IMG/VR virus record: IMGVR_UViG_3300044797_000146
Location: 1-35,201 of that record
Strand: one strand, 5' to 3'
DNA from: a virus
DNA: 35,201 nt
The notes under the pieces: generated by a model
Told to the model about the DNA's origin: nothing
Seen by the model: only the letters and a program-made list of their open reading frames with translations
Database searches by the model: none
Program-made: the position numbers and the translations under genes
In this document: in pieces, positions 1 to 35,201 of the stretch
Layout of the letters: each line of letters starts with the position of its first letter
Position numbering within the stretch: position 1 is the stretch's first letter

Positions 1-213
1 CCGACCGCGACCACGACCCCGACCGCGACCACGACCACGACCGCGACCACGACCGCGACCACGACCACGACCGCGACCACGACCGCGACCGCGACCGCGA
101 CCACGACACCGACCGCGACCCCGACCGCGACCCCGACCACGACCCCGACCACGACCACGACCCCGACCGCGACCGCGACAGCGACCCCGACAGCGACCCC
201 GACAGCGACCCTA
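1..213. repeat. Tandem CGACCN hexamer repeat, possible gene end
   Basis: About 35 head-to-tail copies of a hexamer, CGACC followed by G, A or C, run from the window edge to about 213. The plus frame from base 2 reads alternating Arg-Pro (one His and three Gln replacing Pro) and stops at TAA 212-214. The plus frame from base 3 reads Asp-X (X = Arg, His, Pro, Ser, Thr) and stops at TAG 216-218. On the minus strand a GTG at 256 opens a frame that enters the repeat as Ser-X. The only frequently changing base is the last of the hexamer, which is synonymous in the Arg-Pro frame but not in the other two. The sequence alone does not settle which frame, if any, is translated. Confidence 0.85.
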
Positions 214-263
214 AGTAGGCGCCGTCCGCGCCTGCCAGCATCACCGCTGCGTTCACGGCACCC

Positions 264-575
264 TCATACCGTCTTCGTAGGGAGCTCGTGGGCCCAGGGA
301 TAGACGTCCACGATCGCGCCGCGACCGACGAGTACCCAGGATGGAGCCTTCTCAAATTCGTCTAGGGCGCCTGTCTCCAGCGTCACCGAGAACCTTTTCG
401 TGCAAGCGATCCAGCCGGCTTCGCGGAGTACGATGAAGTCGGGCCCGATGCCCGTAACGCGACCCACCTGGATCATGGTCACGGTACGGATCAGGATCGC
501 ATCCCCGATCTCAAACGGGAGTGTCGCATCGGTCGCTGAACCCGATTGCGTTGCTGTCGTCGTCTTTTTCGCCAT
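264..575 (-). CDS. Conserved small phage protein, beta-rich
   Basis: A 103-residue protein of unknown function. After a Thr/Ala-rich start (MAKKTTTATQ) it has a compact beta-rich core, with IGDAILIRTVTMIQVGRVTG at about residues 22-41 followed by a hydrophobic strand, an AGWIA segment and a VGRGAIVDVYPW tail. This pattern recalls a small conserved protein that I associate with many tailed-phage genomes; its role is not known to me. ATG 575 was chosen over a TTG two codons upstream because a GGTGGA motif lies six bases before it. It is the third gene of the leftward set that diverges from the repressor, 16 bases after its neighbour. Confidence 0.7.
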   Translation of the reverse strand: MAKKTTTATQSGSATDATLPFEIGDAILIRTVTMIQVGRVTGIGPDFIVLREAGWIACTKRFSVTLETGALDEFEKAPSWVLVGRGAIVDVYPWAHELPTKTV

Positions 576-591
576 GTTCAATCCACCGTTC

Positions 592-864
592 CTAACGTGT
601 CGATTGCGGTGATCGGTGTGGAGCAGATCGCGATATAGGTGTGGCGATCACGTCGAGGAGTTCCGACCGAACGGACTCCACGAGCTTGAGGGCGACGGCC
701 GCGGCTTCGATACGGTCCTCGATGTCGAGTACTCTCGCTTCCTCTACGATGACGGCGGCCGCTCGGAGGCGCTCATTCGCTGGCTTCGCGAAGAGCGAGG
801 CTCGCTCGCCCTGGTAGATGTGGAAGAGGGCCACCACGCGCGCGCGCTGGTCGGAGTGGCTCAC
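592..864 (-). CDS. Hypothetical protein, helical
   Basis: A protein of 90 residues, not recognised. It is rich in Ala, Glu and Arg and is predicted by eye to be almost all helix, with a central stretch (EARVLDIEDRIEAAAVALKL) that could form a coiled coil or helical hairpin. The C-terminus is basic and Ser/Pro-rich. GTG 864 overlaps the stop of the upstream gene as GTGA, the coupling seen throughout the window. Another GTG lies two codons further upstream at 870. It belongs to the leftward operon diverging from the repressor. Confidence 0.6.
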   Translation of the reverse strand: MSHSDQRARVVALFHIYQGERASLFAKPANERLRAAAVIVEEARVLDIEDRIEAAAVALKLVESVRSELLDVIATPISRSAPHRSPQSTR

Positions 865-1352
865 TGGCACACCGTGTCCGGGAAGACGGCTTTTAGGGTT
901 GTCCTGTAGCTACCGATCATCGCCTGGTCGGCCTGAATCCGTTCACCGAGGCCGTGCATGCGCCGAAGGTCGACGACGCCGGACGGGTTGCTCTTCTCGC
1001 GCGCGAGGTCGGCCTGAGCAACGGTAAGATCGGTCCGAGCGAGGCAGCCGGCTCCAAGCGCGTGGACCCACGTCTCCAGCCATTGCCACGGAGCATGAAG
1101 GAGCACCGCGACGTGGGCGCCCTCGTCCGAATACGTAGTGCTCGTGGAGCCTGAAACCTTTTTCGAGAGTACAGCCAAGGCATCCGGCCAGAGTTTCGGC
1201 GGAATCACGAGAAGATGTCCGCGGTGCCCGTCGGGTCCCACGAAGCTGGCCGAGCCGCCCTCCTCTTCGCGACAATCCGTGATTGGGTGGCCGTTCCCCG
1301 TGGCAGTCGAGAGGCCGTACAGGTGCAAACACAATGCGATCGCCGTAATCAT
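861..1352 (-). CDS. Hypothetical exported protein
   Basis: A 163-residue protein of unknown function and the first gene of the operon diverging from the repressor. Residues 1-18 are hydrophobic (MITAIALCLHLYGLSTATG), resembling a short signal peptide or membrane anchor, although the positively charged N-region is missing. The centre is globular and mixed, and the last 60 residues are helical and charged (VAQADLAREK, GERIQADQAM). ATG 1352 has an AGGAG Shine-Dalgarno seven bases upstream. An upstream in-frame GTG at 1388 would add a very basic, unlikely N-terminus. Secretion is inferred from the hydrophobic N-terminus only. Confidence 0.6.
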   Translation of the reverse strand: MITAIALCLHLYGLSTATGNGHPITDCREEEGGSASFVGPDGHRGHLLVIPPKLWPDALAVLSKKVSGSTSTTYSDEGAHVAVLLHAPWQWLETWVHALGAGCLARTDLTVAQADLAREKSNPSGVVDLRRMHGLGERIQADQAMIGSYRTTLKAVFPDTVCQ

Positions 1353-1390
1353 TCGTCGTCTCCTCTTCCGGGTCAACGCGACCCTCACTT

Positions 1391-1429
1391 CTTATAACGG
1401 TCGTACACGGCGCCGGGTAAGCCTGTCAA
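1391..1429 (-). promoter_or_regulatory. Candidate leftward promoter
   Basis: A perfect TTGACA lies in the left palindrome arm on the minus strand (1429-1424). No good -10 sits 16-18 bases downstream (TACGAC at 18 bases is weak). The best AT-rich hexamer, TATAAG (1396-1391), is 27 bases away, which is too far for a standard promoter. Leftward initiation in this gap is likely from the divergent layout, but the exact -10 is uncertain. Confidence 0.3.
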
Positions 1430-1446
1430 TGGTCAAGCACATTGAC
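1425..1446. promoter_or_regulatory. Palindromic operator between divergent genes
   Basis: GTCAATG and its perfect inverse CATTGAC are separated by eight bases. The palindrome lies between the repressor start (1479, plus) and the leftward operon start (1352, minus). Each arm contains a -35-like hexamer pointing outward: TTGACG on plus (1442-1447) and TTGACA on minus (1429-1424). A dimeric XRE regulator bound here would cover both -35 elements. The operator role is inferred from symmetry and position. Confidence 0.6.
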
Positions 1447-1469
1447 GCGCCGCCGCTCGTTGGTGTATT
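1442..1469 (+). promoter_or_regulatory. Candidate promoter of the repressor
   Basis: TTGACG (1442-1447) and TGTATT (1464-1469) are 16 bases apart and match sigma-70 consensus at 5/6 and 4/6 positions. Transcription would start within a few bases of ATG 1479, so the repressor message would be leaderless or nearly so, consistent with the absence of a Shine-Dalgarno. The -35 overlaps the right arm of the palindrome, which suggests autoregulation. Confidence 0.5.
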
Positions 1470-1478
1470 GCTTCTCAC

Positions 1479-1691
1479 ATGAGCCGATCACGTGCGTCCG
1501 TCGACCTCTCCGTGTGGCTGGAATCCGAAGGCAGGACGCAGGCTTGGCTCGCTACAAGGGTCGGAGTGAATCAGAGCACGATCTCCGACCTCGTTCGGGG
1601 GGCCGTACCTTCCTTGAAACTGGCGGTCGACCTCGAGAGGGTTACGCGGATTCAGGTGCAGCTCTGGACGAAGCCTTCCCGGGCTGCCTAG
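1479..1691 (+). CDS. XRE/Cro-CI-type repressor
   Basis: A 70-residue protein that is essentially one helix-turn-helix domain. Residues 20-41 carry the HTH: TQAWLATRVGV forms helix 2 and the turn, and NQSTISDLVRG the recognition helix. The domain continues through SLKLAVDLERVTRIQVQLW, matching the five-helix XRE fold. There is no C-terminal oligomerisation or LexA-like cleavage domain, so it resembles Cro or a minimal repressor. It is one of the few plus-strand genes, sits beside a palindrome and diverges from the leftward operon. Its likely job is to control the switch between the two directions. Which lifestyle it favours cannot be told from sequence. Confidence 0.85.
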   Translation: MSRSRASVDLSVWLESEGRTQAWLATRVGVNQSTISDLVRGAVPSLKLAVDLERVTRIQVQLWTKPSRAA

Positions 1692-1693
1692 CC

Positions 1694-1960
1694 GTGTCCG
1701 AAGCCTTCGTCGTCAAGAAGACCTATTACCTGTATGCGACCGGGCACGGCCTCACGTGCGGATGTCCTGTCGGTTGCTGGACGAAGGACCACGACCGCGC
1801 CTTCCTCTTCGAGGACCAGATCTCGAACACGGGACCGTTTCGTGGAGGTCGCGATTGGGCCGAGGCGCACGCGGACGATCTCCGAAGGCAGTCACCGAAG
1901 GAAGAGCGCAAGCACATTCACGTTGTTTCGTTACCCGAACGAGGAAAAGAAGGAAGCTGA
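1694..1960 (+). CDS. Hypothetical protein, Cys-rich centre
   Basis: An 88-residue protein of unknown function, starting with GTG three bases after the repressor stop and probably co-transcribed with it. It begins with KKTYYLYATGH, then a cysteine cluster CGCPVGCW (about residues 22-29) that could bind a metal, a mixed DQISNTGPFRGGRDW segment, and a charged, helical C-terminus. No clear Shine-Dalgarno precedes the GTG, so translation may depend on coupling. Residue composition is protein-like, and the competing frames here are rich in Arg and Pro. Similar location-dependent genes beside phage repressors are often accessory, but no role can be assigned. Confidence 0.55.
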   Translation: MSEAFVVKKTYYLYATGHGLTCGCPVGCWTKDHDRAFLFEDQISNTGPFRGGRDWAEAHADDLRRQSPKEERKHIHVVSLPERGKEGS

Positions 1961-1963
1961 CCG

Positions 1964-2068
1964 ATGAGCTGCCATGAATGGCGACGTCTTGAGGTGTCAG
2001 AGGTGCACGACTACCTCCGCCGTAGCGCTCGTATCGGGCGATGGTGTGGGCGCTTCGGTGTGGTTTGA
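1964..2068 (+). CDS. Small ORF, 34 residues
   Basis: ATG 1964 lies three bases after the previous stop, with AGAAGGAAG about seven bases upstream, the best ribosome site in the rightward island. The 34-residue product (starts MSCHEWRRLEVSEVHDYLRR) is basic and helical, and is not recognised. It overlaps the frame at 1974-2183. The two are either alternatives or halves of one gene broken by a frameshift near 2050-2065, because the protein-like signal seems to pass from this frame to the other at GRFG / VWFEQC. Confidence 0.35.
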   Translation: MSCHEWRRLEVSEVHDYLRRSARIGRWCGRFGVV

Positions 2069-2183
2069 GCAGTGCCGACGATTCTGGTTCACGCTTCCTC
2101 AAGTCGGCGTGATCGGCGTACCACGCGGGTCCTCCCCCTCGCCTTCGGTCTGGATTCGGACGGTCGAGCAATGCGCGGCGTGA
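1974..2183 (+). CDS. Possible small protein, alternative frame
   Basis: A 69-codon frame whose second half (VWFEQCRRFWFTLPQVGVIG) has the aromatic and hydrophobic make-up of a real protein and mostly G/C third positions. ATG 1974 lacks a well-placed ribosome site; the purine block at 1948-1957 is about 17 bases away. It overlaps the 34-residue frame at 1964. Only one of the two, or a frameshifted fusion, is likely to be real. No function is recognised. Confidence 0.3.
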   Translation: MNGDVLRCQRCTTTSAVALVSGDGVGASVWFEQCRRFWFTLPQVGVIGVPRGSSPSPSVWIRTVEQCAA

Positions 2184-2224
2184 CCATGCGCCCGGAGGCT
2201 GCGCCCGAACGATGCAGCAGCCCG
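2184..2224. other. Convergent gap
   Basis: This is the short space between the end of the rightward island and the TAA (2227-2225) that ends the long leftward gene series. I see no convincing hairpin with a T tract, so no terminator is called for either direction. Confidence 0.4.
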
Positions 2225-2632
2225 TTAGGGTGGGGCGGGGGGAGGGTGACGGGCAAGCCAAATCGTCGCCCGGTCGCCCCGGAGACGGGCCATCGGGCAG
2301 TCCCCTTGCCAATCCTCCCCCGTGTAAAGGCATTCCCCCGCCTTCCACCGTTCTAGGGCCACCCGAGCCTGGCACGGCAGATCGTCGTTATGGCACGGAA
2401 ACGGCCTCATGAGTTGCCAGACACCGACCTCCCCCTTCTTCCCGCGGGCGCGCGTGTCGTAGCCGCTCTCGAAGCCCCCGATCGATGTGAGGTCTATCCA
2501 GTCCGCCGGCGACGAGCTCGAGGCGAGCACGGCCGACGCCACGGGCCCGTAGCTCGTGATCCGCCAGAAATTCGACGTCGGGCAAAAGTCGAGCATCGAC
2601 CAGGCGATCCACGCGAGGATCGCCAGTCTCAC
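2225..2632 (-). CDS. SLT-like lysozyme with N-terminal anchor, lysis enzyme
   Basis: A 135-residue protein. Residues 1-16 (MRLAILAWIAWSMLDF) are a hydrophobic signal or signal-anchor segment. Residues 50-76 carry the core motif of soluble lytic transglycosylases and goose-type lysozymes: GGFESGYDTRARGKKGEVGV followed by WQLM, with Glu55 as the presumed catalytic acid. The role would be to cut peptidoglycan glycan strands in the periplasm. Four cysteines after the active site (FPCHNDDLPC, GEC, GDC) suggest disulfides. It is shorter than typical SLT domains and its Pro-rich end is odd, so a frameshift near the 3' end cannot be excluded. The GTG start overlaps the upstream stop as GTGA. It is the last gene of the leftward late series. 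A hydrophobic N-terminus would allow signal-arrest-release export. Confidence 0.7.
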   Translation of the reverse strand: MRLAILAWIAWSMLDFCPTSNFWRITSYGPVASAVLASSSSPADWIDLTSIGGFESGYDTRARGKKGEVGVWQLMRPFPCHNDDLPCQARVALERWKAGECLYTGEDWQGDCPMARLRGDRATIWLARHPPPAPP

Positions 2633-2811
2633 GGCTTGACCGCTCCCATCGACCCGGAGCTCGGCCGACGTGGCTGTGTGGGCGCCTCCCGAGCGAACTT
2701 CCGGTCGAGCTCGTCAAGCTCGTCAAGTAGGCGGATGACGACCTTCGCCGCTTCGCCCGTGTCGCTCAACCACGTGGCGCGGAGGTGTGCGCGTTCCTCG
2801 AGCGCCATCAT
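2629..2811 (-). CDS. Small helical protein
   Basis: A 60-residue protein of unknown function, strongly helical from residue 3 to about 42 (MALEERAHLRATWL, AAKVVIRLLDELDELDRKF) with a heptad-like spacing of Leu/Ile that suggests a coiled coil. The tail is Pro/Ser-rich. It starts at the first of two adjacent ATGs, overlapping the stop of the 42-residue membrane peptide as ATGA, and its own stop overlaps the lysozyme GTG as GTGA. Its position between a membrane peptide and a muramidase suggests a lysis accessory or spanin-like part, by context only. Confidence 0.55.
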   Translation of the reverse strand: MMALEERAHLRATWLSDTGEAAKVVIRLLDELDELDRKFAREAPTQPRRPSSGSMGAVKP

Positions 2812-2936
2812 CGCGACCTCAACCCATCGCCCATGGCGTACCCGTGCCCCTCGTGGCGCGTCCTCGTCGGCCGACAAGGCGAACAGACGAGGAGCACGCC
2901 CAGGGCGACGAGGACGAGCACGAGAACCGTTCTCAT
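2808..2936 (-). CDS. Small membrane or lipoprotein-like peptide
   Basis: A 42-residue peptide. Residues 1-18 are a strong hydrophobic segment (MRTVLVLVLVALGVLLVC) ending in Cys, then SPCRPTRTRHEGHG and a short polar tail. The Cys after the hydrophobic run resembles a lipobox, but Val at -1 is unusual, so a single-span membrane peptide is equally possible. ATG overlaps the upstream stop as ATGA and the peptide's stop overlaps the next ATG as ATGA, so it fits exactly between two genes. It could be an outer-membrane spanin subunit or other lysis accessory. Function is not established. Confidence 0.55.
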   Translation of the reverse strand: MRTVLVLVLVALGVLLVCSPCRPTRTRHEGHGYAMGDGLRSR

Positions 2937-3142
2937 CCGGTCTCGGGGTCTTGCGCGATGCGAGCTCGGACGGCCGCGTCCTTCGCCTCAAGCAACTTCC
3001 GGAGGGCGACCGTGCGCTCCGGGTTGCGAGGAAGCATCGTCATGACGACGTTTGCGAGCTCGGCGAAGGGCTTCGAGACCTCCGCCAGATGGGGAGGCAG
3101 ATGTTCCCACTTGAAGAACTGGACGATATGTTCGCCGCTCAT
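2933..3142 (-). CDS. Small phage protein, Acb2/Tad1-hairpin-like
   Basis: A 69-residue protein with two predicted helices joined by a Pro turn: HLPPHLAEVSKPFAELANVV (about residues 14-33) and NPERTVALRKLLEAKDAAVR (about 40-59). The second helix strongly resembles the segment pattern P-x-(S/N)-x-E-(R/K)-(S/T)-x-AL-x-x-LEA of a widespread phage family that includes Acb2/Tad1-type hairpin domains. Characterised members of that family are sponges binding cyclic nucleotide or gcADPR signals of CBASS and Thoeris defence. The match is from remembered family patterns, so the sponge role is an inference; the family also contains many uncharacterised proteins. ATG overlaps the peptidase stop as ATGA. 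Confidence 0.7.
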   Translation of the reverse strand: MSGEHIVQFFKWEHLPPHLAEVSKPFAELANVVMTMLPRNPERTVALRKLLEAKDAAVRARIAQDPETG

Positions 3143-4080
3143 GGCGAGGAGGGCGCCGGCGCGGAGGGGAGAGGTTGCGTCGAGACCGGCGCGCCCAAGC
3201 TCGCCAGGTAGTTCTTGAGGGCCCCGAGGTCGTAGCCGGCCGGGCACTTGCCGGTGACGGACGTCACGACGTTGGACCCGAGGAACGCGATCACCCCACC
3301 CCCGGCTGAGGGCACGAGGTATTGAGCTTGCGCCGCCGGCGTGAGCTGGATCGGCGGGTCGTCGATCCCCCACTCGGTGAGGAGCAGGTTCCCGTTCGCG
3401 AGGTAGCTCGCCCCTCCGAAGCCATGCCCGTTGGACGGATCGGGAGCACCGGCGGCGTCCCACACGTCGCCGCCGCTCTCCTCGGACTCCCAACCATCCG
3501 GAAGGCTGGCCCACATGAAGACGCCGTCCGCGAGCCAGATCGCTTGCTTCATGGAGGCGAGGTTCGTCGCGTCGACGGTGACCGCGGCGAGGAGCGTCGA
3601 GCCGTCCGGGTAGGCGGCCGCGGGTTGCGAGCTCGACCCGAGACGGTAGCCCACGAGGGCTAGGGGGTCGGTCCCCTGGTCCGTCGCCTCATTGCCGATG
3701 ACGAAGCCCGTCACCGCCGAGTAGGCGGCGAGCGCTTGCGCCGTCGTCGGGACCCAGGGCGCGCCCGCGTTGCACCCGCGCATCGCGGCGAGGTGTAGGT
3801 CCTCCGCGATCACGCAATCGCCCACGGGGCCCTGTCCCACGGGGAGCGTCGAGTCGGGTCCGTTTCCGAGCATTGTCGCGAGGGCCGCAGCCGCCGGCGT
3901 GATGTAGTCGACCGACGTCGGCGCCGCAGGGAGGTCCCTGAAGACCTCATGCCAGAGCCCGAACTTCGCGGTATGCGCGGCGAGCGCTTCGGGGGTCGGA
4001 ACCTTCACCGTCCCGACGAAACGATCGACCCCTCGCACGCGATAGACCTTGATCTTCCCGTGACCTCGCTTCTTGCTCAT
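3139..4080 (-). CDS. Papain-like cysteine peptidase, candidate endolysin
   Basis: A 313-residue protein. After a basic start (MSKKRGHGKIKVYRVRGVDR) it has the arrangement of papain-like peptidases: VGQGPVGDCVIAEDLHLAAM at residues 81-100 with Cys89 as candidate nucleophile on a helix, and GHGFGGASYLANGNLLLTEWG (218-238) in two parts, with His219 followed by a strand and the Trp-Gly that usually follows the active-site Asn. No signal peptide is visible. A GGAGG Shine-Dalgarno nine bases before ATG 4080 indicates strong independent initiation. Its place between holin-like genes and the muramidase suggests a peptidoglycan endopeptidase used at lysis. A virion-processing or host-targeting protease is an alternative. 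Residues 290-313 are Pro/Ser-rich. Confidence 0.65.
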   Translation of the reverse strand: MSKKRGHGKIKVYRVRGVDRFVGTVKVPTPEALAAHTAKFGLWHEVFRDLPAAPTSVDYITPAAAALATMLGNGPDSTLPVGQGPVGDCVIAEDLHLAAMRGCNAGAPWVPTTAQALAAYSAVTGFVIGNEATDQGTDPLALVGYRLGSSSQPAAAYPDGSTLLAAVTVDATNLASMKQAIWLADGVFMWASLPDGWESEESGGDVWDAAGAPDPSNGHGFGGASYLANGNLLLTEWGIDDPPIQLTPAAQAQYLVPSAGGGVIAFLGSNVVTSVTGKCPAGYDLGALKNYLASLGAPVSTQPLPSAPAPSSP

Positions 4081-4085
4081 GGGCT

Positions 4086-4355
4086 CTATCCTCCGGTCGC
4101 GGCTTCCGCGACGTCGATCGCGCCTTGGACTGCTACCCCGACCGGACCAAGCCAGGCGAGAGCCGACTCGTGGGCGTGCACGAAGTCGAGAACAGAACGC
4201 CAGAGGGGAAGGTCCTCGGCCTGGGCGGCGAGGCCGACCCCTTCGATGACGGCGGCGAGCTCGGTGGGAGGGAGCGTCTTGAGGGCGTCGAGCTGCGACG
4301 GCGAGACGAGGGGAAGGAGCGAGATGAGCTGCGCGCGCGCTTGGTCGTCCGTCAT
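4086..4355 (-). CDS. Hypothetical small protein
   Basis: An 89-residue, mostly helical acidic protein (TDDQARAQLISLLPLVSPSQ, then LDALKTLPPTELAAVIEGVG) with a moderately hydrophobic C-terminal helix (LAWLGPVGVAVQGAIDVAEA). That helix is too polar to be a sure membrane span. ATG 4355 overlaps the stop of the preceding lipoprotein-like gene as ATGA; an ATG six codons upstream is possible. Not recognised. It sits in the lysis block, five bases before the peptidase gene. Confidence 0.6.
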   Translation of the reverse strand: MTDDQARAQLISLLPLVSPSQLDALKTLPPTELAAVIEGVGLAAQAEDLPLWRSVLDFVHAHESALAWLGPVGVAVQGAIDVAEAATGG

Positions 4356-4597
4356 GGGCCGACTTTCGGGCATGCGGCCGCGTCGGCCGACACGCCGGCA
4401 TCATGCGCGGCGAGGACGTTCCGGACGAGGCAGTCGGCGACCTGGACCTGAAGCGAGGCCGCCGGGCACTGCTCAAGGTGTCCCTGGGCGTTCGTGGCGT
4501 TCGTGTCCGCGCTTTGAAGTTTCGCGAGCTCGGACGAGGATAGCCCCCCGCACGAGAGGCTGAGGACGCCCACGAGGAGGGCCGCAATGAGCTTCAC
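4352..4597 (-). CDS. Small lipoprotein-like protein
   Basis: An 81-residue protein with a typical short signal peptide (MKLIAALLVGVLSLSCGG) in which Cys16 follows Ser-Leu-Ser. Lipidation at this Cys is plausible, though the residue at -3 is not ideal. The mature part has three more Cys and an AHDAGVSADAAAC segment that resembles DAG-rich lipoproteins of Myxococcota. The GTG start overlaps the holin-like gene stop as GTGA. It could be an outer-membrane spanin, a superinfection-exclusion lipoprotein, or unrelated to lysis. Confidence 0.65.
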   Translation of the reverse strand: MKLIAALLVGVLSLSCGGLSSSELAKLQSADTNATNAQGHLEQCPAASLQVQVADCLVRNVLAAHDAGVSADAAACPKVGP

Positions 4598-5151
4598 TTG
4601 CCCGCCCCGAAAGCTTTGACCCTGGCGGCCGCCTTCGCTTGGAGCGCGTGCGGGGACGGCGTGTAGACCGTCGCAGCGACCACGCCGGCGTCGGCCTGGC
4701 CGGCGAAGAGGTTCTGCAAGAAAGCCACAATGGCCGGAAGCGGTACGTTCGTGCACACCGCACCGATGTCGGCGGCCGCCTCTTGAATGGATCCCGGAGG
4801 GATCACACTCGCCGCAGCTTCGATGTCGAGACAGACCGCATCGACGATCTTGACCTCCGTGGTCTCGTCGGCCGCCGTGCATCCGTCGAGGTACCCGAGG
4901 AAGCTCACAAGGAAGACGGCGACGACGATGAGGACCAGACACGAGTTGACGACCTTGGCGGCGGCGGCCGCGACCTTCACCTGCGAGGGCGACGGCACGA
5001 AGACGTTTCGGACCGCGGTGAGTGCGTTGATGATGACGCCCAGGATCATCGCGATCTCGGCGATGGTCGCGCCGGACAGGAAGTGCACGAGGATCGCGGC
5101 GGCGCCGACGAAAAGAGGGGTGAGGATCGAGGCAATCTGATTGGTCGTCAT
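4594..5151 (-). CDS. Holin-like membrane protein
   Basis: A 185-residue protein with at least two, probably three, transmembrane helices: about residues 6-26 (IASILTPLFVGAAAILVHFL), 29-47 (TIAEIAMILGVIINALTAV) and 69-88 (NSCLVLIVVAVFLVSFLGYL). The remaining 95 residues form a soluble Ala-rich domain. The size and helix count fit class I holins with an added domain, which make the inner-membrane lesion that times lysis. Its location beside a coiled-coil membrane protein and cell-wall enzymes supports this. AAAGGA lies eight bases before ATG. The long C-terminal domain is atypical of holins, so another membrane function remains possible. Confidence 0.6.
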   Translation of the reverse strand: MTTNQIASILTPLFVGAAAILVHFLSGATIAEIAMILGVIINALTAVRNVFVPSPSQVKVAAAAAKVVNSCLVLIVVAVFLVSFLGYLDGCTAADETTEVKIVDAVCLDIEAAASVIPPGSIQEAAADIGAVCTNVPLPAIVAFLQNLFAGQADAGVVAATVYTPSPHALQAKAAARVKAFGAGK

Positions 5152-5163
5152 GATCGGGTCCTT

Positions 5164-5757
5164 TCAGTGAGCGATGCGAGCAAGTACATACGCGATCGCG
5201 GAGACGAGCGGGACCACCGTTACGATCAGGACAGTCCACCGTTCGCGCGTCCGCTTCGCTTTCTCGTGAAGCCGCGCCTCGCGCTCCTCCGCTCCGGCCG
5301 CTCGAGCCGCCTCGATCTCGCGCGCCTGATCAACGGCCGACAGTTGTTCTCGGACCTCGGACAGGGCGTGCTCCATCTCGGCGCGCTGCGTGCGGATGGT
5401 ATCCCAGATCGCATGATCGACACGGATGCCTCCCCCCGGCGTTTCGTCCGGATCGTAGCGATCGAGCTCGTTCGAATGCGACGACCGCGCGTTCGGCAAG
5501 CGCTCTATTTCCACGAGCCGCGAAGTGTGGTCCTCGACCGTGGCCTCTAGCCGATCGAACTTGCCCTTGATCGATCGAATGTCTCGGCCGTGGATGCCTA
5601 CGGTCAAGCTGAGGTCGTCGACCTTCTGGACGACATCACCGATCTTCCCGGAGTCGATGAGTTGCTGGACCTGGATCTCGTGGATTCCGCGGCCGATCCC
5701 CTGCAAGGTTTCGGGCGGAGGAGGGGGAGGCCGAGGAAGGCTCGGGGGTTGGGGCAT
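5164..5757 (-). CDS. Coiled-coil protein with C-terminal membrane helix
   Basis: A 197-residue protein. It opens with a Pro-rich tract (MPQPPSLPRPPPPPPETLQG) and has long heptad-type helices (VVQKVDDLSLTV, FDRLEATVEDHTSRLVEIER, EHALSEVREQLSAVDQAREI). It ends in a basic stretch and one hydrophobic helix (WTVLIVTVVPLVSAIAYVLA, about 174-193). This order, coiled coil then terminal membrane span, resembles XhlA-type holin accessory proteins. It also recalls inner-membrane spanins inverted in topology. An AAAGGAGG Shine-Dalgarno eight bases before ATG is one of the strongest here. It precedes the holin-like gene, consistent with a lysis role. Confidence 0.6.
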   Translation of the reverse strand: MPQPPSLPRPPPPPPETLQGIGRGIHEIQVQQLIDSGKIGDVVQKVDDLSLTVGIHGRDIRSIKGKFDRLEATVEDHTSRLVEIERLPNARSSHSNELDRYDPDETPGGGIRVDHAIWDTIRTQRAEMEHALSEVREQLSAVDQAREIEAARAAGAEEREARLHEKAKRTRERWTVLIVTVVPLVSAIAYVLARIAH

Positions 5758-5772
5758 GAGAGACGCCTCCTT

Positions 5773-6021
5773 TCATGGGGCTGTACCGGGACCTCCGTCG
5801 GCCTCTTGACACTTCGTGTTCGGCCAGACCCATTGGGGCCCGAGCTTGCGGAGCGGGTCGCACGCGGGGGGTGGTCCGGCGTCGCGGGGGGCGCGCGGGG
5901 GCTTGGCGGCGCGCGGCTTGGAGGGCGCGAACACCTCGGTGCACGGCGGAGGCTTCTCGGCTTCGGCGGGCGCCTTGGAGCATGAGGCGAGGAGGAGGAC
6001 GGCGAGGAGGATGGATCGCAT
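5773..6021 (-). CDS. Proline-rich small lipoprotein, possible outer-membrane spanin
   Basis: An 82-residue protein with a canonical lipoprotein signal: MRSILLAVLLLASC, with lipobox Leu-Ala-Ser-Cys and Cys14 as the lipidation site. The mature chain is Pro- and Ala-rich (EKPPPC, KPRAAKPPRAPRDAGPPPAC) and ends in a small Trp-containing segment with a further Cys. Short Pro-rich lipoproteins beside holin and coiled-coil membrane genes are typical of Rz1-type spanins, but the coding arrangement nested in Rz is absent. ATG overlaps the esterase stop as TGATG. Confidence 0.65.
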   Translation of the reverse strand: MRSILLAVLLLASCSKAPAEAEKPPPCTEVFAPSKPRAAKPPRAPRDAGPPPACDPLRKLGPQWVWPNTKCQEADGGPGTAP

Positions 6022-7280
6022 CACGGACTCCAAGGGACGGGTAGAGAGAGCTCGGGGCACCAGTTTGGTTGCGCGGTCGACGTGATCGGGCCCACGAACG
6101 GATCCGAGTCCGTCAGGAGCCCACAACGGCCATCCGGGAACCCGCCGGTGTAACTGGACGTCGTGTCGGGCGTGTGCGCGTACCCTATGAGGGTCGGCGG
6201 GGACGCGCACGTGATCTGGACCGTGTTGCTGGCGACGACCGCAACGGACGTGATGCCGACGACGGTGCCGCCCTCGCCGCCCGTCCACGCCTCGAAGCCC
6301 TTGCCGGCCGCCCACGCGCTGTACGCCCCTGACAGATGCGGCGCGGTGAACGCCGTCGAGAATTGCAGCGGCAACACGTTCGCGCTGAACGAGACCGTTA
6401 CCACGTTCCCCGATATCGTGATGCCCGTGGGAAGAAACGGCGTGTAGCCGAGGCCGGACAAGAGCCCGAACCCGACTTGCCCGTACTTCTCGCCGACGAG
6501 CTGGTACCCGACGCGCGTGAGATGCTGGCGGTCGGAGTAGTACGGCACGTAGTACTTCGGTCCCGAGAGAATGATGACGCCCGGATTCGCGATCGATGCA
6601 GCGACCTGATCCAGCGCGGAGTTGTTCTGGATGCCGCCAAATGGGTTGCTGTTCTGCTGCGAGATGATGAGCGGCAGCTTGCCTTGGAGCGGCCCGATGA
6701 GCGCCTGCATGTCCGACTGGAGGTCGGCCTGGTAGCTCTCCAGGAAGTCGGCGTACGCAGGGGGCACCTCCTCCGCGTCCGACTCGCCATGTGTGAGGAC
6801 GGCGAGAGCGCCTGCGTAGCCGACTCGCATCGCGTTCGCGACGGTCGCCTCGAGAATCAGGCTCGCGTACGCGTTGCCTGTGCCGCCCTTCTCGATAACC
6901 GAGGCCGCCGCGCCTCCCTGACCCGCGCAGTGCGCGAGGAAGGACCAGGCGGTGAGGTACTTGGCGAGCGAGAGGGCGCTCATCGTGTTCGCCATGGTCA
7001 CCTCAGGGCTCTCACCGCCAATGTTGATCGGATACTCGGTGGTCGCCGGGAGCCCTCCGTCACCGTAGATCGCTGCGCGTGCTGGCGTAACCATCGGCGC
7101 CAGGCTCCACGTCCCTGACGTCGCGCTGCTGTATGCGCCGCTGGAGTCGTAGAGCTGCACGTTGTTCACGTTCTTCGGCGAAGTGCCATAGGGCGGAGTG
7201 CCATAGTCACCCACCGAGAGACTCTGCCCCGAGTGCAAGATCCCCATCAGCCGCGGTAGCGGGGTCAAGATGGGACTCAC
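6021..7280 (-). CDS. SGNH-family carbohydrate esterase
   Basis: A 419-residue protein with the sequence blocks of SGNH/GDSL hydrolases of the sialate O-acetylesterase type (DUF303/CE6-like). These are GILHSGQSLSVGDYG near the N-terminus with Ser20 as nucleophile, LTHGESD at 162-168 resembling block III, and SDRQHLTRVGY at 249-259 with Asp250 and His253 completing the triad. The last 140 residues form a beta-rich domain (GITISGNVVTVSFSANVLPL). The likely reaction is removal of acetyl groups from a surface polysaccharide, which would place it on the tail fibre or spike. The GTG start overlaps the small lipoprotein stop as GTGA. No signal peptide is seen. Confidence 0.75.
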   Translation of the reverse strand: MSPILTPLPRLMGILHSGQSLSVGDYGTPPYGTSPKNVNNVQLYDSSGAYSSATSGTWSLAPMVTPARAAIYGDGGLPATTEYPINIGGESPEVTMANTMSALSLAKYLTAWSFLAHCAGQGGAAASVIEKGGTGNAYASLILEATVANAMRVGYAGALAVLTHGESDAEEVPPAYADFLESYQADLQSDMQALIGPLQGKLPLIISQQNSNPFGGIQNNSALDQVAASIANPGVIILSGPKYYVPYYSDRQHLTRVGYQLVGEKYGQVGFGLLSGLGYTPFLPTGITISGNVVTVSFSANVLPLQFSTAFTAPHLSGAYSAWAAGKGFEAWTGGEGGTVVGITSVAVVASNTVQITCASPPTLIGYAHTPDTTSSYTGGFPDGRCGLLTDSDPFVGPITSTAQPNWCPELSLPVPWSP

Positions 7281-7444
7281 GGCGCGCCGCTCACGTGAGG
7301 CAGGCGCCACGGATAGCTCGGCGTGGGCGCCACGGTCGCGCGCACCTGACGAGCACCCGCGTCATGCGCGGCGGAGTGCGACGAGCAAGAGGCGACGAGC
7401 ACGAAGAGGGCGAGCGTCAGTGATAGCCAGGGGGCGGTTTGCAT
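7277..7444 (-). CDS. Short lipoprotein, 55 residues
   Basis: A small protein with a clear lipoprotein signal (MQTAPWLSLTLALFVLVASC), lipobox Val-Ala-Ser-Cys, Cys20. The mature peptide is only 36 residues (SSHSAAHDAGARQVRATVAP and a Pro-rich end). It is linked at both ends by overlaps: TGATG with the beta-helix gene and GTGA with the esterase. Candidate roles are a spanin-like peptide or a small surface lipoprotein made in lysogens. The DAG element is seen in other lipoproteins of this region. Confidence 0.6.
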   Translation of the reverse strand: MQTAPWLSLTLALFVLVASCSSHSAAHDAGARQVRATVAPTPSYPWRLPHVSGAP

Positions 7445-9804
7445 CAGTCGAAGATCTCCTCTGAGTAACAGGACCAGTCCGCGGTCGCCGACGTGCCGTT
7501 CGTGACCTTGACCGAGATCGTCGATCCGCTCGCCGTCGTCGTGATCCCGGTCATCGACGCGCCACCGGAGTGCTGGCACGTGTTCGTGGGCGAGCCGACC
7601 TCCGTGAGGGTGCCTCCCACGTTGGTCCATCCATCCGACGCGTCGCATTTCACCATGTCCCCGATCGAGCACCCGGACACGCAGTTGGCCGTCATGCGCC
7701 CGGTGCAGTGGACGTTCATTCCGACGGCGTGCGCGGAGCCGAGCGAGAGGGTGTACACGACGACCGGCGTGGACCCCGCAGCGGTCGAGGCGTACCCGCC
7801 GTGGACCTGGTGCGGCAAGGTCGTTTGCGTGTTTATCGTGCCACTCCACACGGGCGCGATCCCATAGCCAGCGAGGTTCGTGCTCGTCGCGGCGGGCGAC
7901 ACGGACGCGAGGCCCACGGGGAGGAACGCGAGAATGTCGTTTGTCGCGGGCGCACTTGTCGGCGCGGTCGAGACGGGCGCAATCAGGATCTCTCCGCCTC
8001 CTCCACCGAAGTCCGATCCGGACGTGTTGAAACTCAGGTTGTACCCGGGCTCCGTGTAGATGCCATTGGAGTTCATGAAAAAGATGGGCGCCCCGGAGTA
8101 CTCGAAATACATGCCCACGCTCGCCGTGTTGATCGACAGACCGCCTCCAGGGTTATTGTCGAGCGTGAAGTTGGTCGCGCTCGGCGTGAGATCGCCGAGC
8201 CAGAGACTCCCGAGCGTGTTGAGCGATTGCGAGTAGACGCCGATCGCGCCGACCAGCACGCCGTTGCGCGTGATCTCGAACATCCCCTCATTTCCGGAGC
8301 CTGTTGAGACACCCAGGTCCACGTCAAAGATCGAGCCGTTCCCGTTCCCGTTCGTGGAAACCTGCGGCTTCATCTTCATTGTGGCGGGCGACGTGCCCGT
8401 CGTGCTCGCCTGCGTCTCTCCGCAAGCCGTGGCGCCCGCCGCGCATGTGAGCGTGCCGGTGCTCGCTCCCGCCGTGATCTCCCCGCCCTGGATCTGGGTG
8501 CATACGACGTTGCCCCCCGAGATAGTGCAATCTCCGGCGAGCGAGGAGAACCCGATGTTCCCGCTGCCCAGCGCTGCGAGCACCTGCCCCGTCGAGGCGT
8601 TGCCAGAGCCGGTGATCGAGTACTGGCTAGCCGACGCCCCCCCGGTGAGCGTCAGGCTCGTACCCATCGCGGCCATCGTCCCTGTGTACGCGCTGTGCGT
8701 GCCGGTCAATGTGATTCCGTTCAGGACTGCGGAGCCCACGAGGCTCGCGCTTGCCGTGCCGCTCCCCGAGCCCACCACCGTGACGCTCTGGAAGTAGTCG
8801 ACAGTGGAGAACAGAAGCGCGTTGTCCGAGGTCGCGGTGACGGTGATCGCGGCAGCGACGTCGCAGGCCTGGGAGCTGAACGTCGCATTCGTAACGCCGA
8901 CGCTGCTGCCGAAGATGCAATTGATGAAGCCGTTCTCATTGGTTGTGCCGCCACCTGTGATGGTCACTCCACCCTCGAAGGCGATCAGCTCGAATTGGAC
9001 GCCGCCTCCCGCGGGGAGCCCCGTCTCGGTGAGCGTCACCGCTCCGTTGATCGTCAGGTTGGCCATGTAACCGGCTTGAAGACTCGCGCTCGTGAAGCCG
9101 GATCCCAGCGTGACCGTTCCGTTCAGCACCGTGACGCCGCCGGTGTCCCATCCCGCGAGCGAGACCCACGGGACGAGCTGCACGTTCTCGCTGTACGCGC
9201 CCGTCGTGAAGGCGACGGTCCACAGCGCCGAGCTAGACGCTCCATCCGTCACCGCCACCGACGCGGCGTGCCCGTAGGTCGCGCACGGTGCCGCAATGGT
9301 GCACGTGTTGGAATCGCTTCCGGTCGGCGAGACCACGAGCAAACCTTGGACGACCGGAACGTTCCCGCCGTCGCACGAGATGACGCCGCCCGGAGTTATC
9401 GAGCACTGGCCGGTCATCTCGTTCCACACGCCGACTCCCCCGCTCGACTGGTAGATCGCGCCGTCCGGGCCCGCCTCGACGCCGCCTCCGCCCCCGCCGC
9501 CCTCGGCCTGGGCCACGCACCCGCCCACCGTGCCAGGACCTCCAGCGGCCCATACCATCCCCGCGTCGCACGTCGGGAGGAAGATGCCGGGGGGAGTCAG
9601 CCACGAGCCCGCGTCGAGCCCGTTCACGAGCGCCGGTCCGATCGGAAGGGCGTAGTTTCCCGACGCGCCGACCTTGTGAGGCTCGTCAGCCGACGAGCTA
9701 GAGGACGGTGCGCTCGAGGGGGCGGAGGTCGTGCACGCGACGGCCGCGACGCCTCCCGCCAGGACGAGGAAGAGAACCGTGAATCGAACCCATCGAGCGT
9801 TCAT
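7444..9804 (-). CDS. Beta-helix tail protein with signal peptide
   Basis: A 786-residue protein. Residues 5-25 are hydrophobic (VRFTVLFLVLAGGVAAVAC), ending in a weak lipobox Ala-Val-Ala-Cys, followed by a Ser-rich linker. Residues about 125-260 look like a right-handed beta-helix, with short repeated strands and turns (LLVVSPTGSDSNTCTI, SVTVVGSGSGTASASLVG, GSGFTSASLQAGYMANLTIN). The rest is a long Gly/Thr/Ser-rich beta region ending in a Cys-containing domain. By position and fold it is a tailspike or fibre, but a signal peptide is unusual for a virion protein. It may instead be an exported surface protein (lysogenic conversion) or a mosaic with a host lipoprotein. ATG overlaps the previous stop as TGATG. 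Confidence 0.65.
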   Translation of the reverse strand: MNARWVRFTVLFLVLAGGVAAVACTTSAPSSAPSSSSSADEPHKVGASGNYALPIGPALVNGLDAGSWLTPPGIFLPTCDAGMVWAAGGPGTVGGCVAQAEGGGGGGGVEAGPDGAIYQSSGGVGVWNEMTGQCSITPGGVISCDGGNVPVVQGLLVVSPTGSDSNTCTIAAPCATYGHAASVAVTDGASSSALWTVAFTTGAYSENVQLVPWVSLAGWDTGGVTVLNGTVTLGSGFTSASLQAGYMANLTINGAVTLTETGLPAGGGVQFELIAFEGGVTITGGGTTNENGFINCIFGSSVGVTNATFSSQACDVAAAITVTATSDNALLFSTVDYFQSVTVVGSGSGTASASLVGSAVLNGITLTGTHSAYTGTMAAMGTSLTLTGGASASQYSITGSGNASTGQVLAALGSGNIGFSSLAGDCTISGGNVVCTQIQGGEITAGASTGTLTCAAGATACGETQASTTGTSPATMKMKPQVSTNGNGNGSIFDVDLGVSTGSGNEGMFEITRNGVLVGAIGVYSQSLNTLGSLWLGDLTPSATNFTLDNNPGGGLSINTASVGMYFEYSGAPIFFMNSNGIYTEPGYNLSFNTSGSDFGGGGGEILIAPVSTAPTSAPATNDILAFLPVGLASVSPAATSTNLAGYGIAPVWSGTINTQTTLPHQVHGGYASTAAGSTPVVVYTLSLGSAHAVGMNVHCTGRMTANCVSGCSIGDMVKCDASDGWTNVGGTLTEVGSPTNTCQHSGGASMTGITTTASGSTISVKVTNGTSATADWSCYSEEIFD

Positions 9805-10322
9805 CAGACGATCTCCCAATTGTTCGCCCCATCAGCTTCCCACGTAACGGAGGCTCCGAGGTCCCCGACGAGCTCGAAGGTTGTCGAGGCGCCCATCACC
9901 ATACCCACTCCGCCGGTCGTCTCCGGAAGCTTCTCGATCGTGCCTCCCGCCGGAGCGGCGACGATCAGTTTCGCCGTCGAGTTGACCGGACCCGCAACGA
10001 TCTTGTAGCTGACGCGAGCTCCGGATGGAGCCCCCGTAGGAAGCGTCCTCGTGATCGCCGACCCTCCCGAGAGGTCGACAAGCTCCCGCGTGTAGACGGA
10101 GGACGTACCAGAGCTCGATACGGCGACACGGTCCGTGGGCGCCGTCGAGGCTGTGGGAAGCGTGAGGACCGACCGGAGGTTCGACGGGTCGTCGACGAGC
10201 GATTCGTATCCGACGATCTGGAGGATGTTCTCTTGCGGGAGAACGGTGCCGCTCGCGTCTTGGATGATCGAGTAGCCCCCCAGGTCAGCGTCGAGCCAAT
10301 CGAGCGGAGCTAGCTGCGTCAT
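9804..10322 (-). CDS. Fibre-region structural protein, hypothetical
   Basis: A 172-residue protein of unknown family with strongly beta-rich composition (LGGYSIIQDASGTVL, SGARVSYKIVAGPV, TTFELVGDLGASVTWEADGA). It has no membrane segment and no cysteine. It lies between the glycine-rich fibre and the beta-helix gene, so an adaptor or short fibre component is likely, by context only. AAGGGAG eight bases before ATG supports this start. Confidence 0.55.
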   Translation of the reverse strand: MTQLAPLDWLDADLGGYSIIQDASGTVLPQENILQIVGYESLVDDPSNLRSVLTLPTASTAPTDRVAVSSSGTSSVYTRELVDLSGGSAITRTLPTGAPSGARVSYKIVAGPVNSTAKLIVAAPAGGTIEKLPETTGGVGMVMGASTTFELVGDLGASVTWEADGANNWEIV

Positions 10323-10341
10323 GGTCGGATCTCCCTTTTAC

Positions 10342-11757
10342 TTACGGTGTGGTGATGCTCGAGGTCGGCGTCGTCGATTGGAGCCAGTAGAGGATGAAGA
10401 TCCCCGATCCGCCCCCGCCCCCGTCGTTTGCGGGGCCGCTCGCCGCGCCCGCGCCCGGGTTGCCCGCACCGCCCCCGCCCGCGCCCGTGTTGGCGAGCGC
10501 CGAGATCCCCGGGTCTCCGGCCGAGCCCGTGCCGCTCGCCGAAGCCGCGCCACCGTTGCCTCCGTTGCCGCCGGCGCCGAAGGGGCCCCCGCCCCCTCCT
10601 CCTCCGCCCACGCCCCCGAGATGCGAGCCCGCGGGAGCTCCTTGATTGCCCGGCGATCCGCCGTCGTAGATCCCCCCGTACTCCGTGGAGCACGGTTGCC
10701 CGGGAAGCGAGGCGCCTTGGGGGAAGTTCGACAGGGAGGTCGTGATCGTGTGCGCCGCGATGCACGCGCCGCCCGACCCGGGCGAGAGGTCGACGTACCG
10801 CGTGTTATCCATGATGACCGCCGAGTCGCTGTTCGGGTAGATCTTCATGAGGGCGTATGTCGGATCGATCCACGGCCAGTCGCGCGAGCCGTCGACGCCG
10901 AGCCCTCGAGCTCCCGGCGCGATCATGATGCAAGGGTTGCCGGCGCCGCCGCTCTGCACCGCGTAGCCAAACTCGGTGAAGATGTCGATCCCGTTGCCGC
11001 ATCCCGACCCGCCGAAGGTTAGCCAGAGGTTCGCGGACACCGCGGTGTCCTGGATGAAGGAGGCCGCGCCGTCGCCGCCCGCCGTCACCGCGACGTGGTC
11101 GCCGCCCCCACCCCCGTCGCCGACGACGACGCTGTAGACATGCCCGGGGACCGTGGCGAAGACCGTCGTTCCGAGCGGCGCGCCGGCGCCGCCCGCGCCT
11201 TGAGCCGTCTGGTAGCCGTCGACGGTCGAGGCCACACACGAAAAGTCTCCGCCCCCACCCCCGCCGCACGCGACGATGTAGACCCATTCGCAGCCGGGGG
11301 GGCAAGTCCACGATCCGTTCGAGTAGAAGGTCGCCGACATGACCTTCAGCGCCCCGTACGAGAGATAGGCCGTCCGCTGCAAGAGACCGAGGTAGCCCGG
11401 AGCGAACTCCGCCGCGTCCCACGCGTCGCCGTCGTCGGGTACGCCTACCGTCTCCGGGAAGGCGAGGTCCAGCGTGCTCTCGGTCCACGTGATCGACCCG
11501 TTGTTTGCGTCCGGCGCGCTACCGTTCGCGTTCGCCACGATCACGGAGCTCGAGGAGACTTGCTGCACGATTTGGAACGTCCCGATGTTGCCAGGCGCGG
11601 CCGCGGCGCCCAGCGATAAGACGTGCAGCACCGACGCTTCGGTCATGCCGGTCAAGCCGGTCACGGTCGCTAGGCCTCCCGAGAAGGCCGTGATGCTGGC
11701 GCCCGTCCCCGTCTGCCCGCCGATCGGTGTCCAGAGGTACCCTGCTTCTTGCTCCAT
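10342..11757 (-). CDS. Glycine-rich tail fibre or adhesin
   Basis: A 471-residue protein. The N-terminal 130 residues are a mixed beta domain (GQTGTGASITAFSGGLATVT). The centre holds a motif typical of glycine-rich phage adhesins (SNGSWTCPPGCEWVYIVACG, then poly-Gly). The final part has long Gly/Ala runs (GGVGGGGGGGGPFGAGGNGG) resembling the polyglycine-sandwich tip of T4-like gp38 adhesins. Its role would be receptor recognition. GAGGAG lies eight bases before ATG, and the start is independent of the previous gene. Nine Cys are spread through the protein, which is unusual for a fibre. Confidence 0.7.
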   Translation of the reverse strand: MEQEAGYLWTPIGGQTGTGASITAFSGGLATVTGLTGMTEASVLHVLSLGAAAAPGNIGTFQIVQQVSSSSVIVANANGSAPDANNGSITWTESTLDLAFPETVGVPDDGDAWDAAEFAPGYLGLLQRTAYLSYGALKVMSATFYSNGSWTCPPGCEWVYIVACGGGGGGDFSCVASTVDGYQTAQGAGGAGAPLGTTVFATVPGHVYSVVVGDGGGGGDHVAVTAGGDGAASFIQDTAVSANLWLTFGGSGCGNGIDIFTEFGYAVQSGGAGNPCIMIAPGARGLGVDGSRDWPWIDPTYALMKIYPNSDSAVIMDNTRYVDLSPGSGGACIAAHTITTSLSNFPQGASLPGQPCSTEYGGIYDGGSPGNQGAPAGSHLGGVGGGGGGGGPFGAGGNGGNGGAASASGTGSAGDPGISALANTGAGGGGAGNPGAGAASGPANDGGGGGSGIFILYWLQSTTPTSSITTP

Positions 11758-11769
11758 GGCTCTATCTCC

Positions 11770-12627
11770 TCACGACCCTGGTACCCAATAGCGGCAGTTT
11801 ACGCGATTGCGCGACGGCCAGAACCCTATCCCACTTCCGACCGTTCCCGTAGGACACTCGCCCCAGAACGCCGGCGAGCCCCACCGTCCGTCGGGGTTGC
11901 CCGTCTCGCCGACGTTCGCCGGGTCGAAGAGGAGGGCGTTGTTCGTCCAGACGATCATGCGGATGTTCGCGTGCGCGCCCTTCCACGTGTTCACGAGACC
12001 CAAGACGGTGTCGCGTTGCAGACGTGTGCACAGGTGCCCGATTCCGACCTGGCGCCGCGGGTCCGTCGAGGGAATTACCCCGGTCCGCGGGGCGACATTG
12101 ATGTCCGGGGGGTAGGCGTTCTCGTCGGCATAGATGGTGACCCAGTTGTCGCCGACGAAGTTCGCGCGCTCCGGGTTCGAGATCGAATCCCAATCGAGGA
12201 CGCCGTCGCCCGGTTGCGGGTAGCGGACCGAGCCGTCCGCGTTGACCGTCGTGCACTTGAAGCGATTCCAGATCCGGACCTGCGGATTGTTTCCCAGCCA
12301 CTTGTGGAGCCGGAGTGCAAGCATGTAGTCGGATCCGCACTGTTGATAGAGGGTGAGCCACGCGCGGCAGTCGGCCCAGAAGTCGGAGAGCGTCTGACTC
12401 TCGCCCTGGATGAGCCCGCGCGTAAACCCGATCGCCGCGGCGTTGTCCGTTCGCGTGTCGGATCCCGGCCACGAGGCGCGGAGCCCTTGGATCCAGGCCT
12501 GCATCCCAATGTCGCACATGGCGGCGATCGCATAGAGGAAGGAGAAGCCGTACCGCGCCGCCGGACGGTATTGGAGCCACTCGGGAACGTAGCTCTTGAG
12601 ACCATGACGGAAGCCGCGGACGCTCAT
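11770..12627 (-). CDS. gpI-like baseplate/tail protein
   Basis: A 285-residue protein that follows baseplate J directly, the place normally held by P2 gpI or Mu gp48. The sequence has an aromatic, globular N-terminus (HGLKSYVPEWLQYRPAARYG) and short Trp-rich segments (FWADCRAWLTLYQQ, DNWVTIYADEN, WPSRNRVNCRYWVPG). I do not recognise it with confidence; the call rests mainly on gene order. ATG overlaps the J stop as ATGA. It would attach fibres to the baseplate. Confidence 0.55.
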   Translation of the reverse strand: MSVRGFRHGLKSYVPEWLQYRPAARYGFSFLYAIAAMCDIGMQAWIQGLRASWPGSDTRTDNAAAIGFTRGLIQGESQTLSDFWADCRAWLTLYQQCGSDYMLALRLHKWLGNNPQVRIWNRFKCTTVNADGSVRYPQPGDGVLDWDSISNPERANFVGDNWVTIYADENAYPPDINVAPRTGVIPSTDPRRQVGIGHLCTRLQRDTVLGLVNTWKGAHANIRMIVWTNNALLFDPANVGETGNPDGRWGSPAFWGECPTGTVGSGIGFWPSRNRVNCRYWVPGS

Positions 12628-13757
12628 GAGGTCGCCAGCGTCCTCACGTTGAGGGTTCCGTTCCACACGAGGACCTCGCCGGGGCCGATCGCTTCGTCCG
12701 AACCGCCTTGCACGTCGAAGATATAGGGGTTCGCTCCAAGGATAACGCCCACCGTCGCGGACCAGTAGAGGTAGCCCTGGGTGCTCGGCGGTCGCGGAAG
12801 CCCGGAGATGGGATAGAGCGAGAGGTAGAGCAGGATCGCCGCGTCGCACTGTTCCTCGACGACGGAGGCGATCGGCGCGCCGGGCTGGCACCACACGGTG
12901 AGGATAGGGGAGTAGGTGACCGGCGTGCACGCGACAACGGAGGCCGTGACGTTCATCGGTTGAGCGATCTTGAGGACCTCCGCGGCCACCGCGGCGAGGT
13001 CGTCGGCCGTAGGCACTCCCGACGGTGACGCGCAAAAGACGGTGACGGCCATGTCGGACGTGTTCACGACCGACACACGATTGATGTTCACCGGATTTCC
13101 GGAACTGTTGATCGCATTCAGGACCGCGTTCAGGTAGGCGCCCGAAGGGCCCAGCGCGCTTCGACCCGCGCGAGCGGCCTGGCACTTGGCTACGACCTGG
13201 GCGTCGGTGTCCGCGTTCTGCCCGACGAGCGGCGCCGGGTTCGTACACGAGAGCCCAAGCGCTTGGGTGACGACGGAGTTGATCTGTCCCGCGGCCGACG
13301 TCGCCACGGACCCGGCGACCTGGGCTTGGAAGTTCGTGGATATTGAAGTGTTGGCGCCGATGGTGAACGGCGTTTGGTTCACGTACGTCTGCCCCGTGAG
13401 GGGGTTCGTGATAACGAACGTGCCCGTCGCGTACGAGTAGATCCCACCCCCACTGTTCGTGAGGGTGATGGGACCGGCCGCGTACGTCGCCGGCGTCGCC
13501 GTGACCCCGAAGACGTAGTAGGCGAGGAGAACGAGCCAGGGGCCGCTCGCGTAGCCGAGGAAGCCCGCGGCGATCGCGTACGTCAGGGTGTTGGCGAAGC
13601 CCGCGAAGACGGTCGCAATGACCGTGAGGATCGTCGAGAAGGTCCCGCCCGGCTTCCACAAGTCGGCGCGAATGCCCAGGCCGACGAGTCCGGACACGAG
13701 AGTCGACCGAACGCTCGTCGGCGTCGGCGAGGTGAGGAGCGAGGGAAGGGGGGTCAT
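12624..13757 (-). CDS. Baseplate J-like protein
   Basis: A 377-residue protein with the hallmarks of Baseplate_J (P2 gpJ, Mu gp47). These are an N-terminal helical part containing hydrophobic stretches (FSTILTVIATVFAGFANTLT, GPWLVLLAYYVFGV), then a beta region (YVNQTPFTIGANTSISTNFQ). A segment NADTDAQVVAKCQAARAG with LGPSGAY follows, corresponding to the conserved acidic-Arg and Gly-Thr regions. The C-terminal half (NRVSVVNTSDMAVTVFCASP) is mixed alpha/beta. It builds the wedge ring of the baseplate. It lies between a gp25/W-like protein and a gpI-like protein, the usual order. Confidence 0.8.
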   Translation of the reverse strand: MTPLPSLLTSPTPTSVRSTLVSGLVGLGIRADLWKPGGTFSTILTVIATVFAGFANTLTYAIAAGFLGYASGPWLVLLAYYVFGVTATPATYAAGPITLTNSGGGIYSYATGTFVITNPLTGQTYVNQTPFTIGANTSISTNFQAQVAGSVATSAAGQINSVVTQALGLSCTNPAPLVGQNADTDAQVVAKCQAARAGRSALGPSGAYLNAVLNAINSSGNPVNINRVSVVNTSDMAVTVFCASPSGVPTADDLAAVAAEVLKIAQPMNVTASVVACTPVTYSPILTVWCQPGAPIASVVEEQCDAAILLYLSLYPISGLPRPPSTQGYLYWSATVGVILGANPYIFDVQGGSDEAIGPGEVLVWNGTLNVRTLATS

Positions 13758-14248
13758 GGAGGGGTCACCACGAGGCCGGTTTGCTTGCTGTATTGGTACG
13801 AAAGCGGGAGAACGGTGCCGCTCGCGACAATGACGATGTTGATTGCGTACGGTCCGTCGCTGTTCTGGACGACCGTGGTTTGGCTCCCCTGGATCCGCGT
13901 GTCCTTTCGGAGTTGGGAGTCGACGATGCTCGCCGCGGCCGCCAGTTTGAGCGACGACGCGGAGAGGAGGTTCTTGACTCCGATACCCAGGGTCGGCGCG
14001 TCGAGGTTTGAGCCGAGGACCTGAAGGAGGAGATGGTAGACATCTTGCGCGAGCCCTTGCAGATCGCTCGTCGTCTCGCTCCCGGAGGGGTCGAGGTCGT
14101 CGAGGCAGACCCCGTCGGTCACGTTCACGGTGACCTGCGTCTCGCCCGGGGCTCCACTCGGGGTGAGCTGGTACGTCCCATCGGGCTCGAGGTAAAGGAT
14201 CCCGGTCGTGATCGGGAGCGGCGAGGGGACTTGGTAGGTCGTCGTCAT
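13754..14248 (-). CDS. gp25/W-like baseplate wedge protein
   Basis: A 164-residue protein whose position, immediately before baseplate J, matches the T4 gp25, P2 gpW and Mu gp46 wedge genes. It has a TYQLTPSGAPGETQV strand, an acidic loop (VCLDDLDPSGSE), a helix with LQGLAQDVYHLLLQVLGSNL that resembles the start-of-wedge region, then LRKDTRIQGSQTTVVQ and a final strand pair. The family's usual EPR motif is not obvious, so the assignment is by context and shape. ATG overlaps the upstream stop as ATGA. Confidence 0.6.
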   Translation of the reverse strand: MTTTYQVPSPLPITTGILYLEPDGTYQLTPSGAPGETQVTVNVTDGVCLDDLDPSGSETTSDLQGLAQDVYHLLLQVLGSNLDAPTLGIGVKNLLSASSLKLAAAASIVDSQLRKDTRIQGSQTTVVQNSDGPYAINIVIVASGTVLPLSYQYSKQTGLVVTPP

Positions 14249-15654
14249 GCGGCCTCCGCCCCGGGGAAGAGAACAGAGAGACCGGCCTGTGCCGCCGGCG
14301 CCGTCGCCGAGAGGATGACGACCGCGCACGCGGAGGAGGGCAGGACGACGTCGTTCGCGATCGCGCCGGCGAGCCCGTCTTCGGGGCCGCTGTACGCGTA
14401 GACGTCGAGCTCCTCCGTGGAGCACGTGATCAGAGCTTGAATCCCCGCCATGAGCTGGCCGGCGACGGACGCCTGGTCGTTCACGGCCGCCGAGAGGTTA
14501 AGTTGAATCGACGGCGCGTCCAGGTTCGCGCGAAGCGTGGCGAGAATGCTGGCGAGGACCTCGACGTTGCCGGCGACGGTCGGCGGAACGACTTGGAAGT
14601 TCAAGATCTGCTGTTCGAGCATCCCGACTTGAAGCGCCAAGTAGGCTTGGAGGTTCACGAGGAGCGAAAACGTCTCCGGCATGAGGTCGCCAAACGTGAT
14701 CGTTTCGCTCGTCAGGCTTCCTTGCGTGAACGTGAGGCCTCCGAAGGCCCCCTCAAGTTGCGCGATCGCCCCTCCGCCCATGATCGGGACGCATGCGGCT
14801 CCGGATCCGGTGCCCGTGACCGTCCCGCCGCTCGTGTAGACGCCCGATCCGGCCACCGGGATCGAAAAGTGCGTGGGATCGATGACGGTGGCGACGTACA
14901 TCCCGTTGGCTGCAAGGTTTCCGGGGACGCCGGAGATGGTGACGGCGCCGATCCCGGTCGTCGAGGCGATCTCGATGACGATCGGGTTCGTGTTACTCGC
15001 GCCCAGAACGGCCGCGACGTCCGTGACCGAGGGAAGAGGGGGAAGAAGGTACCCGGAGCCCGGAGAAGTCAACGTGACGCCCGTAAGGACGCCTCCGACG
15101 AGGACCGGCGTACCCGTCGCCGCGCTTCCGGTGGGCGAAGCGGGGAATGTGACCGAGCAAAGCCCGGTGGCGTAACCCTGGCCTCCCCCAAGAAGCTGGA
15201 TCGAGGCGATCTGCCCCGGCGGAACGAGCCCCGCGCCCTCGGCCGCGAAGACGAGGGCGACCGTCGAGCCCGTGCCCCCGAGCTCGCCCAGGACGCCCGC
15301 CAGGGCCGTCCCGGGGCCCAGGTAGGCGTAGGCGTCGAGGGAGGCGCCCTCGACCTCGAGGAGCGCGTTGACGGCCGCCAGGAAGCCTTCCACGAGGGCG
15401 AGCTCGGCGACGAGCGCCAGATTGAGCTGGGCCGTCACGCTTGGGACCCCGACCTCGACCGAAAGATCGATGCCGGCGGCGACGTCGATGGCCAGGGCGA
15501 TCTGCGCTTCGATGTCCGGGATCCCGATCCCGACCGTCAACCCCATCGAGAGCAGTGCCGAGATCGAAAGGGCCAGGACGAGCGAGACCCCGAGGATCGC
15601 CGCGAAGAACGGCGCCATGATGACGGCGAGCGTCAGGCGGCCCACGAAGGTCAT
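14245..15654 (-). CDS. Hydrophobic tail protein with internal duplication
   Basis: A 469-residue protein of unknown family in the baseplate block. Residues 1-55 contain two or three hydrophobic helices (LAVIMAPFFAAILGVSLVLA). Two similar segments bracket the middle. The N-terminal copy reads SVTAQLNLALVAELALVEGF then LDAYAYLGPGTALAG; the C-terminal copy reads SIQLNLSAAVNDQASVAGQL then LDVYAYSGPEDGLAG. Between them lie Gly-Ser-Gly-Tyr repeats (TLTSPGSGYLLPP) and an NGMYVATVIDPTHFSIPV element of the type seen in phage tail proteins with short all-beta inserts. Function unknown; membrane contact during DNA entry is one possibility. ATG overlap with the spike gene is ATGA. Confidence 0.6.
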   Translation of the reverse strand: MTFVGRLTLAVIMAPFFAAILGVSLVLALSISALLSMGLTVGIGIPDIEAQIALAIDVAAGIDLSVEVGVPSVTAQLNLALVAELALVEGFLAAVNALLEVEGASLDAYAYLGPGTALAGVLGELGGTGSTVALVFAAEGAGLVPPGQIASIQLLGGGQGYATGLCSVTFPASPTGSAATGTPVLVGGVLTGVTLTSPGSGYLLPPLPSVTDVAAVLGASNTNPIVIEIASTTGIGAVTISGVPGNLAANGMYVATVIDPTHFSIPVAGSGVYTSGGTVTGTGSGAACVPIMGGGAIAQLEGAFGGLTFTQGSLTSETITFGDLMPETFSLLVNLQAYLALQVGMLEQQILNFQVVPPTVAGNVEVLASILATLRANLDAPSIQLNLSAAVNDQASVAGQLMAGIQALITCSTEELDVYAYSGPEDGLAGAIANDVVLPSSACAVVILSATAPAAQAGLSVLFPGAEAA

Positions 15655-16889
15655 CCGCGCGTCGCCTTCTTCGAGCCCGTCTGAATGGAACAGATCATGG
15701 GCCCCGGGATGATCATGACCCCGGCGATAGGGAGCCCCGAGTAGGTCCCCGTGAAGGGGATGGGGTTCGGAAAGTAGCCCAACGCCGTGTCGCCGATCCC
15801 CGCGATGCCCGGACCGCCCCCGCAGAGCGCGACCTCACCACTCGGGCCAACGTTGACGGTACCCGAGGCATCGATCGTCGAGGAGATCGGGAGCGCGGTC
15901 GGGTCGAAGGAGACGACGACGGGTGCCGCGTTGCCGTCGGGGAGAGCGTAGAAGCCCACGAGGACGCTCGCACCCTCCTTGTGCTCGGCCGAAAGGCCCA
16001 TCATCCCGGGCCACACCACGGCTTCCGTGAGGTTGGGCGCTACGGAAGCCGAACCGTCCGGGTTCGTCACGGCCTGGAGGTTCAGCTTGGCCCCGTCTTG
16101 CGTCACGATCCGGTACTCGTAGATCTTCATCGGCGCGAGCTTGCCGAACTCTCGGACCATGGTGGTAAAGGCCGTGATCAGACGCGTGACCATCGTGGCC
16201 GAGCACCACACGGTCGCCCTTGAGCCGTTCTTGTCGAAGACGTGCTCGATGTCGCGCACCATGAGGGTTCCGTCGAAGCGCGGGTCGGTGAGTTGCGTTC
16301 CCGGAAGGACGAGCGCATCGATGCTCACCTCGCCCTTTTGGACGAGCGGATCCCACTTGAGGAGCTCGAGGCTGGGGTCGGCTTGAACGCTCGGCCAGAC
16401 CCCGACTTGCGTGACGCCGGCCAGGTCGACATACCAGTCGCGATCGCCAAAGACGCGCCGCGCGGGTCCCGTCAAGTGGATCCAATCGAGCCCGAGCGAG
16501 ATCGGGTTCGGATCGTTCACCGTCTCGCCCACCACGTTCCCGAGCGACTGCTCCACGGCCTGGGCAGAGAGCCCCGAGTCGCTGTGAAAGTGTTGCGCCG
16601 GCGCCGTCTGATTCCAGCCATTCGCCCCCCCGACGACGCGTACGCGCACCGTCGAGACAAAGCGACCGGAGGCGAGAGGATCGACCGTGCCGACCGCGGT
16701 GATCGGCGTAGGGTCTTGGACATTCGGGGTGATGGTGATCGTCACCTTGCCCGTCGGGATGTCCGCCGACGTCACCGGCGTCGAGTCCGGATCGATGTCC
16801 ACGTCGCAGAACCACACCCCACGCCATGGGAAGACGAAGCGCGCGGAGGTGCACCGCACGCCGTTCAGGTCGATCGCGAAATCGGTCAC
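15651..16889 (-). CDS. Baseplate hub and spike, gp44/gp45-like fusion
   Basis: A 412-residue protein. Residues 1-235 are beta-rich and resemble a baseplate hub (VWFCDVDIDPDSTPV, RDWYVDLAGVTQVGVW). Residues 255-330 look like the OB-fold of Mu gp45, P2 gpV and T4 gp5 spikes: YRIVTQDGAKLNLQAV, then AVVWPGMMGLSAEHKEG and ASVLVGFYALPDGNAAPVVV, the usual gap-free strand ending in P-V-V. The C-terminal part is Gly/Pro-rich. The hub and the membrane-piercing spike would thus be on one chain. The GTG start overlaps the previous stop as GTGA. The tip His motif of gpV spikes is not evident. Confidence 0.65.
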   Translation of the reverse strand: MTDFAIDLNGVRCTSARFVFPWRGVWFCDVDIDPDSTPVTSADIPTGKVTITITPNVQDPTPITAVGTVDPLASGRFVSTVRVRVVGGANGWNQTAPAQHFHSDSGLSAQAVEQSLGNVVGETVNDPNPISLGLDWIHLTGPARRVFGDRDWYVDLAGVTQVGVWPSVQADPSLELLKWDPLVQKGEVSIDALVLPGTQLTDPRFDGTLMVRDIEHVFDKNGSRATVWCSATMVTRLITAFTTMVREFGKLAPMKIYEYRIVTQDGAKLNLQAVTNPDGSASVAPNLTEAVVWPGMMGLSAEHKEGASVLVGFYALPDGNAAPVVVSFDPTALPISSTIDASGTVNVGPSGEVALCGGGPGIAGIGDTALGYFPNPIPFTGTYSGLPIAGVMIIPGPMICSIQTGSKKATRG

Positions 16890-17518
16890 TGGCTCACCTG
16901 TCCGGCAAGCGAGTTGAATTGATCAAACTTCTGGCTCATCTCGGAATCCGCGCCGTCCTCGGCCGTCGGCGTCGCTTCCGTCGCCGAGGGGACCGCCGCG
17001 TCGGGCTTGCCGAGGGCGAGGACCGGCGCGCGATACTCCTTGAAGTGGATCTCACACTCGAAGAAGTCCTCGTCCTCGGGTTGGATCATGTCCGTGACGT
17101 CCTCGACGACGACCTCGGTAACCGACGTCGGCGGCGCCGAGAGAACCGGATGGTAGATCGCGAGAGCTCGAGGTGTCGTCGAGCCCGGGACGAAGCGCAC
17201 GGACTTCGCGAGATACTTCGCCGCGAACGCTTGGTAGGCCGTCCACTGTTGTCCGGCCGGGCTCCCGGTCTCGTCCGTCTCGCACCAGATCTGCACCTTG
17301 AAGACGTGGACGCCCAGGTGGTCGCCCGTCGGAACGAGCGTGGCGCCCGTCATGCCGTACGCCTGGCGTTCGTCCCATGCTCGAGGGGAGTTGCCCGAGA
17401 TGAGGCGAGCTCGCCCGGGGCAGGGATCGACGCCGATGAGGAACGTATCGGCGGTCGGAAGACCGCTCATGTTCGCGGCGATCGTGGAGCTCCCCGAGAG
17501 GTCGACGTTTTGCGTCAT
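16886..17518 (-). CDS. Tail/baseplate protein after tape measure
   Basis: A 210-residue protein of unknown family, placed where contractile phages keep the tail-tube initiator or hub adaptor (Mu gp43, T4 gp53/gp54 area). The centre is beta-rich (GVHVFKVQIWCETDETGSPA, ALAIYHPVLSAPPTSVTEVV). An acidic stretch (DEDFFECEIHFKEY) is followed by an Ala/Pro-rich linker and a short helical end. ATG overlaps the tape-measure stop as ATGA. The call is positional. Confidence 0.5.
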   Translation of the reverse strand: MTQNVDLSGSSTIAANMSGLPTADTFLIGVDPCPGRARLISGNSPRAWDERQAYGMTGATLVPTGDHLGVHVFKVQIWCETDETGSPAGQQWTAYQAFAAKYLAKSVRFVPGSTTPRALAIYHPVLSAPPTSVTEVVVEDVTDMIQPEDEDFFECEIHFKEYRAPVLALGKPDAAVPSATEATPTAEDGADSEMSQKFDQFNSLAGQVSQ

Positions 17519-19407
17519 GGCTGGGGAACCCCTTGCACGGGGAAGCCGGCGGCGACGAGGGTGTCCTCGATCGCCTTGACCAAGGGCGCGAGGATGTTCG
17601 GCGCGCCGAGCTCCTTCGCGATCCCCTTCGGGGCGCCGGCGCCGATGTGGAAGTGGATGGTGAGATTGATCGGACCCCCCTTGCCCGCTCCCCCGCCCAT
17701 CGAGGCGCCCGCGGGGACGATCGTTTCCCCCGGAGCGACGGCGGCGAAGGCCTCGCCCGCCGGCGCTTGCACGACGAGGCCGCCCTCGGCATTCGCCGGC
17801 GCCACGCGCGTCCCGGTACCTCCGCCTGGCCCGGCCTGCTCCCCGCCCCCGCTGAACGTCGAGGCGCCCCCGCCGGCGAGACTCTTGCCCATCGTGAACG
17901 CGCCCTCGCCGACCACGGGCTTGCTCGTGAGCTTTTGAAGGTATTGGACGAGCTCGACGAGCTTCACGAAGGGAGTGATCACGAGGTAGAGGCCGGCGGC
18001 CGCCAGGGCGAGCCCGGCTGCGAGCGCGTACACCGCGACCTTTGCGCCGTCGAGCGCGAGCTTCGCCAGGTCGAGCTTGTCCGTCTTGAGACCGCCGAAG
18101 GACTGCTTCCACCACAGGGCCAGCTTGAGCGTCGCGATCCCGACGTCGAGAGCGCCGATGATGAGGCCCTTGAACACCGCCTTGGCGATGGGCTCGAGCT
18201 TGACGAACGCCTTGACGAGCCCGTTGCCGACGAGCTCGGTCAACTTCCGGAGGTTCGCCCCCGTCTGCGTCTTGGACGGATCGAAGAGGTTCATGAAGTC
18301 GCCGAGCGCCTTCGAGAGCGGTTCGATCTTGACGCCCTTGGTCAAGCTGTCGAGCGACTCGTGCCACTTTTGGAAGATGACGTCGAAGGACATCATCTTC
18401 CGCGCGTTGACCTCGCCGAAGCGCTCCTCGACGGTCTTTCGGAGGGCCGCGGCGCCGTCGGCGAGCTTCACGCGGCCCTGGAAGAGCGCTTTTTGCGCGT
18501 CCGCGATACTGACGTTCAGATCCTTGGCGAGATTCTTCGCAACGTCTTGGAACTTGATCCCCGTGCCTTGGAGCTCGAAGGGATTCAGGCGAAGCATGCC
18601 AACGCGCTTGGAGCGCTCGACGATGTCGCCGAGCTGCGTCCCCACGGTCTTCCCCATCGCCTCCGAAGCCTGGGCGACGATATTGAACGTATCGACGATG
18701 GTTTGCCCCGAAGCCGAAGTGTTGTTGAAGCGGCGGTAGAGGTCCGCCGCCATGTCGTTGAGCTCCTTCTTCGCCGTCGGGACCTTGCGCGCCAGAGCGT
18801 CCACTTGGGTTCCGAGCGCGGCCGCGTTCTGCGCGCTCCCGGTCGCCGCCTCGCGCACGAGGTTCAAGCTCCGCGCCGCGTCGGCCGACGTCACGATCCA
18901 CTTCGCGAGAGAGACGACGCCGGCGACGGCCGCGGCGGTCACGGCGACGACGGCGACGGCAAGGAGCGCGAGCGCACCACCGAAGACGGCCGACGCCGCG
19001 CTTCCGCTCCCCATGACATCCTTGAGCTGCTCGAGCTTGTCGATCCCCGCTTGGAGCGGTCCCCCGATCGCCTTGATCGACTTCGTCCCGTTGTCGTTCG
19101 CGGCTTGCGCCTTCTTCGCCTCGGCCGCGAGCTTGCCGTAGTTTGTCCCCATCTTGAGGATCTCGATGTTGCCCTGCGCGATCGTGGTCTTCTCGCGGTC
19201 GATCGCGGCCCTGAGCTTCGTCTTCGCGTCGAGGACTTCCGTGGTCTTGCCGGTGAGCCCTCGAAGCGCCTCGCTGTACTGTTTGACGGAGTCCTGCGAG
19301 CCCTTGACGCTCGCGCGGAGCTCCTCGAGCGACTTCGTCGCCTCCTTGGAGAAGGACGGCGCGGAGCCTTCTACGTCGATCGAAAAGGTGGCTGCCGCGT
19401 CCGTCAT
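17515..19407 (-). CDS. Tail tape measure protein
   Basis: A 630-residue protein, short for a contractile phage and implying a short tail if length scales as in other phages. Residues 1-130 are helical and charged with coiled-coil character (KEATKSLEELRASVKGS, LRAAIDREKTTIAQGN). A strong hydrophobic region follows at 137-171 (VFGGALALLAVAVVAVTAAA), then long helices (DVAKNLAKDLNVSIADAQKA) and a second hydrophobic region near 445-480 (YALAAGLALAAAGLYLVITP). The C-terminus is Gly-rich. This architecture and the position after the tail chaperones are those of a tape measure, which sets tail length and helps DNA cross the inner membrane. ATG overlaps the gpGT-like stop as ATGA. Confidence 0.9.
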   Translation of the reverse strand: MTDAAATFSIDVEGSAPSFSKEATKSLEELRASVKGSQDSVKQYSEALRGLTGKTTEVLDAKTKLRAAIDREKTTIAQGNIEILKMGTNYGKLAAEAKKAQAANDNGTKSIKAIGGPLQAGIDKLEQLKDVMGSGSAASAVFGGALALLAVAVVAVTAAAVAGVVSLAKWIVTSADAARSLNLVREAATGSAQNAAALGTQVDALARKVPTAKKELNDMAADLYRRFNNTSASGQTIVDTFNIVAQASEAMGKTVGTQLGDIVERSKRVGMLRLNPFELQGTGIKFQDVAKNLAKDLNVSIADAQKALFQGRVKLADGAAALRKTVEERFGEVNARKMMSFDVIFQKWHESLDSLTKGVKIEPLSKALGDFMNLFDPSKTQTGANLRKLTELVGNGLVKAFVKLEPIAKAVFKGLIIGALDVGIATLKLALWWKQSFGGLKTDKLDLAKLALDGAKVAVYALAAGLALAAAGLYLVITPFVKLVELVQYLQKLTSKPVVGEGAFTMGKSLAGGGASTFSGGGEQAGPGGGTGTRVAPANAEGGLVVQAPAGEAFAAVAPGETIVPAGASMGGGAGKGGPINLTIHFHIGAGAPKGIAKELGAPNILAPLVKAIEDTLVAAGFPVQGVPQP

Positions 19408-19990
19408 TCCGTCTTCTTCTCCGCTACGAGTAGACCCGCCAAAAGCCAGGCCCCGACCCACGCGTCGTCAGCCTCGTCCCGCTTCGGCCTGGCGCCTCGG
19501 AAGAGGGCCAGGATGCAACCCGCCGCGCTTCCCCGGTCGAAGGAGGCTATCTTCGCCAGGGCTAGGGTTTTCCCGCGACCTCCGACGCGCGTAGCCCCTC
19601 CATCCGACGAAGGGCGCCGGCCGCCTCCCACATGAGGGAAGCGTGCACAGAGCACCACGCCTTGAACTCCTCTTTCGTCGGGTGCAGGAGGTTCGGTAGG
19701 ACGTAGTCCATCGCGTCCTCGACCGTCTGCCCTGTCTTCTTCTTCGCCGAATCGTCGAACCGCTTGACGACGATCGGCGCCGCGCGCTTGACGGCGACGA
19801 CCTTGTCGATCTGCTTGAACTCGAGGACCTCGAAGTCAACGCCCGCCTGGCCGAGCTCGGCGTCGTACTTGGCCTCGAGATCGAGGACGAGGAGCTCGCG
19901 TGCCTTGGCGACCTCCTCGAGCTTCTTCTCGCGTTCGGCTTTCGCCTGGCGCGCTTCCGCCAGGCGCTCATCGATCGTGGGCTCGCTCAT
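19404..19990 (-). CDS. Tail assembly chaperone fusion by -1 frameshift (gpGT-like)
   Basis: This is the extended product predicted from ribosomal slippage at GGGAAAA. It reads residues 1-141 of the shorter chaperone, then 54 further residues in the -1 frame (TLALAKIASFDRGSAAGCIL ... WLLAGLLVAEKKTE), ending at TGA 19406-19404 and overlapping the tape-measure ATG as ATGA. Most tailed phages with long tails encode such a G/GT pair before the tape measure. The two forms act as chaperones on the tape measure during assembly and are not in the virion. The extension has hydrophobic and acidic patches but no family I can name. The 195-residue total is within the usual range. Confidence 0.7.
19562..19990 (-). 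CDS. Tail assembly chaperone (gpG-like)
   Basis: A 142-residue unshifted product. It starts with a long charged helix (MSEPTIDERLAEARQAKAER, EKKLEEVAKARELLVLDLEA), then a mixed domain (FKQIDKVVAVKRAAPIVVKR) and a C-terminal helix (EEFKAWCSVHASLMWEAAGA). The gene lies between the tail tube and the tape measure, the universal place of these chaperones, and ends with Gly-Lys-Pro-stop exactly at a slippery heptamer. ATG overlaps the tube gene stop as ATGA. It would bind the tape measure during tail assembly. Confidence 0.8.
   Translation of the reverse strand: MSEPTIDERLAEARQAKAEREKKLEEVAKARELLVLDLEAKYDAELGQAGVDFEVLEFKQIDKVVAVKRAAPIVVKRFDDSAKKKTGQTVEDAMDYVLPNLLHPTKEEFKAWCSVHASLMWEAAGALRRMEGLRASEVAGKP
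19568..19574 (-). promoter_or_regulatory. -1 ribosomal frameshift site GGGAAAA
   Basis: In the minus-strand reading frame the codons are gcg GGA AAA ccc TAG, so the heptamer G-GGA-AAA has the canonical X-XXY-YYZ form. It is followed two codons later by the chaperone stop. The -1 frame is open for 54 codons to the tape-measure start. Lambda uses GGGAAAG in the same gene pair. Confidence 0.75.
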
Positions 19991-20481
19991 TCGTTACCTC
20001 GGATGACCGACCAGAGGACGTTGCCGTTCCTCGGGTTCTGTAGGAATTGGATGGTGTACTCCGTGACGATCTCCTCGATCCCCTCGTCCCAGGACTCTTT
20101 CACCTCCTCGACCGTGCACTGAGCGAAGCTCCACGTGATCGGGTCGTCGTTCGTGATGTCGGGCTCGTAGAGGGACACCGAAAACTGAAACGTGGTGTCG
20201 CCGATCGAGCCTTGCGACTGATTCGCCAGGTACTCCTCGAATTGTTTCGCCGTCGTCCCGAGGAGGGCGAACGTCAGGCCCCCGGGCTCGAACTTCCCGG
20301 CGGTCTTGCCGATCGGCTGGCCGTCTCGCCGCGAGGCGTGCACGATCTTGCGTGTCCTCTTCGCGCCGTGACCGGCCTTGAGGACGCCTTCGATCGATCC
20401 CTGGCCGTAGTCGAACTCGCACGACTTGCCGGAGTAGATCGTGCCCTGGAGTCGGGCTTCGTCGATGTAATTCGTCGTCAT
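19987..20481 (-). CDS. Tail tube protein
   Basis: A 164-residue protein directly after the sheath gene. Its size and beta-rich make-up (NYIDEARLQGTIYSGKSCEF, TTFQFSVSLYEPDITNDDPI, EEIVTEYTIQFLQNPRNGNV) fit the tube of contractile tails. The DITNDDPITWSF segment resembles the common loop before the inner beta sheet. It stacks to form the inner tail channel through which DNA passes. An AAGGAG Shine-Dalgarno lies ten bases before ATG. Its stop overlaps the chaperone ATG as ATGA. Confidence 0.8.
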   Translation of the reverse strand: MTTNYIDEARLQGTIYSGKSCEFDYGQGSIEGVLKAGHGAKRTRKIVHASRRDGQPIGKTAGKFEPGGLTFALLGTTAKQFEEYLANQSQGSIGDTTFQFSVSLYEPDITNDDPITWSFAQCTVEEVKESWDEGIEEIVTEYTIQFLQNPRNGNVLWSVIRGNE

Positions 20482-20511
20482 GGGGATATGACTCCTTCAG
20501 GTCGTCAGGTC

Positions 20512-22032
20512 TCAGGTCGTCGTGGGAAGAGTGTTGGCGAACTGCGCAGTCACCGCGAACGTCTTGACGTACTTGAGCGCGACGTTGGTGATGGTGACGG
20601 TGATCGTCTGCGGGCCATTGCCCGAGAGGTTGTCCGTCCTCGAAATCGCGATGTTCGTACCGCTCACCTGGCCGGCGAGGACCTTGTCGACGGCTGCCTG
20701 GCACGTCGCCTCCCACTTCGCCGCTTGGATCTCGAGGATGTAGCCCGTCGAGACGTTCACGCGGATCCCTTGCGAGAGGAGCCCGGTGAGAACGGAGAAG
20801 GTCGTGGCGCACGCGAGGTTCATCGTGCGCGCGTGCTGGATGTAGACGTAGTCGGAGCCGCCGGCGCTATCGAGGTTGGCGTTGCAGATGTACGCCCCCG
20901 GGTAGCTCGGATCGGCAAAGCTCCGGAGCGTCGTCAACCGAAGGATGTCGAGACCGGGGTAGATCGCCTCGTCGTGATAGAGGGGATTGCCGAAGGCGTC
21001 GTCGAGGTCGTAGCCCCCGATGTTGCCGAGGTCGACCTCCGCCGGGTCGACGCCGACCGAGATGACCTCGGCTCGAGCCGTGAGCGCGAGCGACGTCGGG
21101 AGCGACTTCGTGATGCCCGAGAGCGTCGAGGTGACCGCGCCGCCATCCGCGCATGGGGAGATCCGGATGCTGGCCGTCCCGGCCATGAGGGTCCCCATGG
21201 CCGTTGCGTACGTCGCCTCCGACTCGCCGCTCGGGATGTTCTTGAATCGCGTGTTAACCACGGCCGTCTGGAATCGTCCCGTCGCCTCGAGCGCGGCGAG
21301 CCAGGTGTCGAGGAGCGAGATGAAGGTCGGCCCAGTCGGCCCGTGCACAAGGAGCAGATCCCAGATCTGCTTCGAGATGCGAAGCGCCTCGAGCGACGTC
21401 GTGAGGTCCGCCGTGGACATCGTTGGGCCGACCGTAATGAACGAGATGTAATCGCCCGCCAGGAAGGTCTGTGCCGCCGTGCCCAGCGTGACCCTGATTC
21501 CGGAGTCGTTGCCGGTTACGGGGATGGTGGGCGCGATGGTGGTCGCCGTCCCGAGGGGGATCGGCGCGCTCGTCGAGTTGCCGCCGTCGAAGGAGACCGT
21601 GTACGTGATCCCCGCGGTCCCGAGGGCGCCGGCCGTGACGACCTTGAAGACGAACCCGAAGATCCCGGCCTTGACTCCGCCGGGACCGCAAACGTTGTAG
21701 TCGTCGGCGATGAGGGCCGCGCTCCCGAAGGAGGGCGTCGCCGTCCCGGCGATGCTGTTGACCATCAGCCCGTATGTCGCCGGGTTCGCCGTCGTCGCGC
21801 GCACCGCCAGGACGGGGATCTCGTCCTCGCTCTGGATGTATGTTCCGAACTCGGGGAGAGCCCCTTCGCCGAACGTGGTTGCGAGGTCGACCGGGCGAAC
21901 GAATTGCGCCGGCTGATTCTGCGTCCCCGTGGAGCTCGGCGCGATGACCGCCGGGACGATGGGCGACGGTCGAACCGTGCCCGCGTTGCTCTGGACCTTG
22001 TTGACGGTGACGGAGGGAAGATTGGAGCCCAT
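20512..22032 (-). CDS. Contractile tail sheath protein
   Basis: A 506-residue protein whose size, position before the tail tube and fold-like pattern mark it as the sheath, most like the DUF2586 group. The N-terminus (NLPSVTVNKVQSNAGTVRPS) is extended. A variable beta domain (VSFDGGNSTSAPIPLGTATT) is followed by a central helical core (ISKQIWDLLLVHGPTGPTFI, SLLDTWLAALEATGRF) and a conserved C-terminal domain (YIQHARTMNLACATTFSVLT, NVALKYVKTFAVTAQF) that contacts the tube. Contraction of this protein drives the tube through the envelope. ATG 22032 has GAGG nearby, ten bases after the previous stop. Confidence 0.85.
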   Translation of the reverse strand: MGSNLPSVTVNKVQSNAGTVRPSPIVPAVIAPSSTGTQNQPAQFVRPVDLATTFGEGALPEFGTYIQSEDEIPVLAVRATTANPATYGLMVNSIAGTATPSFGSAALIADDYNVCGPGGVKAGIFGFVFKVVTAGALGTAGITYTVSFDGGNSTSAPIPLGTATTIAPTIPVTGNDSGIRVTLGTAAQTFLAGDYISFITVGPTMSTADLTTSLEALRISKQIWDLLLVHGPTGPTFISLLDTWLAALEATGRFQTAVVNTRFKNIPSGESEATYATAMGTLMAGTASIRISPCADGGAVTSTLSGITKSLPTSLALTARAEVISVGVDPAEVDLGNIGGYDLDDAFGNPLYHDEAIYPGLDILRLTTLRSFADPSYPGAYICNANLDSAGGSDYVYIQHARTMNLACATTFSVLTGLLSQGIRVNVSTGYILEIQAAKWEATCQAAVDKVLAGQVSGTNIAISRTDNLSGNGPQTITVTITNVALKYVKTFAVTAQFANTLPTTT

Positions 22033-22042
22033 GGGTGGACCT

Positions 22043-22681
22043 CTAGCTCGCGGGGTTGCGTTGCACGTTGGGCGAAAAGCCCGTGACCACTTTTTGCGGA
22101 ATGTCGAAGAGCGGTTCTCGGTGAATGAGCTCCACCAGGATCTCTCGACCGAAAGGGAGGTTCTCACTGACCAGCGGATCGCGTCTTACTCGACGCATGA
22201 CGTAGTCGGCAGAGGCGAACCACTGGATCGCTTGCGTCGTGAGTTGAAAGAGGTTGCTCGATGCCTGGATCTGTAGCTCCTCGTTCGCGGTGTCCGTGGA
22301 GTCGACCGCCCAGATCGAAGCGGTCACGATGCGCTCCCATTTCCAGAGCGCGCGCGGATTGCCGTTCGTTCGTCGTGGCTGGACGAGGTCCCCCTCCGCT
22401 CCCTTGTCGTCGCCGGGCATGAAGAGGACTCGGTTCGCCTGGCCGACCCCCTGATTCAGGATGCGCTGGCGCTGCTTCCATCCGGTCGTGCCGACCAGGG
22501 GCGCCGGCATACCGTAGGACGCGAGAAGAGCGACGATATCGGGGATCGGGACCGGACCCGCTCCGTTTCCGAAATCTCGCGTCCCGCCCCCGAGCGTGAA
22601 GAATGTCCGTACCCCGCCGGCGAGGAGAAGAAGGCCGTCGACGACGACCGGGGTGGTGACAGGCTGAACCGGCTGCGTCAC
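22043..22681 (-). CDS. Tail terminator-like protein
   Basis: A 212-residue protein between the neck/tail-completion gene and the sheath, where tail terminators (gpU, Mu gp37-like) are found. It has a Pro/Val-rich N-terminus, a loop region (TRDFGNGAGPVPIPDIVALL), a long helix region (LWKWERIVTASIWAVDSTDT) and a regular helical segment (LQIQASSNLFQLTTQAIQWF, REILVELIHREPLFDIP). I cannot place it in a named family from sequence alone. The GTG start overlaps the previous stop as GTGA. Confidence 0.6.
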   Translation of the reverse strand: MTQPVQPVTTPVVVDGLLLLAGGVRTFFTLGGGTRDFGNGAGPVPIPDIVALLASYGMPAPLVGTTGWKQRQRILNQGVGQANRVLFMPGDDKGAEGDLVQPRRTNGNPRALWKWERIVTASIWAVDSTDTANEELQIQASSNLFQLTTQAIQWFASADYVMRRVRRDPLVSENLPFGREILVELIHREPLFDIPQKVVTGFSPNVQRNPAS

Positions 22682-23091
22682 GTGCGCACCGCTTCGACGA
22701 AGGCCTTCCTCGCCGTCTCGAGGAGGGCTGCGCGGACCGGGCTCGGGATCCCCGAGCTCGTGGAGGGAAGGATGGCGCGCGCCGGGATGCGCTTGGTCCC
22801 GTAATTCTGGATCGCCTGGACCTTTTGCGAGCCCGTCGAGGTCCCCACGAGGGTCGCGGTGAGCACGGTTCCCGAAGACTTGACATGGACGGCCGACGCG
22901 GCGTTCTCGAGGGCGCGGCCGCCGTCCTTCTTCGGGGCCCACGCCTGGCCGTCGGGGGTCGTTCCTGCCTCCGCCGTTGCACGGAGTGCCGCCTGGACGG
23001 GCTCGACCGCCCGCTTGGCGACCGTCTCGGGGAGGACGCCCACGCGCCTCACCGCGGCGATCATGGCGTCGAGCTGCGCGTAGTCGTTCAT
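22678..23091 (-). CDS. Tail completion/neck protein (Mu gpG-, gp10-like)
   Basis: A 137-residue, basic protein. It begins with a helix (YAQLDAMIAAVRRVGVLPET), has a central region (ALRATAEAGTTPDGQAW, APKKDGGRALENAAS), and near its end a GTKRIPARAILPS motif. This resembles the Pro-Ala-Arg-Pro-Phe loop of phage virion-morphogenesis proteins (Phage_tail_S family) and HK97 gp10. These close the head-tail junction. Position among connector genes agrees. ATG overlaps a 14-codon frame as ATGA; there is no strong Shine-Dalgarno. Confidence 0.75.
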   Translation of the reverse strand: MNDYAQLDAMIAAVRRVGVLPETVAKRAVEPVQAALRATAEAGTTPDGQAWAPKKDGGRALENAASAVHVKSSGTVLTATLVGTSTGSQKVQAIQNYGTKRIPARAILPSTSSGIPSPVRAALLETARKAFVEAVRT

Positions 23092-23132
23092 AGCCAGTGC
23101 ACCGCGATCACTGTCTTGAATGTAGGGATCAT
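23088..23132 (-). CDS. Possible 14-residue coupling ORF
   Basis: A very short frame, MIPTFKTVIAVHWL, fills the gap between the connector gene and the neck gene exactly. Its ATG overlaps the upstream TGA as ATGA and its TGA overlaps the downstream ATG as ATGA. The neck gene lacks a good Shine-Dalgarno, so the frame could carry ribosomes across by translational coupling. It could also be the remnant of a lost gene start. Whether it is translated is unknown. Confidence 0.35.
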   Translation of the reverse strand: MIPTFKTVIAVHWL

Positions 23133-24151
23133 CCGTCGTCCTCCCACTCGTCGCCGCCCCTGTAGCCCTGAGCGTCCTCGGCTCGAGCTCGCGCGCGCGC
23201 GCGGTCGAAGCCCACGTAGGGCGACGCGTCCGAGGTCCCGAGCGGGCCTCCTCGAAAGATCGCCGAGGCTTGGTTCGGATCGTCGTTCAGCGGGAGGTCG
23301 AAGAGACCGTCCTTCGTGTCGGCCGCTTCCTTGACCTCTGCCAAGGTCCGCGTCTTGTCGTCGACCAGGAGCGAGATCTGCGGGTCTTGCGGGTTCACTC
23401 CTCGGCCCTGGTAGGCGTCCACGAGCACGAGCGAGGCGATCCAGCCAAGCACGACGTCGGGCACGGGAGACGAGGACTGGTACACGTTGTCGGTCGAGTA
23501 CGTCCCCGCGGGAAGGTTCGCTGCGACGCCGGTTCCTGGGATCGTCACGATCGCGGCGGACACGAGCTGCTGAGGCGCGAGCACGGCGACGGCGGCCGCC
23601 CCGCTTCCCGCTCCTCCGGTGAACGAAACGGTCGGTGGCGCAAGGTAGCCGGACCCCGCGTCAACGATCGTCACCGCGGTCACGGCGCCCGCGCCAACCG
23701 TCGCGTTCGCGGTCGCCTGGACGCCCCATGAAAGATCGGGAGGGCTGAGAACGACTGTCGGAGCTCCCGTGTAGCCGGTCCCGCCGGCGGTCACGTCGAC
23801 CGATGGGACCGTGCTCACCTTCGTGAGTCCCCCATCGATCGACCACGCAAATTGAGCCGTGCCGAGCACGCCTCCGACGAGGAAGAAGAGCACGAGCTCC
23901 ATCGAGCCGTAGCTCGGGACTCCCGTGTAAGTGACCGGCGACGGAGGGTTGGTCCCCGTCGCCGTCGGGATCCCCATTTGCTGCCCGAAGGGGACCCGGT
24001 AGCGCTTCGTGAGCCTCGCGTACACCCACGAGGTCCACACCCGAATACGCTGGGCAAGAAAGCCCGGTCGCATTTGCTCGAGGAGAACGACGTCTCCGGG
24101 AGGCATTTGCGTCCGGGCTTCAAAGCCCCGAACCGTCAGCGTCGGGTTCAC
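23129..24151 (-). CDS. Connector/adaptor protein with Gly-Tyr repeats
   Basis: A 340-residue protein after the major capsid, where Mu gp36-like (DUF1320) adaptors normally lie. The N-terminal part (FLAQRIRVWTSWVYARLTKR) is helical and the C-terminal part holds KTRTLAEVKEAADTKDGLFD, both compatible with an adaptor. Between them is an insertion of repeats with the pattern VTAGGTGYTGAPTVVLSPPD and VDAGSGYLAPPTVSFTGG, a motif also found in the hydrophobic tail protein at 14245-15654. The insert makes it about twice the family's usual size. GTG 24151 has AAGGAT eight bases upstream. Confidence 0.6.
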   Translation of the reverse strand: MNPTLTVRGFEARTQMPPGDVVLLEQMRPGFLAQRIRVWTSWVYARLTKRYRVPFGQQMGIPTATGTNPPSPVTYTGVPSYGSMELVLFFLVGGVLGTAQFAWSIDGGLTKVSTVPSVDVTAGGTGYTGAPTVVLSPPDLSWGVQATANATVGAGAVTAVTIVDAGSGYLAPPTVSFTGGAGSGAAAVAVLAPQQLVSAAIVTIPGTGVAANLPAGTYSTDNVYQSSSPVPDVVLGWIASLVLVDAYQGRGVNPQDPQISLLVDDKTRTLAEVKEAADTKDGLFDLPLNDDPNQASAIFRGGPLGTSDASPYVGFDRARARARAEDAQGYRGGDEWEDDG

Positions 24152-24163
24152 TCGCGTCGATCC

Positions 24164-25390
24164 TTACGACGCGTCGATCCGGAAGATGCAGTACGGGTGC
24201 CCGAGTTGCACCGACGCTCGACCGCGGCAGTGGTACTCGAACTCCTCGATGCGATCGAGGATCGCGTCCAGACCCGTCCCGCCCGAGTCACCCGTGTAGT
24301 AGGTGATCTTGAACGGCTTCCGGAGCACGTGGAGGAGGGCGCCGAGCTGCGAAGTCTGCCCCTCTTCGCACACGATGTACCACGTTGTGTCGGACCCCTG
24401 GATCGTCTCGGGGAGGCTCGTGACGTTGCCGCCCGTGACGGTACCGCCGGATCCGCCGGACCCGGTGAGGGACATGAACGGAAGCGTCGTCGAGTAGTCT
24501 GTCGACGCTGCGAACTCGTCCGCGATGATGGGCTCCACCTCGAAGCCCATGCGTTTGATGTACGCCACGATGTCGGCCGAGCCTCCGCCCGTCGCCGCGG
24601 CTTGCGCGATGAACTTGGCGTCCGTCAGCATGGCGATGCGCGCCGCGAGGGCCGGCGGTCCCATGATGTACTTCGGCCGGAGGAAGCGCGGGTCGACGCC
24701 GTTGGGCATCTTGATCGACTTGATGTACGACCAGGCCTTCCGGAGATTCGTCAGAGCCACGTCCGTGGTAACCGATTCGTCGATCGGAAGCGCTCCCGGG
24801 TAGGGTTGCGTCGTGAAGCCCGGTCCGGTCGCGCTCGTCCCGGCCGATCCGTGGAGCCAGTTACAGTAGCCTCCGACCGACTTTGCGAACGGGTTGAGCG
24901 GATGCCCGTGCCCGCTGTTCGTCGTGTTATCGGCGAAGAAGGGAACCCCGTCGTAGGCGGCCGCCGACCCGTCGGTATTCGCGGCGTTCAGGATTACCTG
25001 AGACGCAAGCCGCTGGCGGTAGTAGGCGGTTTCGCTTCCCATGAGCTCCGACCACTTTGCCGCCTGATTCAGCCCGGTCCCGTCGAGGTCCTCGAGCTGG
25101 TCGCGCTGGATCCGGAGGCCCTTGCCGTGCTTGTAGGTCGGATACTCGACCGTTTGCGCGACGAGGGACTCGAACTCCATTTCTCCATCGCCGGTCGGGC
25201 CCAGCGGCTGGATCGTGGCAGTGTCGAGCCACCACGTGATCCGCTCGGTCTTCCGTTCGATGTTGGTATCGCGGAGGATCTTGGGCGCCCAGAAATTCTC
25301 TGCGGCGATCCTGCGCTTGTACTCGGATTCGGTGATGACTTTCATCGAGCGCTCGTACTCGAAAACGAAGGTCGGAGTTATATCGGGCAT
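24164..25390 (-). CDS. Major capsid protein (Mu gpT-like)
   Basis: A 408-residue protein whose order in the cluster (after protease-scaffold and decoration genes) and size fit an HK97-fold major head protein. Features recalling Mu gpT include the N-terminal arm (FVFEYERSMKVITESEYKRR), the spine-helix and E-loop region (TDVALTNLRKAWSYIKSIKM), and a C-terminal segment with ARG-like loops (LDAILDRIEEFEYHCRGRAS, VQLGHPYCIF). An AAGGAAAAAGGA purine stretch lies before the ATG, one of the best translation signals in the head block. It assembles the procapsid with the scaffold and is then matured by the protease. Confidence 0.85.
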   Translation of the reverse strand: MPDITPTFVFEYERSMKVITESEYKRRIAAENFWAPKILRDTNIERKTERITWWLDTATIQPLGPTGDGEMEFESLVAQTVEYPTYKHGKGLRIQRDQLEDLDGTGLNQAAKWSELMGSETAYYRQRLASQVILNAANTDGSAAAYDGVPFFADNTTNSGHGHPLNPFAKSVGGYCNWLHGSAGTSATGPGFTTQPYPGALPIDESVTTDVALTNLRKAWSYIKSIKMPNGVDPRFLRPKYIMGPPALAARIAMLTDAKFIAQAAATGGGSADIVAYIKRMGFEVEPIIADEFAASTDYSTTLPFMSLTGSGGSGGTVTGGNVTSLPETIQGSDTTWYIVCEEGQTSQLGALLHVLRKPFKITYYTGDSGGTGLDAILDRIEEFEYHCRGRASVQLGHPYCIFRIDAS

Positions 25391-25427
25391 AGCGGGTCCT
25401 TTTTCCTTTCGATCGTGGGTGGGCCGT

Positions 25428-25862
25428 TCAGGACCCGAGGAGCTCGGGCGTGTTGGCGACCAACACTCCCTTGACTGCGTCGAGCATCCACACGACGCCC
25501 GCGTTCCCGTCGCCGGTCGAGCCGACGGTATTGTTATCGATGATGGTGGCTTCGGTGAAGAGCTCGGTCACCGCGGCGCCTCCCGTTGCGTTGTCGAACC
25601 ACCGACCGCAAAGTTCCTGGTCGAGATTCACGAGAACCTGGACCGTCGCGGAGCCCGAGCTGTTGTCGTACGCGTCGTCGAAGACGCCGATGCGCACGAG
25701 GTTCGTGTTCCCCGCGGCGCCGGGCTTGATCGTGTGCGTGGACATGTCCACGCAAGCCATCGCGTTCTTGTACGCGATCATGCCCGCGCCGTGGTCGAGG
25801 GGAAGAGGGAGCGATTTGAACGTCCGCTCCTGCTTCATGCGGTTTCCAGTGATCGCGCTCAT
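25428..25862 (-). CDS. Head decoration protein
   Basis: A 144-residue protein between the protease/scaffold and the major capsid gene, the place of lambda gpD-type decoration proteins. It is beta-rich with short turns (FKSLPLPLDHGAGMIAYKNA, VRIGVFDDAYDNSSGSATVQ, TIIDNNTVGSTGDGNAGVVW) and Gly-rich. No specific family motif is seen, so the role is from order and size. ATG overlaps the protease stop as TGATG. It would bind the outer capsid surface and strengthen it. Confidence 0.7.
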   Translation of the reverse strand: MSAITGNRMKQERTFKSLPLPLDHGAGMIAYKNAMACVDMSTHTIKPGAAGNTNLVRIGVFDDAYDNSSGSATVQVLVNLDQELCGRWFDNATGGAAVTELFTEATIIDNNTVGSTGDGNAGVVWMLDAVKGVLVANTPELLGS

Positions 25863-26653
25863 CAGACCGTCTCGACTTTCCGGGCGTTCGCCCTCTTCGC
25901 TTCGTCGTCCTTCAAGGAGACTCGCGCCTCCTCCGCCGTCATGGCCCCGAGCTCGAGAGAGCGTCCGGTGCGCTTGACGCCGGGAGTGATGTCCACGCGG
26001 AGGCCCATCCCCTTCGCGATGAGGTCGGCTTCGGCCTTCGGGACCTCGACGGCCTGGTCGACCTCCCCGCGGTGATTCGGATTGGCGCCGTGCGCGCCGG
26101 TTGCAGCGAGCACGCCGGGGGGCGTGAGCTTGCCCACCATGGGCCCGCGCGGGAAGCTCTCGATGGCCTTCGCCATGTCCTCGAGGGGCATGCGGGCGAG
26201 GATCTCGACGACCGCCGGCGTGAGGTCGGGTCGCTTGGCGAGGAGTCCCGCGCGCTCGTGGGCCTCGTCCTTCGCCGCGAGCTCGGCGCGGAGCTTCGCG
26301 TTGTCCTCTTGGGCCTTGAGGGCCATGTCGAGGGCCGCTTTCGTGCCGGAGTCGGTTGCCTTCGCCGCGAGGGCCTTGGCCTCCTCCTTCTTCTTCTCGT
26401 CCTCGGCCTTCGCCGCGGCCGCCGAGGCCTCTTCCTTCTTCTTGTCCTCCTCGGCCTTGGCCTTGGCCTCTTCCTTCTTCTTCGTGTCCTCGTCCTCGGC
26501 CGACGCCTCGCCTTCCTTCTTCTTCGGCGCCTCGTCGTCTCCGAACATCGAGTCGAACGCGGCCTCCATGGCAGAGAAGAAAGCTTTCCGCGCCTTCGTC
26601 TTCTTGTCGTTGTCGGGGGTCGTTTCCTCGCCCGCCGCGGCTCTGATTTTCAT
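25862..26653 (-). CDS. Nested scaffold protein (internal start)
   Basis: An in-frame ATG at residue 268 of the protease-scaffold is preceded, nine bases upstream, by AAGGAG, a near-ideal Shine-Dalgarno inside coding sequence (codons for Asn-Lys-Glu-Gln-Ala-Asn-Met). It would yield a separate 263-residue scaffold (MKIRAAAGEETTPDNDKKTK...) lacking the protease domain. This is the arrangement of lambda C/Nu3. The role would be to direct capsid assembly in excess over protease. Confidence 0.65.
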   Translation of the reverse strand: MKIRAAAGEETTPDNDKKTKARKAFFSAMEAAFDSMFGDDEAPKKKEGEASAEDEDTKKKEEAKAKAEEDKKKEEASAAAAKAEDEKKKEEAKALAAKATDSGTKAALDMALKAQEDNAKLRAELAAKDEAHERAGLLAKRPDLTPAVVEILARMPLEDMAKAIESFPRGPMVGKLTPPGVLAATGAHGANPNHRGEVDQAVEVPKAEADLIAKGMGLRVDITPGVKRTGRSLELGAMTAEEARVSLKDDEAKRANARKVETV

Positions 26654-27454
26654 GTTCGCCTGCTCCTTGTTTGAAGCCGCGGCGGGTGCCGTGGCCTGTT
26701 GATCGCCCGATGCGTAGGCGAGAACATCGCCCCACGAGCCCACGGCGTCCGCGAGCCCGAGGGTTACCGCTTCCTGCCCGAGGTAGATCCCGCCCTCGAG
26801 CCCGCGCATGGCCGTCGCGCTAACGCCGTGTCGCATTTCGGCGACGAGGGCGAAGAAGAGGTCGGCGAGCCCGTCGACCCGGCGCTGCGTTTCTGCGCGC
26901 GCAGCGTCGGTGATCTTCACGTGCGGGTTGCCGTCGAGCTTGCGCTCCCCGCTGGAAACCATCTCGAAGACGAGGCCCATCGCGCGATCGGCTCCCGTCG
27001 CGTCGAGCATCGGCTGAAACACGCCGACGCTTCCGACGAGCCCGGCCGGCGGGACGACGACGGGGAAACCGGCGGTCGCCAGGGCGAACGCGGCCGAGCA
27101 CGCCATGCCGTCCACGAAGACGATCAGCGGCTTGTTCGCGTCGCGGCACACCGCGCGGAGCTCGCGTGCCGCTTCCATCATCCCGAGGGCGTCGCCTCCG
27201 GGGGAGTCGATGCGTAGAACCACGGCCCGCTGGTTCGAGTCGGTCGCCGCCTTCACGCGCTCCACGATCGAGTCGTACGAATCCCAGCACCAGTCCTTGT
27301 GCTGTACGACGGGCCCACGGACATCGACGATCGCCGCGTCGCCTTCGACCTCGAAGGGCTCGGTGGCTTCCGGCCTCATGTCGAAGAGCATCCCGATCGC
27401 GTCCGCTCGCACGGCCAGCGCGCGACCGACGGGGAGGAATTGAGCTCGTCTCAT
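25862..27454 (-). CDS. S49 prohead protease fused to scaffold
   Basis: A 530-residue protein. Residues 1-250 are a ClpP/SppA-fold S49 peptidase: IVDVRGPVVQHKDWCWDSYD, RIDSPGGDALGMMEAARELR, and VDGMACSAAFALATAGFP with Ser120 as nucleophile. GERKLDGNPHVKITDAAR carries Lys172 as partner; the 52-residue spacing equals that between Ser166 and Lys218 of lambda gpC. Residues 268-530 form a highly charged Lys/Glu/Ala-rich scaffold with long coiled coils (KKKEEAKAKAEEDKKKEE). The protein resembles lambda gpC-Nu3, including a nested scaffold start. It builds and then degrades the procapsid core. ATG overlaps the portal stop as ATGA. Confidence 0.9.
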   Translation of the reverse strand: MRRAQFLPVGRALAVRADAIGMLFDMRPEATEPFEVEGDAAIVDVRGPVVQHKDWCWDSYDSIVERVKAATDSNQRAVVLRIDSPGGDALGMMEAARELRAVCRDANKPLIVFVDGMACSAAFALATAGFPVVVPPAGLVGSVGVFQPMLDATGADRAMGLVFEMVSSGERKLDGNPHVKITDAARAETQRRVDGLADLFFALVAEMRHGVSATAMRGLEGGIYLGQEAVTLGLADAVGSWGDVLAYASGDQQATAPAAASNKEQANMKIRAAAGEETTPDNDKKTKARKAFFSAMEAAFDSMFGDDEAPKKKEGEASAEDEDTKKKEEAKAKAEEDKKKEEASAAAAKAEDEKKKEEAKALAAKATDSGTKAALDMALKAQEDNAKLRAELAAKDEAHERAGLLAKRPDLTPAVVEILARMPLEDMAKAIESFPRGPMVGKLTPPGVLAATGAHGANPNHRGEVDQAVEVPKAEADLIAKGMGLRVDITPGVKRTGRSLELGAMTAEEARVSLKDDEAKRANARKVETV

Positions 27455-28911
27455 GCGGCCCTCACGTGGATTCGGTGGAGTCGGTCAAGGGAGAGCCGGC
27501 GCGCGGCGGGCGGTAGGACCGCGTAAAGGCTCGCGACAGCCTTCTCGACATCGCCGTCTTCGCCTACGAGCGAAAGCTTCGCGAGGCCTTCCGTAGCGTC
27601 GGATACGTCGTTCGCGGCTTTCATCGGCACGCCGAAACGCTGCATCAGGGCGTCGAGGTCGAGCTCACGATCGACCTTCGAGAGGACCTCGACCAGTTGC
27701 GAGATCGCGGGCCCAATGAGGCCGAGCGTCCGCGCCTCCGACTCGAGCTCCTTCGGCGTCGCCGTCTCCCACTCGAAGGTCGTTGCGCGCTTCGTGATCG
27801 CGTCGACGCCGAACCTCGATGCGATGAAGCACGGCAGCCCTTGCGTGTTCAGCGTGTACGCGAGGCAGTCCCCGTCGTTCCGGATGAGGTCTTCGCGGAT
27901 GCGCCGCGGGAGCTCCTCGTTCGAGAATCCGGTCCCGCCCGTCGTCGAGACGAGCTGCCCGGCAATCGCGACCATGAACTCGAGGTCGCTGGTATCGATC
28001 TCTTTCTGCCACACTTCGATCGATCGGCCCGCGTCGCCCACGGAAAGGATGCTGACGCCCCATCCCGGGGGGAGGTCGAACACGGTATTGATTCCCCACG
28101 CGGCGACCTTACGGAAGAACCCTTTCTTCTGTGTCTCGCCGGCGCCGAGCGGCGTCGTTGCCACGCGCGCCGGGTTCGCGAGCTTCATCGAGAAGTTCGA
28201 TCGATTCAGCTTCGCATGCTGCTTATTGATCCACGACTCGCCCGTCGCCGGCCAGAGCGCGGCATTCCAGGGCGAGAGGCGCGCGCCCGGGGTGTGGAGG
28301 ATCCAGCGGCCGTCGCCGGGGGTCACGGGGAGGAGCCCGGCCGTCGACCGGAAGTACCATCGATTCTCTACCCATCGGTACTGTAGGTTCTCGGGGTCGA
28401 GCCTCACGAAGACCGGATAGTCGCGATCGGCGACCGGCACGAGCTCGCCCACGCCGACCCCGAGCTGTATCCCGTCGCGCGCGAGCATCGAAAGCTCCGA
28501 ACTCGGGAACATCTCCTCGAAGACGCTTCGCGAGCCGTTCTTCGCTTGAAGCTGCTCCGCGATCTCCGAATCGCCGTAGAAGCGCTTCGGGAGTCTCACG
28601 AGCCCGCCCGTGCGCGTGCCGAGGAGTCCCGCGAGGACGCCGTCTCGGTTCATCGCGCGATAGAGCTGCGCGGCCATGAGCAGATTCCCATCGTCGGCCT
28701 GGAATTGCGCAGTCTCGAGGTCTGCGATGTACCAACGGAGCCTGGTGTTCGTCTGCGGCTGGATCTGCCCGCCCAGCGCTTCGCGGATCTCCTCGACCGT
28801 GTGGTCGTCGATGTCGAGCCCGTACCCTCGCGGCTTCTCGTAGGCGCTCACGCCCATCATGTTGCGGATCGCTTCGCGCGCGCGATCGGTGAGGGATTGC
28901 CGAGCGGCCAT
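27451..28911 (-). CDS. Portal protein (DUF935/Mu gp29-like)
   Basis: A 486-residue protein directly after the large terminase. Its pattern of helices, loops and a C-terminal acidic/helical domain (SKVDRELDLDALMQRFGVPM) is that of the portal. The core includes LDPENLQYRWVENRWYFRST, PWNAALWPATGESWINKQHA, a Gly-rich stretch GWGVSILSVGDAGRSIEVWQ and VAIAGQLVSTTGGTGFSNEE, all similar in kind to the DUF935 family. It forms the twelve-subunit ring for DNA packaging and tail joining. ATG overlaps the terminase stop as TGATG. Confidence 0.85.
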   Translation of the reverse strand: MAARQSLTDRAREAIRNMMGVSAYEKPRGYGLDIDDHTVEEIREALGGQIQPQTNTRLRWYIADLETAQFQADDGNLLMAAQLYRAMNRDGVLAGLLGTRTGGLVRLPKRFYGDSEIAEQLQAKNGSRSVFEEMFPSSELSMLARDGIQLGVGVGELVPVADRDYPVFVRLDPENLQYRWVENRWYFRSTAGLLPVTPGDGRWILHTPGARLSPWNAALWPATGESWINKQHAKLNRSNFSMKLANPARVATTPLGAGETQKKGFFRKVAAWGINTVFDLPPGWGVSILSVGDAGRSIEVWQKEIDTSDLEFMVAIAGQLVSTTGGTGFSNEELPRRIREDLIRNDGDCLAYTLNTQGLPCFIASRFGVDAITKRATTFEWETATPKELESEARTLGLIGPAISQLVEVLSKVDRELDLDALMQRFGVPMKAANDVSDATEGLAKLSLVGEDGDVEKAVASLYAVLPPAARRLSLDRLHRIHVRAA

Positions 28912-30665
28912 CAGTCCCTACCTCGGCCGAAGGAGAGAGCGTCCCACGGATTGCCGACCGGTTCGTCGACCTGTTCGTAGACGTCGACCTTCGCGGGTGG
29001 TCCCGCGAGCCGCTCGTCCTCTTGGGTGTCCTCCCGGAGCCATGTGGCGAGGGCGAGCGCGTCCGCGCGGTCCGTGCTCCGGCCGATGTTCTTCCGGATG
29101 AGGTCCTTCGGTGTCGCCTTGAGGCGTCCGTCTTCCTTCGACGCCCAAGAGGGGGAGTGGAGCTCGCCGGAGAGCTTCGTGTCCGGCGGCAGCATCCCGC
29201 CCTCGCGCACCCACGTCGCGACCGCGGCCCAGAGCTCGTCTCGGAGGCGATCGTAGATCTGCGGCTGGCGCTGGGCTCGGTCGCTAGACCGAACACCGAC
29301 TACGACCATCTCCTCTTCGTGGTCCTCGGCCCATGACCGGATGAGTCCCCAGACGCGGACACCGACCGAGCCCTCGCGGTCGATTGCGACCAGGGGGACC
29401 TCGCCGCGCTCACGCTCTTCCTCGAGAAGTGCGCGAAGGTGGACGAGATGAGCCTCTTCGGAGATTCCCCGGAAGACCAGAACCCGGATCACGCGTCGGC
29501 CGCGGACCGCGACGAAGGCAGTCTCGTCTCCGCCGCTCCCGGGGCCCGCCGGGTCGATCCCGATGCGAAGACGCCCGCTCGGGGGTTCGAGCCACTGGCC
29601 CTTCTTCGGGCTCTCCTCGTCGTTGTCGTGGTCGTTAAACCAGTCGGCCTCCGACGCGTTGATTGACTCGAGGGTGATGATCTTCCCCGCCTCGTTCTGA
29701 ACGAACTGGCCGAGCACGCGCACGAGGTAGAGCGGGTGCTTCGTGTAGTCGGGCCCCCAATCGCGTCGGCGATCCATGATCGCGTCGAAGCTGGCGAGGC
29801 CCGGGATCACGTCGCGTCGTTCGCGGAAGTTCGGCGTCTCCTCGCCGGAGATCGTGATCGTCGTGTAACCGCCCGATCCACGGTCCTTCTTCGAGTGGTG
29901 CGAGTCGAAGAACTCGCCCTCGGTGCGCGTCGGGTTCGAGATGAGGAGCTTCCCGACGTTGCCGCCCATGCGGTTGCCTTCGATCGCGTCGAAGACGTCC
30001 TGTTTGATGCCGGAGGCTTCGTCGCAAATATAGAGCATCCGCGATCCGGAGATTCCGGAGACGCCCTCGAGCGTCCGCGAGGTGAACCCGACGACCTCGC
30101 GCCTCCCGTCGTCGGCCTTGATCCCGGACGCGGCGAGCTGTCGGCAGATCCCGTCGACCGGAAGCGAGTGGGCGCATGGCCGTTCGATCCGTGGCTCGCG
30201 CCTCGCGTCGCGCTTGATGTTCTCGTCCGCGCAGTCCGCGCAGATCCCGGACTGACGATGCAGCTTAGCGATCGCCTTCCAGAGAACGTTCTGGATCTGC
30301 TCCTTCTTGACCGCGGTGACGAGCACGCGCGCCGTCGGAAACGTGCAGTAGTACCAGAGCGCGATGACGGCGCAGACCTCGGTCTTGCCGCACTTGTTGC
30401 CCGAAGCGACCGACACGGAGAGGTGATCGCGGACGGCTTCGCAGATCTCGACCTGCTTCGACCACAAGCGGATCCCGAGGACCTCGCGCGCGAAAGCTTC
30501 GACGTCGTTCGCGTACCTCGGACTCGGCCACTTGAGGGGCGTGCCGCTCGCGCCGCGCGCGTAGGCGTCAGCGAGAAGTTTCTCCCCGAGGGACGCCGCG
30601 AGCGTCTTCGGGCGAAGCACGCGCGCACGGCGGTCGACCTCGCGAGCGATCGACGGGGTGGTCAC
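28911..30665 (-). CDS. Terminase large subunit
   Basis: A 584-residue protein with both terminase domains. The ATPase has Walker A SGNKCGKT at 88-95, Walker B MLYICDEA at 210-217 and a coupling motif LISNPTR at 240-246. The RNase H-like nuclease has Asp371 (IGIDPAGPGSGGDETAF), Asp429 (VAIDREGSVG) and the final acidic motif RSTDRADALALA at 529-540. An insert at 141-175 carries four cysteines (CADC, PCAHS, GICRQ), a possible zinc site absent from most terminases. It pumps and cuts phage DNA. GTG 30665 is the first start in this frame after a non-coding stretch. Confidence 0.95.
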   Translation of the reverse strand: MTTPSIAREVDRRARVLRPKTLAASLGEKLLADAYARGASGTPLKWPSPRYANDVEAFAREVLGIRLWSKQVEICEAVRDHLSVSVASGNKCGKTEVCAVIALWYYCTFPTARVLVTAVKKEQIQNVLWKAIAKLHRQSGICADCADENIKRDARREPRIERPCAHSLPVDGICRQLAASGIKADDGRREVVGFTSRTLEGVSGISGSRMLYICDEASGIKQDVFDAIEGNRMGGNVGKLLISNPTRTEGEFFDSHHSKKDRGSGGYTTITISGEETPNFRERRDVIPGLASFDAIMDRRRDWGPDYTKHPLYLVRVLGQFVQNEAGKIITLESINASEADWFNDHDNDEESPKKGQWLEPPSGRLRIGIDPAGPGSGGDETAFVAVRGRRVIRVLVFRGISEEAHLVHLRALLEEERERGEVPLVAIDREGSVGVRVWGLIRSWAEDHEEEMVVVGVRSSDRAQRQPQIYDRLRDELWAAVATWVREGGMLPPDTKLSGELHSPSWASKEDGRLKATPKDLIRKNIGRSTDRADALALATWLREDTQEDERLAGPPAKVDVYEQVDEPVGNPWDALSFGRGRD

Positions 30666-30737
30666 CCGTACAGCACAAGCACTGAACGCGCTTCATTTCA
30701 AGAGGTGCGCCACTTCCGCCACCTAAATACTGACAAG

Positions 30738-30768
30738 GCCAGATCGGGCGCGTTCGCCCGGATCTGGC
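30738..30768. other. Long hairpin between terminase genes
   Basis: GCCAGATCGGGCG and CGCCCGGATCTGGC pair, with one bulged G, around a four-base loop (CGTT). On the plus strand the stem is followed by TTATTTTACC, which weakly resembles a rho-independent terminator. On the minus strand, where the flanking genes are transcribed, no U tract follows. It is therefore not an obvious terminator for these genes, and it may instead be part of a packaging site or regulate the large terminase. Confidence 0.5.
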
Positions 30769-30799
30769 TTATTTTACCGCTCCGTTCCTGCCATTCCGT

Positions 30800-30921
30800 T
30801 CCAAATCCCTTCCGGTCCCGTCCCTTCCAATCCTGCCGGTCCTTTCCGCGCCATTCCCCTTCTCTCCGTTCCGCTCCAAATCCTGCCTGTCCTCTCCTCT
30901 CCGCTTCCCCGTCCAATCCTG
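30800..30921 (-). repeat. Four-copy purine-rich motif, candidate packaging site
   Basis: On the minus strand the motif GGATT(T)GGA, mostly preceded by CA, occurs at 30921-30912, 30885-30875, 30835-30826 and, altered, 30809-30800. It lies in a strand-biased stretch of GGAA, GGGA and CGGAA runs. The copies lie between the likely small and large terminase genes, where cos and pac sites are often found, and end just before a long hairpin. Binding by the HTH protein is inferred from position only. Confidence 0.45.
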
Positions 30922-31593
30922 TCAAGCGAGGCCGATCAAAGCCTCCGCGACCGCCTTTTCCGCGTCCGGCCACTTCCCGAGCGTTTTCATGATGACCTCT
31001 TCGATCGATCTCCACGCGTGCGACTTGAGGATCGCTGCCTCGGACAACGTCTCTCCCGAGATCCCGCGCAGGACGGCGAGCGCTTGCGTGCACACCCGAA
31101 GCGTCTTCGCGCGCGCGAAGGGTTCCCCGCGAGGGTCGTCGAGAAGCCGCTGGATCTCCCGATCGAGCTGCTCCGCGCGCTGGAGGACCGTCCGCGGCTC
31201 GTAGGGAACTTGCTCGGGCATGGGCTCGGCGGGTTGCGCGCGGTCCCACGAAGACGTCGGGATGTTGTACTCGAGCTCGAGCGCGATCCGCTTGCCCGCC
31301 GTGGGGACGCGCGCGCCACGGAGCCAGTGCGCGACCAGCGACGGGTCGACCCCTAGGGCTTCGCCGATTGCTTCGTGCGTCAGGCCTTGGCCGAGAAGAA
31401 GTGTCCGTCCGACGGACCGTGTACTCCCAGCGATCGGAGCCGTCTTCGCGCTCGTAGGCTTTTGCGTCCGCCTCGATGATCGGCCCTGCGAAGAAGAGCC
31501 CCCAGGCTTGCTCCGTTCGTTTCCCCGATTGCCAGGCCGACCAGGCCGTCGGAGATCGCCATGACCCATAGCGGCACGCGCTCCACGCCTCAT
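30922..31593 (-). CDS. HTH protein, likely small terminase; disturbed 5' end
   Basis: A 223-codon frame with a helix-turn-helix at about 70-92 (GLTHEAIGEALGVDPSLVAH, WLRG) followed by a helical oligomerisation-type region (RTVLQRAEQLDREIQRLLDD, SEAAILKSHAWRSIEEVIMK). HTH plus helical bundle just before the large subunit fits a small terminase, which binds the packaging site. The first 60 residues are almost all Arg, Gly, Pro and Ser, as in a shadow frame, whereas other frames over 31380-31586 read protein-like. The 5' part may therefore carry frameshifts. ATG overlaps the upstream stop as ATGA. Confidence 0.65.
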   Translation of the reverse strand: MRRGARAAMGHGDLRRPGRPGNRGNERSKPGGSSSQGRSSRRTQKPTSAKTAPIAGSTRSVGRTLLLGQGLTHEAIGEALGVDPSLVAHWLRGARVPTAGKRIALELEYNIPTSSWDRAQPAEPMPEQVPYEPRTVLQRAEQLDREIQRLLDDPRGEPFARAKTLRVCTQALAVLRGISGETLSEAAILKSHAWRSIEEVIMKTLGKWPDAEKAVAEALIGLA

Positions 31594-32381
31594 CCTCGAG
31601 GCGACATGATCCCGCGGATGTCCCCACGGAAGCGGTGACCGCCCACGTGGTCGAGAGGGGCCCCCGGACCGAGGTAGAGATGCACGTCGCCGCCGATCCT
31701 CGTCCAGCGTTCACAGAACGAGTAGTCCTCGGACAAGAGGGCGCGGTCTTTCACGATGAGCTGGTAGAGGGCGATCGTCTCGCGCTTCGGCTTCACCCCG
31801 TCGAACTCGTCGTCGTACACAAGCTCGGGGTCGCCGGCGTAGTGGCTGCGCATCGTCTCGACGACATGCCGCTCTACGAGGGTGAAGCCGCCGGCGACGC
31901 GATCGACTTTGATGCACCCGACGTCGTCGACCCGCTGGGGCGTGCTGTTCTGATAGTTGTACGTGTGTGCCGCTTCCACGAGCCCTGTCTTCGCGACGCG
32001 GTCCAGGTGAACGAACTTCTTCGGGTACGGGACGCCGACGATTCCCTTGCCCGCGCGCAGCATTCCCCCGATGCACAGCGCGATCTGATTCGGCTCGGCG
32101 ACGACGTCGGTGTCCCACCAAAGAATGTGCGTGAACTCGGGCTCGAGCCGGAAGTCCTCGAGCATCCTCGAGCGCGATCGAACGATGTCCGTCCCCGCCC
32201 AGCCGAGCCCCAGCGGGTTGTCCTCGGGCGTGATCGCGCGCGCGTCGCTCGTCCCCTCGACGCGGTTGGCGAGCTCGGGGTTGCGGGCGAGCGCCCAGAG
32301 TGCCGCGGCATGATGGGCGGCGACCTGGCCGACGTCGGCGCGCTCGTACACCGGCGTCGCGATCAGGATCTTGCCTTTCAT
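31590..32381 (-). CDS. Glycosyltransferase, GT-A fold
   Basis: A 263-residue protein. It begins KGKILIATPVYERADVGQV, a typical family-2-like start (nucleotide-binding strand and loop), and has a HILWWDTDVV motif at 86-94 with a DxD-like Asp-Thr-Asp that would bind metal and a nucleotide sugar. Later motifs include GIVGVPYPKKFVHLDR and a DVHLYLGPGAPLDHVGGHRF segment. It would transfer a sugar in the cytoplasm. Its target could be a virion protein, phage DNA or host surface glycan. ATG overlaps the upstream stop as ATGA. Stop overlaps the HTH gene. Confidence 0.75.
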   Translation of the reverse strand: MKGKILIATPVYERADVGQVAAHHAAALWALARNPELANRVEGTSDARAITPEDNPLGLGWAGTDIVRSRSRMLEDFRLEPEFTHILWWDTDVVAEPNQIALCIGGMLRAGKGIVGVPYPKKFVHLDRVAKTGLVEAAHTYNYQNSTPQRVDDVGCIKVDRVAGGFTLVERHVVETMRSHYAGDPELVYDDEFDGVKPKRETIALYQLIVKDRALLSEDYSFCERWTRIGGDVHLYLGPGAPLDHVGGHRFRGDIRGIMSPRG

Positions 32382-33256
32382 ACGATTGCGCTTCGTGCGG
32401 CGTACGGCGCCGGGCAGACGTCCGCCATCGCGCGCTCGTGAACATCGTCCGTCCACCCCTTGGCCCACTTTTTCCCGAGCCAAGGCGTCATTTTCCAGAT
32501 CCGCCCGAGGTGAGGGGGCGGAAGGAGCCCGTCCTTCGGGTCGTGTGGCCACCACGACGGGACGGCGAGATCGCTCTGCGTCCAGCCACCGACCTCGCCG
32601 TCCGACCAGAGGACCGACGCGCGCCGGTACGCGTCGCCGTCGTTCCCTTGCGCGGAGTCGAGCGCAAGGTCGTGAAGCTGCAATGCCGGGATCGGGTGGA
32701 AGATCTTCCGGCCGGTCGCAAGGGCGTAGACGCCGAACATCGTATCCTCGGTGATCGCGGAGGTCCCGCCGGGCTTGAGCTCGACTTGACGCCAGATCAA
32801 GAAGTCTCGAAGGGCGTCCGTGCGGATCGCGTAGGCGCGCCCGATCAAGCCGTCGGCCGTCGAACACCATCGATGCTCTCCCGTGCGCGCCAGTGTCTTT
32901 GCCGCCGGGTGGACCGTCTCGAGGCCGACCAGTGGGCCGGGAGCGGCCCCGAGCATTGCCGAGAGACACTCGAGGTAGCGATCGCAGACGATCACGTCGT
33001 CCTGAAGAAAGACCGCCCACAACGTGTCGAGCGACGCGGCCCACGTCCACATTTCTTCGGACCACACCGGGATGGGAGCTCGTTCCTCGAAGAGCCGGTA
33101 CTCCTCGGGAGCGAATCGAATCGCTCGATCCTCTGCCTCGTCGCTCGCGCGGCCTGTGGGGTCGAGCTGCGCGAGAAGGCGCGTGAGAGACTTCACGCGC
33201 GCGGGAATCCACGGGGTATGGGTGATCGCCAGAGAGAGCCCGATCGTCGTCGTCAT
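32378..33256 (-). CDS. Glycosyltransferase-like protein
   Basis: A 292-residue protein with a GT-A-like AVFLQDDVIVCDRYLEC motif (about 81-97; two Asp as in DxD) and an ending that is Trp/Pro-rich (GRIWKMTPWLGKKW). The N-terminus (TTTIGLSLAITHTPWIPARV) resembles the nucleotide-binding start of such enzymes. It is coupled on both sides by ATGA overlaps with a methyltransferase and another glycosyltransferase, so the four gene products probably act together. Family placement is tentative; ATG 33268 would add four residues. Confidence 0.6.
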   Translation of the reverse strand: MTTTIGLSLAITHTPWIPARVKSLTRLLAQLDPTGRASDEAEDRAIRFAPEEYRLFEERAPIPVWSEEMWTWAASLDTLWAVFLQDDVIVCDRYLECLSAMLGAAPGPLVGLETVHPAAKTLARTGEHRWCSTADGLIGRAYAIRTDALRDFLIWRQVELKPGGTSAITEDTMFGVYALATGRKIFHPIPALQLHDLALDSAQGNDGDAYRRASVLWSDGEVGGWTQSDLAVPSWWPHDPKDGLLPPPHLGRIWKMTPWLGKKWAKGWTDDVHERAMADVCPAPYAARSAIV

Positions 33257-34041
33257 TTTCTCACCCACCAGACGCTATCCTTCCGCGCGTACCCGCCCGG
33301 GTAGGCCGCGTTCACGGCCTGGCACACTCCGGGAAACTGCGCGTGGTCGAGATCGTGTCCGGACACGATCCCCCCAGCCCGCACCTTAGGGGTCCACACG
33401 TCGATGTCTTCGGCGACGTCCGCGCGCTCGTGACTCGCGTCGATGAACACGCCGTCGATGCTCTCGCGCTCGAAGGCGCGCGCCGCTTCGGTTCCCTTGA
33501 GTCGATGGATGAGGATCTCGACCCCTGGGCGATGGTGTCGTAGCCGCACGATGTTCGCGAGGAGCTCGGCATGGGTGTCACCCTCGAAAGCGGGGTACGG
33601 GTGACCGAAGTTGATCGCGTAGCCAGGGTCCACGCCGTGAATGATTCCGCGACGCCCGCTGAGGGAGGCGAGCTCGGCCAGGTGGAGCAGGCTGCGCCCT
33701 CGGAAGACCCCGAGCTCGACGAACGTGAACGTCTCCGGGAGCAGCGCGAGGATCTCTCGATGCCACGGGAGAATGTCCGTGCTCCACCCCGTGACCTCGG
33801 GTCGCCAAGCGTCCGACTGTTCATGCGTCCACGGCGTCGACCAGGGCGTCGGCGAAGACGCTCGCCGCGGCGGGTCGTCGAGCTCGTCGGGACCCGGCAC
33901 AACCTCGCGCAAGCTCGGCAAGGTCGGGGGCTCCGGCTGTGCGTTCGCGGACGTCACCCTCGAGGACGTGATCGTCCCGTGGAGCAGGTGGGTTCCGTCG
34001 CCACTCACGCCCGTCCCCAGAGCGGACCCGTCACGTCTCAC
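33253..34041 (-). CDS. SAM-dependent methyltransferase
   Basis: A 262-residue protein. Residues 1-95 are a Pro/Ser-rich lead. The Rossmann core starts at 105 with TFTFVELGVFRGRSLLHLAE (motif I, Gly-x-Phe-x-Gly) and continues with IIHGVDPGYAINFGHPYP (acidic end of strand 2). IDGVFIDASHERADVAEDID and VRAGGIVSGHDLDHAQFPGV follow, as in Methyltransf_24-type enzymes that modify sugars or small molecules. GTG 34041 overlaps the previous stop as GTGA; a later GTG is possible because the lead is low in complexity. It probably works with the flanking glycosyltransferases. Confidence 0.75.
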   Translation of the reverse strand: MRRDGSALGTGVSGDGTHLLHGTITSSRVTSANAQPEPPTLPSLREVVPGPDELDDPPRRASSPTPWSTPWTHEQSDAWRPEVTGWSTDILPWHREILALLPETFTFVELGVFRGRSLLHLAELASLSGRRGIIHGVDPGYAINFGHPYPAFEGDTHAELLANIVRLRHHRPGVEILIHRLKGTEAARAFERESIDGVFIDASHERADVAEDIDVWTPKVRAGGIVSGHDLDHAQFPGVCQAVNAAYPGGYARKDSVWWVRK

Positions 34042-34631
34042 TCGCGCACCGCGTCGACAATGAGGACCGCGACCGCGTCGAGGATCGCGCCCGACTGCAT
34101 GACCGCTAGGTCCCCGACACGGATGACCGCGTACTTCGAGACGTCGACGTCGAGCAGCTCGGCTTCCGAGAGCATCTTGCCCCCCGGGGGGAGGTTTCGC
34201 CGACAGACCTCCGCGAGCTGCATGTCGCGTTCGTAGCAGTCCACCCACGAGAACGGCCAGGCGATCCCGGCCCACGCGGCGAACGCTCCCACGCCGGCCC
34301 CGAGGTCGAGCACCCGCCTCGGCCGCTTCGACCCGATGACGTCCTCGAGCCGTCGCACGTAGCGGCCGCGAAGGATGTCCACGGCCTCGGCCTTGTGCGG
34401 GCCCTTGATCGGTACCTCGAGCGTCCACCCGTTGCCGAGCTGCAACGTTTCGCAGGGCAACGGCCTCCGGTCAGGCTCGTCGCTGTTCAGGGCCACGACT
34501 CCCCCGGCTTCCTGGATCGTCTCCTCGACGATCTTCCGAATGATCGGGTCGTCAGCCCGTGACTCCGGACGCCCGACGATGCGAGCAAGGACCTCTGGCG
34601 GGACCTCCGGGAACGCGCCGTCGTCGTTCAT
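34038..34631 (-). CDS. SAM-dependent methyltransferase-like protein
   Basis: A 197-residue protein. Residues 1-95 form a helical lead (PEVLARIVGRPESRADDPII) and then motif I, RRVLDLGAGVGAFAAWAG, of class I methyltransferases, followed by WVDCYERDMQLAEVCRRNLP (strand-2 acidic region). The C-terminal half is truncated compared with full methyltransferase domains. The final strands read AVIRVGDLAVMQSGAILDAV and the catalytic motif IV Asn/Asp-Pro-Pro is not seen. It may therefore be a minimal or inactive form that partners the next methyltransferase. ATG overlaps the upstream stop as ATGA. Confidence 0.6.
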   Translation of the reverse strand: MNDDGAFPEVPPEVLARIVGRPESRADDPIIRKIVEETIQEAGGVVALNSDEPDRRPLPCETLQLGNGWTLEVPIKGPHKAEAVDILRGRYVRRLEDVIGSKRPRRVLDLGAGVGAFAAWAGIAWPFSWVDCYERDMQLAEVCRRNLPPGGKMLSEAELLDVDVSKYAVIRVGDLAVMQSGAILDAVAVLIVDAVRE

Positions 34632-34903
34632 CCACGGTCCTTCGACGACTCTCGCGACGCCTTCGCCGCACCCGGGACACCCCTACCGACGCTGGCCGAA
34701 GCCTCGAGGTCGCCTCGAGGTCGTTCGGTGCTTTCGGCTTGGATCGCGGCTTCGGTCCTCAAGCCGAGGAGGTCCGCGAGGGCCTCGGCCTGGTCCTTCG
34801 CCTCGGCCGCGGCGATCCTCGGGTGCTTGGCGTTCTTCGTCGCGATGCCCGCAAGCGCGAACATCGAGGCCGTGGCGATGAACTCCTCGCGCGAGGCCCT
34901 CAC
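34628..34903 (-). CDS. Hypothetical protein, helical
   Basis: A 91-residue protein not recognised by family. It opens with a hydrophobic-faced helix (SREEFIATASMFALAGIATK), has a second helix (AAAEAKDQAEALADLLGLRT), and ends in a Ser/Arg-rich tail. The GTG start overlaps the previous stop as GTGA. Its place between a DNA-binding-like protein and a methyltransferase suggests a packaging or regulatory accessory, from context only. Confidence 0.5.
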   Translation of the reverse strand: MRASREEFIATASMFALAGIATKNAKHPRIAAAEAKDQAEALADLLGLRTEAAIQAESTERPRGDLEASASVGRGVPGAAKASRESSKDRG

Positions 34904-35109
34904 GAGTTGACCGCCAAAAGCTTGAACCCGTAGGCCTTCGCGATGATGTTCCGGACCTCGGCGCGGATGCTGACGCCGTTCTTCTTCGCGGTCGTTTTCA
35001 GAACGACCTCGAGCTTTTTCGGAAGAAACACCGCGATCGCCTTGCCTGAGAAGCCGGCGAAGGCCTTCCGACGGTCTTTCAAGTTTTTCTGGATCTTCGG
35101 TGTGGGCAT
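34900..35109 (-). CDS. Ribbon-helix-helix-like protein
   Basis: A 69-residue basic protein. Residues 23-60 (GKAIAVFLPKKLEVVLKTTA, KKNGVSIRAEVRNIIAKAYG) fit the ribbon-helix-helix pattern: a short strand with x-Val-x-Leu-Pro, then a helix with Lys-Lys, a Gly turn and a second helix. Such proteins are dimeric DNA binders. A Lys/Arg-rich N-terminus (TPKIQKNLKDRRKAFAG) would add DNA contact. ATG 35109 was chosen over GTG 35133, with AAGG nine bases upstream. It is the first gene of the leftward series in this window. It may repress its own operon. Confidence 0.6.
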   Translation of the reverse strand: MPTPKIQKNLKDRRKAFAGFSGKAIAVFLPKKLEVVLKTTAKKNGVSIRAEVRNIIAKAYGFKLLAVNS

Positions 35110-35201
35110 GGCTCCAAGCCTTACGCGGTCCACGGTGCGATCGTCAAGCTTTCTCGCTTCACGATTCGCCGACCCGATCGTTCCCGCGGTTTTTTCTGGG
35201 G
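35110..35201 (-). promoter_or_regulatory. Candidate promoter for the leftward late series
   Basis: The 92 bases upstream of the first leftward gene hold a TTGACG hexamer (minus strand, about 35148-35143) followed 18 bases later by TAAGGC, a weak -10. The rest is AT-mixed with a purine-rich run of six A near the window edge. The hexamers could be chance, and the actual promoter may lie outside the window. Confidence 0.3.

Follow-up and report, generated by a model that had tools for sequence, protein, structure and literature searches.

The small gene P0001, located in a viral DNA segment of 35,201 bases (an IMG/VR virus record, here referred to as the window), encodes a protein that is best read as a stand-alone, divergent sister branch of the Acb2/Tad1 helical-hairpin superfamily, with a homology that is detected by profiles and not by a direct Pfam match. 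The profile comparisons indicate that P0001 is very probably a distant member of this superfamily, which would accordingly be wider than its Pfam model (PF24729, Acb2_Tad1_hairpin).

P0001 is a true gene. Its translation, MSGEHIVQFFKWEHLPPHLAEVSKPFAELANVVMTMLPRNPERTVALRKLLEAKDAAVRARIAQDPETG followed by a stop, comprises 69 amino acids and contains at residues 38–53 the pattern P-x-N-P-E-R-T-x-A-L-R-K-L-L-E-A, on which the original prediction of an Acb2/Tad1-like protein had drawn. The coordinates of the gene and its immediate neighbours (Table 1) reveal ATGA-type overlaps at both junctions, which place P0001 in a late operon; a Mu-type portal gene and a tail-fibre gene are located on the same strand of the window. 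The upstream neighbour had earlier been taken for a peptidase. This was not confirmed, as the sole PHROG match of the protein is PHROG 19005, of unknown function, and it has no Pfam family and nothing convincing in the PDB. An open reading frame at window positions 2225–2632 on the minus strand contains GGFESGYDTRARGKKGEVGVWQLM, which by eye resembles a lytic transglycosylase motif; it has no match in Pfam or PHROG.

Table 1. Location of the P0001 gene, its conserved core codons and the adjoining genes in the window.
Feature	Positions	Strand	Basis
P0001 gene	2933..3142	-	translation; PHROG 1761/5120; AF2 model; profile-profile link; BFVD fold matches
Codons of P0001 residues 46-53 (A-L-R-K-L-L-E-A)	2984..3007	-	conservation in 154 relatives; recheck on a tblastn-derived set of 23 phage-record members
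Upstream 313-aa protein; its stop overlaps the P0001 start (ATGA)	3139..4080	-	sequence, PHROG, Pfam and PDB comparisons
Downstream 42-aa ORF with hydrophobic N-terminus; its start overlaps the P0001 stop	2808..2936	-	ORF list and sequence

In profile searches P0001 matches PHROG 1761 (E = 1.1e-26) and PHROG 5120 (E = 8.4e-20), both of unknown function. Relatives were found by tblastn in 317 of 50,697 phage records, and further ones occur in at least 586 confirmed stretches of IMG/VR, 193 stretches of GTDB bacterial genomes and 25 of 72,556 plasmid records. The hosts of the phages that carry the family span many bacterial phyla; one relative comes from Microcystis phage Mwe-JY08. Scans of P0001 against Pfam, NCBIfam and PADLOC gave no match, searches of PDB sequences with P0001 or with its 72-member profile retrieved only chance helical matches, and our literature search retrieved no paper naming PHROG 1761 or PF24729. 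One of the closest relatives (76% identity) is located on a Myxococcales MAG contig, L084, which also carries weakly similar sheath and baseplate genes; these likenesses suggest a myxobacterial host for the phage represented by the window.

The relationship to the Acb2/Tad1 hairpin was assessed by comparing three groups of sequences, namely the P0001 family, an Acb2-proper group consisting of T4 Vs.4 with its prophage and viral relatives, and a TKLEEA branch, which was gathered by a DNA pattern and then confirmed as PF24729. The profile search proposed along with the original prediction gave a divided answer: the Pfam model PF24729 has no match to P0001 up to E = 1 (gathering cut-off 27 bits), while a profile–profile comparison connects P0001 to the TKLEEA branch of the same Pfam family. 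Several relatives of P0001 score 13–18 bits with PF24729, the best being L139 with 18 bits (E = 0.0034). The hhalign alignment of the P0001 family with the TKLEEA branch covers the whole length (62 columns) with a score of 32.2, a probability of 86% and E = 5.5e-6, compared to a maximum of 17.8 among 100 column shuffles and 8.9 for the reversed control; a repeat from the stored alignments yielded a score of 28.4 with E = 6.4e-5 over 61 columns. Scored with the TKLEEA-branch HMM, the P0001 family has a median of 8.05 bits (best 23.6) compared to -1.1 for shuffles, whose maximum was 5.1. When 160 loci were translated in six frames and the resulting 27,168 pieces were scanned blind with this HMM, 14 of the 16 matches were P0001-family genes, and a later scan of phage records with the TKLEEA branch retrieved the P0001-family member of Brevibacterium phage AGM5 (E = 0.001). 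The PHROG database provides cross-links in both directions, from P0001 to phrog_1454 and from the PF24729 member L282 to phrog_1761, each with E = 1.1e-3. The TKLEEA-branch profile also matches the solved structures of ‘Acb2 homolog 43’ (9ptq, six chains), T4 Vs.4 (7uq2) and Tad1 (7uav, 8kb*).

Direct sequence and profile comparisons of the P0001 family with the Acb2-proper clade gave no significant match, and the superfamily link between P0001 and Acb2 is thus seen only via the TKLEEA branch. When the KLLEA motif was masked, the signal of the TKLEEA profile fell to a median of 1.3 bits compared to -1.6 for shuffles, and the gathering of that branch with a TKLEEA pattern similar to KLLEA could favour this motif in the comparison. 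A search for PF24729 found no match in 246 genomes of one phylum, around an actinobacterium, and in 249 genomes of another, around a Bacillales MAG; the control genomes were equally without a match, and the result says nothing of absence.

The AlphaFold2 model of the P0001 monomer, obtained with 72 relatives, is all helical and has a mean pLDDT of 93. Its helices at residues 17–36 and 41–64 are two long antiparallel helices forming the hairpin that had been predicted from the sequence, and a short N-terminal helix, also present in Acb2, is added at residues 5–10. A genuine PF24729 member modelled as a control has the same three-helix layout (4–10, 20–41 and 46–69), and the helix starts of the two models agree with the register of the sequence alignment. 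A Foldseek search of the viral library BFVD with the P0001 model returned the protein's own family first and then mostly entries labelled as Acb2/Tad1 hairpin domain-containing, with probabilities mostly 0.8–1.0 among the better ones and E values of 0.1–3. The same search of the PDB gave nothing usable and listed neither Acb2 nor Tad1. With the control model, T4 Vs.4 (7uq2) came first, Tad1 third and Acb2 sixteenth, which means that the direct PDB fold test is passed by a true member and failed by P0001.

A residue-by-residue comparison shows both shared and replaced positions. The TKLEEA branch (PHROG 1454, including 9ptq) has, like P0001, a short N-terminal helix and two long helices in identical register, a similar length, and in common with it the N-terminal aromatic residue (W12/Y), L29-A30, P38, E42, A46, K49-L50-E52-A53 and A57. 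The aromatic residue, a tyrosine in Acb2, is retained as Y, W or F in 94% of the P0001 family. In the combined alignment, P0001 agrees with the TKLEEA branch at E42, K49, L50, E52 and A53 and with Acb2 at R59. The differences concern the SRE/DQR arginine at the start of helix 3 (100% of TKLEEA and 92% of Acb2 sequences), which is P41 in P0001, the threonine seven residues later (100% and 96%, respectively), which is R48, and the MW pair of the TKLEEA branch, which is D55-A56; the arginine is not universal in PF24729, as T4 Vs.4 has D there. Helix 2 has a basic residue in both reference groups, K in Acb2 and R in the TKLEEA branch, whose position is occupied by S23 in P0001 and by S in 96% of its family. 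P0001 also differs from the TKLEEA branch in falling below the Pfam cut-off and in matching PHROG 1761/5120 instead of 1454.

The P0001 family possesses an invariant set of its own, consisting of H14, E42, R48, K49, E52, K54, D55 and R59. The most conserved stretch is R48–D55, with A-L-R-K-L-L-E-A as its core. RKLLEAKD was one of the search seeds for the IMG/VR and GTDB sets, which inflates the 100% invariance that this stretch shows there. We therefore rechecked the conservation in 23 phage-record members found by tblastn with no exact-peptide seeds. L15, E42, R48, L50, E52, K54 and V58 were present in all 23, H14 in 22, and K49, D55 and R59 in 20–21 (R59 in 20).

Acb2, the CBASS sponge known from Pseudomonas phage p26 and as T4 Vs.4, is a homohexamer that blocks CBASS by binding cyclic di- or trinucleotides in pockets located between its protomers. 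With Acb2, P0001 shares the helix arrangement and the arginine of the last turn (R59), and T4 TKLKEASMWACRA is in register with P0001 RKLLEAKDAAVRA. P0001 does not match Acb2 significantly when their sequences or folds are compared directly, has Ser23 at the position assigned to Lys26, and lacks the C-terminal proline/Phe tail. We take Tyr11 and Lys26 of Acb2 to line its cyclic dinucleotide pocket, and this numbering fits our alignment. Two protomers build the Acb2 pocket from their N- and C-terminal helices, and a salt bridge is made to the phosphates (PMC10419184). In Tad1 (Thoeris anti-defence 1), an N-terminal antiparallel beta-sheet lies ahead of the helices (PMC12043709). The C-terminal hairpin of Tad1, with its SRE...T..EEA.MW helix, has a relative in the PF24729 branch to which P0001 is similar; P0001 differs from Tad1 in having no beta-sheet domain and in the replacement of the SRE arginine and T. 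The family link of the original prediction thus stands as a distant superfamily relationship, on the hhalign match, the helix register and the BFVD results, and does not stand as membership in Acb2 or Tad1. We rejected P0001 as Acb2 or Tad1 proper on the lack of a match to PF24729, to the Acb2-proper group and to Acb2 in the PDB, together with the replaced sponge residues.

The superfamily members that have both a name and a solved structure act as oligomeric sponges for nucleotides (PMC12043709, PMC11722364), and every solved relative that carries a name among the PDB matches of the TKLEEA-branch profile is a sponge. For this reason the mechanism with the best support is sponge activity towards a different ligand, and we consider P0001 a candidate sponge for a nucleotide-type defence signal other than that of Acb2, a function to which we give an even chance. 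From the superfamily kinship we infer oligomerisation, signal binding, an anti-defence role and the type of ligand. The long hairpin helices would bring several copies of P0001 together in a small soluble oligomer, whose inter-protomer pockets would capture and retain a small nucleotide-type immune signal that the infected host produces, perhaps a cyclic oligonucleotide or a derivative of ADP-ribose. With the signal sequestered, the host effector would not be activated. The ligand is probably not that of Acb2, because the pocket-side residues of Acb2 and PF24729 are replaced by a different and equally invariant set.

The late region had been regarded as an unusual place for a counter-defence gene, a view that does not fit the many different genome positions occupied by the P0001 family. 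Relatives are located between head-tail genes in DumpsterDude, next to the portal gene in martha 12B12, between head morphogenesis and capsid genes in an Acinetobacter phage, and between two lysin A genes in Jumbo; others lie beside lysin/holin, topoisomerase, DNA repair exonuclease or HNH genes, in a polynucleotide kinase region, or upstream of terminase. The 1642 open reading frames around family genes fall into 1470 clusters, with terminase and portal the commonest and no recurrent partner. The family is thus moron-like, spread across phages at unrelated genome positions, and an accessory counter-defence gene would be expected to show just such a distribution with no fixed partner.

Some members of the family carry additional domains. 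In jumbo phages of Erwinia and Dickeya the hairpin is joined to a P-loop domain, and in Ochrobactrum phage OH it has a Cys-rich N-terminus. In Erwinia phage pEa_SNUABM_20 (L390:1743-2195) and its Alexandravirus relatives the hairpin follows an N-terminal P-loop domain (ILGAVGSGKSAVYSKI); some sister phages have two genes annotated at that place, and pEa_SNUABM_5 has the P-loop gene alone. Another relative (L012:5791-6183) has the hairpin behind an N-terminal stretch that looks beta-rich (GKFYTTRTGGVVGPVRAG...) and is reminiscent of the Tad1 arrangement; this N-terminal part has no homologue in the phage records. We sought PF24729 fusions sharing the beta-like extension of L012 or the P-loop domain of the Erwinia phages and found none. 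At L049:5675-5986, a short open reading frame directly upstream of a P0001 relative ends in HHHRMMAAAKLEELFFWIRAGMARGEGQS and scores weakly with PF24729-branch profiles, and two different hairpin proteins possibly lie side by side there.

It is very improbable that the resemblance to the superfamily arose by chance between two unrelated short helical hairpins, with P0001 representing a phage-specific family of separate origin. Profile statistics are weak for short helical proteins, neither Pfam nor the PDB, searched by sequence and by fold, gives a direct match, and the signal weakens after masking of KLLEA, all of which would fit such a coincidence. The match is, however, co-linear over the whole length with a matching helix register, lies far above the column-shuffled, reversed and residue-shuffled controls, and is accompanied by independent links from PHROG and BFVD. 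We also consider it unlikely, to a lesser degree, that P0001 is a small structural or morphogenesis factor of the head, neck, tail or lysis system with no connection to defence. Its coupling to the late operon in the window and the head-tail, portal, capsid and lysin neighbourhoods of its relatives are consistent with that role, but the position is not conserved and extends to the topoisomerase, DNA repair, HNH and kinase contexts listed above, most phages do not have the family at all, and the moron-like behaviour with no recurrent partner counts against a structural function.

The main rival to the sponge accepts the same superfamily origin and assumes that the sponging of nucleotides has been lost. 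The hairpin could instead have come to bind a protein, such as a host enzyme or a defence protein, as a small adaptor or inhibitor, and the contact surface would be the invariant charged helix R48–R59. This scenario would account for the replacement of residues conserved in PF24729 alongside the invariance of another charged set, for the lack of a direct match to Acb2, and for the fused members. A set of residues that stays invariant in phages infecting so many bacterial phyla nevertheless points to a target that is just as invariant, and host and defence proteins usually diverge; the solved superfamily relatives that carry a name are, moreover, all sponges. We regard the adaptor or inhibitor as rather unlikely, although more plausible than a structural role, and keep a sponge with a different ligand as the preferred reading.

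The papers that we consulted name Acb2, Tad1, Tad2 and Acb4 as published sponge families. Our results lead us to speculate, more tentatively than for the sponge function as such, that PHROG 1761/5120 could represent an unrecognised and very widespread clade of phage sponges, with a new invariant charged pocket and a signal bound by neither Acb2 nor Tad1. If this is true, a sister family present in hundreds of phage records, with hosts in many phyla and beyond the reach of the current Pfam model, would supply ready counter-defence candidates, and the exchanged residues would point to a signal outside the range of the known sponges. The occurrence of such small genes in regions as different as those for head, tail, lysis and early functions would then be explained as well.
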